From Erodium maritimum (Eukaryota; Streptophyta; Magnoliopsida; Geraniales; Geraniaceae): 64,000 bases of DNA. The position numbers and the translations under genes are program-made. Under the pieces are notes generated by a model. That model worked only from the letters and a program-made list of their open reading frames with translations, searched no databases and was not told the origin of the DNA. Numbering within the stretch: the stretch's first letter is position 1; each line of letters opens with the position of its first letter. Shown here in pieces: positions 1 to 64,000 of the stretch. Where the stretch lies: contig OY997596.1 in NCBI GenBank assembly GCA_963921825.1, forward strand, positions 1,865,001 to 1,929,000, given 5' to 3'.

Positions 1-439
1 CTGGTTCTGAGATCTGGGAGTGAGGAGTGGTGGGTTTTAATGGCGGAGGAGAGAGAGAGATGGGTTGTTGCTGGGAAGGGGACGTGGGTCTAGAGAGAGA
101 GAGAGAGGTTGAGTGCTTAAGGACGCGTTTGGATTCTTTTGACCGAAAAAGGCGGAGAAAAAACGGATGAGATTGAGGGGCAGCACCGTCATTGCACCGC
201 CTTTGGTGTTTGGAATCTTCTGTACCCGTTTTCACTGTTCCTCTTTTGCTTCCGCCGGTATTACTCGTTGGTTACTTTTTGATCACTCGTGAAACTCGTG
301 ACTAGAGTCGGCAACGTGGTAAGAACACGTGAACCAAAACCGAACTAAAGTAACTAAAAAACATCTTAATTTTCTTTGTATTTTTTAAAATTAAAATATC
401 ATAGTTAATTTTATTAAACATCTTAATAAAAAGAGAAGA
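1..439. other. Left edge, no gene recognised
   Basis: Two short GA-rich runs (about 49-60 and 93-108) sit in otherwise unremarkable sequence. GA tracts of this kind are common in plant 5' leaders, so the edge of a gene lying outside the window is possible, but no open frame supports it. From about 350 the sequence becomes AT-rich. Confidence 0.4.
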
Positions 440-1000
440 GTTAATTTTTTTTCTGAACGAAGGGTATAATAGTATAACGTTTACAATCGATTACATAGTT
501 GTGCATCGAGGAACATACTCCTCGACCACATAAGGAAACCAGTATGAATGAATCACTGTTCACCGAGCCTTTTCATATCAGAACCGTCACGGACGGTATT
601 TGGATGCCTCTTGAGTAAAGAGAGTAGACGGGGAAGAGGAACGGGGTACCAGAGATCCTGAGGGACCTCAACAATAATAGGAAGGGGTACCGGAGATTCT
701 GAGGGACCTCAACAATAAGGGTGAGGGTGGGAGGCAAAGCATCATCTTGGTCGGGCCAGTCCCCGATGCTCCCCTCCCTGGAGAGATCCTTGAGTGATCG
801 ATAGACATGAATCCTGCAAAGACAAACTCAAACAAAATAAACGAGACCCTTTCGATTAGTGAGAGCCATAATCGTGAAAGGGGACAAGGCGGTTGCAGCG
901 GTGGAGGCCAGGGAGAAGGACGCGCCGGCCGCGGTAGAGCCGGCTGCTGCAATTTCAGGGATGTCTCTAGGGATGACGGTGGCATCAGAGGCGCGCATCC
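440..1000 (-). mobile_element. LINE-type fragment, 3' end (family A)
   Basis: A poly-T run followed by a CTGAACGAAGG-like end marks the 3' terminus of a minus-strand LINE-like insertion. The same end and the same inner block, GGTACCAGAGATCC then GGGACCTCAAC, recur at 14611-14868 and 61089-61943, which defines a family. Here the inner block is duplicated in tandem (about 650-715). A proline-rich minus frame (668-985) resembles the N-terminal part of the copy at 61376-61690. I see no reverse transcriptase. The right border is uncertain because a plus-strand LINE-like piece follows. Confidence 0.6.
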
Positions 1001-1671
1001 TCACACGTTGGCCTCATCCCTCCTCATCCAAAGGGCCTTCAATGCTCTCTCCTCCGGTGGTTGCCGTCTGTTTCCCATGAGCTTACTCTGGGTTTCTTGC
1101 TGGGCGGCGCTTGGGGGTCATCCCAGACTGGACCATCCTGGTCTATTCCGATTGGGGCGCCCACGGAGGTGCCAGAAATGAAGAAGGGCTTGGCTGGCGA
1201 GCTTCGAGAAGATCAGGCGAGGGCTGTTCACAGCCCTCGCCAGTCCCCATGAGTCGACCGGCATGTCTCAGGGACAAGTGGAAGGAATCTATGAGGATAA
1301 ATTGTTTGTCCTTCACCATTGACGATCACATGTTCGGTTTGCTGAACGTAACAGAGCGTCGCCCTCGGGCGACCCAGCGGTATTCAAGCCCCACTTTGAG
1401 CAGTGTTTCGTCAGCCGTCTTTACTTTTATTGTTCTTAGGATTTGGTTGTTAGTTCACTACTGTTTTAGTCCGGTTTATCTTAGTTATTTCAATATCGTT
1501 CTAGTTCATTTGATTTGGTTGTCAGTTGTAGGTCCCCTCTATGCCAATTCAACAAAACATCTTAGACGTTTTCAGTAGATAGGGTTATTGTGTTTGTCTA
1601 ATCAGGACTTTCAGACATATACTAACACTTTAAAAGAATATAATACACGTTTACTCAAAAAAAAAAAATTG
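1000..1671 (+). mobile_element. LINE-like fragment ending in poly(A)
   Basis: GC-rich sequence with open plus frames (1061-1578) changes to AT-rich sequence and ends in an A12 tract near 1660-1671, preceded by a typical LINE-like tail (ATACACGTTTACTC). The frames have no recognisable domain. I read it as a decayed, plus-strand LINE-derived insertion next to or inside the minus-strand family A copy. No target duplication was found. Confidence 0.4.
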
Positions 1672-2663
1672 TTTGCTTTATTTTATTAAAATATTTTAAT
1701 TATGTCGGATAAGTATTATACAGTTTAATTTACTAAAGTATATCATGATTGGTAAGGATGGTTTCAGCCGTTTTCGGAGTTTGGACCAAATTCAGTGTCG
1801 TCTAAAGTCTTGAATGGAGGACTTGTTTTTAGTCAAATAAAGTAACTCACTAATTCAAATATATCTTTTTATTAATTTCTTATTGGTCATCTGGTGAGGT
1901 TCTGAGTTTTGAAGTTTGGTGGCTTTTTTAGGATGCTTTTGTTTGTACTTTTGTACGAGAAAAACTAGGGACGAGGGAAATCCGGGAGAGAAACTTGCAA
2001 GTTGTGTTTCGAACTTTTGATGAATGATAGGGTTCTTGATACGTATTTGGCTACGTAAAGGGCAACTTTCGAGGTGATAGTTTCTTGGGGTAACGACATT
2101 TTCGTGATGTGGATAAAGGTGAAAGTGGTAAGTTCATATTATGGCGACCTTTATGTTTAAGTCCTGTCAAAAAACGATATTTAATTTTTCAAAAATGACG
2201 AAATTTGTTAAAGGTGACTTTAAAACATGTATTTTTTGAAAATAACTAAAAGTCATTGGTAAGGCTTGAAAATGAAAAAAATGATCATTGGTAGAACTTG
2301 TATATAAAGGTGGTTACAGTACGAACATGTAAAAAAAATATTTTACATTATGGAAATGGGGTTTACCCAACAATATATATATAAATTTTCGATAGAAAAA
2401 ATTAATGCAAATTTATTTATTTTTTACCATTTTATGCAAGACAAATGAAAAACTCAATAACAGCAAACTAGACAAGTACAACAGAAATAAGATATTATAT
2501 ATGAAACATGGGAAATTTTCCATACAAATTGTCATTCTCTCCCTCTACTCAAGTTTTAATTTTGCTCATACATTGCTTGGATTGCAATCAAATCAACTGA
2601 GAAAACAAGTACAGTAGAAGTAAATGTAAGTAGCTTCTTTTATACAGAGTTTTAAGGTGAGGC
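1672..2663. other. AT-rich spacer, 3' flank of the small membrane-protein gene
   Basis: No gene seen. The right part (about 2400-2663) lies just downstream of the stop codon of the minus-strand gene ending at 2664 and probably holds its 3' UTR and poly(A) site. The rest is AT-rich, without repeats that I could recognise. Confidence 0.4.
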
Positions 2664-5046
2664 CTAACTGGACCTTACAGAATACAGTGGCTCAGCTTCC
2701 AATTCGGTCAACCGGTTAGCGGTTCGATTTGTCTTCCCCGTGCTGCTCTGACATTGTAGCAACTGGTCCTGAAGACTCCGCACAAGTTCGTTAAGTTTAT
2801 GGATGTTCCGTTCTTGTGATAAGATTATCTGCAAGATGAGAGTTCATGAGACGAAACATTTCATGATTATAAGATCGAATCAAAGTCAGAACTTCCAAGT
2901 ATAGGGTTGACTATGATTAAGATGCAGATAAATATTTGACGATGATAAACGAAAACCAGAAAAATACAGATTAATGGTACAGAAAAAGCGGGCCATAATC
3001 ATTGTGAACTGTATTGATAATATTCGCATCAGGCCACGAACTCATCGCCATGATGACTACTACAATCCATTGGTAGCTAATATCATACATAGTAAAAAGA
3101 AGGGATTATTAAATTCCACTACCTTGTACTTTACACCATTATTAATTTACTACCTTGTATATTTCACTACCCTGATGAGCTTTATTTTGTTTCAGCTTAC
3201 TCTAATTTAAGATTTAATGAGAAAAATGTCCCTCATATATAGTTTTCTTAATTTATAATTATAATTTTAAAGTAACTTTTCAACTTTTATTTTTACATAA
3301 AGGGCATTTTTGTCTTTAAAACTCAAATACCGGTAAATTGAAACAAAAACAAGGTTCATTAGGGTGAATTGATACGATTTGAAGGACATAGTAGTGAATT
3401 GTAATTACCCTTAAAACAATAGGGGTAACTTTGCTAACACACCCTCGACGACCTTTGATTCTCATAAACACACTGTATAGGTGAGGGGTTACCAAAAACA
3501 CACCGTCACATTTCGTTATTCATCAAAAACCCACTGAAAAGGTGGTTTTTTTTATCAGGAACACACTGAAAAGGTGACTGTTTATTGATAATCCGTGACT
3601 TATAGGAGGTTCCTAAAGCTCAGAGGTCGTCGAGAGGGTGTGAATAACATATTCCCAAAAAAATTTACAAAGGTACTCATCGACCTATCATAATAATGGA
3701 TCAATCTCATATGAAAATTCCCAAATTCTATCAGAAAGGTGAAATGATAACCAGGCCTCAAGCACTAATCTTAATCATAATATACAAACACGTGCAGTTT
3801 CCATACAATCCAGTGAATTGTGATCGCGATGAAAGATTACCCACTCTCAAGTCTCAACCATAAGAACTCAAGTTGGTTTCTGAGTCTCAATCTCAGTTAT
3901 AGAAACACGTGGTAAGTGGTAACCGTTCTTGAATCACCTCTTGCTTGTCTATTAATAAGGGTCTATATATCGAACTACTACAAACCATTTTGAAGAACAA
4001 ATTTACTTCCTCTCCTAGGCCAAGCAAGAAGATACCATTTTACGAACGTAAAGAGACACTAAAGTTTTAACAAACCTATACAAGTTTATAACCTTATGTC
4101 AACACTCAAAAGCATGTTCCGTTTCGTTCTTCTGATAGTGTACATAACTAATAAAGAATACCCACAATGGCATAATAATTCAAAGAAACATGAACACAAT
4201 TTACTTAACAAAGAAGCAATTTCCTATTTCTTTCCGAAATTTCTAGCTAACCTTATCTTTCACAGCTACAAATGCTTTCAAAGAACAGATATACTTCCTC
4301 TCCTAGGTCAAGCAAGAAGATACCATTTCACGAAAATGAAGAGACACTTAAGTTTTTAACAATCCAATACAAGTTTATATTTATTACCTTATGTCAACCC
4401 TCAAAAGCATGTTCCTTTTCGTTCTTCTGCTAGTGTATATGTATTTAACTAATAAGGAATACCCATAATGGCATAATCACAATTGGGCTACTCTACCAAG
4501 AATTCAAAGAAACATGAACACAATTTACTTAACAAAGAAGCAATTTCATTTTTCTTTTCGAAATTTCAAGCTAACCTTATTTTTCACAGCCATAGACCCT
4601 TTTGAAGAACAAATTTACTTCCTCTCCTAGGTCAAGAAAGAAGGTACCATTTCATGAACATGAAGAGACCTTAAGTTTTAACAAACCTATACAAGTTTAT
4701 AACCTTATGTCAACACTCAAAAGCATGTTCCTTTTTGGTCTTCTGCTAGTGAATCTAACTACTAAGGAACACCCTCAATGGCATAATCCCAATTGGGCTA
4801 CTCTAGCAAGAATTAGAAGAAACATGAACACAATTTACATAACAAAGAAGCAATTTCATATTTCTTTTTTGTAAATTCCAGGCTAACCTTATCTTTCACA
4901 GCTTCTTCCCTCTTCGAAATCTGCTGCTGTTTGGGGGTAACACCAGGGTTGGGTTCAAGGTCAACGACGAGCTGCTGCTTCCACTCAAACTGAGAAGTAA
5001 TTATGAGAACAATCAGCAGAAAAACAAGCAACATTGGCCTCGACAT
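2664..5046 (-). CDS. Small single-pass membrane protein with coiled-coil tail
   Basis: Two coding exons, 5046-4888 and 2828-2664, joined at AAG|GTTAGC and TTGCAG|ATAATC in phase 0, give 107 aa. The start MSRPMLLVFLLIVLI opens a hydrophobic signal anchor (residues about 4-18). A short basic/glutamine-rich stretch follows (KQQQISKREEAVKDK), then across the intron IILSQERNIHKLNELVRSL, a likely coiled coil. I recall uncharacterised plant 'transmembrane proteins' with this order (KQQQI..REE..K.KIILSQE.N..KLNELV.SL); the function is unknown. An upstream in-frame Met exists at 5082, but a splice-acceptor-like TTGCAG lies there, so the 5' UTR probably contains an intron and 5046 is preferred. The roughly 2.06-kb coding intron holds tandem repeats and a MITE-like insertion. 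Confidence 0.8.
3422..3656. mobile_element. MITE-like inverted-repeat insertion in an intron
   Basis: The ends are inverted copies of each other over about 35 bp with mismatches (left block CACACCCTCGACGACCTTTGA, right block the reverse of CACACCCTCTCGACGACCTCTGA, both starting GGG). No open frame lies inside, and the ends resemble the GGG...CCC termini of Mutator-type MITEs. I could not identify a target duplication, so the class is tentative. It sits in the intron of the small membrane-protein gene. Confidence 0.45.
4000..4900. repeat. Three imperfect tandem repeats of about 290-325 bp in an intron
   Basis: The block ACTTCCTCTCCTAGG recurs near 4004, 4293 and 4617, each followed by the same order of sub-blocks (AAGAAGATACCATTT, CAAGTTTATA, CTTATGTCAAC, AAAGCATGTTCC, AACATGAACACAATTTACTTAAC). 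The third unit runs up to the 3' edge of exon 1. The repeats have diverged by small indels, so the duplication is not recent. Confidence 0.75.
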
Positions 5047-5667
5047 CGTCACCAATGTAACTCTAAACCACAGAACCTGCAATGCAAAACGAAATCACTC
5101 CATGAACCCAGCTCGGATCTTAACCAAAAACACCAAAGACTGAGCAATTTCAGCATTTCACAAACAAAACCCTAACCCCCAAAATTCAATTGTGGGTACT
5201 TGACTGCCCAGTTCCTTCATTTCCCCACCATTTTTTCTCGGCAACCCAACAAAAATTCAAAAACCCCACAAGAGAACTCACGGATCGAGAGGGTTCACAG
5301 CAACCCCCAAATTCATGAACAGTCCAACGAGACCCTCTGGCTCATCCAGCTGATTCTTCGGGGTAGAAACTGGAACGGATCGATGAGCTTCAGAAAACGA
5401 ATTCGGAGAAGAATCAAGTGGAAAAGGATGAATTTGGCTAAGGATGTGAGTTCGTGAAGAGCTCAGAAATGGGTTTCCACAGCAACGACGCGGAGAGAGC
5501 GACTCGCAAACCACTCCTTGCTTTGTTTGTGCTCGTCCACTGAGTTCTGACTCGCTCTCGCGGCAGTGACTCAGTAGCTGGAGACATCTAATATGGAAAT
5601 GATCTCGTGTGGGCGGATACACGGTATCGGGTGTGGAATACGGAGACCGTTTTTTTCTTTTGATCAG
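5047..5667. other. 5' leader and promoter side of the small membrane-protein gene
   Basis: On the minus strand a pyrimidine-rich tract and TTGCAG near 5075-5080 look like the acceptor of a 5' UTR intron. The sequence to about 5620 has leader-like composition with CTCTCGC and AGAGAGC runs. Open frames on both strands here carry no recognisable domain and I leave them out. No TATA box could be chosen with confidence. Confidence 0.35.
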
Positions 5668-5680
5668 CTAATGTTTTATT

Positions 5681-5845
5681 AGTGGAACAGGTTTTCAAAC
5701 CGAAAACAAGTTCAAGGGTGAACCCTCTTACAACCACGAGTATGTCATGTGGACATCTCGAAACAGAACTTAAACAAGTAGTAACACTACTAACCAGAGC
5801 CACAGTACTAAACAGATGCAAACAAACACGGGTCTAACAAGCATC
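5681..5845. mobile_element. Small insertion flanked by a 13-bp direct repeat
   Basis: The 13-mer CTAATGTTTTATT occurs at 5668-5680 and again at 5846-5858, bracketing 165 bp. A direct repeat of this length suggests retroposition (a SINE or a 5'-truncated LINE) rather than a cut-and-paste element. I could not recognise tRNA-like A and B boxes, and only a short T-rich tract lies upstream, so the class is open. Confidence 0.45.
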
Positions 5846-5884
5846 CTAATGTTTTATTTTGAGCAAAAGTAATCATTTATATTA

Positions 5885-6215
5885 GGGTAAACTTCAACCC
5901 ACTACCCTAAAAAAACTTGACTTTCAGCCCACTATCCTAACGAAACTTAGTTGCATCCCACTACCCTAACTTTAAATTTCGTGTCAATTTAGTACCCAAC
6001 CCCTTACGGCGTCAAATTTTAGACGGAAAAGGCACGCACGTGGCTCGCATGTGCCATTAACTGATGCGTAAAGACTGTTTTACCATCGTCTCTCTTCAGC
6101 TCTAACACCCACGACCCTCAGTCTTCACTTTCACTCTCAGACACACACGATTCTCAGACATGAAACGACGACGACGAGCAGGAGTGAGGGTTGCAGATAG
6201 AAGAAGAAGGATTGA
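5885..6215 (+). repeat. MULE-1 left terminal inverted repeat
   Basis: Matches the reverse complement of the right end with few mismatches, through blocks such as TTAGTTGCATCCCACTACCC, CCTTACGGCGTCA and AACTGATGCGTAAAGACTGT, and fades out beyond the CGACGACGACGA run near 6170-6180. The outer part contains repeated CCCACTACCCTAA-like blocks. Confidence 0.88.
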
Positions 6216-6233
6216 CTCGAAGGCTGTAGTTCG

Positions 6234-6716
6234 ATGAAACAACAATCAAAGGCGACAAGGTCGGGGTTGAAGAAAATGAAGATTGACGAGTTGTACTGCT
6301 TTTGTGGAGTTCCAGCTGCCATACGTACGTCAAGGACAAAGGATAACCCTAGAAGAAGGTTTGCTGGTTGTGGGAAGTACAGGGTAAGCTCTGCAATTGA
6401 TTACCTGTGTTGTTCAATTGCTGTGAAATTTAGGGTTTTTGTGATGTAGGGGTTTTTGTGATTTAGGGGTTTTTGTGATTATCACGTTTGCCCTGCAACT
6501 GATTTAGGGTTTAATATTTTGTGTTCATAGCAAGGGTGGAAGTGCAATTTTTTTTGTTGGATTGATGAAAAGTCATGCCATGTTGGGGAAATTCCTGTAG
6601 GTGGACAAGAGGAAATCAATATGAGGGTGAGGATGGAGGTGGATGAAAAAAGATATACCCAGAAATTTCATTCTGGTGTTGTTCATCATTGTAGGGTTGT
6701 TTCTGTATTTTGTTAG
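6234..6716 (+). CDS. GRF-type zinc finger protein carried by MULE-1
   Basis: Two exons, 6234-6383 and 6531-6716, joined at TACAGG|GTAAGC and CATAG|CAAGGG in phase 0, give 111 aa with no interruption. The N-terminal half contains CFCG, then AGCGKYR and, across the intron, GWKCNFFCWIDE. This is the C-x-C ... C ... C-x3-C layout of the GRF zinc finger, followed by a short charged tail. Short GRF finger proteins of this type occur widely in plant genomes and as extra ORFs of MULEs. A nucleic-acid binding role is inferred from the family. The neighbouring gene is the transposase on the opposite strand. Confidence 0.75.
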
Positions 6717-6739
6717 GTCATAGATTAGGTTGAATTCCT

Positions 6740-8145
6740 TGTATGGGCTGATAGGTACTGATGTAAGATCTTGTATTTTAAACAAATGGAAATGGAAATG
6801 GCCTGGTTTTGTGTTCAGTTTGTTGATGGGTACTAATCTGAAAAATTGGTTTTGAAGGTAATGGAAACTGAAATAGCATGTGAAATAAGCATATTTGTAT
6901 AAAGGAACTGATCTGAAACATGGATTTGAAGGTCATGGAAAGTGAAATAAACATGGATTTCAAGTCAAGCATATGTCAAGATGGGTACTAATTTGAAATT
7001 ATGTTTTTTAAGGTAATGGACAGTGAAATAGGTTGTGAAGTTAACATATTTGAAGATGGGTACTAACATTGGAACTTGGTTTGTATGGTAAATGGAAATT
7101 GAAGTGGAAAATGAACAAACTTGGATATGGGTACTAATCTGAAAATACAAGTAACTATAATTTTTGACATGACCCATCTGTTCATGGGTTTGAAAACCTG
7201 TATTATGGTAAATTGGAATGCATAGTTACAGTCAAATTTATATGGGAACCATTACCTAGAAAATAAATTGACAAGCATCCAATGTAACCAAAGTGATTTA
7301 CAATTCACATGTCCAACAACCAAAAGCAAAAGGCTGTAAAGCCTTGCACAAAAAAACCTTCCTTGTCCCCATCGTACATGTGCACAACCTACTTTGCATA
7401 TTAATTACATGTCCAACCACCACAAAAGTCCAAATTCACTTGTTCCCAAAAAGCCACATGTTCCTACAACCTAACCCAAAATAAACACAGCAAACCCTAA
7501 GGTTTCCAACGAGGAGGTGGTGCTGCAGAGGCTTGGCTAGATATGGATTGGTTTGGAGGTCCTCTTCCTCTTCCAATTCCTCTTCCTCTTCCTCGCACTC
7601 TCCCCCTTCCTCTGCCTCTTGTTCCACCAGTTTGGGGGATGACAAATTGAGCATCTTCTGTGATTCTTGACCCAGCTCCTTGTCCTTGGAGAAAGACAAA
7701 AGGCCTCTACACATGCTCAACCGCAACCAGTTCAAGATGTAAGAAACTACTTCAAGATTTGAGAAATATTTGAGAAAACAATTGACATATGGTAACGATT
7801 TCATACCTGATTTGTCTGTCTTTGCTTGTTGAGCTCAGATTGAGCTAACCCAATATCAGACGCTTCTTGTGTTAGGCAAAAGCGGTGTTCCGTGTTAGGC
7901 AGCCACTCCTTGAAGAGTGACACCAACCCCTGTCAAGACAGACAATAGTGGTTATAGGTACTTCTCTGAAATAACAGTCAAACACTAATATGAAAAGTCA
8001 TAATATGTAGGTACTAATGTGAAATTACACTAAACTACTAAGATGAAAACTCATAATTTGTAGGTACTAATGTGAAATAACAGTCAAACTACACATGTTG
8101 TCTAGGTACTAATCTGAAATAACAGTAAAAACTAATCTGAAAACA
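6740..8145 (+). repeat. Dispersed GGTACTAATNTGAAA motif inside MULE-1
   Basis: Variants of GGGTACTAATCTGAAA occur near 6751, 6828, 6903, 6981, 7056 and 7130 on the left side and TAGGTACTAATGTGAAAT near 7958, 8008, 8062 and 8104 on the right. All read in the same direction. They lie in the gap between genes and in the transposase intron and avoid the coding exons. Confidence 0.7.
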
Positions 8146-9469
8146 CATAAATATGCATACCTTCTGCCTATTAGTGATGAAAACCCAATGCCTTAACTGA
8201 TCCGTCCCAAAGTCTTCAAAGAATTGTTCCAAAAACCATCTCCACGAATGCTTGTTCTCCTGCTCGACAATAGCAAATGCTAGTGGAAACATCCCTCCAT
8301 CGGCATCGAATCCCACGGCCGAGAGGAGTTGCCCACCGAACCTCCCCTTCAGATGGCAACCATCCACCCCAACTATTGGCCTACAACCAGCAAGGAAGCC
8401 ATCCATCTGAGCATGATATCGGATGTACATCCTTAAAAACCGAGGTTGACTACCAGGGTCGGGTGGGTACACGTCGTGCTCAACCATCAACACCGCCTTG
8501 CTGTCTGGATTGGACCTACGAAGCACCTCACAGTATGTGTACAAGTCCTGGTGCTGTGCAGCCAAGTATTCTTTTGTCTGTAACCTTGCTCTCTTCAGTG
8601 TACGGTACAACATCGCCGGGCTGACTTTGACATTCAGCTTATCAAGTATAAGAGCTGCCAAACCCTCCTTGTCCATTGTCCGAGACTGCAAAATCTCCTT
8701 AGCAAACCTCTTCATCATCATCATCATCATCATCATCACAACCTACAAAAAAGGATATTAGTGATCAAATAACAGATTTCATATTGATCATCAAATAATT
8801 AAACACTTTCATACCCATCAAATAACTAAATGACCTCCGACCGTAATAATCTTCATCCTCATTGCCACTTGGCACCTCCTGAATAATCCTCCTTCCATCC
8901 AACATGCAGAATTTGTCTAGCTTGTGGCCACACTTTAACATTTTAATAAGACCACGCCTCGAGAAATATTCATTCTCATCTTCGTATAATTTTTGCCTCT
9001 CCCTTGGCTTCATGACTAGTAAGCCTACTGTCCCATTACTCTTTGCCTCACTACCTCCCAAAATCACCCCACTAGGAGACACCACATGTAGTGGTGGATC
9101 TCCATCTATTATGTACAACTTCCTAGCTGCCCTAGACCCTTTATACCTCTTCAACCATCTAGCTACAGACTTATCATTTTCCATAGTCCTAACTAGATTT
9201 TTTTCCTTATAATGCAGGGTACTAGTGGGCTCACGTCCTGCATCGTGCACTAAGGCAGTGAGCTTGTAGAAGCTGCATTCATCTTCACTTACAAGGAAGA
9301 CTTTCACAGATACCCCTTCGTACCTATTATCGTCTCCTACAAACTTTCCCCCATAATTGATTTCAACACAAATTGGAGCCTGAAGAAAGGGGTTTGACTT
9401 AGGACAACTCCTTGATGGTTCTTTTACACCCCCACGTTTCTGCAAACATTCGCAATAACAAGGGAACAT
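7497..9469 (-). pseudogene. MURA-type MULE transposase, internally deleted
   Basis: Frames 9469-8765, 8739-8110, about 7930-7800 and 7800-7497 form one gene. The first holds the N-terminal region before a methionine/aspartate-rich microsatellite (ATG repeats, 8712-8739). The second carries the conserved transposase block CRPIVGVDGCHLKGRFGGQL with the first catalytic Asp, then AFAIVEQENKHSWRWFL. A third piece has EWLPNTEHRFCL, the usual lead-in to the CxxH region, but the sequence then jumps to unrelated residues. The last exon is an RG-repeat tail ending APPPRWKP. The remaining DDE residues and the SWIM finger are missing. The start codon and first splice sites could not be fixed; a short leader exon near 9600 does not join in frame. 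Confidence 0.8.
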
Positions 9470-9654
9470 TCAAAGGAAACACAGAAATTAACCCCTAACT
9501 ATAAAATACGAAACCTTTACTCAAATAAGGAACCCTAGAAACTCAGAAATTAAAACCCTAACTATAAAATACGAAACCCTAGAATCGGAAACTTACTCTC
9601 CCCATCTCAACACAACCAGGTTCGTCTTCTGAAGAGAAACGCGCGCCAAGAATC

Positions 9655-9994
9655 TACAACTCTGCAACCTCCTCCTTCGTCCTCACTCATGTTCGTCGTC
9701 GTCGTGTCGTGTCTGATAATCGTGTGTGTCTGAGAGTGAGAGTGAAGACTGAGAGTCGTGACTGTTAGAGTAAAGGAAGCTGAAGAGAGACGAGAGTAAA
9801 ACAGTCTTTACGCATCAGTTAGTGGCACATGCGAGGCACGTGCGTGCCTTTTCCGTCCAAAATCTGACGCCGTAAGGGGTCGGGTACTAAATTGACACGG
9901 AATTTAAAGTTAGGGTAGTGGGATGCAACTAAGATTCGTTAGGGTAGTGAGTTGAAACTCAAGTTTTTTTAAGGTAGTGGGATGAAGTTTACCC
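9655..9994 (-). repeat. MULE-1 right terminal inverted repeat
   Basis: Inverted partner of 5885-6215. Both TIRs end in an AGACACACACGATT..CAGACA block and then a CGACGACGACGA run. Small differences between the two arms are single substitutions and short indels. Confidence 0.88.
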
Positions 9995-10003
9995 TTTATA
10001 TTA

Positions 10004-10540
10004 TTAATTGAATTAAGGGGTCCGTACAAAAACAGGTCCCTCAAAAGGTCATTTTTTTACAAACTGTATGATAAATGATCGGTGTTATAAACCAGTTTTC
10101 TAAAAAGAGTAAGAAAACAAAACTATAGTATTGTCAAGGTCCTCTTAAAAAAGTGCTTAAATATTGTTTGATCTTAGGAGAAGGACTCTTTTTCGTCATA
10201 AGGAGTTCGATCAAACATGATCTCAACAATATCAAGGGTATGATAGGCTTGTAACAGGGACTCCTTCCAAGTATGGTCCATGAAGCTTGGGGTGGCTATC
10301 ACTTTTCTTGGCGAAGCTGCTTTCTAGTTGTAGCATGTTCTTCTCGGGGATATCCAACTGCTCCTCTCTTTATGCCCATCTTCGTACATGGGACAATCCA
10401 TAAAATGTCGGTGAATCCACTCATCGAGGTTCCGTTAGTTGGCCACGTAAATACATTACATTATAACGTTTTATTTTTATTTGGTTTAGCCTATAATTAC
10501 ATTTGAAAAGGTAAGAATAGTAAAAAGAAACTAAACACAA
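10004..10540. other. Spacer between MULE-1 and a LINE, no gene recognised
   Basis: A plus frame at 10273-10506 (77 aa) has no family resemblance that I recognise and is not flanked by convincing gene signals. The rest is AT-rich. Confidence 0.35.
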
Positions 10541-12720
10541 ATTGTTTAATACACAACTAAAAACACGTCTCAAGTGTTATCATCTCGAGTCTTTCACGCG
10601 TATACTGTATTTTTCCTTTCATTCCTTCCTTTCTCTCCTCTCAAGAAAGAGACGATGGAGCTTACACCACCATATCCTTCATTCCCTTGTCGTCCAATGT
10701 TCGTCCTCTCTCCAATCTCATACCTGCCCTCTTTATCCCCCACCAGCTCCCTCTCTTCTTAGTCCTATGAATCAATTTTGGAAGCTAGACCTTGCCTCCC
10801 ACCGATAGCTTCCACCTCAACCTAAACCTCCACGACCTTCAACTCTCCTCCAACGGCCCTTGAGGCCCTTCAGACCAGAATGATTGTGGTGTCCATTGAC
10901 GAAACTTCGGTCGATTTTTTGGGCAATGACGACGAAATAATCAAAGTCCAGAATGGCATGGTCTCTCCCTTTGACGATGCTAGGTATCAATTTTCCTTGG
11001 TCGACCGCCTCCTCTCCAATAAGAAGTTCATCCACAGAGCCCTATGTGGCTTACTGGCAGCGACGTGGGACGTTCGGGGCTTGATTATCCAACCCCTCAC
11101 AGACTGATTCATCTAATTCTTCTTTCCTTCTCAAGAATTACTGTAGAATATTCAGGCCAAAGAACCGTGGACTTTTCACGTTTCGATCCTACTACTTACA
11201 CCACTACTGCCACCGACCCAACTGAAAACCCTCATCTTCCGAACTTTTATCATATCTATATAAGCATTTGACATCTCGATGGAAGCTCGTACCTCCTAGA
11301 TGCGAGACCTTATTATATCAAAAATGGGAGCGACAGTCTTGATGGGGAACCAGACCCGACGATGGGGATGAGATGACTATCTCTGCCTTCGGGTTGAGCC
11401 CAAAATCACAAGAATGCTTCGTCGCCACCTTCAGCTCCGGTTTGAAGGGTTCAGGGAGCCCCTATCATTGTTTGGCTGCAATACGAGAAGTTGTCAGACT
11501 TCTACTACCGTTGTGGGTGCCTAGGACACTTCAACCAGTCATGCATGAAAACCATATCGGGTATGCAACAACATGCAACACGATTCACAGATGCCATCCG
11601 GGTTGCGACGGGTCTACAAACCGAGGAATACCTCTGAACGGACTAGGAAGTAAACCCATCGGTGCCCCCATCGCCCGACCCTCATATAGATAGAAAGGGA
11701 CGTATCCCCCCAACCTAAACCCGACCCTAACGCCTCTAGGGAGCTCTCAGGAGAGTTTACATGGCCCCTAAATTACCGTCTCTTGTACGGGGTTCGGGCT
11801 CTCAAAATTAAATGTCGCAAGAATCTCGACTTACAGTCTTTCCTAATGATCTGGTCTGTAGGCGTGCCCTATCATTGGGACATGAAGGAAACTAGAAGGG
11901 ACCAGTAGTGTCTAACTCGTCCCGATACTTGCCCGACCTATAATCTTACCTAACCTAAGGCGTCCGACTAGCTTGGAAACCTTGAAAGTAGGTCCGGACG
12001 CTTTGTCACCCCCTTGGGTGCACCGTTCAAAGCCCGACCCCCGCTACTGGAATCTACGCCCATCTTACCACAACGAGTTCTCAACAAGTCACTACTGTCA
12101 TCATCGTTTCCCACCTCAGATCCACCTATACTTGTATTAACACAGTTGCCTCGCCTCAAATGTGAGGACAATCACCAGGGGATCCGAATGAAATCCCTAA
12201 ATCAGAACAAGACCGGGGGACCATAATCTAATACCTCATGTCGGGGGCCCCAAAGATTCAAGAATGCGAAGGAAATATCAAGGGAGAAAGCCAAGAGGAT
12301 TGTAGAATTGAAATACCGTCTAAAGAAGAGAGTCTTCAAACTTCTTGAAGTTGACCCGGATGCAATGGACAGTCGTCAATTCCCATCCTCTCGAGTATCA
12401 ACGAAGGATGCAAAACACCCTTGTTGGGAACCATGATTGGCGTTTGCATGGGCTAAAGAGTAAGGGAATTGTCTTTTCGGTCCGATTAGGTATCCCGATC
12501 TACCTCAATAAGCCAAGAATACCAACCGAAAGGGTTTTTAGATCCTTATTCATGCTTTATTTGTCTTATATGTTGTATGTGATGTTGTTCTCCTACCTTG
12601 CACGATAGACTACATAGTAGACTACAACGCCAGTACACCTATCTATGATGGGGGTTTTGGACTAAAATCTCGATTGTACGGATTTTTGTCCCATTATATT
12701 TGTAAAAGCACGACCACCTT
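10541..12720 (+). mobile_element. LINE-type ORF1 element, plus strand, decayed
   Basis: Frame 10880-11107 contains FSLVDRLLSNKKFIHRALCG followed by AATWDVRGL, the pattern of the DUF4283 domain at the front of plant L1 ORF1. Further on (about 11480-11545) the reading FYYRCGCLGHFNQSCM is the CCHC zinc knuckle of the same protein. Proline/serine-rich frames follow to about 12220. No reverse transcriptase is visible before the next element begins at 12727. Frames are broken in several places; no poly(A) tail is preserved, perhaps because the neighbouring insertion replaced it. Confidence 0.72.
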
Positions 12721-12726
12721 CATTTT

Positions 12727-14585
12727 TTTTAGCAAAAACGACATATATTATTACTTTAATCAAAAGATAACAGGAAGAAAAATAGTACGGGAGTAACCCA
12801 TCCCGAAACAAATTACAACTAATCCTCTAAGAATTCATGGGGTATAGGCAAGTATTTGAAACTCAACTAAAACAGATTGTACGAATAGAATCAAAAGAAA
12901 AAAAAAACAAATCTACCTCTGCCTGAGGCCAACCATTATAAATTTGATGCTCGTGGATCCACCAACAAGGACCACTAACTTGCATATTGATGTGCATGGT
13001 TCGAGGAGGAAGCACAGGAAGTGGTGGAGGGACCCCTAGGTGGGGCGGGTTGCCCATCTTTCAAAAATAATATGGGATCGGATGTTGACTTCATGACTAT
13101 TAGATGGGCTCTTCCTAACCCTCACCTACCATACTTCAAACAGAAGATCCCCAACTCTCTTTCAAGAAATGGTCTTATTCGGCTCAATGTCTCCGGGAGA
13201 CCTCCCCGAATACCCTTCTGAAAAACCAGTTGTAGGAGTCCTACATATCGCGAGGTTAGGCAGGACAATGGGCATCACTGGACCATCCTATGTCTTTAAT
13301 GAGGCGCGAGTGAAACAACTTAGATTGGAAGTCTCGACTGGTTCTTGTGACTTAGGTAGGACAGTGGACCCTAAGACAGTACTTGACAATTGTAGCCAAG
13401 GGAATACCAGGGGAACCTCAAGGGATGCCCTCGATGGTGGGGAAAACCACTCTCTTGAGATGGGTTTCCCGACTAAAGGGGTTTAGGCGCTGCTAGTGAT
13501 AGATCATACCCAGGGATGCCCGATAGAGGCGTGTCGTAAACGTGAGCAGTTTGTCCTAGGCACCTACATGCCACATTTGAAGTAGAACATCAGGAGACAC
13601 TCATATTTGAGTATGACCCAGATAGGCTGAGGGAGCCCTAGGAACATCAGAACCATCGAGCGGTGGAGTGGAGACTAATATGGTGTCAGAACCGAACACG
13701 GGCTCCTCCAGTAGAAGCCCCACTTGTCAGCATGCACCATAGCACATACCCCGAGAGAGTCGTCCCTAGTTTTTCCAATGGTCACTCTTGATACCATTCG
13801 CAGTAAACCACATACATGCACCCAAATTTGGATGATATTCATGATCGGAAAGGATAGGTCGTCAACAGGATGTATTTCATAATAAGTAGGTAGATAGCAG
13901 GGCCCGTCATCTTTTGTTGAATACCATTTCATGAGATGGGAGGCGAAAAGGGGAACCCTAATCATTGACGCAACGGGCACCTATAGAACCAACAAAGACT
14001 TTTGAGGATTATGCGGCGACTGTGGGGAATCCTTGGAGGAGAAGGTTTCTGAGGTCGTCTGCCATGTACTCCTGGGAGAACAGCTTGGGAAGAGATGTCC
14101 GTCTGGAATGACATCTTAACAAACCCCAACAGGGGAGGACCGGCATGGGGTGGTAGTAGTGGAGTGGTTGGGGGTAGCGATGGCGGACGTACAGTCGATG
14201 CAGCGGCGACCATTGTAGCTGACTTCTTGGCGGTACAAGTCGCTCATTTAGGCCGAACGATCTCGTGTGAGGGCCGCGGTGAAGTGATGCAGGTTCGGGC
14301 GAGGGAGGACGATTGGTGTTGGATGATCGGTCATAAACTCCATTATCGAAAACAGATGTGGTGAGGAAAGAGAGGGTGTGGAGGTCGTTTTATAGCATTC
14401 CTCACGCATGCCAATTTCACGAATTCCAGGAGAGGGCACAGAGGAGTAGCCAATGGCTAGAGGGACACAACAGAAACAACATGTGTATGGAAAGCTACAC
14501 GGATATGGATTAGAGGTATGGGACGATGAGTCTGCTATTTTAGCGACATAAGGGAGCGACTAGGGTTTCTGCAAAGACAATATGG
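12727..14585 (-). mobile_element. LINE-type ORF1 element, minus strand
   Basis: The poly-T run at 12727-12734 and the following AGCAAAAACGAC are the reverse of a LINE tail. The same tail ends the plus-strand element at 38096, so both belong to one family. Frames 14213-13962 and 13980-13675 give the DUF4283-like region (IMNIIQIWVHVCGL, VCAMVHADKWGFYW). A degenerate knuckle region (CFKCGM-like) and TPLSGIPGYD-like sequence follow near 13500-13600. The 5' side near 14585 reads GCAGAAACCCTAG, a common LINE leader start. No ORF2 or reverse transcriptase is present. Confidence 0.72.
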
Positions 14586-14610
14586 CCAATGATGTTATTG
14601 TTACCACCTT

Positions 14611-14868
14611 TGTTTTTTTGAACGAATGGTGCAACTTTATTACTTTAAACGATTACATTATCATGCATCGGGGAACATGCTCCCCGACCATCGGAAGGCC
14701 AGCCGTAACAAACAATAGTTCTCTGAACTTTATACTATCATAATCGTCACATATTATATTTTGATGCCTCTTGGGCAGAGAGAGAAGGCGGAGAGGGAAA
14801 ATGAGGTACCAGAGATCCCAAGGGACCTCAACAGTAATGGTGATGGCGGTAGACAAAGCATTATTACC
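14611..14868 (-). mobile_element. 5'-truncated family A LINE-type insertion
   Basis: Poly-T then TTGAACGAATGGTGCAAC (reverse of the tail) starts the piece, and GGTACCAGAGATCC plus GGGACCTCAAC lie inside, as in the copies at 440 and 61089. It is flanked by near-identical direct repeats, ATTGTTACCACCTT on the left and ATTATTACCACCTT on the right (one mismatch). This fits LINE-mediated insertion of a 258-bp 3' fragment. Confidence 0.75.
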
Positions 14869-14928
14869 ACCTTCGATAATTGTTAGGTTTGCATTTAATT
14901 ATTTTTCATATTACAATATTTGTATATA

Positions 14929-15163
14929 GGGTTAATATCATAAAGCACCACACAAGTATACACGTTTTTCAAATAACACTAAGTTACGATTTTTTTCATG
15001 TGGTACACCTATGTACCAACAAATTATCAAAGTTTGTTGATACATAGGTGTGTCATATGGAAAAAAAATCGTTGATACATGGGTGTGCCACATGAAAAAA
15101 TCATAATTTAGTGTGCTATTTGAAAAACGTGTATACTTGTGTGGTGCTTTATGATATTAACCC
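14929..15163. mobile_element. Mutator-type MITE, 235 bp, exact 9-bp duplication
   Basis: Starts GGGTTAATATCATAAAGC and ends with the reverse complement. The arms pair over roughly 90 bp on each side, so the element is nearly a full fold-back. TTGTATATA flanks it exactly on both sides (14920-14928 and 15164-15172). No coding capacity. The GGG...CCC ends and 9-bp duplication place it with Mutator-type MITEs. Confidence 0.9.
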
Positions 15164-15463
15164 TTGTATATAATAAGAAGATACCACATGATAGATGTGA
15201 CAAAAGTGATGTATACCCAAATCATGTCATTCCGATATGCTTGTAACAAGAGATGTCACTTGGTTCGAACAAACCATGCTTTAATCTAATATCAATATAC
15301 TATAATCCGTAGAGTCCGACAATTCTAACGCTTTTATTACATTCATTTTGTGTTACATAAATCAAATGTATGACCAACGGTAACAAATTGCTTCTGGCCC
15401 AAGTAACAAATGGTCAGTTGCTAACTAACTCTAGCATCAACAACTTTACACCCTAAACTTCTC

Positions 15464-18155
15464 CTACAACTCAGAACCGCAACAAAGAGCCAGCCCCGTC
15501 AAGATCACCAAAACCACGTATATGATGCAATGGCTGGTCTTTAACCCATTCTTCACACATTTTGGCGACAGATCCACCGACTCCGAATATTGGAGCGGTC
15601 GGCTCTCAAGCCCGGTTCTTCGATATGCGACTCCCAGTGAAGGAATCGTCGTCTCTGTTGTAGGCTCGGAGGACCCAAGACATGAGTCAGGTAAGGGTAG
15701 TGTAGCTTGTGAAGGAACGGTGGTCGTCATTGTAGGCTGGAACGACGGATCATATGCCCCATCAGAGTACCCTTGGTCGAGGATGCAAGACAACGCTGGC
15801 TCGTCTAGATTGATGATGTCGTCTTTCAATACATCTGCGTAACAGTCTTCATAACAATCTTCCTCGTCTCCAGAATCCTGTAATGATAAACAAGTTACTT
15901 ATATGAAGTCATATGTAAACACCTTTATTGAAAGGATCCCACTTATATCAAGTCAGACTTCTAGAACAAAAAAAATATCAATCTCATTAGTTGAGTGTGA
16001 CTCTAACCTTTATAAATAATTATTTTATATTTTATATTTAGACAATATAGATTATTTTTCTATAATATACATACCTTCTTCTACCAAGTCAGACTTTTAC
16101 AATTGGAAAAAATTAATCTTATTGGTTGAGTGTGACTTCAACCTTTATAAATAGTTAATCTTTTATATGTACTTAGTTGGTGTTGGATTACTACTTCAAC
16201 AACAAGTATACCTTCTGTCTTTCAGGGGTTTTTGCTGCAACAAAATCGTCTAATCGTTTCCCTTCAGCCTCAAAAGCTGAATCATTCTGCTCATCCGAAC
16301 GTGAATCGTTACTGCTACAACTCTTCCTCGAAGAACTCTCACCTCCATTCGTTTGGCCCGAAGGAAAGCTATGGTCATTACTATCAGGAAAACCCGACAA
16401 TTTCCTCCGACCTTGACAAGCACGAGCTCGATTCCCACTAAACTTGAAGTCAGCATTCCTTCGCAGGCGACACACGACCATAGAATCCTGGAAAATCCCT
16501 CAAAAATTATAAACCCAATCAAATTCAATATACTTTAACTACGACAAAAGTTACCTGAAAATGATCGGCAATGCAATACTCGTGCACGATCCACTCCGTC
16601 CTCTCCCCTTTCGGGGCACGACCGGTGTGGAAGACGAGAGTCCTCTTCGTGCCAATGACATTCGTACCCGACCTCACGTGTCGTTCCTTCCCGGTAGCTT
16701 TCCAATAACCGAGCTGAGTAGCTCTACGACTTTGTGAGCCATTCGGGTATTTTCTTCCCCGGGCGGAAAAGAAGAACCATTCGTTATCCGAATGAACTAT
16801 GGATTTGGCTAGATACACAAAGCAGCGTTGATCAGTTTACCAAAACTTCCTTTCAGTGTACGGTTAATCCAAAACAAAAACACACAATGCATATCAACAC
16901 ATATACTTCACGAAATGAACATGAACATGAGATCATTTAAGTCCTCATATCTGATGTTATTACCGATAAGAAAACAGATAATTGCAACAAAAAAAAGTAT
17001 CCTGATATATCCGTTTTCTATAACTTGTATTCTCTTTTTTCTTTGATAACTGTGAAAAAAAAGTAATGTCTCATCATAGTACATTTTTCAATTATTCTTT
17101 AAGAAGAACTCATGATTCCGATCAGCTCGTGTTCTTGTGCTAAAACTCCAATAAAAACCCGAATTTTAGCACAAGAGCACGAGCTGATCCTCACCATCCA
17201 TAAACATACAAATGACACATTCGATACATCACCATGAAAAATCGATAATACGACTAATTACCATGTAGCCCAAATCGTTAATACTACAAATTATCATGTA
17301 ACCGACCAGATATATATGCAGTCCGATTCAGATTTCACACCCAAATTGATCATCGGTTCATTTTAACACAAAAACAACAATGACAATCAAAATCCAATAT
17401 GGATTTTGTCAAAAATGAGAATCAAAATCCAATATGGATTTTGTCAAAGCCCAATTCATCCCAAAAGTTCGAATTGATGGGTCGAGGCACTAATACGTTT
17501 ATCAAGTGTTCAATTCGTCCATACACTTTCTATGTGAGACTTATAATTCAACACTCCCCTCACGTGTAGGACTGGACACTACACGTGGGCCATAGCAGGA
17601 CTGAGCATCTGCATATGGACCGGAGACCACAGGGTGGAGGCGACAAACAAGTTGTGGGCCAAACCAGCGCTGTTGTTAAAGCTCAATCCATCCCAAAAAT
17701 TCGAACTGATGGGTGGAGACAATAATATGCTTATCAAGTGTTCAATTCGTCCATACACAATCTATGTGAGATTTATACTTTAACAGGTTTAGCTAAGAAC
17801 ACCAAGAAAGAAAGAAAGAATGAAGTGCAAAAACATTAACCGAAACAAAAGGGATAATTACATTCAACTACACCTTAGTTATGTTTGGTTTTCACATAAC
17901 TACCTTAAGTTTAGTTTCCAAAATTTTCACGTAAAAACAAAACAAGAAGAGGGTTTTTGAGAGAAACATACCAGGTAAGTCCCAAGGTTCGAACTTGCAG
18001 AAATCAATGTCGGCTATAACCTCGACGCACTTGTCCAAACCCTCCAATTTCTTCCTCAGGTAATACGAAATCAGCTCATCGTCGGTCGGAGAGAATCTGA
18101 ATCCCGGAAACATCACCGCCGGCGACTCCTCCGGCACCTGCTTCTCCCCATCCAT
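15464..18155 (-). CDS. Membrane-anchored NAC transcription factor (NAC089/060/040 type)
   Basis: Four exons, 18155-17972, 16808-16555, 16487-16212 and 15877-15464, all with GT-AG borders and matching phases, give 375 aa. The NAC domain starts at [18 protein letters not shown], continues with EPWDLP|AKS across intron 1, and ends with [29 protein letters not shown] and WIVHEYC. The linker is serine-rich. A conserved acidic patch ([13 protein letters not shown]) matches the region before the anchor in the NAC089 clade. Residues about 350-370 ([17 protein letters not shown]) form a C-terminal membrane anchor. Known members are held at the ER or other membranes and released under stress to act in the nucleus; that role is inferred here. 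Intron 1 (1.16 kb) carries a hairpin and a short repeat element. The protein looks complete. Confidence 0.93.
17120..17189. repeat. 26-bp inverted repeat (hairpin) in NAC intron 1
   Basis: Arm 17120-17145 (GATCAGCTCGTGTTCTTGTG then CTAAAA) pairs with arm 17164-17189, with one mismatch, across an 18-nt loop. It could be a collapsed MITE or a small-RNA hairpin within the transcribed intron. The stem is shorter than most plant miRNA precursors. Confidence 0.7.
17432..17793. repeat. Short element with direct terminal repeats (TRIM-like) in NAC intron 1
   Basis: Two direct copies of about 115 bp (about 17432-17555 and 17678-17793) share ATCCCAAAA, GATGGGT, ATCAAGTGTTCAATTCGTCC and CTATGTGAGA. They enclose about 120 bp with no coding capacity. 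The right copy starts TGTTGTTAAAGC and ends TTTAACA, that is TG...CA. This is the shape of a miniature LTR retrotransposon (TRIM). It is an old, non-coding fossil. A 36-bp tandem duplication containing AAAATCCAATATGGATTTT lies just to its left (about 17385-17440). Confidence 0.5.
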
Positions 18156-18359
18156 TTTTTCTCTCCTAAACCCAGAAAAACAAAAAGATCGAATTCAAGC
18201 TCCAAAACCCAGAAAAAAGATCGAATCTTTATTGGGTTTTCGGTGAATCCGATGTTTTTAGCAGAAAGCTATGATCTTTAAACCGATTTGGAGTGATCCA
18301 CAAAAAAGTTCAGTTTTCTTTGAAAAACAGAGCTTCGGTCTTTAGAGAGTGACACTGGT

Positions 18360-18470
18360 CTTATATAAGGAGACTTGAGCGCCACGTCACATCGGGCGTG
18401 GTGGGCCATGGAGGAGATCGGACCGTTGGTGGTGCCGACGTGTCGGGCGGTCCATGTGGTCGGGCACGTG
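18360..18470 (-). promoter_or_regulatory. NAC promoter: TATA box and ACGT-core motifs
   Basis: CTTATATAAG at 18360-18369 lies about 205 bp upstream of the NAC start codon and is a good TATA box for the minus strand. Just upstream are CCACGTCA (18382-18389), ACGTGTC (about 18439) and a perfect G-box CACGTG (18465-18470). These are bZIP-type sites; CCACGTCA also resembles the core of plant unfolded-protein-response elements. Stress or ER-stress control is an inference from these motifs. Confidence 0.6.
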
Positions 18471-18479
18471 ACATGGTTG

Positions 18480-18960
18480 TCTGAAGTATCGACTCAAGTG
18501 CCGACCCACGCTCGAGTCTTACACAACAGGGTTTGGTATCTTAACCAACTTGCTTGTCTTGTTCTTATTTATTTTTGGCCTTTCAGTTTATTTTTTTGTA
18601 AAATTAAATTTTGGACCAATCATTTTATTTGTTTTGCCCCTAGAAATGATGACTGAATCGTTGGGTACAGCTTTTCAGATGTAAATGTATTTTGCCGAAA
18701 AATTGAAGATAAAGTTTTGTTTTAAATTACAAATTTCATAAAAAAAACTCTAAAACTCTTTAACGATTAAGGAAAAAAACTTAAAACTCTAGTCGTCGTT
18801 ATCGTCGACGGCTCTTTCTCCTATGCAGTTGCCTCGCTCTACGTCCCGATTTAAGGTCGGTATATTTCTTTTTCATTTGGTCATTATGAAGTAAGATATT
18901 TTAAAAACTAAAAATAGCTGTAACGGAAAATACTAGAGGAGAATATTGAGAGTAGTTTAA
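18480..18960. other. NAC upstream spacer, nothing further recognised
   Basis: AT-rich sequence between the NAC promoter motifs and the LINE-like element. The only sizeable frame (18375-18656) overlaps the promoter and has no domain. Confidence 0.35.
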
Positions 18961-21056
18961 AAAAATCAAACAGTCAGAACATCCTCGCGTCTTGAGAGCA
19001 AAACTTAGTCCTAGTCGTCCTAGCATCTGCGATTATGGTGCTTGCTAGCCCTACCTTTATCGTCGACAACCCCGCTGACGTTGCTACTATTGCAATCATT
19101 GTCGGCTCTGTCATGGCGTCTCCGGTGTAGCCTTCTCCCTCGAAGACTTCGTCATCTCCCCATGGTGCATCTACCTTTAAAGTCCCGATGTAGGAGGAAG
19201 CCGAAGCAAACCCTAGCCGGGTTTCCTTCAGTGCTTCCTTCTCTTCTGGAAGACCATCACTGCTCCCACTCTCCACGACCTTGGTGTCCTTTGAGATGGG
19301 TGCCTCTACACCGTTCTCTACCGGAAAACCACGTCGAGGACGACCGGTGAGGACTAAGTTTGTTGCTTCTCCCGTAAGCAACCCTCATTTGGCTCATCCT
19401 CCGCCGCCTCTGACCATTGCCTCTCCTGCTCCGCCTCCTCCCTGTGTTCCTACTCCCCAGGTTGAGGACGGGCCTCCTTCAATCCCTCTCCTACTACGGG
19501 ACCATGGGAATGAGAAAGCTCTGATAGAGGATCGTCCAAGGAAGACAGTGGAAGCGTTGGGCTTGGGTCGCTCGTTCCCTAACAGAGATAAGATCCCGCT
19601 CATCCCTTCCCTTCTCACTGTCCTTATTGGACTGGTTCGTGGTCGGACGGCTCACTCTTCGGAGGAGCCCCCATCACCCACGTCTTTGGCCTTGCCTGAT
19701 CTGCTTGCTTTCATGGTGTTGCTTCAGGATGGACTCTTGTCCTATTCCCTCGACGAAGAAGAAGAGGTGGAGGTTGTGGTTCCATACTTTTCAATCAACT
19801 CCATTGTCATCGCGCGCCTGCATTTTGGGTTGGCCGGCAAGCTTTGAGCACCAAGACCTCCCCGGAAGGACATACTCCTTCGTATCATCACCACTGCATG
19901 GGGGCTATCTGCGGAGGGCCTGGTTGTCAAGGATATTGGTCCAGGTATTTTCGGCTTCTACTTCAGGACGGCGGAGGCTCGGGACTGAGTTCGAGGTAAT
20001 GAACCCTGGTGTTTCGATGGGCGTCCCCTTTTGCTCGGAGATTTGGATCCCTGTGCCTGGAACCTACATGCGTTAGACCGACTGCAATTATGGGTCCACG
20101 CACGGGGTCTCCCGCCCTTGGTCTAAAACAAAGTGACAAGGGAGACGATCGGTGACACCTTAGGGGCTTGCGTGGAGGTCCCATGCGATCAATGGGGGGT
20201 GCGCTGGGGAGGTACCGTAAGGGTGCGCTACTGGCATCTCGTGGAACGCCCTATCCGGCAGGGACTTCTACTACGGTTCAAGGACTTCTCGGATCCCGTG
20301 AAGGTCGACCTCACATATACAAAGCTTCCAACTTTCTGTTTAAACTGTGGGAGGATCGGCCATGTTGTGCGGGAATGCGAGTTGGAGCTGCAGAGTACCT
20401 CGAGGTATGATACTTCCATTCTGGAGTTTCAGAAGGCCAAACTAGTGAAGCCCTATGCAACAAACTGGAAGGAGAGCTCATTGTCGATCGTACCACTGGG
20501 CTTTGGGTATTTATCCCCGAGCACTGTATCTAAGGCCTCCTCATCTCGAGGGAGGAGCCCGTGTGTTTCCCCGAGCATTGTATCTAATGATACAGAACCT
20601 CGGGTCAGCACCCAAACCGAAAAGGTGGATCCCGGCTTGACAAATTTGATGGCTAGTCAGTTCTCTAGTAGTAGGGTAACTGAAGTTTCAGCGTCCATTC
20701 CGCCTGGGCACAGAGATAGTGAAGGAGCTGCTACCGGAGGAGTGAAGAGGAATGTTGCTGGTGCTCCCCGGGATGATCAGGCGATGATTAGCAACCAGTC
20801 ACGCCAGGAGGAATGTTAGCCTCCTCAGGCTTCAGGGATTGGCTCTGCGAGAGGTCCCTAGTGAAAGCCTTGCCTCCTACTATTGATACAGTCAATGCTC
20901 GAGTTTTTGAGCAGGACTTACAGTGTCATCTTCTTACCCCATTTTCCTTCCTGCCTATATGGCGCCTCAATATCGTCTGTGACGGGTTTAATATTTCAAA
21001 ATTTGCGAACTATTATATTTTGTGCCTGTTATTTTTTATTGGTCAAAAAAAAAATT
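18961..21056 (+). mobile_element. LINE-type ORF1 element, plus strand
   Basis: GC-rich frames run from about 19040 to 20819. The frame 20133-20819 carries the CCHC knuckle FCLNCGRIGHVVRECE after VKVDLTYTKLPT, the normal context in plant L1 ORF1, and then a serine-rich tail. Upstream frames (19281-19847, 19627-20076) hold the remnant DUF4283-like region in more than one frame, so the ORF is broken. The element closes with TTTTTTATTGGTC and an A10 tract at 21047-21056. There is no reverse transcriptase between the ORF1 stop (20819) and the tail. No target duplication was found. Confidence 0.75.
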
Positions 21057-21540
21057 TCAGTCGTACATCTTTTATAATTAGATTCTGATTTAATAATATT
21101 GTATCTTTCAGTAAAAAAAGAAAAAGAAAATATTGTGTGGTATTTAAGACTATTACGACTTATGAAACCGTTTTATTATTGTATTGAAAAATGAAGCAAA
21201 ACAAAGTAGTTTTGGTCCTTTCTTAGTTGAGTTGACGGTCGGTCAGATTCAAATTAGTACAAAACAATACCCAGTCCCTTCTTTATTTCACCTCCTATTG
21301 CATCGAGAACGAAAGATAAACAAAACAAAATGTATCGAAGGAACCTGGCCCTGGACCAAATTTAAATGGTCCTGGTAAGAGAAACACTTCAAATTGATGG
21401 ATAAAGTCAGAAGTTCAATTGAATTTTCAACAAATCATTCGAGGTTAATTTGTTTGTTTGATTTTATTTAGCCTGAGTTTAGACCAAAGTTAGATTATGA
21501 ACTTGTTTAATACAGCTGTAAAAGAGTTCTAGAGAGACAA
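21057..21540. other. AT-rich spacer, nothing recognised
   Basis: No open frame with a recognisable product and no repeat that I could define. Confidence 0.35.
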
Positions 21541-23040
21541 AGTGTCTTCTCTCTAGAAACCGTAGAGCGAGTCTCACCCTCCTCCGCCGTGCGTTTTTCG
21601 TCCTCCGTCGGTGGTCTCTTGGTCCTCTCGACCACGGAGGTCCTTGGCTGGGGTCCTCTCCTTGCGTTTACCTTTTCTTTCTCTTTCTTCCCTTCCCTCT
21701 GGCCCCCACAGGAATGTGTTTCACTTGCCGACAGCTGAGTCTCCTCAGATTTGGAGTAGGATGACCTTGAAGTGCTTGAAGTGACGGGAAACCTTAGGAG
21801 ATGGATTCGGGGATGGCACCGCCCATTCCCTTGGCACCGATTTTGCTACCTCCGGAGCACCAATCTCGGCCAGTGATACGCAATATGGAGGGACACCCGA
21901 AAGTTTGAAAGAACAATCGACCACCACATGGCCTATCCTACAACAGTTAAAACAGAACATTAGTAGTTGTTCAAACTTTAGGGTGACCTAGATTGGTTGA
22001 GCAAATTCCTGAAAGCGACTAATCAAGCGACTGCCAAAATCTCACCCATACCTTGCCGTCCCAATAGTAGTCGCACTTATCTGCGTGGACCGTGACACAG
22101 CCTCCTAATGTATCCCCACCCTAGTGTCGGTGGTGATTGTGGACACCGTCTGAGGGAGCCCCCAAACATGTACCCATAGTTGTATTCAATTCAAGCCTAT
22201 TTTTTGGAAGACCTTCTGGTGTGAGTTACGTCAAGATAAGAGGGTATCGGCGGAAACACCAAGGCTCAACCACCGGACATTCTCCATTGCCACTTGAGAT
22301 ACGAAATAGAATGCGTAGACCCCCAAGAAGAGGTCTTTTACAACCAATGCTTCAGTCGCGGAACCTCATCCGTAAATTATCAGTCTCAGAACAAAATCCC
22401 CTGTGGGCATCCGGGGAGAGAGGAACCTCCCAGCCAGACCAAATCGTAGGCAGACCAGAGATGGCAACTATGATATTGGAACTCGAACTATCACATCTTC
22501 GTCCAGAAGTGGATCGCACGTCTCCTACGACGTGCTAATTTTGTCCAATGAGGGGAACAGAGCCGTCATTGGCAGCAACATGCTTCCCAACGAAGATGTG
22601 GTCCTCGTCCCACAGGGGATCGGGTAGTCACCCTCGGCATAGGCTCATGATGGGGAGGGTTTCTGACAGAGGAGGGTGACAAGAGTGGAGTATATAGAGC
22701 TCCCATCAAGGAGACTTGTGTTGGACCCGTTAGTGCTAGGGGTCCTTAGACTACGGTTTTACTCCGAGTGAGGGTTGGTTTCCGAGGTCTCCTGCCTCAC
22801 CCCTGGCAACACCGACTAGGTCGGAATGCCTATCGGGCCGTGAGACAAAACCAACGGTGGGAGGGATGCCAAAGCGAGCCCAACGAGACAACCGCGAGAG
22901 TCAGTATCTCCTATGGGACCGATAGCCTGGCTGGAAGTGCTAGGGGTGGTACTGACTCAACGGGAGGGGGACGCGCAATCAGCACTAGGTCCGAGGAGGT
23001 GATTGTAGTAAAAAATTTAATACTAATAAATAGAAAGATT
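21541..23040 (-). mobile_element. LINE-type ORF1 remnant, minus strand
   Basis: Minus frame 21960-21745 begins MFCFNCCRIGHVVVDC, a CCHC knuckle of the L1 ORF1 type, followed by a proline-rich tail. GC-rich sequence to about 22760 presumably holds the decayed upstream part of ORF1. A short leader-like block with CTCCGCCG and CTCTCGACC (21541-21700) reads in the opposite direction and may be a separate fragment. The borders are approximate. Confidence 0.55.
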
Positions 23041-23164
23041 TCCAAATAAAGTTGCAAATTTTGGTTGAGTTTCTGAAAATGAGTTTCAATGACAATGATA
23101 AATCCAATATCTGCATTTTGCTTATCATACCATGCAATTAAACCGGTTCCCATTTACTTGGACT

Positions 23165-23860
23165 TCTGAATGTCACATAAGGTCATGAATTTCAGGGGTC
23201 AACCCAGCAAGATGCTCGTTGTTGTCCAGTAAACTGCATATGACAAGAACCAAATTCATATAAGAACACAAAACCAAAAAAAATGGCACTATGAAAAATG
23301 TTCTGATACCGGTAATATATTTACTTATTAAATCACTTCAGTTTTATTTTAAAAATCACTTTAATTTCATTTTTAAAAAATTATTTAAAAAATCACTGAG
23401 GGCATTTTCGTCATTTTAGCTGACGGCTTGGACTATTTGTTATATAACTAAACATTTGAGTAGGTATCAGTTAAAAAAAAAACTTTATGATAGGTATCAG
23501 TTAAACGCTATAAATTTATGATAAGTATTTGTAGTTTACCCGACAAATTATTCCCAAGCTCTGAAGTAGTCCACTGAAATTATTGTACCCTGAATCCAGC
23601 GCCTCAAGCTCTGGGAGCTCTCTAATCTCTTCAGGTATGTTTCTGTCACAACTCACAAACCCATGATTTTCCTTCTTTGTATCTTCCTCTACGTCAACGG
23701 TATACTCATTAGAGGAATCCTCCAGGTTCTTCAAATTAGTGAGTTTTACACGATAAAAATTCACAAGAACATAGTTTCTTTGCTCAAATTGTTCCGCAAA
23801 GCCCTAGAATCAAATGAAATGGCACAATCCAGAAGCACCATACGTTCTTAGAGCTCGGTT
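23165..23860 (-). pseudogene. LRR receptor-like kinase fragments
   Basis: On the minus strand 23644-23548 reads IPEEIRELPELEALDSGYNN and then FSGLL. About 23240-23170 reads LLDNNEHLAGLTPEIHDL. Both match consecutive leucine-rich repeats of plant LRR receptor-like kinases in the group containing Arabidopsis At5g45840. They are separated by an inserted repeat arm (23300-23541). No kinase domain is present nearby, and the coding frame upstream is interrupted. This is a broken scrap of a host gene. Confidence 0.6.
23300..23541 (-). mobile_element. Mutator-type terminal arm inserted in the LRR fragment
   Basis: The right edge reads GTATTTGTAGTTTACCC, the reverse complement of the start of the arm at 28740 (GGGTAAACTACAAATAC), and shares GGGTAAACT with MULE-1. 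Repeated TAGGTATCAGTTAAA blocks precede it. A left partner and target duplication were not identified. Confidence 0.45.
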
Positions 23861-24946
23861 ACAGAGGGAAAATGACTGCGACTGGGCCTTGCTCTATAAG
23901 GAACCAACCTATTAACAGTAAATCCTACAAAAGACTTCGTTTCGTCCACACAAAGACACTAACTCTGAGTTGTAAAATTCTGAAATATTATTGATGATAC
24001 TTGATATTTTTGATGTTTCAATACAATGAGAGCATCCTTTTATATAGGGATTACCTCTATACTAAATAGGAGATACTAATACTAAACAAGGAAACCTAAC
24101 TTAGCTAGTAATAGGAAATACTTGTAACTAGAAATAAACAAAACTCTAACATGACTACACAACCTAATTACCGGAGACACGCTTGAGAGCCCTAAATTTC
24201 CAAGTGAAATTGAAGTTCTGAAAGGTGGTCGATTGAGTGCAATTGAATTGAAATTGAAGAGTGATGATCGATTTACTTACTTGTTGCTGAGAAACAGCAT
24301 AGTTGGTCGTCAGACAAATCATGCATATCCGTTCAGAGAAGAGGTTCAAAATTTGCAGAATATGGCGCCATGTCAGCTGCCAGAGATTCTCCTTTATATT
24401 AGTCTACAGAATTGCTTCTCAAAACATAACTTGCAATTCCCGTACCTTTCAGAAGCCCTTCACCTTCCTGCTGAATAATAGACTTCGTAGACAAAAACTG
24501 TCCACAGTGTGATGAACAGACTTCCAAAATAGCTCTTTATAGAAACTTACTTGAGGTCAAACTTTACTTCCAACCTTTTATTTAAAAATTCTACGGAACA
24601 GAAATCAATTAAAGATGTGTTAAGAGGGCATGCCCTTCTCACATGAAAATTTCCACAGTATAAAGAATAAAAATAATATTTTAACCCTTCTCATTCATGC
24701 TATCTAATTCACAGTACAAATAGTTAAAATGCATTTTACTCGTATACTTTCAATTATTTATTACCAATCTTAGCACATCTATAGTACCTCCATCTATAAT
24801 GTAAAAATAAAAATGCCAAGAACATCTGAGCTATGAAATTTCGAACATTAAAGATATATCAAACAGAGTACCAAAAATAAAAACTAAAATTAAATCACCT
24901 GGAAAATTCAACCTTTAAAAATATATTAATGATAGAAGAACGAGTT
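23861..24946. other. Spacer downstream of the mTERF gene, no gene supported
   Basis: Several frames of 60-80 codons occur (24164-24512) but none has a recognisable domain. The part from about 24600 to 24946 is AT-rich and probably contains the mTERF 3' UTR. Confidence 0.35.
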
Positions 24947-26524
24947 TCATGTAAGTGACAAAGTGCTTCTATAAAGTACTTCATGATCACTCTCCTCTTC
25001 TTCCTCATCTGATACAATCTCACTCCCTGGAAGCTCTAACCTCCCGCCCATGCAAAATAACGGTCCTGTACTCTCTGTTTCCATGTAATCACCTTGCAAC
25101 CTCTCCTCAAATCTCTGGTCACTACAGTTGAGGAAATAGTTGAGCGAATACCGAATCCCCTTACTCTGTAGTTTCTGGTACCTGGGTTTTATCCTAGACT
25201 CCAGGCTATATGTAAAATACTCCGGGAACTCCACAAGTTCTTTCAGAGGCCTACCCATCTCGGTCTTGTAGAAATAATAACTGTTCTTCATAAGAGTAAT
25301 TTGCGCGAGCAGAAGCTGAGGACATTTCACAATCATCCTCCCTACATCCCCGGATGGAATGCCACGTCCAAGAAGAAACTCAACTGGTTTCATTATTACA
25401 TGCTGGTCAAGGCTCACTATATGCGGCATTTTCTCTATCACTTGAGCAAACCCGTCCGGATCAACCTTGAGCTTCAAATTAAAGAAGTATTGTTGTGAAG
25501 ACATTTTGGATTTCAATGGGAGACCAAGGATAGGAGGGTACTGGGCAGTAACTTGAGCAAGAACTTCCTTCCTGATCCCGAAGCTAATTAAGCAGTTAAC
25601 ATTAGGTTTTACAGTCTCTTCAAGATCATACCCGAGTATATAAGGTCGCTTCTCCAACATCCTCGCCAAGATTTTCTTTGGCAAACCCAAAGATACCAAA
25701 TAATCAACAAGTGGTTTAATCACTGTCCCAACTCTCATGCCTAAAAAGTAAGGGTATTGTGTCACCATTGGGCCGATATCTCTAGGACTAACACCTATAC
25801 TAACAAGATAAGCTACAGAAGTACTCATAGTTCCATCGAGCTTGAACCCGAGAAGCTCTGGATACTTATGCAAGACATACCCGATATCCTGCTTCTCCAC
25901 ATCAAGCCCACGAAGAAACTTAACAACAGGTACAAGCTCAACCACCACACTGGAATGCAGAACTTGTGGATACTTGTTAATGAATTCCCCAAGCCTGGAC
26001 CTCTGAATCCCAATCTTCTCCAAATAACCCAAAACAGGTATCACATTTTTACGAACACTACAAGCAAGCATTAACGGGTACTCATTCATATCATCAATAG
26101 TCAATCCCACTTTCTGTAAGAACTCAACTCTTTCCCTCATGACCTCAATAGTGGAGGGAAGCTCCACCTCCTCCAACTCATCCGTAATAACGCCTAAACT
26201 CTTGAGGTAATCACAGATTATAACCCGCGAAACAAGCTTCTCCTTACGGCCCTGGAGTACACCCCATGTCACAGAAGGCATTTCATACTCAGAAAATTTT
26301 GAGGAGTTGCTTGAAAATGCACGATACCCTAAAACCCTGAGAGGGTTTTGGATTTGGGGCATTTGAGAAATTGGGGTTTCACTAAATTCAACTGGGTTCG
26401 CCGATTGAGACGAAAAAGCAATAACCCCTAAAACCCTAGTGAGGTTTAGCGATTTGGGCGATTGAGGGAGCTGATTCGAGATGATGATGAAGGTTTTTCT
26501 TATCCTTAACAGTGAGGAACTCAT
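24947..26524 (-). CDS. MTERF4: Organellar mTERF protein, MTERF4/BSM/RUG2 type
   Basis: One uninterrupted exon encodes 525 aa. After a serine/arginine-rich N-terminus fitting an organelle transit peptide come about nine mTERF repeats (residues about 130-430), each a three-helix unit with the typical proline motif, for example INKYPQVLHSS, LHKYPELLGFKL, VTQYPYFLGMRV, LEKRPYILGYDL and IEKMPHIVSL. The C-terminus has ESTGPLFCMGGRLELPG and an acidic DEEEEESDHEVLYR tail. From memory, this tail is shared with Arabidopsis BELAYA SMERT/RUGOSA2 (MTERF4), which has a similar length. Such proteins bind organellar nucleic acid; MTERF4 relatives act in chloroplast RNA processing. The gene looks intact. The assignment to MTERF4 rests on remembered similarity. 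Confidence 0.9.
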   Translation of the reverse strand: MSSSLLRIRKTFIIISNQLPQSPKSLNLTRVLGVIAFSSQSANPVEFSETPISQMPQIQNPLRVLGYRAFSSNSSKFSEYEMPSVTWGVLQGRKEKLVSRVIICDYLKSLGVITDELEEVELPSTIEVMRERVEFLQKVGLTIDDMNEYPLMLACSVRKNVIPVLGYLEKIGIQRSRLGEFINKYPQVLHSSVVVELVPVVKFLRGLDVEKQDIGYVLHKYPELLGFKLDGTMSTSVAYLVSIGVSPRDIGPMVTQYPYFLGMRVGTVIKPLVDYLVSLGLPKKILARMLEKRPYILGYDLEETVKPNVNCLISFGIRKEVLAQVTAQYPPILGLPLKSKMSSQQYFFNLKLKVDPDGFAQVIEKMPHIVSLDQHVIMKPVEFLLGRGIPSGDVGRMIVKCPQLLLAQITLMKNSYYFYKTEMGRPLKELVEFPEYFTYSLESRIKPRYQKLQSKGIRYSLNYFLNCSDQRFEERLQGDYMETESTGPLFCMGGRLELPGSEIVSDEEEEESDHEVLYRSTLSLT

Positions 26525-26867
26525 TGCAGGAACGGATTGGGAGGTGATGAGGGGTGATTAGTTGTTTGAGGGATTCAAATCAAAGAGATTGAGGATATGA
26601 ATTTATGGGTCGATTTTGTTTCTGGATCTTCAAGCTGAAAGTAAGATGTGTAGAGAATTACCTGATGAAGATGGAAGATGAAGAAGAGAGCATTGTTGCT
26701 GGTCGAGTTTGAGAGTACGGAGCAGATTTTCCAACCATTACGAACCTTCTTGTCAATATTGTGTTTGTGTTTTTACGAAGGAAGAGGAACTGCAGATAGC
26801 GCAATAGAAGGGGTATTTTCGGCATTAATCCTTAGGTTATGATAAATGAAAATGAATGTGGATAAAA
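26525..26867. other. mTERF 5' leader and promoter side
   Basis: On the minus strand this region lies directly upstream of the start codon. A donor-like CAG|GTAATT near 26660 hints at an intron in the 5' UTR, but a matching acceptor before the ATG is not clear. No TATA box could be chosen. Confidence 0.35.
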
Positions 26868-27655
26868 TATCGAAATTTACCTTTAATTATTGTCGAACAT
26901 TGTATTACTCAACGTTTCAAAATTACAAATGCATTGTCCTAAGTATTGGTCACGTGATTCTGATTGGGAAAAATGAACGGAATATATATTCCGCTACCTC
27001 ATGTGTAATTTAATGGATAATAAAATGACAATTTTACCCTTATTTATTTGACTTTTATTCATTTTTATAAAAAAAGGTCATTTCCTAACCCAGTTAGAAA
27101 TGTCATTCTCACATCTTAATCGTGTTCTACCTTTTGTGACAGATTCTAACACAAAAGTAGTATTTTGTTACAAATCCTAACATGAAAGTGGTATTTTTGT
27201 TATAAAAAATAACATAAAGGTGGTATTTTGTTACAAATCCTAGAACCTTTTTTCATAATTATTTTACACGTGATTGATACTTTTTGTAAATGTGTACCAC
27301 ATTTGTGTTAAAATCTGTCACAAAAGGTGGATTACAGTTAGGATGTAGGAATGACCCTTCGAACTGGGCTAGCAATCGACGTTATCCCTACATTTTATAA
27401 GGAACAGTATCATTGTACTCTTGTTATTGATCCTTATAAAATGTATAGAGGTCAAATAATTATGAGAAAGTTCGCGTTTTACCATCCATTAAATGACACA
27501 TGAAGTCATATGACTAACAAAATGGAATATTTCGTCTATTTTTATTAACAAAATTGTGTGACCAATATTTAAGGTAATGTATTTGTGACTTTGAAACGTT
27601 GAGTAGTGTAATGTTCGTGATCAATATTTAAGAGTAAGTTTCGATATTTAACCTA
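26868..27655. mobile_element. Long inverted-repeat DNA element, interrupted by a MITE
   Basis: The left end (GGATAAAATATCGAAATTTAC) and the right end, reversed (GGTTAAATATCGAAACTTAC), start inverted arms of about 200 bp that share ACTCAACGTTTCAAA and CATTTAATGGAT. A second inverted-repeat element (27089-27368) sits between the arms, and a smaller palindrome near 27386-27452 (ATTTTATAAGGA / TCCTTATAAAAT) lies beside it. No coding capacity. Flanks AATGAATGT and AATAAATAT agree at 7 of 9 positions, a possible worn target duplication. Confidence 0.55.
27089..27368. mobile_element. MITE nested in the 26868-27655 element
   Basis: Terminal inverted repeats of about 65 bp begin CCCAGTTAGAAATGTCATTC on the left and CCCAGTTCGAAGGGTCATTC on the right (reversed). 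Both arms contain CACCTTTTGTGACAGATT or a one-base variant and then repeated AACACAAAAGTGGTA-like blocks. A short duplication CTA on each side is possible but too short to be certain. Confidence 0.65.
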
Positions 27656-28739
27656 ATAAATATTAATGGGTAATTGATACAATTTAAGATATATCATATT
27701 TCAGTTGTTTCAATTACTTGGCCAATTGTTTTTATCTAAAAATGCATAAAATCACTTTATTATATAAAAAATGAATTATTTTTTTTATAATTCATAGTCA
27801 CATAATTTAACAAAAGTTAACTTTCATCTTGAAATGATTCTTACATAATTCTTAATTGTTCTCTCTTTCTGTTGTCTTAATAGCAAACCTATCGTCACTT
27901 TGTTTGTCGTTACCTTAATTTAGTGCATCTACAGTGTCTCTCTAGCTTATTGGCTCTTCTTCTATGCTCTCTCATGAAATTTGTTAGGCCAGAACCAGGT
28001 AGGAATGGAACACGATAAACAAACTGAAACGTAGCTTGATGGTTAAAGTCCTCTACTAATTCCTATTGACCCGAGTTCAATAGGATCTTTGATAAAACCA
28101 AGATATTTTGTGAGATTCAAATCTTGTACCTCATGTATGAATGAAGTAGCGTTACCAATGAGTTAATCATGTTTCTGTTTTTTTTTCTTTGTTGTTGCTA
28201 TCTATATATAATATATTACGAATGCAAAAAAAAAAACCGAAATACCTCGTCGGCCAAATAAAAGTTTAGAGCATTTCATTTCTCCATATGAACCAACTCA
28301 TCAATGGTATTCATGTATATAAAGAAAGCTTCGCGGTATAATCTTATTAAGCTTTGTTAGGAATTTATGATCAGTCTAAGTTTTGATTAAAATACTTTTT
28401 GTAGATCCATTTCGGTTATAACCAAACATGTGTGTCTATCGACGGTTAAAAATTAACATGTTATAAGGTTCAGTTGGACCGTTCAATTCGGGACGAACTT
28501 GATTCATCGGGGTGGAAAGAAACTCTTCCTTGGTTCGAAATTCTAAGTCTTTTCGGAGCAGTAGTGACTTTGTGAGAGTTTTGTCAATGGTAGAAAAGTA
28601 AAAGTATAACGTTTCAACGTCATGGACTAACCAGGATTTCTGTTGGAAAATTATTAGGAACCTCTGAATCTTTTGAATGTGTTGGGACCTACTTAGTTGA
28701 AATAAATCTCGTTCGAAATTTATGTTTACATTCTGAATT
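27656..28739. other. AT-rich spacer, no gene recognised
   Basis: A minus frame of 143 codons (28436-28867) has no recognisable domain and overlaps the Mutator-type arm, so I do not call it. The rest is AT-rich. Confidence 0.35.
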
Positions 28740-28916
28740 GGGTAAACTACAAATACATACCCCAAACTTGTCATGATTAACTGATACATACCCTCATGTT
28801 TTTTAAACCGATGCATACTCAAATGTTCCGAAATATAACGCAAAGCCCATGCCGTCTGATTTTCCATCCATTTTCTGTTAGTTTTTCAAAAATACCCACA
28901 ATACCTTTAACCCTAA
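28740..28916 (+). mobile_element. Mutator-type terminal arm beside the F3H fragment
   Basis: Begins GGGTAAACTACAAATACATA and contains repeated CATACCC-type blocks. The outermost bases match, in reverse, the arm ending at 23541. The flavanone 3-hydroxylase fragment begins immediately after it. The opposite arm was not found; LTR-type sequence occupies the space beyond 29759. Confidence 0.5.
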
Positions 28917-29640
28917 ATGAAACTCAACGCAGGCCTCAATGTCACCGCCAAACTCCTCTTCAATGGCCTCACCGCCCTCGCCGGCGACAAGACTCTCCAG
29001 TCCAGCTTCGTCCGCGACAAGGACGAGCGCCCCAAGGTTGCCTACAACCACTTCAGCAACGAAATCCCCATCATTTCCCTAGACGACATTGACGATGTTG
29101 ACGGGCGCAGGGCCGACATTTGCCGCAAGATCGTCGACGCTTGCGAGGACCGGGGGATTTTCCAGGTTGTCGACCACGGCGTCGACGCCGGCCTCATCTC
29201 CGCCATGACCACCCTCGCGCGCGACTTCTTCGCCCTGCCTCCCGAGGAAAAGCTCCGGTTTGACATGTCTGGGGCAAGAAATGAAGATTCATCGTGTCTA
29301 GCCACTTACAAGTAGGACTCTTCCTAACCTCAATCCAAAATGCTCTTTAATTTCAATTTTCAAGTGTTATCGGAGTTGTACGCAGGGGGAAGCAGTGCAG
29401 GATTGGAAGGAGATAGTGACCTACTTTTCATACCATGTGCGGAACCGGGACTACTCGCGGTGGCCGGACAAGCCGGAGGGGTGGAAGTCGGTGACGGAAG
29501 GGTACATCGAGAAGCTGATGGGGCTGGCTTGCAAGCTGCTGGAGGTGTTGTCGGAGGCCATGGGATTGGACAAGGAGGCGATGACCAAGGCCTGCGTTGA
29601 CATGGACCAGAAAGTGGTGGTCATTGAATTGGGTTTATTC
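28917..29640 (+). pseudogene. Flavanone 3-hydroxylase (F3H) fragment, 3'-truncated
   Basis: The first exon (28917-29314) encodes [43 protein letters not shown] and [13 protein letters not shown], an unmistakable N-terminal half of F3H, a 2-oxoglutarate/Fe(II) dioxygenase of flavonoid synthesis. A short intron (29315-29389, acceptor ACGCAG) is kept, then exon 2 reads [15 protein letters not shown] to [11 protein letters not shown] and stops matching at about 29625. The half with the iron-binding His-x-Asp...His and the 2-oxoglutarate Arg-x-Ser is absent. Near 29274 one G of a G-run is missing, which shifts the frame, a following GGA codon is TGA, and the conserved ACEDWGIFQ has Arg for Trp. 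It cannot make the enzyme. The preserved intron excludes a processed copy. Confidence 0.88.
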
Positions 29641-29758
29641 ATTGAATTGGGTGGATTTGGTGGCATGAGCTGATGGCGTTTAGGGTTGGCAGAGGAAAGA
29701 GGGGGAGGAGAGAGAGGGCGGCAGAGGAAGGAGTGGGAGGAGAGAGAGGGTTTAGGAT

Positions 29759-31888
29759 TGTCACGCCTCAAATCCGGTTTTGACCGGACTCGAGACGTGA
29801 CTTAAGGAGAAAGCAGTTATAATAATAAAAGACGTAAAACCAACAAATACTCCAACTTTAATTCAACAAAAAAGTCTCCAAATCACCACTTATAAAACAA
29901 TCCTCCAACAAAAGGGTTTACAAATACCATAATAATTCTTTAACAAAAGTTCACGACTACAAAACAAAGACCAACATCTCTGAGCACCCGGACCCTAGAA
30001 GCTCCCGAGCCTTGAGTCCACTAGTCATCACGCGAACCTGTAAAACAGTCATAAACATATAGGGATGAGCTTACGCTCAGTAGGGAAAATGCATAACCAG
30101 GTTACCCCTTTTGTTCAACACTATGACTTCACAAGTTTAGTTCAAATCTCAAATACGAAGAACTTTAACACTTTCAATGAGTCAACAATAATCATAGAAA
30201 AATAAGGGAATCAATGCATTTCTTAAATAATCAATGAAGGATAGGGTGTTCAATTAATGCCGTGGGACATGAAGTCGCCACCCTCCGATCCACAATACTC
30301 GTTGTGTCATGTCGGATTTTCCCTCGGTCCAGAGGAGACGCATGACATCACAAAGACGTTTAACGTCGGGAATACCAGTAACAACCCCTGAGGGCGCTTA
30401 TCGTCGGGATTCCCGGAAACGCCTCCAAAGGACCATATGTCATAGGGAACCAAGGTAATACTCCCGCAGGACGCATACACTTGGGTGAAATAACAAGAAA
30501 TCAGTCCCCGCAGGGTAAACCGTCCAATTGCCCCGCAGGGTCCAATATCCAATGCCCGCAGGCCCAATAACCATCGCCGCGTAAGGTCCATAACCATCGC
30601 CCGCAGGCTCAATAACCAATGCCCCGCAGGGTCCATAACCATTGCCCGCATGCTCAATAACCAATGCCCCGCAAGGTCCATAACCGTTGCCCGCAGGCTC
30701 ATTAACCAATGCCCCGTACTCGCTCATGTAAGACAACCTCGACACGGGAAACACTCCGTCAGTTCAGCAATCGCTACGGTTCACAACCTCACTCACCCAA
30801 ATACCCGATCATGAAGGGAAACCTCAAGACGGAAAACTCACGCTCTCAACTGAGCACACACCATTGCTCACTCTATTAGAGCCTAATTTAAAATAATGCG
30901 AAGCGGAAAGCTCAACAACAATCCAACCGTTCACCGGCCCACGGCCTCTACAACCCACACCGCGAACACAACCCGTAAAACCAACGCTCAAACACACGAA
31001 CAAGAACCGAGTCACTCAACCACAAACCTACGCGCACAACGAAACTACCCTTTTTTTTCTTTTTTTTTTGAAAACCTACTGGACCGGTCCGGCAGGTGGG
31101 CCGGACCCTATGGCATTCCGGGCCGCCATGTCAACCGTACCGGGCTGGCTGCCGGGTCGGCACGCCACCCTTGCCATATTGGCTGCCGGGCCGGCATGCC
31201 AGCCGGTCCATGCTGGCTGCTGGATCCGACCAGCGTGGCCCTCCTGGTCTCGGACCAGGTCGGCCCGTGGTCCGTCCCGTAGCCACGACCGTCTCGCCCC
31301 TAATTGCCCGTCACGTCGATCCTAGGACACCCGCATCCTACCCGTCTCTTGGCGACCCGCACACTTGTGCGTCGCAGACAATTAACCACCAAAAAGCCGA
31401 AGCACGTACCACAAAACCCGACTAAACCACAAACACAAGCCCAACCGGCCAAACACCCATAACAACAATAACGACGACACCCGCCCACTGGGCCAACCAA
31501 AATCAAACAGCACCCACCGGGCCAATAAAAGTCAAACACAAACGCCCACGGCGTCAAACAACCTCAAAACAATCAAATTTTGTAAAGCCTTCTCCACTTC
31601 ATTTTTAAAACCTCAACCTTGACATCCCGCAGTTACAACCCGGTCCAGGCGTCCCCGAACTACGTTGTACCGACTTGATATCAGCACCGTCACGTTCGAC
31701 TACAGGAGCGCTCCTGAGTCGACCCGTGACAGTTTAAAAACAGTTCACGCAATCACACACAATCAGTATGCCAGTAACAAAATACTGTAACATACGCACA
31801 AACAAAAACAAGACTCAGGACATGACGGGTCTACACTGACTCGACTCTCCCACCTAATTGACGGACCGTCCGAGGTTTGAAACCTCGA
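29759..31888 (-). mobile_element. LTR-retrotransposon fossil: LTR end plus internal-like sequence
   Basis: The left edge TGTCACGCCTC is the reverse of an LTR 3' end (GGCGTGACA). The adjoining 300 bp matches, in reverse, the last 300 bp of the solo LTR at 34930-37560 (shared blocks GAGCTCCCGAGC-like, CACCCGGA, CGTCTCGAGTCCGGTCAAAAC), so the two are one LTR family. Further right it grades into GC-rich sequence without a recognisable gag or pol domain, next to the primer-binding site at 31889. It inserted just beyond the F3H fragment. It is broken, and I could not fix its right border. Age: clearly older than the MULEs, by divergence. Confidence 0.6.
30534..30716. repeat. Minisatellite, about 45-bp units
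   Basis: Units alternate GCCCGCAGGCTCAATAACCA and GCCCCGCAGGGTCCATAACC in near-regular order, about four units with substitutions. It lies inside the LTR-type sequence. Confidence 0.75.
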
Positions 31889-31900
31889 GCTCTGATACCA
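31889..31900 (-). other. LTR-retrotransposon primer-binding site
   Basis: TGGTATCAGAGC on the minus strand is the classic primer-binding site complementary to initiator methionine tRNA. It lies three bases inside the LTR end at 31904, which fixes the orientation: the LTR at 31904-34099 is a 5' LTR on the minus strand. Confidence 0.85.
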
Positions 31901-31903
31901 AGC

Positions 31904-34099
31904 TGTCACGCCCCAATTTCAGCGAATCGAACTCGGGACGCGAACTTTTAAAACATGAATACTTAAAACCTGTTTTGAATAAAAGCTTTGACATTTCCAT
32001 TTATTTACCAAAATAATAGTAGTATTTACAATACAAAAACGTCCCAACAAGTGGACAAGGTACACATCCGTCACTAGACTCAACAAAAGTAAAGACCAGA
32101 CTCCGCTCCAAGCTCCATGAACTTCAAGAGCTCACCTAGTCCGTCCCACGAACAGTACCTGATATCAACAGTTTTACAATCAACCTTCGGGCATGGTCAT
32201 ATGCCTCCAGTACTCCTAATATCGATAAGTTCACAATCAACCTCCGGGCATGGTCATATGCCTCTAGTAAAACAATTATCGCTAAGTTCTCTGCTCCTAC
32301 GACACTACTAAGTGTCACATGCCTTTCCAATAATTACTAAGTTCCCGTAACATGCTTTTCTGACAAACGCTACAATCCCGTATCATGCTTTTCTAATAAT
32401 TACCAAGTTCCCGTAGCATGCTTTTCTAATAATTACCAAGTTCCCGTAGCATGCTTTTCTAATAATTACCAAGTTCCCGTAGCATGCTTTTCTAATATTT
32501 AAATAAACCTATTCAACCCACGACACCCCGGTGTCACATGCAATTCTACTGTTAACTTTCCCCAGTCAGGGCCGAGATCCGGCTACTTTTCCCTACCTCG
32601 TGCGTGTTCTCCCAAAAGCCAAACCACGAGCTCCGGTGATGATCTCAGTCACTCACCCAGCTTTCCCTTGCCTCGGTCTGTGGCACGATCTAAAAGAACA
32701 CAATTAAATGCACTTTTAAACTAGTACGAATAAACCGAAAACCATTAAACTCGAAGCCCAAACTTAACCCCGACAATGTCGATCACTCCCAAACTTCCCA
32801 ATTACTCGACATTGTCGATAAGGGACCCGTAAAGGCCCGATTCGCCCGACATGGCGAATCTGCCCGGGTTTTGTTAATTGCCTTCTGGGGCTCCAAAAGC
32901 CCCCGTTTTCGTTTCTACGGTCTTAGAATATTTCAAGGAACCCAACGCACTTAATGGAATCGAATTCCGACTTCCGAGTCAATTAATTAACGTTTAAAGT
33001 TTCTAAAACCCGTTAATTACAACTTCTCCAATTTAATTCCAATTTTCGATTCGGTTTAGGGTAAATGGTCCGGGGAACGTTTTAAACCACACGAACATTA
33101 AAACCCGAGCAACCGAGCACGTGGGCCCCACCCAAGAGGCTTGGCCGTGCCCTAGGGTTCAAGGGGCTCGGCCACCATGGTGGTGGCCGGCCCTAGGTCC
33201 GGCCAGCCACCTCCTATGGTGACCGGCCACCACCTAAGGTGGCCGGAGCTCCTCCCGAGCTCTCGGTCGCCGGAAAACGTGAAATTTACCCTCCAAACAC
33301 CTCTAAAACGTCTCCCACAAACCCCAAAATTTACTACAACCATAACCCATAGTTTCATACAAAACCCTAACTTTCCAAAGTTAACGAAACGAAGATCGGG
33401 TTAGGTCTTACCAACGAGGAAGACGAGGGGAAGACGTTTTCTCCTTGCTTTGAATCGATCCAACGGTTGAATAATCTCCCAAACCCTAGCTTTTAATCTT
33501 CTATCTTCTTCTCCACCTTCTCCTCTCTCTAACTCTCTTCTTCTCTCTAATTTAAACAACTAACAACTAACTAAATTCTATTTTTTTTTCTCTTTAAAAC
33601 ACCACATTCGGCCACCTCTTCTCCTCCACACAATTTCCCCCCAAAACTAACACCACCCAATTAGGACATGTGTCAAGGTGGGTCCCACACCTTTTGGAAA
33701 ATATCTAGTTGATATTTTCCAATCAGTTTTGCGAAAAACGGACGTTTCGGGCCCCGAACGGGCACTTTTCCCAAGAAATTACGAAACTTGACGGGCTACA
33801 AGGAAACGGCTCAACTAAGACCGCTGCGACGACGGCTAAGCTTTTTGGATCCAAAATGGTCCTCGAATGGACCAAAACGTCGCTCGGTTGACTTTTCCAG
33901 CGAAAAGTCAACATTTCCCAAATTGATCAGAAAGTTGCCCTGAGTCCCCTGGAACTCATTTTGGTCAATTAAGGGGTCAACCTAAGTCCGGTATGACCCT
34001 CGAGGTCCAATTCCGGTTCAATTCAGTGTCTACTCAAATTTTTTAAATTTTCCTGTTTTTCGCAGGTTTGACTGGCGTTGACCAGGAGTGGTTATTACA
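31904..34099 (-). mobile_element. 5' LTR of a minus-strand LTR retrotransposon fossil
   Basis: Edges are TGTCACGCC at 31904 and TTATTACA at 34099, so on the minus strand the LTR runs TGTAATAACC...GGCGTGACA, about 2.2 kb. It shares blocks with the solo LTR at 34930 (the GTTGACTTTTCC..AAAGTCAAC palindrome, AAGCTTTTTGG, the CTACTTTTCCCTACCTC box) but is clearly diverged. The primer-binding site and long LTR suggest the Ty3/gypsy group; a Tekay/Del-like lineage is a guess. No matching 3' LTR was found in the window, so the element is incomplete. Confidence 0.65.
32330..32496. repeat. 33-bp tandem repeat inside the LTR
   Basis: Three near-exact units of TAATAATTACCAAGTTCCCG plus TAGCATGCTTTTC (32394-32496), preceded by two diverged units. 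A looser 57-bp duplication (GGGCATGGTCATATGCCTC) lies just left at about 32190-32300. Confidence 0.8.
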
Positions 34100-35798
34100 T
34101 CGGCGTTGATCACTGCCTTCTTCCCGTCACTCAACAAGAATGGGGACTCCTTGGCTGCATGCTCCCTACTAAAGGATGAAGACGCAATCTTCAAGGTCCC
34201 TACGTCCCAAACGCTCCGCCCCTCCCCGGTGTGTATGCAACGTGGTATGGTGGCTCGATTCCTCTCCCCTCGTCTACTCAAGGGGTATTTGATGCTCCGG
34301 GTGATTATCAAGGCATAGGGAACCTCGACCAAGGGGTTGGTCGTTAAGGACCTCTCCCCGGGGGTGTATGGCTTATACTTTTCCTCTCATACGGAGATGG
34401 AGTAGGTTCGTCGTTCTGAACCATGGTGCTTTCGAAATCACCCACTCATTCTGAAAAACATCCTGGTCGACGGCTTATCCTTATCGACCATGGATATGAT
34501 CCATTTTTGGGTGCAGATATGGGGTTTAGTGCAAAAGGTATCCCGTTCGACGCTCTAGGGGGATGTGTCATGGTGCATGCTAAATAGTGGGGCCTCTGCT
34601 CGGAGGAAAGTATGCATTCAGTTATTGCCCCATATCAGTCTCCCCCTTCACCGCTCGATGGTTATGGAGTTCCCGTATCTCCCTCAGCCTATCCATGTCA
34701 AGCTCAAATAGGAATGTCTCCTAATGTTTTGTTTCAACTGTGAACGCTTGAGACATGTTGCTCACGACTGCGACACACCTCTGTCGAGCACCCCCTAGGT
34801 ATGATCTTCACTCGCAGCATCTAAAACCCCTCTAGTCGGGAAACCATCCCGAGAGAGTGGTCCGCCCCACCACCGAGGGCATTCCTTAAAGTTCCCTAGG
34901 ATTCCCACTGATGCAACTGTCAAGAAACGTGTAAGAACCGCCCCTAGTCGAACCGGTGAAATTTGGGAAAAGTTGACTTTCCGTTGGAAAAGTCAACCGA
35001 TGACTTCGGGAGTCATTCGGGACCTTTCTGGGACCCAAAAAGCTTAGCCGTCGTTACGGTTAGCTTAGTTGGGTCGTTTCCTTTCAAATGAGTACTTTTG
35101 CAAAAAAGTCAAACCCGGATCAAACTAGGTCGAATTAGAGCTTTATCGAATTAATTTAAACGGGTTGAGATAATGGTGAGTGGAGGTGGACCCCACATGG
35201 ACACATGTCCATGTGTCTTGGAGGAGAAGAAAGGGGTGAGAGAAGACCTTTTGACGCCATCTCTTGGGCTTAAGAGGGAAAAGGACAAAAGAGGCATTTC
35301 TCTCTTAGGTTAAAGGCCATTTGGAGCAAAAATCAGCTCACTTTTTGAGCATTGGCCGAAAATTGCTAGAGGAAGAGAGAAGTTGGAGCTTCCATTGAAG
35401 AGAGGAGAAGAAGAGAAGAAAAGTGCCTCATTTTACTTGATTTCTACACCAAAATCCTCCTTTTCTTCCATTTTCTTCATCATCTACCCACTTCCTAAGG
35501 TAAGTCTTCACTTAAATCCCCTTTTGATGAAGTTTGGGTTGTGGGTTTGATAGAAAAAACATGAAGTAGGCTTGGGTTTTATGGGTTTGAGGTGTTGATG
35601 GTTAAATGGATGATTTGTGGAGAAAAAATGGAAGTTTTTGATGGAAATTAATTGGGTCTTTGTTATTTGGATGAAACCCAACTTTAGGTTGAAGTTTTGG
35701 GACTGATTTTGGAGGTTTTGGAGATCAACAATAGAGTTTTTGAGGTTTTATTTCGTGGGGACGAAGTTGAGGGAAGAAGAAGAAGGAGTTGTCAGACC

Positions 35799-35970
35799 CG
35801 TCACGGATCTGTGACGGGAACCGTGATGGAGCACGTCACGGCTCCGTGACGAAGACCGTGACGGCACACGTCACGGTTCCGTGACGTTAACCGTGACGGT
35901 ACAGGTCACGGTTCCGTGACCCGAACCGTGACGAAGCCCATCAAGGCTCCGTGACCCACTCTGTGATGGA
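35799..35970. repeat. Hairpin-forming GTCACGG/CCGTGAC repeat array
   Basis: About five units of roughly 36 bp, each made of an inverted pair such as GTCACGGTTCCGTGAC and a spacer AACCGTGACGG. Every unit is itself a near-palindrome, so the array can fold into a row of short stems. It lies within the solo LTR. Confidence 0.8.
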
Positions 35971-36706
35971 TCAGAAATGGACTTTTCATGTCCATTTTGG
36001 TTGTTATCGATTAATTAGGAAGGTTATCTTTAATCGAATGTATTGGGGTTTAGTTTGGGTGTTTTCTCTTTAAACCATCCTTGAATTATTTTGAATTCTC
36101 GTATTACTTTGTGATCTTAGACGTTATTCCCGATCACGGCGGAGGTGGCTACTAGACGACTCGTGGTTGCTCGTGTTGGATAGCGATTGAGGTAGGGAAA
36201 AGTAGCAAATACCGGTTTAATTATGGAAAGTTACTAGAATGCATATAGGATATGAACAACCGGAATAATTGTAGAATCATATGTAGGATGTGAATAACTA
36301 GAGTAGTCGTTTAACATATGAAACCACTTGCGGGCCATGTCGTGCCCGTAGGTGTGAGACTTGCTGTGTTGTAGAATCACATGTGGCCAGGTCGTGTCGT
36401 AGGATTGTGTGCTGGTTACGTTTGTTTGTGATTAGTAGCCTGTAATGTTGATATGTGGTATGTTCCGTGGTTAATTTAAGGATCATGATATGCTATAAGA
36501 ACGTGGTGAATGTTGGTATGAATTGTTGTCTTGTGATATGATCGGGTGAATGATAGACCGATGTGGTGTGTTCGATAAGATATGTCGGTATGATATGTCG
36601 GTATAATATGTTCGGTATGATATGTTTGGTATGGTATGTGTGGTGTGATTTGTACCCCGTGCTACGGGAAGATACCCGACCGATGTAGGATTTCGGTCCG
36701 GTATGT

Positions 36707-37002
36707 TATGAGTTTCACCCCGATGTTGTGTGTTCGGGAAGACATCTAGACCGATGATGTATACCGGTATGATGTGTTTGTATGAGTTTCACACTGATGT
36801 TGTGTGTTCGGGAAGACATCTAGACCGATGTTGCATTCCGGTATGATGTGTTTGTATGAGTTTCACCCCGATGTTGTGTGTCCGGGAAGACATCTAGACC
36901 GATGTTGTGTTCTGGTATGATGTGTTTGTATGAGTTTCACCCCGATGTTGTGTGTCTGGGAAGATATCTAGACTGATGCTGTGTTCCGGTACGATATGTT
37001 GA
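36707..37002. repeat. 74-bp tandem repeat, four copies
   Basis: Units start TATGAGTTTCACCCCGATGT at 36707, 36781, 36855 and 36929, exactly 74 bp apart, and contain GGGAAGACATCTAGACCGAT. Copies differ by a few substitutions. Shorter related GGTATGATATGT blocks precede the array (36590-36660). Confidence 0.9.
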
Positions 37003-38096
37003 GCCGTGCGGTGCGACCGGCGTATCATGGTACACCTACCTTATGTCTGTATGACTTCGGGTTTGAGTGGCGTTCGTAGTTGATGTCGCTGCAGACAGTT
37101 CCGTTGTATGTGTGTTTCTTTGTCTTGGATCTAGTGTTGATAATGGTGTTCTCCTGTTTGTTTTTTGTTTGTGTTGTTGCTTTACTAGTATGCCATATTT
37201 GAACGGGTATCCGTGGTGACGGAGCGGAAGATCATCCCCTTTACTACTTTTTCCTATTGAGCGAAAGCTCATCCCATTCATTACTGTTTTTACAGGTTTT
37301 GAGCGTGATTTGGTTTAGAGGACGGCTCGGAGCTCGGGAGCTTATCGAGAGTCCGGGTGTTTGTTGCTTAGTAGAGACGTACTCCCTTTCGTTGTACTAA
37401 ACTGTGTTTTATTTTGGATTTCTAGCGTTTGACTCGTGTTACCGGAATTGTTTGGTTTTGGAACTAAATTCGGAGATTTATTTCGTTTTAAAATTTCAGT
37501 TATTATTATTATTTTAGTTCACGTCTCGAGTCCGGTCAAAACTGGATTTGGGGCGTGACAAAACGTATTAGGGTCCAACGTCCTGCCTAAGTCACGAGAA
37601 GCAGTCTGGACGTCTAATCCAAGTTGGTTCACCCACACCTCGGTAGAGATCGAGGAGGTTACGATGACTCCCAACATCATGTCTAACCTCGCGATAGGTA
37701 GGACTCCTATATTTATTCCCTATAAGGATATCTAAGGGAATCTCCCAAAGACATTGATCCGAATAAGACCCACTCTCGAAGGAGAGTTGGGGAGGATCCG
37801 TTTGAAGTTGTGTTGGCGAGGGAAGGGAAGCTAACCCGCCAGGTGACATGACGTTAGCACCCGACCCTGGGCTGTTTTGAAGGATGAGAAGCCCGCCCCA
37901 TCTCAGGCTAAGCCGGATTTGATTTTCCTGCTTGTTTTAGTCGTACTTTTTATTTTAGTTGATTTTCAAATATGCGCTTATACATTGAGTTTTCTTAAAA
38001 GATTAATTGTTGTCTGTATTGGGATGGGCTACACCTCACTATTCTTCTCCCTATTATTTTTGGATTAAAGTAATAATATATGTCGTTGTCGCTAAA

Positions 38097-39008
38097 AAAA
38101 ATCAATGGGAGAGATCAAATGTTGTTAAAATGACCCAAAGAAAAACTAATTATGCGTCATTAGGACCACTCAAGTTAGGAACCACAAACCATCAAAATAA
38201 AATCCAACAAAAAAGATCTAAAAACAAAACTAAGAGCGGAAATGAATACAAGTAATCGATCCCCAACAAGATCTTAGCACCAATAAAACTAATAAACGAT
38301 GTTACAGGAGACCGTTCGAAACAACCCGAATTGATGCTACAAAACGTAAAAAATTACTATTATCACCATACACAGAAATGTCCAGGTATGTCTTTATTTA
38401 TATCTAAATCTATCACGACCGGCCTGCAAATTTCCAAAGGGACAGAGACAAACCGACCGGCCAAACAAACCTTATCCTTTTCGTTTTGTTTAAGGTACCG
38501 TCTATGTATTGTTCTCAACTTTTTAACAAACGAGCATTGAGTCGGCTCTTCAAAAGTCAAAATCCCCAACTTGAAAATTATATATTTCAATAAATTTAAC
38601 AAAAAAAGTAAAATATTTGATATTACGTCTAATATCCGTTTACATATAAAAAGACAAATCATGATACATTAGACATGAAGTAATAATTTACACAAATAAT
38701 TGGAGGGTCAATACTTTCTTAATGATTAGCTATCGGTTGATATAATTCTATTTTAGTTCATGTGTCAATTATTACCATAAACGATCAGTTTACCTACTAA
38801 TGTTTATTTTGAGAACATTTTTAAAATATGAAAGGAAACTTGTCATTTATTTAAATAAATTTAACAAGAAAATGTATCTTGATGTATCATCATCTTTTAT
38901 TCGAAGCGTGGAGCCATATCGATGTATACTCATAACAAATCTTCGCAACCTTGTCATATGGGGTAAATTGAGCCATTGCTACAAAATCTTTATTGAAGCT
39001 TCAAGGTT
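38097..39008. other. AT-rich spacer, no gene supported
   Basis: A minus frame of 99 codons (38363-38662) and a plus frame of 72 codons (38800-39018) lack recognisable domains. No defined repeat seen. Confidence 0.35.
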
Positions 39009-39461
39009 CCATCTCTAATATCTTGCTCCTTTCCTTTTCTGAAGCAACGAAGAACCTCATACCCTTCGGTATGAGTGTCTACATAACCATATTCCTCACA
39101 TTCCACGCATTCTTTATCACCGCCGAAACACCTCTTCCGTGTATTTCTTCCCTGTAAACACCTTTGTTGCTATTCCAAATCTGTACTTATCGTCGGCCTG
39201 GTTTAACAACTCCTCCAAAATCGTAGTCTCTTCTTCGTCATCACTATCAATCACGACTCTCTTCAGCTTTTCATGTATTTCATCCATGCCTTCCCTCCTT
39301 CTCTTCGAAACCGTGACTACACTCGCCGTCCGCAGCACCCTAAAGCCGGACGAAAACGTCGGTACGCGTCCTCCAAACGTCACAAGTGGAGAAGGAACTC
39401 TAACCCCTTTGGTCCGATAAAATCGAATACGTTTCAATATTACAAAAAAAAACGATGACAA
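39009..39461 (-). pseudogene. Unrecognised coding remnant
   Basis: Minus frame 39461-39117 contains an acidic stretch (VVIDSDDEEETTILEELL) and then QADDKYRFGIATKVFTGKKY. A second frame (39121 to about 39009) gives CVECEEYGYVDTHTEGYEVL and ends in a stop. The two are in different frames. The composition looks coding, but I do not recognise a family. It could be a decayed host gene or part of an unrecognised transposon. Confidence 0.25.
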
Positions 39462-39853
39462 CTTACCAAAAAGATGAATTCCTCGTTATAGTTTTATATT
39501 CATCTCTAACGTCCATTAATTACTCGATTATACTAAAAACCAAACCTTAACAAATTAGGCATAAAAGAACCAATTACACAAATAATTAGAGGCCAATTCA
39601 TTTTGAATGATTAGGTATCCATCGGTCCATTTTAGTTCATATACCATTACAAACGACCATAATATGAAATCATGACACGTGTCATTTGTCTTATTTCCTT
39701 GTAAATCCGAACACATTTGTAATAATCCAAAGAATAATTAAATAAAAATAAAATAATTGGATTTAGTCGTTCATCTCCACGGTACGCCTGTAACTGTATC
39801 AACCGCTGAGTTTTAACGGTATGGGGATGCGAAATTACGGTTTTACCCTCCCG
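39462..39853. other. AT-rich 3' flank of the F-box gene
   Basis: No gene or repeat recognised. It probably includes the 3' UTR of the minus-strand F-box gene. Confidence 0.35.
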
Positions 39854-40852
39854 TCAGCCGAAGAAAACGAAGGACCAAAACGACATGAAAGCCGTGACCC
39901 CAGTGGCAATACAGACCAAGTCGAGAGTTCTCTCTATCTTCTGCAGCCTCTCTCTCCTCTTGGACTTCATTACCTCGAACTCCTCGAATGTGGTTTTACC
40001 GTTTTGCCCCTCCCCTCTCTTCCTCCTCCCGCCCGCGATCGCCCCTCGCAGAATTACCAAACTGTCCCTACCGTTGAGGGTCTTTCCGTCCATGTCCTCC
40101 ACCTGCATGCTCATCTCGCTCACGTGCATCTCCCCTCCCTCTTTTCCCCCGCACGTGACCACGATCCCGCAGCTAACCGCCTCCGCTTTTCCCGCCGCGA
40201 ATACCGTCCCGTAACGGACCTGCACGTCGCCGGTCAGCCAGTGGCGCGTGACCGACACGGGGACCCGGCTCGACACGTTCGCCGCCCGGTTCCGGGTCGG
40301 GTCGATGACGATCCAGGTGACGGTGAGGTCGCGTTCGAGTTCCCGGAGCCACGCGTCGCCGATTCCGCCGTGCCGGACCGGGACCGGGACCGACTCGCTG
40401 TACCCGACCAGGTCGACCCGGAACGGCGAGTTACCGAACCAACTCGTCCCGGTGTCGGACTCGTGGACCCTGGAAAAGACCACTTTACCCTTATAAAACA
40501 CGTCGACGGCGGAGACCAATCCCGCCGCCGCCGCCGCCTCCGGCGGCGGTACACGGCGGTCGAGGAGGTCCGGGAAGGAATCAGAAAAGAAGGAGCGGTG
40601 GCCGGAGGGGAAGGCTGAGATGACGTCACGGACACGTGGGTCTTCCGTAGAGGGCCACGTGGCGGAGCAGATGTCTCGCCAGAGCGCGTCGCCGGAGGAG
40701 AGCGCGTGGAGCTCGGAGGAGGCGCAGGCGGCGGAGACGAGGGAGGGGCCGTCGAGGCGGGGGAGGATGTGGGTCTTCATTACGTCGGGGTGGACGGAGG
40801 AGATGGTGGCGGCGGCGCCGTGGCGGGACGGCGACGTATTGAGGGAAATCAT
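39854..40852 (-). CDS. F-box protein, At2g27310/At2g36090 type
   Basis: A single GC-rich exon of 332 aa without introns. Residues about 17-60 are the F-box: TISSVHPDVMKTHILPRLDG, then CASSELHAL and LWRDICSATWPS. FPSGHRSFFSDSFP follows, a signature of the small plant group with At2g27310 and At2g36090. The middle part has no named domain. The C-terminus has a basic coiled stretch (MKSKRRERLQKIERTLDL) and a hydrophobic end (TGVTAFMSFWSFVFFG) that may anchor it in a membrane. F-box proteins join SCF ubiquitin ligases via SKP1; the substrate is unknown. Long antisense frames here are by-products of GC-rich codons. The gene looks intact. Confidence 0.92.
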   Translation of the reverse strand: MISLNTSPSRHGAAATISSVHPDVMKTHILPRLDGPSLVSAACASSELHALSSGDALWRDICSATWPSTEDPRVRDVISAFPSGHRSFFSDSFPDLLDRRVPPPEAAAAAGLVSAVDVFYKGKVVFSRVHESDTGTSWFGNSPFRVDLVGYSESVPVPVRHGGIGDAWLRELERDLTVTWIVIDPTRNRAANVSSRVPVSVTRHWLTGDVQVRYGTVFAAGKAEAVSCGIVVTCGGKEGGEMHVSEMSMQVEDMDGKTLNGRDSLVILRGAIAGGRRKRGEGQNGKTTFEEFEVMKSKRRERLQKIERTLDLVCIATGVTAFMSFWSFVFFG

Positions 40853-40941
40853 GTTGGTTTTGGAGGAAATGTGATGAGTAGAGAGAGAGAAAGCGAGTTG
40901 TGAAGTGTTTTGTGAGGAAAAAAAGAGGATAAGAGTGGAGA

Positions 40942-40949
40942 TATTTATA
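40942..40949 (-). promoter_or_regulatory. TATA box of the F-box gene
   Basis: TATAAATA on the minus strand, about 90 bp upstream of the start codon, implying a short leader of about 60 nt that contains GAGAGAGAGA-type sequence. Confidence 0.65.
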
Positions 40950-41205
40950 TGTGATTAAAGGGTCAAGATTAGTGGTCTCTTGACTAACTCATTACTATGT
41001 GAAACATCTTATGAGCTTCCTCATGCTTTATCATTTATATGGGTATATCATTATCAACTATCAAGTGTATTTAAATATAAATATATATATGAAATATAAT
41101 TAAGTGAAAATGATAATTTGTATTATACAAACTACAAATTCATGTGATTTATTGAATCAAATTTAACACGTGGTTAAATATACATAAAAAATATCATTAA
41201 AATTG

Positions 41206-41589
41206 GGGATAATTCCATTTTAGTATCCTAAAACTTTCGGATTTCGTTTTTAGTACCCTAAATGTTTTTTGTGCCACTTCAGTACCCTAAATCTTTGTTT
41301 ATTCCAGTTTAGTACCCAATGTCTGATTTTCCATCCATTTTTGGATGGAAAAACGTCATGTGCCTTGCACATGACCCTATCTTTTATAATAATACCAAAA
41401 CTAACATTTGGTAGTTTAAACAAATTGAATTTTTGAAAAATAAAAATGATTTTTTATAAATAAAAAAATCAGACGTTGGGTACTAAACTGGAATAAGCAA
41501 AGATTTAGGGTACTGAAGTGACACAAAAAACATTTAGGGTACTAAAAACGAAATCCGAAAGTTTTAGGGTACTAAAATGGAATTATCCC
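41206..41589. mobile_element. Mutator-type MITE, 384 bp, exact 9-bp duplication
   Basis: Starts GGGATAATTCCATTTTAGTA and ends with its reverse complement; arms of about 130 bp pair closely (shared TTTCGGATTTCGTTTTTAGT, CACTTCAGTACCCTAAAT). TTAAAATTG flanks it on both sides (41197-41205 and 41590-41598). A degenerate sibling lies 39 bp to the right and a single arm at 60797. No coding capacity. Confidence 0.92.
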
Positions 41590-41644
41590 TTAAAATTGAG
41601 AATCAAAAGTATGCAACAAAAAATTAATGAGATAATTCCATCTT

Positions 41645-43119
41645 CTTTTTTTTAAACGGGAAGGAAGTAGTATTAATAAATCAACGTGTTTACAATGTGG
41701 GACCTAACAGTCCCGGATACCAGTTGTTGTCCCGATCGACCGTGGCCCATCGGGCGTACATGGTTCCATAACAATAGTCTGCTTTGTTTCGCAGATCCAA
41801 ACTCAGGAACTCCTCGATCCACTGTTTCAGACAAGATGAAACTAATAGAATGAAATCTACCTATCCAAAGTCTTATTTGTCCTAAAACAAGCAACCTGAA
41901 ATTAGATAAGGCCTTTGGTGCGGATTCCCCGAGACGTCTCGGCTGTAGACGTCCTGGGTCTGTGGGTATAGGTCCCTGACGGTCCTTCCCACCCCCGCTT
42001 TGGGAGATCATTCCTCCCCCGGGGGGTTGCAGGCCCCCGGGCTAGTGTCTCGTTCCTGTGCTTGGTCAGTGGAGGTTGGCTGCCCTGTAGACTCCGGTTT
42101 GTGACCCGTCTTGATCACCCTGGGTCGTGGTCCAACGGCTGTGGTGAAGCGTAGGATCCCCCGTCGAGCCAAAGTGTAGTTCATCAGATCCCATAGTCGT
42201 GGATCCGGCTTCTTCAATTTGGCCCCAATCTTCAAGCGGGCCTTAGGGCTTGGGACATTCGTGCCTTGACGTTTGGTTATCATCGGCGACGGATGGAGCA
42301 CCTTGACAGTAGTACTCCTCTGCTCCTGGTGTTCCCGGCTCCTGTCGGTCTCGGTCCGTCTCGGGTTGACACAGCCCAGATAGTGGGGAGCCCTACCCGA
42401 CTGCATCCCAACGTCCGGCTGATAATGATCCCTACCCGGCTGCATCCCACACTCCGGCTGAAAATGGGGAGCCCTTCCCGATTGCATCCCACCCTCCGGC
42501 TGTCCATAATCTGGTTGATAAGCCGAAGACCAGGAAAAATAGTGCACCGGGTCCCATGGAAAGGCCGGGTTCCCGATGCCCGCCGGTGGGGGAATTGGGA
42601 ATAGATACCGAGCAAGTGCCTCCTGATGTTGGAATGGCTGATCCCAATCCGGGAGAGGGCGGCGGTTGCCGGGGTTGGCTGCAAAGATCCGGGCGGACTC
42701 CGGTGGAGGGCGGTGCCAAGGATCCCTATGCATCCACGTCGGGTCGTGGTGCATGTCGTGCATGGACCATCCCCTATTGTGTAGAACCAAAATAGGGTTG
42801 GCTTGATCGGTCATGGGAGGGCGTGGACGACCAGACCCAAACGAATGATCCAGATTGAGAGAGTTCGGCAGCCATGGATTCCACGGGGGGTATCCTTCGC
42901 GATGATAACGATGGATCGGGGGCACCATAATTATGACAGAGAGGGATAGAAGCACCACGGGGAGAGAAGAGAGTACCAGGTGGGCGGGGCGTGGAAGAGG
43001 GCGACGGGCAGACGGCGGAAGCGGCGGCGAAAGTGGAACCCTATGAGGGTTTTGAGAGGAACCTCTGTGATGTTTTTGTGTATATTTTATTTAAACCCAT
43101 CAAAAACTAATCTTGTATA
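41645..43119 (-). mobile_element. Poly(A) retroposon inserted in the MITE
   Basis: Poly-T at about 41646-41654 marks the 3' end of a minus-strand retroposon. The 15-bp direct repeat AGATAATTCCATCTT flanks it (41630-41644 and 43120-43134) and is itself MITE sequence, proving insertion into the MITE. It carries one open frame (42928-42008) and a GC-rich leader. It has no DUF4283 region, CCHC knuckle or reverse transcriptase, so it depends on another LINE. Confidence 0.82.
42008..42928 (-). CDS. Proline-rich ORF of the retroposon, function unknown
   Basis: An uninterrupted frame of 306 aa from the Met of MVPPIHRYHREGYPPW (the frame is open to 42958). The first half is rich in Pro, His, Trp and Asp (PTWMHRDPWHRPPPE). 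The middle has three tandem units of about 15 aa (QPEGGMQSGRAPHF, QPECGMQPGRDHY, QPDVGMQSGRAPHY). The last third is basic (KARLKIGAKLKKPDPRLW). I recognise no family. By position it could be a non-autonomous LINE ORF1 derivative. That it stays open over 920 bp of GC-rich sequence is notable but might reflect youth rather than function. Confidence 0.5.
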   Translation of the reverse strand: MVPPIHRYHREGYPPWNPWLPNSLNLDHSFGSGRPRPPMTDQANPILVLHNRGWSMHDMHHDPTWMHRDPWHRPPPESARIFAANPGNRRPLPDWDQPFQHQEALARYLFPIPPPAGIGNPAFPWDPVHYFSWSSAYQPDYGQPEGGMQSGRAPHFQPECGMQPGRDHYQPDVGMQSGRAPHYLGCVNPRRTETDRSREHQEQRSTTVKVLHPSPMITKRQGTNVPSPKARLKIGAKLKKPDPRLWDLMNYTLARRGILRFTTAVGPRPRVIKTGHKPESTGQPTSTDQAQERDTSPGACNPPGEE

Positions 43120-43560
43120 AGATAATTCCATCTTAGTATCCTAAATCTTTCGTATTTCATATAGAGTATCTTAAATATTTTTGTGTCACCTCAGTACCTT
43201 AAATTTTTATTAGTTCATCTAGAGTAACTTAAATTTTTTTTGTGTCACTTCAGTACCCTAAATTTTCGATAATATCATTTTAGTACTCACCGTTAACTTT
43301 ACCCTAAATTCGGTTGTTAGTGAAGAGTATTATAGTCATTTTATCTCTTTTGGATGAAAAATCAGATGGAAAGCTAACAATGGGTACTAAAATGAAATTA
43401 ATGAAAGTTTAAGGTATTGAGGTGACACACAAAAAATTTATAGTATTTTAAATGAATTAATAAAAATTTAAGATACCGAGGTGACAAAAAAAGATTTAGA
43501 ATACTCTAAGTGAAATATGAAAGATTTAAGATACTGAGATAGAATTATTCTAAAATTAAT

Positions 43561-44408
43561 TTATATTTTTATTTAAATTTGTTTTTAAAGTTGTGGATCG
43601 TTTTATCCACCTAACCTAATGATTTTCTGTAAGCAACCCTTTGTATATGCATATCGAAATAACAAGTTTCGACATTGATTGAAGATTTAAATCATATCAT
43701 ATTTAACAAATATTTTTAAGAATTATTTATTTGAATAAATTATACGTTAACTGAATACAGTAAAATTATCTTTGATATAGATATCTATATATACGTCAAT
43801 AATCTATTTATTATTTCATTGCTAATCTCAATCGAGTTTGCACATAAAACAAGACGTTATGGTCATAATCTAGAGATTAGAAAATTATGTCATATCATTC
43901 GTATTGTCAACATAGAGACAATGTCATTTTTCAAACGAAAACCCGTAACTTGAATGTATATTTAACACTCTTTTTCTGTTGTTTTTGTACACACAGCTCT
44001 CATATTATTCGATGCCCTCTGGATAGATATTGTTAGTGTCTCATTACGATAAAATGGGTTGTTCAAATGAACACCACCTAATTAATTTATGTTCGAACAC
44101 ATCACCGGTCGATTTTTTATATATGGTTAATATGATGATTATAATTAAATTTATATCATGTTTTGAATTTAATGTTACATATAAGGTTGGGTGATCTTTG
44201 TTAGTTGTAATGAGTGAATTAGATACAAGTCAATAGAAAATGATATGGCTCCTAATTATCCTCAAAAAAATATATGGCTCCTAATTAGTGTGTCTTGCTA
44301 CACAGAAAGAGATTTAAAAATTCGTTAGTTGGCCTGTCAAGGCACGAAGAGGATAAAACAACACATCATGATTAATTGTAGCTTTTTTCGTATAATTCAA
44401 TTAAAAAG
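43561..44408. other. AT-rich spacer, no gene recognised
   Basis: Very AT-rich, without long frames or a defined repeat. It ends at the 11-bp target duplication of the next LINE. Confidence 0.4.
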
Positions 44409-44419
44409 CAATTTAACTT

Positions 44420-46912
44420 TTTTTTTTTGAAAAGAAATGGAGATATTCATTAATGTAAAATAACTTGGGTACTCCACAGAGGGAAATCACCGTACATAAA
44501 CCAAATTAGAATAATTGGAAAGACAAGTGCATAAAGCGTAAATGTGCTATGTAGCATAATTGCGGTCGGGGATGTGGGACTGCGGTAGCATCCGGGGATA
44601 CCGATACAGTATTCCCCGACCAAAAGAGACTGACCGAGCAGATCAGAGGATAAGTAAACAACGGTGGACCAATTACTCCCCCGGTATGTCAGCGTGCGTC
44701 GTCCTCCCTTGCTTGATAGTGGTAGGGCTCCTGCACGCGGGAATGTTGACCCCGAAGTGGTAGGGTAGTAACACGTCAGCTGTTGGTGATACCAATGCCA
44801 CCTATACACCAGGGAGAAGGTACAGCCGACCAAACCCTCCCTAGCCCCTGCCGGATTCATTCCTGGAGGCGAGGGTGCTTGGAGCCCCCCGCCGCTGTAG
44901 GTGAAACCTCATTGGACGCCGCCGAGTCTTCTTCCTCTTCTGGCTCCTCCTCCCGCACTAGCCTCTTATTCCCCGATAGTGACGGTGCTAGATCCCTTGC
45001 CATCCAGGCGTCCCGATCCTCCTCAACCCCTGCTTGACTGCGCCCCCACCACCCCGGTCCCTCCTTCCGCCCTGGTGTTCGTGGGGCCTCTTTAGATCGG
45101 ACACCTCTGTCCGACCAACCTACACCTCTGTCCGACCCCCCTAAGTAGGTCCAGTTCGTTCCAGGGATGGCCTTCCCGTGCTTCGCCTTCTCTATGGCCG
45201 ACCGCGGGTCCCCTGGTGCCCTCAGGGATACTCCCCTCGAGCTCCCCACAACCGGACAAACCGGAAAGAGGTGACCCGCGCAGCAGCAACCGAAGAAATG
45301 TTCAGGTAAATACTCATAAGAAATAATCAAACGTGTCCGTACCTACGAGACAGAGAGGCGGAACCAAAGCTGACGCTGCAGGGGAATCCTGATATCTGCC
45401 CTGATTCGGACCTTCATAAAGTCCCCCCAATGTAGCCCATCCTTGTCGACATCTACGCCCTGACAGATGCCCAGTGCATTGCCAACTCTAAACCCCACAT
45501 CCCTCGTCCAGGCCCCAATTGGAAGATTGGACACTCGTGCCCAAACCGAGAAATGGTGGAACTGCAGGTCACTAACCTGCATGTGCGCTCTCAGATCCGT
45601 AAACAGGACCAAAGAGTCCCTGAAAAGACCAGGGTTACCCCAGCAGAACTCTTTCCCTTTCCTTAGCCGTCCCGAAGAAAAAACCCACTAGACCACCTTC
45701 CAATGGTTTCGCCTCCACCTTCATACCCCAGATGTCTTCCATGCGTGCCACCACTGACTTCCAGAAGACATTCTTGGAGGTCAGGACCTTGGCTGCCAGC
45801 GCATACTTATATAAGTTCCCCCTGCCCGTAACCTCCTGAACTGGGACCACGACTTCCCTGATCCGCATAGCCCTCATCTGACGGTCCAGCTCCACCTGTT
45901 CCCCCCTATCAGTTCCATTATCCACTGGTGGGTCACCCCTGATAACCGAACCAGGCACCCGACCCGTCCCAGCCCTCGGATCCGCCCCCGGTCCACCATG
46001 TGCACCTCGACCCGCTCCATAACGGGCGGCCCAAGTCGCCACGTCTCACACGCCTCCCCGGGTCCAGCCCGGATGAGGGCCCAGCCCAGGCCGCGGATGA
46101 ACAGCCCTACGGGCATCGGTCATGAGCCCTCGGCCCAAGCCCGCATCCTCCCTGGACCGAGGTGGCGAAACCCTAGCCGCCATGTGTTCCTTCCCCTGTC
46201 TTCGCCGCCAAGGCACCTCATCCGGCACCGCCCTCGCCGCCAGCTCCGACTCCGATTCCGGTGACCCCGTCCTCTCATCCGTCCCGAACACCGAGTCCGA
46301 CGAGATCACCACCGGACTGCCGCCCGCGCCATGTACCACCTCCTCACCGGCAGCAACACCGTCCTGCCCCACCCTGCTCCGGCCCACACCAACGCCCGGC
46401 CGGCGCGGCCTGGGGCCCTTCGCCGCCGTGCGACGGAGGGTGGGCGGCCCGGATCGGAGACGACCCCCCACCACCCAGCCCTCCTCCTCCACTGGTGCGG
46501 CCGAGAACTGCATCTCCGGGAGACCCGAAGCCCTCCCCGACCAAAGCCCAGCCGATATCACCGGCGTGACCTCCTCCACCGGCGTCACCTCCTCCACCAG
46601 CGTCTCCTCCGCCGAAGGCTCGGAGCCCTGCTCCGTCCCCTCCTCCGGCTCCACCCACCCGCGACCGAGGTCGTCCCCCGCCACCGGAGACCCTCCCTGT
46701 TCACCGGACTCCACCAGACACGGCCCCCAATGGACTTCATCTGCTACACCGCCTTCTTCACTCGCCATCGTCGTCGAGAGATCCATGGAAGACGGCTACC
46801 TTCGCAAAACCTGCAAAACCCTAGAAACCCTAGAAGAGAGAGCACGACTGCGTCCTTGAAAAATCTTACTTGATGGAGAGAGAGAAAATATATAATAATA
46901 ATAATAATAAAA
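44420..46912 (-). mobile_element. Complete ORF1-only LINE derivative, 2.5 kb
   Basis: Poly-T at 44420-44429 (3' end) and a leader ending near 46787 (CTAGGGTTTCTAGGGTTTTG on the minus strand) enclose an ORF1 region. The flanks CAATTTAACTT at 44409-44419 and 46913-46923 are an exact 11-bp target duplication. Between the ORF1 stop at 44857 and the tail are only about 430 bp, so ORF2 with its endonuclease and reverse transcriptase is absent by structure and not by 5' truncation. Confidence 0.85.
44857..46786 (-). pseudogene. LINE ORF1 protein (DUF4283-like plus CCHC knuckle), broken
   Basis: Frames 46786-46046, 46042-45635, 45612-45343 and 45330-44857 read in order. The first is an acidic N-terminus (MDLSTTMASEEGGVADEV). 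The second and third form the DUF4283 region (YALAAKVLTSKNVFWKSVVA, MEDIWGMKVEAKPLEGGLVG; then FSVWARVSNLPIGAWTRDVG, VDVDKDGLHWGDFMKVRIRA). The fourth has the knuckle YLPEHFFGCCCAGHLFPVCP and an acidic C-terminus. These are the parts of plant L1 ORF1, an RNA-binding chaperone. The frame changes three times, so no full-length protein is made. The long plus-strand frame 46122-46859 is an antisense shadow. Confidence 0.75.
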
Positions 46913-46940
46913 CAATTTAACTTAATTAACATAACTAATT

Positions 46941-47768
46941 GCTTGTTTTTAGAATTAGAGATAGTTTCATTCATTAATAGAATAATAGTAAAACAAATTT
47001 ATTATACTGGACATTAATCTTAAAGAATAATGATTCAATAATTCTTGACAACGAATCGATCCAAAAAAAAAACAGTGATAACAATCAGAAATAAAATAAA
47101 AATATATAACTAAAATAGGAATTGAAGCCAAAACTAGAACATAAATAAAATCCAAAAGGTTCAAATTGTCAAGAACCGCTCAAAGTAGGGCTTAAACGTT
47201 GCTTGGTCTCTTCTTTCCAATGACTCGTTTCGTCCAATGAGCTACCGAACTTGAACCTGATAGTCTGATTGGGTTAGGTATGATTTAGAGATCCCTCCCG
47301 GTAAAATTCTTGAATCCTTGCTTACTCATTGGGCTTGACGAGGTTGCATAACAGTCTTCGCCTGATTCGTCTGATTTTTCCCGACTATATCGTCGGCCGT
47401 GTCCCCGCTCGAGATGTGGAGGCTAACACGGAGAATGCTAGCATCATCACAATAGGGAGTCGCGGAACGTCGCAGGTGCACCATCCTTTCGATAAAGCAA
47501 CGCCGGATATTGTGGATGCACAGATGAGAACACCACCACAAATAGAGGGTCTCGGTCCGTCGCCGATACGACATGCTTTCGATACAACACCTCTAAATTG
47601 TGAATGCACATAAGAGAGTACTACCAATAGTAGAAAGAAGAGGATCCTCACAGTCGATCTCGTAATGACTACAAATATGCACGATAGCGGTTTAATGATA
47701 ACGATTACGACAATCAGAGTTGAGATCTCACAACCCAAGTCAAAAACTCCTTTTTAAAAGAAAAAGTG
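46941..47768. mobile_element. Insertion-like block between 26-bp direct repeats
   Basis: An identical 26-bp sequence (starting ATTTAACTTAATTAACATAA) lies at 46915-46940 and 47769-47794 and brackets 828 bp. The block has an AT-rich left part and a part with paired CTTTCGATA/CAACG/ATTGTGGATGCACA-like repeats on either side of about 47500. A 94-codon plus frame (47329-47613) has no recognisable domain. The repeat length fits a long target duplication of a retroposon or a local segmental duplication. Confidence 0.5.
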
Positions 47769-47795
47769 ATTTAACTTAATTAACATAACTAATTA

Positions 47796-47861
47796 CTGAG
47801 CTGAAATCCGCTAGAAACCGCGCTTAACGTGCGAACCGTGCGAACCGATCCGCGCCGTCCA
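47796..47861 (+). repeat. MULE-2 left terminal inverted repeat (degenerate)
   Basis: Aligns with the reverse complement of the right end over about 65 bp: shared TGAG, AAATC, TAGAAACC, GCTTAA, AACC, ATCC, GCC. Most of the differences are G/C on the left versus A/T on the right. Confidence 0.65.
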
Positions 47862-49060
47862 GCAACGATGATCAACCGCCCAGATCAACTGTCTCCCACC
47901 TTCCTAAATTTCGTGTTTCTTATACTACAAAGGGTAAGATAGTAAATTCCCTTCCTAGTTTCTTCTTCCTCTTACAGTGCGATCGCGATTGCAGACGCAC
48001 AAAACTTGAGCTGATTTCGTAGTCTTCTCTCAACAAAACACCGACAAATCAACAACTCTCCATTCCTTTGATCGATTAACGTAGAGTCAAATTCGAGCAT
48101 TACAATCTGAAGATTCAGCCGAAATTCATAAATCGTGCTCTGTTTTTGCTTCTCCTCTGCAAATCGCAAATTCAATCATTTTTTATCGCCTGATCAAGCT
48201 CAAAAACAAGTGAGAATTATCTAAATAACTTGCTTCTATCATCAGTCAATCACAGGATCGAAAAACCAGAAAATATATGTCGATTTCAAAAAATCTGAAA
48301 ACGTGCTCTGTTCTAGGGTTTATCAAGTATGTTGTTAAGATTTATCGACTATTTGATGTGAATAAACCTCGTTTCTCAACTATTCAAACGTAAACAAGTA
48401 CATTTTGAGATATACTCCAGCATTCGTTGTTTATATCTCAAATTCGATGAACAGAAATCAAATTCTGATAACTCTTGTCTTTAATCAATTGTTATCGGTT
48501 GCGTTGATAAAAGTACACTTTGTTGTTGATAAATCTAACGTAAAGCATTGATAAATTGTCTGTGACTGGACGTTCCTGAGTTAATGCTCGTTCAAGGAAC
48601 AAGTCGTGTTACTGGAATGTATTGATAAATCTTTATACTAACATTGATAAATCGTTCTAGTAGTCTTGATAAATCTTCAAACTAGTGTTGATAAATCTTC
48701 CAACTAGTGTTGATAAATATTTCTTGCAGTGTTGATAAATCTTTCTTCCAGTGTTGATAAATCTTTATGCTAGTGTTGATAAATGTATGTTTTAGAGTTG
48801 ACAAACTAATTGTCTGTGACCTTATCATTCCTGAGTAGATGATCGTTGTAGTCACACGTCGTGTAGTAGTTACCATTGATAAAATTGCATTTTATTGTTG
48901 GTAAAAGTTATGTTTAGAATTGATAAATGACTCTGACCAGGTCCCTTCCTCAGTTGATAAGTCCAACAATTGTGTTGATAAAACTGGCTTACAGTGTTGA
49001 TAAATCTTTCATGTTATATTGATAAATCTCTCTGACCAGGTCCCTTCCTGAGTTGGTACC

Positions 49061-51748
49061 ATGGATCTTGACGATGCTTGCTTTGGATTCGAGTATGAAG
49101 ATGTGGATCCTGTTCCACAACCTGTGGTCACAAAAAAGGTGTGGATTCCTGAATGTAGTGTTGATTTAAAGCCTCAAAAGGATATGAAGTTTGGTTCCTT
49201 GGAGGAAGGTATAATTTTCTACCAAACTTATGCATTAAATAGTGGGTTTGGGACACGTCGAGGGCCAGAGAAGAAGAAACCAAGGAGTAACACAATCAAT
49301 TTTAAATACATGTATTGTGCAAGAGAAAGAGAAGCATTTGTCGATGATACCGAAGGAGAGACCAACGACAAGTTAAGAAAAAGATATAGAATGTCTACAC
49401 GGACAGGCTGTATGGCGAGGATTTCTTTGAAACACACTGAAGATGGTTATACGGTGTATGAGTTTAGAGAAGACCACAATCACCCACTGCAATGTAAGCG
49501 TGATTTGCATTATCTGAGATCAAATAGGGATTTAACACCAAGGCATAAGCAATTTATCATAGATTGCTCAAAGGTTAATTTGGGAGCTACAAAAGCATTT
49601 AACCTTTACAGCCAAATAGTTGGAGGTCCTACCAACGTAGGAACGTGTCCAACTGATTTCAGAAACTTGCAGCGGGATCTGAAAGTTTACATTGGAGAGA
49701 GTGACGCTCAAATTACCATTGACCAATTCCACACTAAAGAAGACTATTGTAGTGACTTCTTCTTTGAGTACAAAGTTGATGCTGGTGATCGGCTAAGCCA
49801 CCTTTTCTGGGCTGATTCGATGTCGAGGAAGAATTATGAGCTATTTGGTGATACGGTGTCGTTCGATTCAACCTATAGATCAAACAGGTAAAGCATGTTG
49901 TATAACTTGACAATCTGCATCAGTTTGATTGATAAACCCTGCATGTAAGGTTGATAAATTGTATAATCACTGTTGATAATTTATTTATCCTTGCTGCTTA
50001 TGTTTTTGTTTGTTTAGGTACATGGTGGTCTTTGCACCATTCACTGGAGTAGACAACCACAACAAGTCGATCATCTTTGGTGCTGCTTTGTTAGCCAAAG
50101 AGGATGCCGAATCTTTTGTTTGGTTATTCCAAACATTCCTCAAAGCTATGAAGATGAAAGAGCCAAACTGTTTCATAACAGATCAAGACCCAGCGATGAG
50201 AAAGGCTTTTGAGGAAGTGTTCACACAAAGTAGGCATCGACTATGTATGTGGCACATAATGCAGAAGCTTCCTTCTAAGGTAAGTCCTGTTTTGAATTTA
50301 TGCATTTGTTAGTGATTTATGGTTGATAAAAGTTAACATTAGGAGATAAATAATTTGTTCGGTTGATTGTGAGACAAATTTATACATTATTACTGCAGGT
50401 TCCTCACAATTTATACCATGAGACAAATTTCAAGAAGAAATTTAAAGCATTGGTGTGGAGTAACTACACCGAAATAGAGGAGTTTGAGCTGACTTGGAAG
50501 GCTTTGATGGATGAATTCCAACTACACGATCACACTTGGTTGTCTTCTATGTTTGATATACGGGATAGATGGATCCCTGCATATTTTAGGGGGCTAAAAA
50601 TGGGACTATTCCTTAGAACAACATCAAGATCAGAGAGTGAGAACAGTGCATTTGGTCAATTCACTAACAGGTACCTTTATTTTTTGATTGATAAATGTTT
50701 CAATGAGGACTGATAAATTCTACACTCTTGACTGATAAAAATATGTGTGGAGACAGTAGTGTTTTCTGATGATATAATTTATTCTGTTATGATAAATGTT
50801 TCAAGAAGAACTGATAAATTTTGAAGTCTTGACTGATAAAAAATGTTGTTGTTCAGGTGCCTTACCTTGGTTGAATTCATGTGGCGCTTCGATACAGTCG
50901 TTGAAGGTCAGAGACAGAAACAATTACAGTTGGACTTCCAATCAAGCACCTTAGCTCCCAATTTCATGGTATTATCTGAAATTGAAAAGGACGCTTGGAG
51001 GATTTACAGCCGCTCAATCTTTGACATCATAAAGAAAAGTGTTGTGGGAACAACCTTCATGTGTGGGATCATAACCTGTGTTGGAAAGGATGGAAACAAG
51101 ATATATAACATCGCAAACAAACATGGGGACAAGACATTTGTTGTTGTGCAAAGCTTACCTGGGAACCATTGCACATGCACTTGCATGAGATTTGAAGGAT
51201 TTTGCATCCCTTGTATGCATATTTTCTTGGCTTTGCAAGCATCTATGGTTGATCAAATACCGGAGAGCTTGATCACGCAAAGATGGACAAAGGATGTACG
51301 CAAGAATGCTGAAAACTCTGCAGATTCTGAAGAATTACAACCATCTGCCTACGGTGAGTGTAAGAAGATTATTGCAGATATATGCTCGATGCTTCAATCT
51401 TGTGCCCTCCATCCAGCAGTGAATGCTGCAAAGTTGAAGGAATTTGCAGAACAAGTAAAGGACTTCAGGAACAAGTTGAATGATGACGAAGCTGATGATT
51501 TTGCATCAACCACAACACAAGAACTTCAGACTTTGACAGGTCTTTCTAAACCTTCACAGGTTATTGTCAAGCTACCCCATATATCAAGGACAAAAGGTTG
51601 TGGAAAGAGAATTCAATCAGGGATGGAAATGTCTATTGAAGAAGCTAAGAAAAGGAAGAGGACTTGCAAAGGATGTGGTCAACCAGGTCATGACATCAGA
51701 AACTGCTCCCAAAGAAAAGATGGCTGCAGTGATAAAACATTGAACTAG
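49061..51748 (+). CDS. FAR1/Jittery-type MULE transposase, apparently intact
   Basis: Four exons, 49061-49887, 50018-50279, 50399-50670 and 50857-51748, all GT-AG with matching phases, give 750 aa with no stop. Residues about 45-145 are a FAR1-type (WRKY-GCM1) DNA-binding domain (FYQTYALNSGFGTRRG, TGCMARI, EDHNHPL). The MULE transposase core has Asp269 (VSFDSTYRSNRY), Asp331 (FITDQDPAMRKAF) and Glu442 (TTSRSESENSAF) as the likely DDE triad. A SWIM zinc finger is at 559-575 (CTCTCMRFEGFCIPCMH), and a CCHC knuckle near the C-terminus (CKGCGQPGHDIRNC). Host FAR1-RELATED SEQUENCE genes have the same domains, but TIRs and element-wide repeats show this one belongs to a transposon. It would bind the element ends and catalyse excision and insertion. 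Confidence 0.9.
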
Positions 51749-52296
51749 TGTTGATAAATGTAGCACTTAACGTTGATAAATACTTTCCACCTATTACTGA
51801 CTCTATGAATTACAAGGTCATTCAGTACTGATAAAACATTGAATTAGGCTTGATAAAGTCTTCAAGTAAAGTTGATAAATCTGTTTTTTAATATTCCTAA
51901 CTCTGATTTACAAGGTCCTTCAACATTGAATATGTACACAAATTTAAGGGTGATAAAAGTTGTAACAAATGTTGATAAAAGCTTAGTAGATCACTGATAA
52001 AATACCTTCGAAAGTACTTACCTATTGCTATTCAAAATAGCCATCCACAACAGTGATAAACCATGAGCACAGAATTGATAAAACTCTTCTATATATGTGA
52101 TAAACCTGGTACATAAAACAGATTGATAAACCCTGTCATTTCACACGCTCAAAAACATCTACGCACATTTAGTATCATCTGTTTACCAAAAAATGCTAGA
52201 GTCATAAGAAGTTTGCAACTGATTACATCCTTTTTACCAAAAAAAGTAACTGCACAGAAGACTTAATGTTTTATACAAGTGCCTTGTCCAACAGTC

Positions 52297-55200
52297 CTAT
52301 ATAGTTCTTTCTGAAGAAGCAGGAGATAGCTCATCCCCTCCACTTGATTGATTCCTCTGACAGTAGCTCCTCAGCTTTACCTCGTTCATGATCTTTGCGG
52401 TGTTGCTTGGATACGTGCACAATTGCATGGCATATCGATGCCTCAGCTTCAATAATTGATCAGCCTATATACACAACAAAAAAACCACCTCAGTTAGTTA
52501 AACTACACACATAAAAACACATGACTTAAAAAGAACTGCACAAGATAAAAATGTTAGCTTACATTGTTCTTTGACATAGGGAAACCCCAAGTACTTCCAG
52601 ATTCACCCATGTACCTCTCCATGTGAAGCATGCAGTAGATGCCACAGTCAACCACATTATCACTGCTGCTCCAATCTAGCTTCAAACCCTTTCCACGTCC
52701 ATTTCTGATTCTCACAGAGAGAGTAGCATCAAGCCTTTCAAGGAACATCGAAAACCTATTCCTCTGTCAATGATTAACAGAAAATACATACATTAGAAAC
52801 ACAAAAATGTACGTAAAATTAATAACTAAAATCGCAAATAAAAACTTACCAAATTGGTGATTCTGTTCCCGTATTTGCCTCTAAAGTTAGTCCCCTGCAA
52901 GTTGTCGAGGACAGCCACTGTGTGTTTCTTCATGTCGAAACATACCAAGTAATAGTGAGACTTTGCATGAACTGGGAAAAACACCTGCCATAGAAGAACA
53001 AAGAAGACAAACATGGTTACACAAAACACAAACCTAATACTATAAAAATGATACATAAGCCTGAAAATGTGTGGGAGATCCTTACCAAATCCACAGTAGT
53101 GAGATTGACATCCGTGTACAACTCCAACTCGGTTTCAAGATCATCACACCAGTTTTCTTTCTTCAGATCAATCAAGGATGACTAATGATAAAAAAACATG
53201 TAAAATGATAAACACATTCCCACCTTAGTATTATTAAAAAAAGACAAAATTCACATGAATAAAAAACACTCACGCTTGCAACTGTTGTGAAGAAAAACCT
53301 TGAAGGTTCATCTGGTGTTCTCTTCTCCTCCATCAAATTCATGTAAGCTACCCATGCATTAATAACACCCACCATTACTTCTGTCCCAACTTTCATCGAC
53401 TGTAAATCATTTTTCATCAACTTATACTGCCATCCATGATTTCAAAAACCATTTCCCTTCAAAAAAACACAACACATCAGTGGTGATAAAACTATATCAC
53501 ATTGTTGATAAAACTAGCAGATAGAGTTGATAAAAATGAAACACATGGTTAACAGATAAAAACCAATGGTATACGCATCAGTGGTGATAACCCTATATAA
53601 CATTGTTGATAAACCTGGCAGATAGAGTTGATAAAAATGTAAAACATGGTCAACAGATGCAAAACAATGTTTGTTAATGCTATATACATCAGTGGTGATA
53701 AACCTATATAGGATTGTTGATAAACCTAGCAGATAGAGTTGATAAAAATGTAAAGACAGGGTTAGGACAATACCACTGGTCTTCTCTATCGTCGTTCAGC
53801 AGTCATTCCATCCATAGTTGCTCCTCTTTTGTCAATGGAGCATTCAAATCTATTTTCCTAGTTGATGGCCCTGCCTTTATAATTTTCTTCGTGGTTGGCT
53901 TTTTACTACTGCTTCTCGATTTCTTCTTTTCTTCTTTCCCTTTGCCCTTCTCTGTCCTCACAACATCTTCACATGCTTCCCTCCCTACATCAACATCTCC
54001 ACATGCTTGCCTCCCTATGTCAGCAACATCTTCAATACCGAGACAGAATGTAGGCATCCCGCGACCTTGTGGCTCGCCTACATTGGTCTCCTCGGCATCC
54101 GCCACAGACGTGATATTATCATCACCTTTTCCTTGTTCGACAACATTGTTGCCTTCAGCTTCTTCAACAGCATTATCACCTTTCCCTTGATCGCCAGCAT
54201 CATCGCCTTTCCCTCCCACAACACCTTCTACCTCAACGTCACAATCTCTTCCTAACTCCACTACCGGTTCAACCCCATCCTCGTGCTCCTCAGCAACAAT
54301 ATTATCCCTTCCAAGCCTAACAGAACCAACTTCTGCCTTCTCTCTCTCTGCTACACAATCTTGGCCATCGTTCTCCTTACCGCTACCCTGACTATTCACT
54401 TTAGTTGCAGCATTAAATGCTGCATCAATAGCCTTTATCACATCAGGATGCCTCCACCAACGATCTTGTGATGACTCTTCGATGTTGTGCTCTGATGGGG
54501 CCCCCACCATCTCATTCACAGCATCGTGAAGCCTCCTGACGGTGATATTGTCAGAAAACTTTGAAATGGCTGTTCTGATGCTGTCCTTAAAAAGGACATA
54601 GCTATCAGCGAGATGCACTGCTTGTTCTGCCAGCTTTACGATGAATTCCTACACATTACAAAAATACAAAAAATGTTACAGAAAAACACAAAAACTTATG
54701 ACTTTAACACAAAAAAACTTTGAATATACCTCTTGTCCCAAATCATCAATGACATCTTCAACTTCCTCAGGTACGTATGGGTCTTCGTCTATGTAACCTT
54801 CCCCGAATGACCCGTATTGCTTTTCAAGATACTCCCGATCTTTCAAGTCATCAGATGTCCACCCAATGAGAGAAGGCTGGGCCCTCTCCACAACTCTCTT
54901 CTCGAGCACAACCCGATCAACATAGTATAATTGCATAACACCAAACAAAACAATTTAGAAACTGCTGACAGTGATAATAAATTTGTTTATCAACACTACA
55001 AGCATAAATTATCAACCTTATTCAATACTTTTATCAATGCAACAAGGATGATAAAAAATTAAACTAACCATGAAAAATGTCAAAGGCCCAGCATAGAACT
55101 TCTCTCCCGTGGCTGACTTATCCCATTTTTTTTTGCTTTCAATCAGACCATCAATGAAAAAGCCACACCAGTCATATTCTGGGATGGCATTTACTTTGTC

Positions 55201-56223
55201 CATTGCGTACAACACAGAATTATTGACATAGCTCCCACTCGTCCATTCAACCATCACAGTTGAGAATAACACCGCAAAATTCCACTTGAACATTTCTTCA
55301 TCTCCTCTTTGTTTCTTCATCACTTCAATCAGAGAAGAGATGCTCACTCCAAAAACTGATTGAACATTAAACTGCCGAAGCCAACGTGCAACAAGTCAAC
55401 AAAAATCAGACCTCTCTGGGATGATCGCTCGTCCGCCACAAGGGATCCCTAATGTTTCCTTCACATTTTCGCTGCTGATGTGTAAAGGTCGGTCTTGTGA
55501 TAGCTTTATGCAAAGACTCCCGGTATGGATATTACTCACAAGCCAAAACCCAAGGGCTTGTGGTAAGTCCTTCACCTCCAGCAGCAAGATACTCCCAAAC
55601 CCCATGTCCTGTACTGCCTTCTTCTGCAAATCACTCATTCCCTCCATGAAATTGACCAAGGACTTAGGTGATGTCCTGACCTTCAACCTCTGAAGACCAT
55701 CACCTCTTACACGAACCTGATCCTTCTTGGTCCTCTTTGTAATTGGGTTTGCAAGAGCATTGGCCTCCGGCTATGGTCTCTTCTTCACAGGACCTACGAA
55801 TGCTTCCATAGATGAGCTTTGTCCTGCATCCTTTGTCGGATTAGGAGCAGGAGCAGCAGTTGCAGATGAGCTATTTTCTGCTACATCATTTGCTGGGTTC
55901 GGAGGAGGAGCTATGACTGATCCCTCTGCTGGATTACGAGGAGCGGGCATCAACAACTTTTGTCCTGCATCCTTTGTTGGATTAGGAGCAGCAGTCGCGG
56001 ATGAGCTCTCTCCTCCTACAACATTGGCGGGATTCGGAGGGACTTTGATCTTGATAACAGGACGTTTCTTCGCTTTGACTGCACAACACATTCAAAAACA
56101 CAAAAGATCACCAATCATACTAAAAGCATATAATAAAAACAAAGTTTAAATTATTCTAAACCTTTTACCTGGGATCAAGTCCTTCAGGAGAAGTGAATCC
56201 TCATTCGATCTAGTCTTCACCAT
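52297..56223 (-). pseudogene. Ulp1-protease-like gene of MULE-2, with in-frame stops
   Basis: Nine exons can be traced on the minus strand: 56223-56169, 56078-55069, about 54948-54730, 54648-53774, 53426-53274, 53181-53086, 52984-52850, 52763-52563 and 52464-52297. The N-terminal part has two copies of a Pro/Asn/Ala repeat (NPTKDAGQ). MSDLQKKAVQDMGFGSILLL and LPQALGFWLVS match the domain before Ulp1 in plant transposon-borne C48 proteases. An acidic linker follows. The catalytic part has VFFPVHAKSHYYLVCFD (His), VLDNLQG (Asp) and VVDCGIYCMLHMERYMG (Cys). Stops interrupt the frame at 55771-55773, 55396-55398 and 53803-53805 while the surrounding frame continues, and the acceptor of exon 3 is unclear. 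Related Ulp1 genes occur in 'kaonashi' MULEs; SUMO removal is the family activity. Confidence 0.8.
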
Positions 56224-57455
56224 TTCTCTGAAACACAGACACTTATACATAAGAGTGTGAGCAAATCAAAGCTGAGTGTGTTTGATAAACCTGAATCACA
56301 GTGTTGATAAAAGCACAGGACAGTTGTGATAAACACACATAATAAGACTGATAAACACAGATCACAGTGTTGATAAAAGTACAATACAGTTGTGATAAAC
56401 ACAGATACTAAGACTGATAAACATACATTATAGAGCTGATAAAAAAACAATGCAATGTTGATAAAAATGAATACAAATGTTGATAACTCACAGAGTTGAT
56501 ACTTATTCAATACTAAAAAATATAAGTGATAAATCTATCTCACAGAGTTGATAAATGTGAATGTCAATGTTGATAAAACACAGATACACCACCTCTCGCA
56601 TATTCAACCCTCCCCAATTCAAACTTCAAAATGCATACCAAGCTTCACTTCAGTCATGAAAACATTCTTTTACTCAACCAGAAAACACATTGTCATGCTT
56701 ACCAATCGTATACAACCACAAAACACATTATCTGAGATCAAACTTCGAAATCAGTACATGCTCACAGACATATCATCAAAAAATCAAAATCAACACGCAT
56801 GCAAATGAAAATGAGACGATCAAACGCAGAATACAAGAGATTTACAAGTTTTAGACAACACAAAATGCACAATCAAACACAAAACCAAGATCAAACATCA
56901 ACGCACATGCAGTTAAGTTGAAAAATAACTAAAAACAGAGCACAAAGCTTTCCAAACCCTGAATATATGTTCCTCCCTCCGGAAATCGCATACAAAAACG
57001 CTTTGAAGTAACAAAATCAACTATCGAACTCAAAAACTAGGTCAAAATCGACTGGATTTCAAAAATAAATCCCTAAATCAGTGAAGCTTATCACAACAGA
57101 AAATGATCAACACAACGAGAATCGGAGACCAAACCTCAATATGATGCGTAGAACTCAACCGGAACTTTGGATTTTGCTTGAGATTGACGAAAAACACGAA
57201 GAAAACCGCACAAAAATGACGACCGAGCGAGAAGAAGAAGCTGAGAGCGAGAGCGAGTGCGTGCGTGCGTGAGAGTTGTGTCTGATAGATAGGAACAGTC
57301 GCGTAGTGGAGAAGAACAAAATGAAATTACGATTTAATCCTCACAAAACTAAGAAATATTACAAAAATGCCACCGAATTGTGCTGTTTTTTTTCTTCTAA
57401 CAGAAGTCAACAAGTCAACATCCTACTAATAATCTCAGCCATCCATTTGTGAAAT

Positions 57456-57521
57456 GAATGGCTTGGATTGGTTTACACAGTTTTTAGATTAAGCTATGGT
57501 TTCTATTTGATTTTTTCTCAC
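57456..57521 (-). repeat. MULE-2 right terminal inverted repeat (degenerate)
   Basis: Inverted partner of 47796-47861. The inner side continues into a small palindrome, CCATCCATTTGTGAAATGAATGG, at about 57438-57462, absent as such on the left. Confidence 0.6.
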
Positions 57522-57534
57522 TACTTACTAATTA

Positions 57535-58072
57535 GATCTATTTATGAGATTGATTGGTTTTTTTATATATAAAGATAATTCAAAAACACGTTTCTCAATT
57601 CTCGTACTTAGTACGAATATTACATGTGATTCTCAATTTTCATGATGTCTGGATAAATAGTCAACACACGTTGGACTCTCTCTCGTCCGAGTGAAAACAA
57701 ACACGGCCTGGGCGGGTCCCACTGAGGTTGACCTGGACATCTGGGTCCCACTTTTTGTTTTTGAAAAGTCCTGTTTTTTCTGGTCGATAGTGAACTTTTT
57801 GAACGGAGGGATGAGACTGAAACTTCTTGGTCACCGTTCTTATCATGATATTGAATCTTATTTATTTTTTCAATTCACTGAACCAAACTTCATGACTGAA
57901 GGGATAAGGATTCAGTTAATCTAACTAATTAATGATTCATGGTTTGAATATTCTTTCAAACATGTCACTACTAACCGTCATCTCAAAACGGTTATCTTCT
58001 TGTGATCGTAAGCTATGACTTTCTCAACGATCGTAGAGAGTTTATTGTCAACATGAACAATGAGCGTAGGAT
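57535..58072. other. Spacer right of MULE-2, no gene recognised
   Basis: Short frames on both strands around 57661-57924 have no recognisable domain. Nothing else is defined. Confidence 0.35.
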
Positions 58073-58399
58073 TTAGAGCACCTGCAAGGGTTGTGGCAGG
58101 CGGATCGTTGCAGGGCCTGTCACGGCTCGTCATTGCAGGGCGTTGTTGTAGGGGTGGCGTGGCAGAGCGTCGTTGCAAGATCCTGCAACGACCCGACGCC
58201 GTAGTAGGAGCTATTTTATAGGAGAGAGAATGTTATTTTGCTCCAAAACAACTACAAACAATGGTTCCATACCACTAGTCATGGTTTGTCATTCGAGAGG
58301 TCGTGGTAGGAGTCATGGTATGGACGAGAGAGAAAACCAAAAATTCTTTACCATGGATCCATACTACTAGTTATGGCATGCCATTATGGATGCTCTTAA
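58073..58399. mobile_element. MITE-like element with TTAGAGCA / TGCTCTTAA ends
   Basis: The left end TTAGAGCACCTGCAAGGGTT and the right end, reversed (TTAAGAGCATCCATAATGGC), are a worn inverted repeat of a pattern common in plant MITEs. Inside are CCTGCAACG/CGTTGCAGG blocks and two direct copies of CCATACNACTAGTNATGG. The target duplication is unclear. Confidence 0.45.
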
Positions 58400-58770
58400 C
58401 GCACATGGAAGAGAAGGGGTGCTTTTATAATAGAAAATTATCAACCAAAAACGTCGTGTAAACACCCCCAACTGTACCTACTCTTAGGAATATTTAAAAA
58501 ATGAAATTTCTTTAAGAATAATTGTAAAATCAAAATTGAGGTATTCATTTATATAAATTTATATATTTTTTTCTTGATAATTAACTACCAGCAGTAGAAA
58601 ATGGGTCACAACATAGTGAAATTAATTCTCCAGAAAACATTATGTTAGGGTTTTTTTCTCTAAAACAGAGTCGTAGTACAGAGACAAAACCATGCCTATG
58701 GTCATGGTTATTACCATGACCTATGTCATAGTATGCTTCTAGTTTCTATACATCCTCCTCCTTGCATATT
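58400..58770. other. AT-rich spacer, nothing recognised
   Basis: Contains a repeated ATGGTCATGG/CATGACCTATG block near 58690-58730 and no open frame of note. Confidence 0.35.
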
Positions 58771-59556
58771 TTCTTTGAGTTTTGCGAGAGTTTTCTTGTT
58801 AGGGTTTCTTTCGAACCGTCTCTAACCATCGCGACGTTGGCTTCCTCCGGCCACCAACGATGTGTCTCCCGATCATGTTTTTCATCTGGTTCACCTCGGC
58901 ATCGATCAACCTCACCGCCTTGGAGTCCCGCGACCTCCCTGTATCGGGTTATCGATCCTGATCAATCCCCACGGTCGCTGAAGCCGCCACTGGCGCGTCC
59001 TCCTCCATGGTCTCCACCACCGCACCCTCTGAAGTCGTCGTCGTCGTTGCTGAAGTCGTTGTCGTCATCCCGAACACCGCCTATTCCTGACATCCACCTC
59101 CGCACCTTCCTCGCCCCCTCTATCGATTATGGATCTGGCTAATTGAATTAGTTTTTTTGTCTCCTCTTGAAATCAATTATCGCATGTTCGGTTTAATACA
59201 CGAATTGAGCATGAAGGCTACACCTTGAGCAGTGATTATTGGTTTTGTCATAATTTAGTTTTATTTTCAATTCGCCTTGAAATCAATGATCACATGTTCA
59301 ATTTAATACAACGAATGGAGCGTGAAGGCTACAGCTTGAGTAACAATCATTGGTTTCGTCCTAGTTTCATTTTATTTTCAGTGCACCTTTATGGAAATTC
59401 CAAAACCGGATTACTTGTCTCAGAGTTTTTTGTAAAGAGACCCACTGGGGCTCTTTATAGTATAATGACCCTTTTATTTCGTGGCCATGGATTTTTTTGG
59501 ATGCACTCTTTTGTAATTGATATTTAAAGTAATGAATGTTGCACCTTTCTTCCCCA
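58771..59556 (+). mobile_element. Short LINE-type insertion, plus strand
   Basis: A leader-like start (TTGTTAGGGTTTC), a GC-rich proline/serine frame (58762-59142) and a tail AATGAATGTTGCACCTTTC before a short A run form a reduced LINE derivative. The tail is the same type as the family A copies (GTTGCACC..TTC). A 78-bp tandem duplication (CGCATGTTCGGTTTAATACA and its variant) lies at about 59160-59350. No DUF4283 or reverse transcriptase. Confidence 0.55.
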
Positions 59557-59629
59557 AAAAACTATCAGTAGTTAGAGATCAAAAAAACACATTGACGAAG
59601 ATAATTTCAATCATTTATCAAGGGTAAAA

Positions 59630-60681
59630 AAAAAGTTAATGGTGTAACATAGTGCGGATGTCTTCTCTAGGAGTTCTCGTCGATCCTCGCTAACTAGTGG
59701 CCTTATCATAGTCTGGCTCTGATGTTACTAACCACCCAGTCTTTGTAATTGATCAGTCTCGTTGACCTCATCGTCGTCCCTCCTGGGCATCGTCTCGTTT
59801 ACTCGTCTAATTGGGTCTTTCATCATGGATACGTACCTCCCCTTCAATGCTGCCCTCGCTGTCATTGTCACTATCACGACGAGATCAGTCATGGAAATTG
59901 ATCGTTCTTCCTTCTCCTCTGGAAATCAACTAGCCGCCTCCTTCTCCTCATACGATCAATCGACCACCACCATTGTCGCCTCATTCGTTGCTTCTTCCTC
60001 TTTTTCTTCTGGTGATCAATCGGTCGGCACCAGCGTCGTTGCTTCCGCCGCAAGCATGTTTGCCTACATATGGTGGATCTGCTGAGGTCCCACATATCCC
60101 CCACTGCTCTCCCATCATCCGAGCTCATTGGGGGCCCGATCAAGGCTCCATCATCGAGATTGTGGCGCACCTGATCAATATGGGCTTCTATGCAGGGTCG
60201 TTCTAGCCCCCTCCGTTGGATCGGTACACCGACACCCAGACGAGGACTACGAAGCAGCCTCGCAGGACCAATGATTGAGAGATCGAGCAACTAGGGACGC
60301 ACACCCCTCCCTGCCAGGGTCAGATTCATCTCGACCCCAAGCCTCCCCTCCTTTCCTGGTGTTCTCTCTAGATGCCTGACATTCCCCCTAATGTCTCGAA
60401 AAGGTCTCCACTAATAGACCAATGTGTATCAGACACCACATGGATTTTCAGGTCGAGTCTGAAAAGGAACAAATTGATCTACGACTACACGATTATCATC
60501 AAGAGATTCTACCCCCTCGGTTGGTACCTGGAATAACCATACAATTTAATCATATGCCTAACGTCTCAAATCTATTATTCCATACTATGCCTCACCCTTT
60601 TACTTCTTATAGTTTTCCTTATTGTATTTTTCCATGTTATTCCTTATATTAATATAATTCCACTTCTATGCAAAAAAAAAA
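59630..60681 (+). mobile_element. LINE-type insertion with a 20-bp target duplication
   Basis: The 20-mer ATCATTTATCAAGGGTAAAA occurs at 59610-59629 and 60682-60701 and brackets 1.05 kb that ends in an A-rich tract (60671-60681). Inside are serine/threonine-rich frames (59762-60085, 59973-60206) and proline-rich sequence like the end of LINE ORF1. No knuckle, endonuclease or reverse transcriptase is visible. It looks like a complete insertion of a shortened, non-autonomous copy. Confidence 0.78.
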
Positions 60682-60796
60682 ATCATTTATCAAGGGTAAA
60701 ACCATCCTTTTTGTACAAATTACATTAGAAGACCAGTATTGTTTAATGTACACAAAAGAAAACTACAATTTGCGTAAAATTACGATTATCTTTTGA

Positions 60797-61040
60797 GGTA
60801 ATTCCATTACAGTACCCTAAATCTTTCATATTTCATTTGGAGTACCCTAAATCCTTTTTATGTCACCTTAGTACCCTAAACTTTCATTAATTCATTTGGA
60901 ATACCCTAAATCTTTTTTGTGTCACATCAGTACCTTAAACTTTCATTAATTCCATTTTAGTATCCACTGTTAACTTTTCAACTAATTTTCCATCCAAAAC
61001 AGAAAAAAATGACCATAATCCTTTTTACTGACAACCAAAT
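60797..61040. mobile_element. Single arm of the 41206-type MITE family
   Basis: GAGGTAATTCCATTACAGTA, then repeated AGTACCCTAAATC and GTGTCAC blocks, match one arm of the MITEs at 41206 and 41629, up to the central TTTTCCATCCAAAA region. The other arm is missing; a LINE insertion begins at 61089. Confidence 0.65.
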
Positions 61041-61088
61041 TTAGAATAATTAAAAAGTAACCAAATTTTGTAATTGAGATCAAAACTT

Positions 61089-61943
61089 TTTTTTTGAACG
61101 AAAGGTGCAACTCATTAATTTAAACTCAAATACATCTGAGTGCATCAGGAATAAATCCCTGACCATGAAGAAAAAGAACAGACAAAAGACACAATGGTGT
61201 CGTAGTTTTTTTCATACTATAACCGTCACTGACGGTATTGGATGGGCCAACTATCACTGAGTTGGGATGCCGTATAGGCAAGGACAGAATACGAAGGGGG
61301 GGGGGGGGGGGGGGGGGGTACCGGAGATCCTGAAGGACCTCAACACTGGTGATGGTGGGAGGCAAAGGACCCCTCCTAGGGACAATCCCTAGAGCACTGG
61401 ATTCCTGTCGTCATTGATCCTGAAAAGATGAAGGCAGAAAAAATAAAAAAGACCCACTCGATTAACCAGATCCATAATCGATAGAAGGTTCGAGGAAGGA
61501 GCGGTGGTGGACGCCAAGGAGGAGGCGGTTTCAGAGACGACGGTGATGCCTTCAGAGGCGACGGCGGCGGCTTCAGAGGGGGAAGGGCATTGCTTGAGGC
61601 GGACGCAACCAAGGGGAGTCGCGTGGGCCGTCCTATCGGTGGAGGCCAAGAAGGTGGGGACAGCGCTGGCTGCTTCAGTGGCGGGTGCAAAGATAACGCT
61701 GGAGGAGAAGGAGGAATCGTTGACGAAGAGGACCAGGGTAGATTGCCTCGCCTAGAGAGGAGATCCTCTAACCCCGGCCTAGCAACAACAGAAGAGGCAA
61801 AAGAACAGGGAGAACGTCATGACAACGGAGACGGGAGGGACCGAAACTACACCGAGAGAGACCAAAACTACGCCGAGAAGGATGGAGACTGGGCTGGGGT
61901 GAGACGCGACAAGACGACGCCGAAACCCTAGCAGAGCTCTTCT
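61089..61943 (-). mobile_element. Family A LINE-type insertion with target duplication
   Basis: Poly-T and TTGAACGAAAGGTGCAAC (reversed tail) start it. The flanks GATCAAAACTTTTT and GATCAGAACTTTTT differ at one base. The minus frame 61690-61376 is a proline-rich protein (CRLKQ-less version of the LINE leader ORF) related to 668-985. The minus-strand 5' end near 61930 reads GCTAGGGTTTCGGCG, a LINE-like leader. At 0.85 kb, with both ends present, it is internally shortened and lacks DUF4283, knuckle and reverse transcriptase. Confidence 0.75.
61296..61318. repeat. Run of 23 G
   Basis: An uninterrupted homopolymer of 23 G lies inside the family A copy, at the place where the copies at 440 and 14611 have short G-rich sequence before GGTACC. 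Confidence 0.95.
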
Positions 61944-62780
61944 AGATCAGAACTTTTTAAAAGCTTCAAATAAGAATGATGATAATATTAATTTTATACC
62001 ATCGTCCGGTCTTTAATTATTACATTTCTTAATATGTTTTTTTATTGTTACGTCCATCAGGCATTTGAAATCACTATTTTCATAAATCCAACAAAGGTCA
62101 CTCCAAAAAAAAACTATGTCGATTTTCTTTTTAGTTTTCACTCCAAATTTAGTTGACTCGATTGAATACAACTAATACTAGTCAAGTTTATGTCGTTTTA
62201 CCGTCATAAATTAAAGAGTTGTGAATGTAGAAGCTTAAGACAGCTGAGGTTGAACTGTAAGATGTGTCTTTTTGTGTTTACTTTCTTTTGTTTGGATCCA
62301 AAGAGTTATAAGTACAAAGATTAGCAGTCAATCTCCGGCCATCGGCCAACTTTTGTTCACTATCTATATTTTTTTGTTTTGTTTTGTTCAGAGTCTTCTC
62401 AAAAATTCAATTATATGTTTTAATAATGGTTTGTAAATGTCGTGGTCCTTCACACACGACCTCTACTCGTGCCCCTCGGGCTACTCTTCCTACGCGCTCG
62501 TTCCATCACGTTTTATCTCTATTTGTGTCGCTCATGTTCCTCGTCGCAAAATCATTAGAACGGATGACGAAAAGGAGCGACTTGTTAAGGCATGACTCAA
62601 CAATTCGACTGATCTTATCACTGGAGCATCAAAGAGGGACGGAAAGCATTGTTAAGCCGTGCACAACGAATTTAAAGCGAACAAACTCGATCCTCTCAAC
62701 ATTCTATATGACCGAAGATAAAAGGGATTCGAGACAAAAGTCACATCCCATATGACCAAAGATAAAAGGGATTCGAGGCA
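61944..62780. other. Spacer with an unassigned plus frame
   Basis: AT-rich to about 62380. A frame at 62384-62755 (123 codons) starts basic (KCRGPSHTTSTRAPRAT) but has no recognisable family, and a second frame runs beside it, so it may be a decayed coding piece. A 25-bp duplicated block (GACCNAAGATAAAAGGGATTC) lies at about 62710 and 62756. Confidence 0.3.
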
Positions 62781-64000
62781 CAACAAGGCTCTCTTGTCCC
62801 CGAAGCCCATCCCTAGCCGCCTCCTCTGTGCCCTTCCTTCTCATCGGCGACGTCATCGGCTCCGGCCTGTGATGACGCCGGTAGGGACCTCTGCTTTGGT
62901 GTCTCCTTCCGCTGCTCACGTTTCCTTTTCCCCTCCCCCGTTCTGTTTCAGCTCTTCTCGTCGGAGCCTCTCTGTAGATCTGGTCTCGGCTCGGCTTCCT
63001 CCGACGTTGGTGTCCGCCTCAGCGTGTGGGGAAGCTCACCGGAGCTCTACTCTTCTTGCCAGAGTCTCTCTGTGGATCTGGTCGCAGCTCGTCTTCCTCC
63101 AGCGTTGGTGTCAATCTTAGCGTGTGGGGAAGCCCGTCGGAGCTCTGGTGCTGTTTTTCGAGCCAGATCTGACCTTTGTGGCCACCGATCTAGTCGCTCT
63201 TCCTCGTCGTCGAAGGTGGTTGTGGTGGACCGGTGTTTCGTCGTGGTTTGGTCGGACTATTGTAGATCTAGTATACTCCTTTTCATCGCTGCCTTATTCG
63301 AGTTAAGCTCGTCGGGAGCCCGAGCTGGTTGAGGGTTTTCAGGTGCTGCTCTTGGGCTGCAGCATCGTTCTCGTGTTTTGGCAGCACTTCGTAGTCTTGG
63401 AGGAGTTGGGTCGGCGTCGGTTTCGGATTCTGCTGTTTCGGTTCAGGTGCGGCCATTGGTGAGATGTTGTATCTCTTTACTGGTTTCTGCTTCCTGCTTG
63501 AAGATCAGAGCTCGTTATCGGTAGAAATATCGGTCCTCCGTCTTGGGCCTTTTCTCGGTATTGACCGGTTTTAGGTTTGGGAAGGCTAATTTCGAGCTCT
63601 ATCGCCTGTCTCGGTCTCGACGGTGGAGCGTCTCTCGGGTCATTAAAGGTGTCGTGATCCAGCTCTGGCAGTGGGACACGCTTCTTCATCCTTCATGGTG
63701 TAGATCGTTGTGAAGTTGTTCTTGATGCATCTGGTGATTTGTTTTGTTACCTAGCGGTTCGCTTAAGATCTGGTCGTGGGACGCGTTTCTTCATCCATCA
63801 GGTGTTGATCGTCGTGGATTTTGCGGTTCGTCATGGTGTGGTTACTGATATTCCTTTCCCTCAGTTTAAGATTTGTGTCCCTGCTTTGCCCCTTTATCGT
63901 TATCTGTTTGTTATACATCTACTGTCTTCCACCTTGGTTGGTGGTTAGGGTTCGCCGGTTTAAGGTGTTGGTTGCCAGTGAGTGTTTTGGTCATTACGCC
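62781..64000 (+). other. GC-rich repeat-like region running off the window
   Basis: Leader-like GC-rich sequence with several short frames and two local tandem duplications: about 96 bp at 62951-63150 (CTCTCTGTNGATCTGGTC, CGTTGGTGTC, GCGTGTGGGGAAGC) and about 105 bp at 63672-63830 (GTGGGACNCGNTTCTTCATC). This resembles the leader of a LINE or other retroelement continuing past the right edge, but I see no domain to prove it. Confidence 0.35.

What the first reader, a model, noticed from the sequence alone, without database searches (positions are those of the whole stretch)
48480..56580. A one-orientation TTGATAAA motif fills all non-coding parts of MULE-2
Dozens of TTGATAAA-type units at roughly 20-35 bp spacing occupy the 5' region, transposase introns, convergent gap, an intron of the Ulp1-like gene and its upstream side. 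They keep the same strand across genes of both directions and stop at exon borders. That is not a simple satellite (spacers vary) nor a promoter feature. Possible meanings: arrayed binding sites for the FAR1 domain or another element protein, a replication-strand signature, or an unusual amplification process that exons purge.
Basis: seen in the sequence. Interest (0 to 1): 0.82.

Follow-up and report, generated by a model that had tools for sequence, protein, structure and literature searches.

The report
Transposon with triplet DNA address tags
A plant jumping gene carries the same short DNA word in groups of three, 22 letters apart, in most of its larger non-coding stretches, probably as docking sites for a protein that keeps the element from being silenced, as known for another element group in thale cress.

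Summary
TTGATAAA occurs 39 times on + in the element's non-coding DNA (3,137 bp by my exon model), 0 times in exons (5,204 bp), and 3 times reversed; shuffles give 0.4. Spacing is not 20-35 bp: 42 of 67 neighbouring TGATAA pairs are exactly 22 bp apart, mostly as triplets (13 of 21 automatically called runs have length three). Taking every TGATAAA, the site 22 bp on is intact or nearly so in 44 of 61 cases and unlike it in 17, with nothing between, while spacers between compartments are near chance (31% against 28%). That indicates selected sites, not a decaying satellite. One intron carries the triplet reversed. The element is a Jittery-like FAR1 MULE with an Ulp1-like antisense gene that is broken in this copy.

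The closest known system is the VANC-target arrays of Arabidopsis VANDAL elements, read by an element-encoded anti-silencing protein. No VANC-type domain (DUF1985) was detected, so this works like that system but is not shown to be a member. A second MULE in the window has its own one-orientation word. Binder and methylation effect are inferred; no other copy could be examined.

The parts
47796..57526 (+). Probable extent of the MULE: degenerate inverted repeats (aligned 47790-47861 with 57455-57527) and candidate 8-bp target-site duplication ACTAATTA at 47788-47795 and 57527-57534
   Evidence: two scorings: 120 against a maximum of 93, and 115 against 99, in 200 dinucleotide shuffles each; scorings chosen after seeing the match; with other scorings did not beat shuffles; chance of a shared 8-mer in the chosen flanks about 2%
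49061..51748 (+). Transposase gene, 4 exons by my splice choices (49061-49887, 50018-50279, 50399-50670, 50857-51748), 750 residues without internal stop: FAR1 and MULE domains; SWIM and CCHC matches below cut-off
52298..56223 (-). Ulp1-like gene, about 9 exons by my splice choices, Peptidase_C48 near the C-terminal end; broken by several in-frame stops and a frame break
48504..48555 (+). Triplet, 5' region
48622..48805 (+). Run of 9 units at 22 bp (last one with one mismatch), 5' region
48876..48927 (+). Triplet, middle unit with one mismatch
48975..49026 (+). Triplet just upstream of the transposase ATG
49929..49980 (+). Triplet in transposase intron 1 (third unit with one mismatch; the run caller adds a weak fourth site at 49907)
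50323..50374 (+). One intact unit with two possible decayed partners, transposase intron 2; called as a single site by the run caller and left out
50688..50840 (+). Two triplets (50688-50739, 50789-50840), transposase intron 3
51729..52104 (+). Four triplets (51729, 51828, 51950, 52053) at the convergent gap; the first begins inside the last transposase exon
53483..53746 (+). Three triplets (53483, 53584, 53695) in an intron of the Ulp1-like gene, on a tandem repeat of about 101 bp
54986..55037 (-). Reversed triplet in another intron of the Ulp1-like gene (middle unit imperfect)
56282..56487 (+). Run of 10 units at 22 bp upstream of the Ulp1-like gene
56526..56577 (+). Triplet upstream of the Ulp1-like gene
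48319..48348 (-). Reversed pair of motif-like sites 22 bp apart, left side (the second imperfect)

Best explanation
The triplets are cis-acting address modules: three copies of TGATAAA, each 22 bp (about two turns of DNA) after the last and so on nearly the same face of the helix, bound cooperatively by a sequence-specific protein. By analogy with VANC of VANDAL elements, that protein is most likely encoded by this MULE family and counteracts host silencing over the whole element. Spreading modules through introns, the convergent gap and both upstream regions gives many landing sites without touching protein sequence; local duplication of whole triplets keeps their number high. Shown: word, spacing, excess of triplets, recurring core against random spacers, absence from exons (one unit excepted), local duplication. 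Inferred: protein binding, identity of the binder (Ulp1-like protein or transposase of an intact copy), anti-silencing effect.
For: Taking all 61 TGATAAA on + and asking nothing else, the 7 bases 22 bp further on are identical in 39, one mismatch in 5, two in 0, three or more in 17; at offsets 21, 23 and 24 none of the 61 has fewer than 3 mismatches. Between compartments spacer columns are 31% identical against 28% expected, core columns 98% (the core figure is partly by construction, since triplets were picked by their cores). Runs of exactly three: 13 of 21, p about 1e-6 under a geometric null; 9 of 17 after collapsing local duplicates, p about 3e-4. An A four bases before the core is shared in 92% (unit 2) and 73% (unit 3) of comparisons but 44% (unit 1). 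Triplets share spacers more within a compartment (52%) than between (37%), so triplets duplicate locally. [quoted passage not shown] A second MULE in the window has its own word: 9 sites on +, 0 on - at one mismatch or less.
Against: No DUF1985 match in the read-through Ulp1-like protein (Pfam, E up to 1). The Ulp1-like gene is broken in this copy. No binding, expression or methylation data. No other copy could be examined. Strand agreement by compartment is only 7 of 8 or 7 of 9. Unlike VANC21 targets, the outermost element ends carry no triplets.
Confidence: 0.55

Rival explanations
1. The triplets are binding sites of the FAR1-domain transposase itself, serving transposition or autoregulation rather than anti-silencing.
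For: The transposase carries an N-terminal FAR1 DNA-binding domain. TnpA of Spm and MURA of MuDR are cited as element proteins linked to loss of methylation (PMC10398659 passage), so a transposase could also be the anti-silencing factor.
Against: Triplets are internal (introns, convergent gap, upstream regions); the probable terminal repeats have none. The FAR1 site named in PMC8599713 is CACGCGC.
Confidence: 0.2
2. The sites recruit a host transcription factor of the GATA type, raising expression of the element's genes.
For: TGATAA fits the GATA consensus WGATAR (abstract seen in a listing, PMC5693882).
Against: Sites also lie in the 3'-3' convergent gap; the 22-bp triplet, the last A of TGATAAA and the A at -4 go beyond WGATAR; a second MULE in the same window uses another word.
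Confidence: 0.13
3. Neutral tandem duplication: a 22-bp minisatellite spread through non-coding DNA and is merely not tolerated in exons.
For: Tandem and higher-order repeats are present (22-, 66- and 101-bp periods); spacers are more alike within a compartment.
Against: A neutral repeat would lose core and spacer alike; here the site 22 bp on is either intact (0-1 mismatch, 44 of 61) or unlike the core (3 or more, 17 of 61), none with two, and spacers are near chance between compartments. Runs of exactly three are in excess.
Confidence: 0.07
4. An RNA-level or replication-strand signal.
For: Strong raw strand bias (39 to 3).
Against: Introns of the two convergent genes (for example 50671-50856 and 53461-53772) carry the word on the same DNA strand and so opposite words in RNA; one triplet is reversed; the word is concentrated in one element.
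Confidence: 0.03

Closest known systems
VANC target arrays of Arabidopsis VANDAL21 (YAGTATTAY) and VANDAL6/8 (AGTTGTCC, AGTTGTAC) (Hosaka et al. 2017, PMC5735166)
   Same: Short word, high density, mostly one orientation, in introns and intergenic or upstream non-coding DNA of a MULE, (nearly) absent from exons, within local tandem repeats, rare elsewhere
   Different: Different word; 22-bp triplet grammar (spacing of VANC words not given in the parts I read); no triplets in the outermost ends; FAR1 transposase and a C48 gene with no detected DUF1985; binding and hypomethylation not shown here
Jittery-like MULEs with ULP1-like sequence (grapevine and melon, PMC2528002 passages; Jittery group 36 of PMC6446971 Table 1)
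   Same: FAR1 at the N-terminus of the transposase and an ULP1-like gene downstream of it; 8-bp TSD listed for the plant Jittery group
   Different: Table 1 lists one ORF for that group; 'tandem' and 'subterminal' do not occur in the grapevine paper's main text, so no such array is described there under those words
Spm TnpA and MuDR MURA systems
   Same: Element protein linked to loss of methylation at its own DNA (PMC10398659 passage)
   Different: MURA acts on the terminal inverted repeats (same passage); TnpA sites are subterminal (recalled, from no call); here the sites run through introns and the gap between genes

Membership tests
VANDAL/VANC anti-silencing system | Short word at high density and mostly same orientation in the element's non-coding DNA | tested here: met
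   (39 + / 3 - non-coding, 0 exon); by compartment 7 of 8 or 7 of 9 agree
VANDAL/VANC anti-silencing system | Words lie in locally amplified tandem repeats | tested here: met
VANDAL/VANC anti-silencing system | Word array includes terminal non-coding regions | tested here: not met
   no TGATAA on + in 47796-48299 or 56641-57526, with element ends only probable; VANC21 signal includes terminal regions
VANDAL/VANC anti-silencing system | Word rare outside the element family | tested here: inconclusive
   61 in the element against 6 (+) and 7 (-) in the rest of this window; genome not held
VANDAL/VANC anti-silencing system | Element encodes a VANC protein (DUF1985) | tested here: not met
   Pfam up to E = 1, on two degenerate read-through pieces; only Peptidase_C48 found. 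That the library holds DUF1985 was assumed, not checked
VANDAL/VANC anti-silencing system | Transposase belongs to the VANDAL clade | not tested
   no tree built; N-terminal FAR1 fits the Jittery group 36 of PMC6446971 Table 1 rather than group 45
VANDAL/VANC anti-silencing system | Element protein binds the word and removes DNA methylation | not testable with these tools
   needs gel shift, ChIP-seq or DAP-seq, bisulfite sequencing
Jittery-like MULE with ULP1-like gene | FAR1 N-terminal domain and MULE domain | tested here: met
   FAR1 E 7.7e-14, MULE E 8.7e-29
Jittery-like MULE with ULP1-like gene | SWIM or CCHC zinc finger near the C-terminus | tested here: inconclusive
   SWIM E 0.064 and zf-CCHC_2 E 0.29, both below cut-off
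Jittery-like MULE with ULP1-like gene | Ulp1/C48 gene downstream of the transposase | tested here: met
   Peptidase_C48 E 1.1e-4, 22.6 bits, cut-off 20.7, on a read-through piece
Jittery-like MULE with ULP1-like gene | Terminal repeats and 8-bp TSD | tested here: inconclusive
   candidates found; negative under other scorings
Host GATA factor site | Matches WGATAR | tested here: met
   TGATAA fits the consensus (listing); binding not testable here

The most novel reading that the evidence does not exclude
Anti-silencing address arrays are not a VANDAL peculiarity but a recurrent design of plant MULEs: each family carries its own word in its own grammar, here a rigid 22-bp triplet read by a trivalent or trimeric protein, with the Ulp1-type peptidase as the effector that strips SUMO from silencing factors at the bound element.
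Probability: 0.25. Interest if true: 0.82.

Novelty: new variant of a known kind. Interest (0 to 1): 0.62.

Why it matters
The sequence-specific anti-silencing system that I found in print (VANC) was described in Arabidopsis VANDAL elements. A Jittery-like, FAR1-type MULE with a similar non-coding layout but another word and a 22-bp triplet grammar, and a second MULE in the same window with yet another word, suggest that such address arrays may be widespread and can be found from sequence alone. The triplet also predicts the geometry of the unknown binder (three contacts, nearly one helix face), which a gel shift can test directly.

Tried and rejected
Whole-genome search of the host: no genome is held. 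Relatives in public collections: transposase exon 4 in viral contigs (3 pattern matches, none confirmed) and exon 2 in genome contigs (44 pattern matches, none confirmed). So conservation in other copies could not be tested. The exact triplet TGATAAA-N15-TGATAAA-N15-TGATAAA gave 8 stretches with one match each in viral contigs; they were not examined. The same strict pattern has 24 overlapping starts on + and none on - in the window.

Terminal inverted repeats: the repeat finder (25 of 56 pairs shown) and the alignment scorings gave nothing above shuffles; only two stricter scorings chosen afterwards did. Treat the element ends as probable.

Fold of the unknown N-terminal part of the Ulp1-like protein: mean pLDDT 38, useless; no fold search was run.

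Run-length test: I used a hand-edited run list (15 of 21 of length three: a 4-run with a weak end counted as 3, and a 2-run replaced by the reversed triplet). The figures in this report are the automated list (13 of 21) and its collapsed form (9 of 17). The geometric null is a simple model and runs may not be independent. For the column analysis the runs of 9 and 10 were cut into threes (the tenth unit dropped); the decayed candidate 50323 was in the table but left out; the single sites 52123, 53185, 53205 and the pair at 55048 were left out of all three.

Literature: 9 searches, capped listings. Among the papers listed, those describing such arrays are on VANDAL (with 20 of 989 listed, 15 with 20 of 26, 35 with 12 of 14, 36 with 25 of 513). 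'TTGATAAA' with 'transposon' gave two papers, a bacterial and a primate one. Jittery with ULP1 and motif terms: no title or abstract among the 10 of 339 listed reports such arrays. A further VANC paper (PMC9016345) is not held; subscription papers are mostly missing.
Full report
What is there. In 48300-56640 the word TTGATAAA occurs 39 times on the + strand of non-coding DNA (3,137 bp), never in exons (5,204 bp), and 3 times reversed; 300 dinucleotide shuffles of the non-coding pieces give a mean of 0.4 and a maximum of 3. The division into exons is my own model, without RNA evidence. The core TGATAAA is 61 times on + in the element against 6 (+) and 7 (-) in the rest of the window.

Of 67 neighbouring TGATAA pairs on the + strand, 42 are exactly 22 bp apart. 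The motifs mostly form triplets at 22-bp steps: an automated run caller gives 21 runs, 13 of length three, one of four (with a weak end), one of nine, one of ten, one of two and four single sites. Under a geometric run-length model with the same mean, 13 or more threes in 21 has probability about 1e-6; after collapsing three sets of local duplicates, 9 of 17, about 3e-4. Gaps between triplets vary, which is what looked like variable spacing. 22 bp is 2.1 turns at 10.5 bp per turn, so successive sites face nearly the same side.

Selection, not mere amplification. The test that does not depend on picking triplets takes all 61 TGATAAA on + and looks 22 bp further on: 39 are identical, 5 have one mismatch, none has two, 17 have three or more; at 21, 23 or 24 bp none has fewer than three. 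So sites are intact or absent, with little in between. I then aligned 21 triplets (20 + strand, 1 reversed; long runs cut in threes; the decayed candidate, single sites and one pair left out). Between compartments (5' region, introns, convergent gap, upstream region) the core columns are 98% identical, partly by construction; the spacer columns used are 31% identical against 28% expected from their composition. Over the whole 14-base spacer the figures are 52% within and 37% between compartments, and three triplets in one intron are 82-89% alike in their spacers: triplets have been duplicated locally. One spacer base stands out: an A four bases before the core, shared in 92% (unit 2) and 73% (unit 3) of comparisons but 44% before unit 1, which points to a grammar of the triplet as one site. 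The triplet modules hold 6 CG (both strands counted) in 1,092 bp against 40 in 1,516 bp of other non-coding DNA; this may be cause or effect of the word and I do not lean on it.

Orientation and borders. One triplet, in intron 54955-55068, is reversed (middle unit imperfect), and 48319/48341 is a reversed pair. By compartment 7 of 8 agree in orientation (p = 0.07), or 7 of 9 with the reversed pair (p = 0.18). Five introns of 81-101 bp have no TGATAA and one of 93 bp has two sites 20 bp apart. The first unit of triplet 51729 lies within the last transposase exon.

The element. The + gene is a four-exon transposase (750 residues, no internal stop) with FAR1 (E 7.7e-14) and MULE (E 8.7e-29) domains and sub-threshold SWIM and CCHC matches; the minus gene has a Peptidase_C48 match (E 1.1e-4) and is broken by several in-frame stops and a frame break. 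N-terminal FAR1 with SWIM or CCHC at the C-terminus is what PMC6446971 Table 1 lists for the plant Jittery group, with one ORF (passage); [quoted passage not shown] A degenerate inverted repeat (47790-47861 with 57455-57527) beats 200 shuffles under two scorings chosen after seeing the match, not under earlier ones; an 8-bp candidate duplication ACTAATTA flanks it. The triplets are thus internal: 47796-48299 and 56641-57526 have no TGATAA on + and one on -.

A second case in the window. Another MULE at about 5885-9994 (9-bp duplication TTTATATTA at 5876 and 9995; MULE domain E 3.6e-11) has its own word, TACTAATNTGAAA: 9 sites with at most one mismatch on +, 0 on -, against 1 and 2 in the rest of the window. 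With a looser 14-base form and up to three mismatches the counts are 12 (+) and 3 (-) inside and 31 and 33 outside, so only the close matches stand out. I made no gene model for it: the sites lie outside the MULE-domain match, but two of the nine (8107, 8130) fall inside the tail of the mechanical ORF 8089-8739, perhaps an intron. It was found by reading the sequence after the first case, not by an unbiased survey, and the two transposases were not compared by a tree.

What it works like. Hosaka et al. 2017 (PMC5735166; I read parts 1-3 of 6: abstract, introduction, results, discussion, start of methods) show that VANC21, encoded by VANDAL21, binds YAGTATTAY; [quoted passage not shown] and that targets of VANC6 have other words. 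Sasaki et al. 2023 (PMC10398659, passages) report that RNA-directed methylation hits the same non-coding regions. The layout here matches in word length, density, orientation, position in introns and between genes, and tandem growth; it differs in lacking triplets at the outermost ends and in that no DUF1985 protein was detected. I therefore say it works like VANC targets (0.55) and do not file it as a VANDAL element.

Limits. One copy only, an unnamed host, no binding or methylation data, and the candidate partner gene broken in this copy. That the Ulp1-like protein is reader or effector is inference; the transposase's FAR1 domain and a host GATA factor (consensus WGATAR, listing) remain rivals.

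Noticed in passing
5885-9994: Second MULE with terminal inverted repeats that contain 30-bp tandem units (read by eye; 5893-5969 and 9909-9986) and a 9-bp duplication TTTATATTA; it carries a different one-orientation word array TACTAATNTGAAA, 9 sites on + and 0 on - at one mismatch or less.
   Followed up: partly
6276-6720: Short + strand reading frames in that MULE with a cysteine pattern that looks like a GRF-type zinc finger protein split by an intron (translation; name recalled, no family search).
   Followed up: no
46916-46940 and 47770-47794: A 25-bp perfect direct repeat TTTAACTTAATTAACATAACTAATT flanks a segment of about 830 bp; its right copy overlaps the candidate left target-site duplication of the MULE.
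   Followed up: no
41212-41583, 43135-43538, 60810-60957: Tandem repeats of about 30 bp with AGTACCCTAAAT-like units, two of them in inverted pairs, possibly ends of small DNA transposons.
   Followed up: no
54986-55037: The only reversed triplet; it sits in an intron of the minus-strand gene, so it is in that gene's sense direction, whereas the three triplets in another intron of the same gene (53483-53746) are antisense to it.
   Followed up: partly
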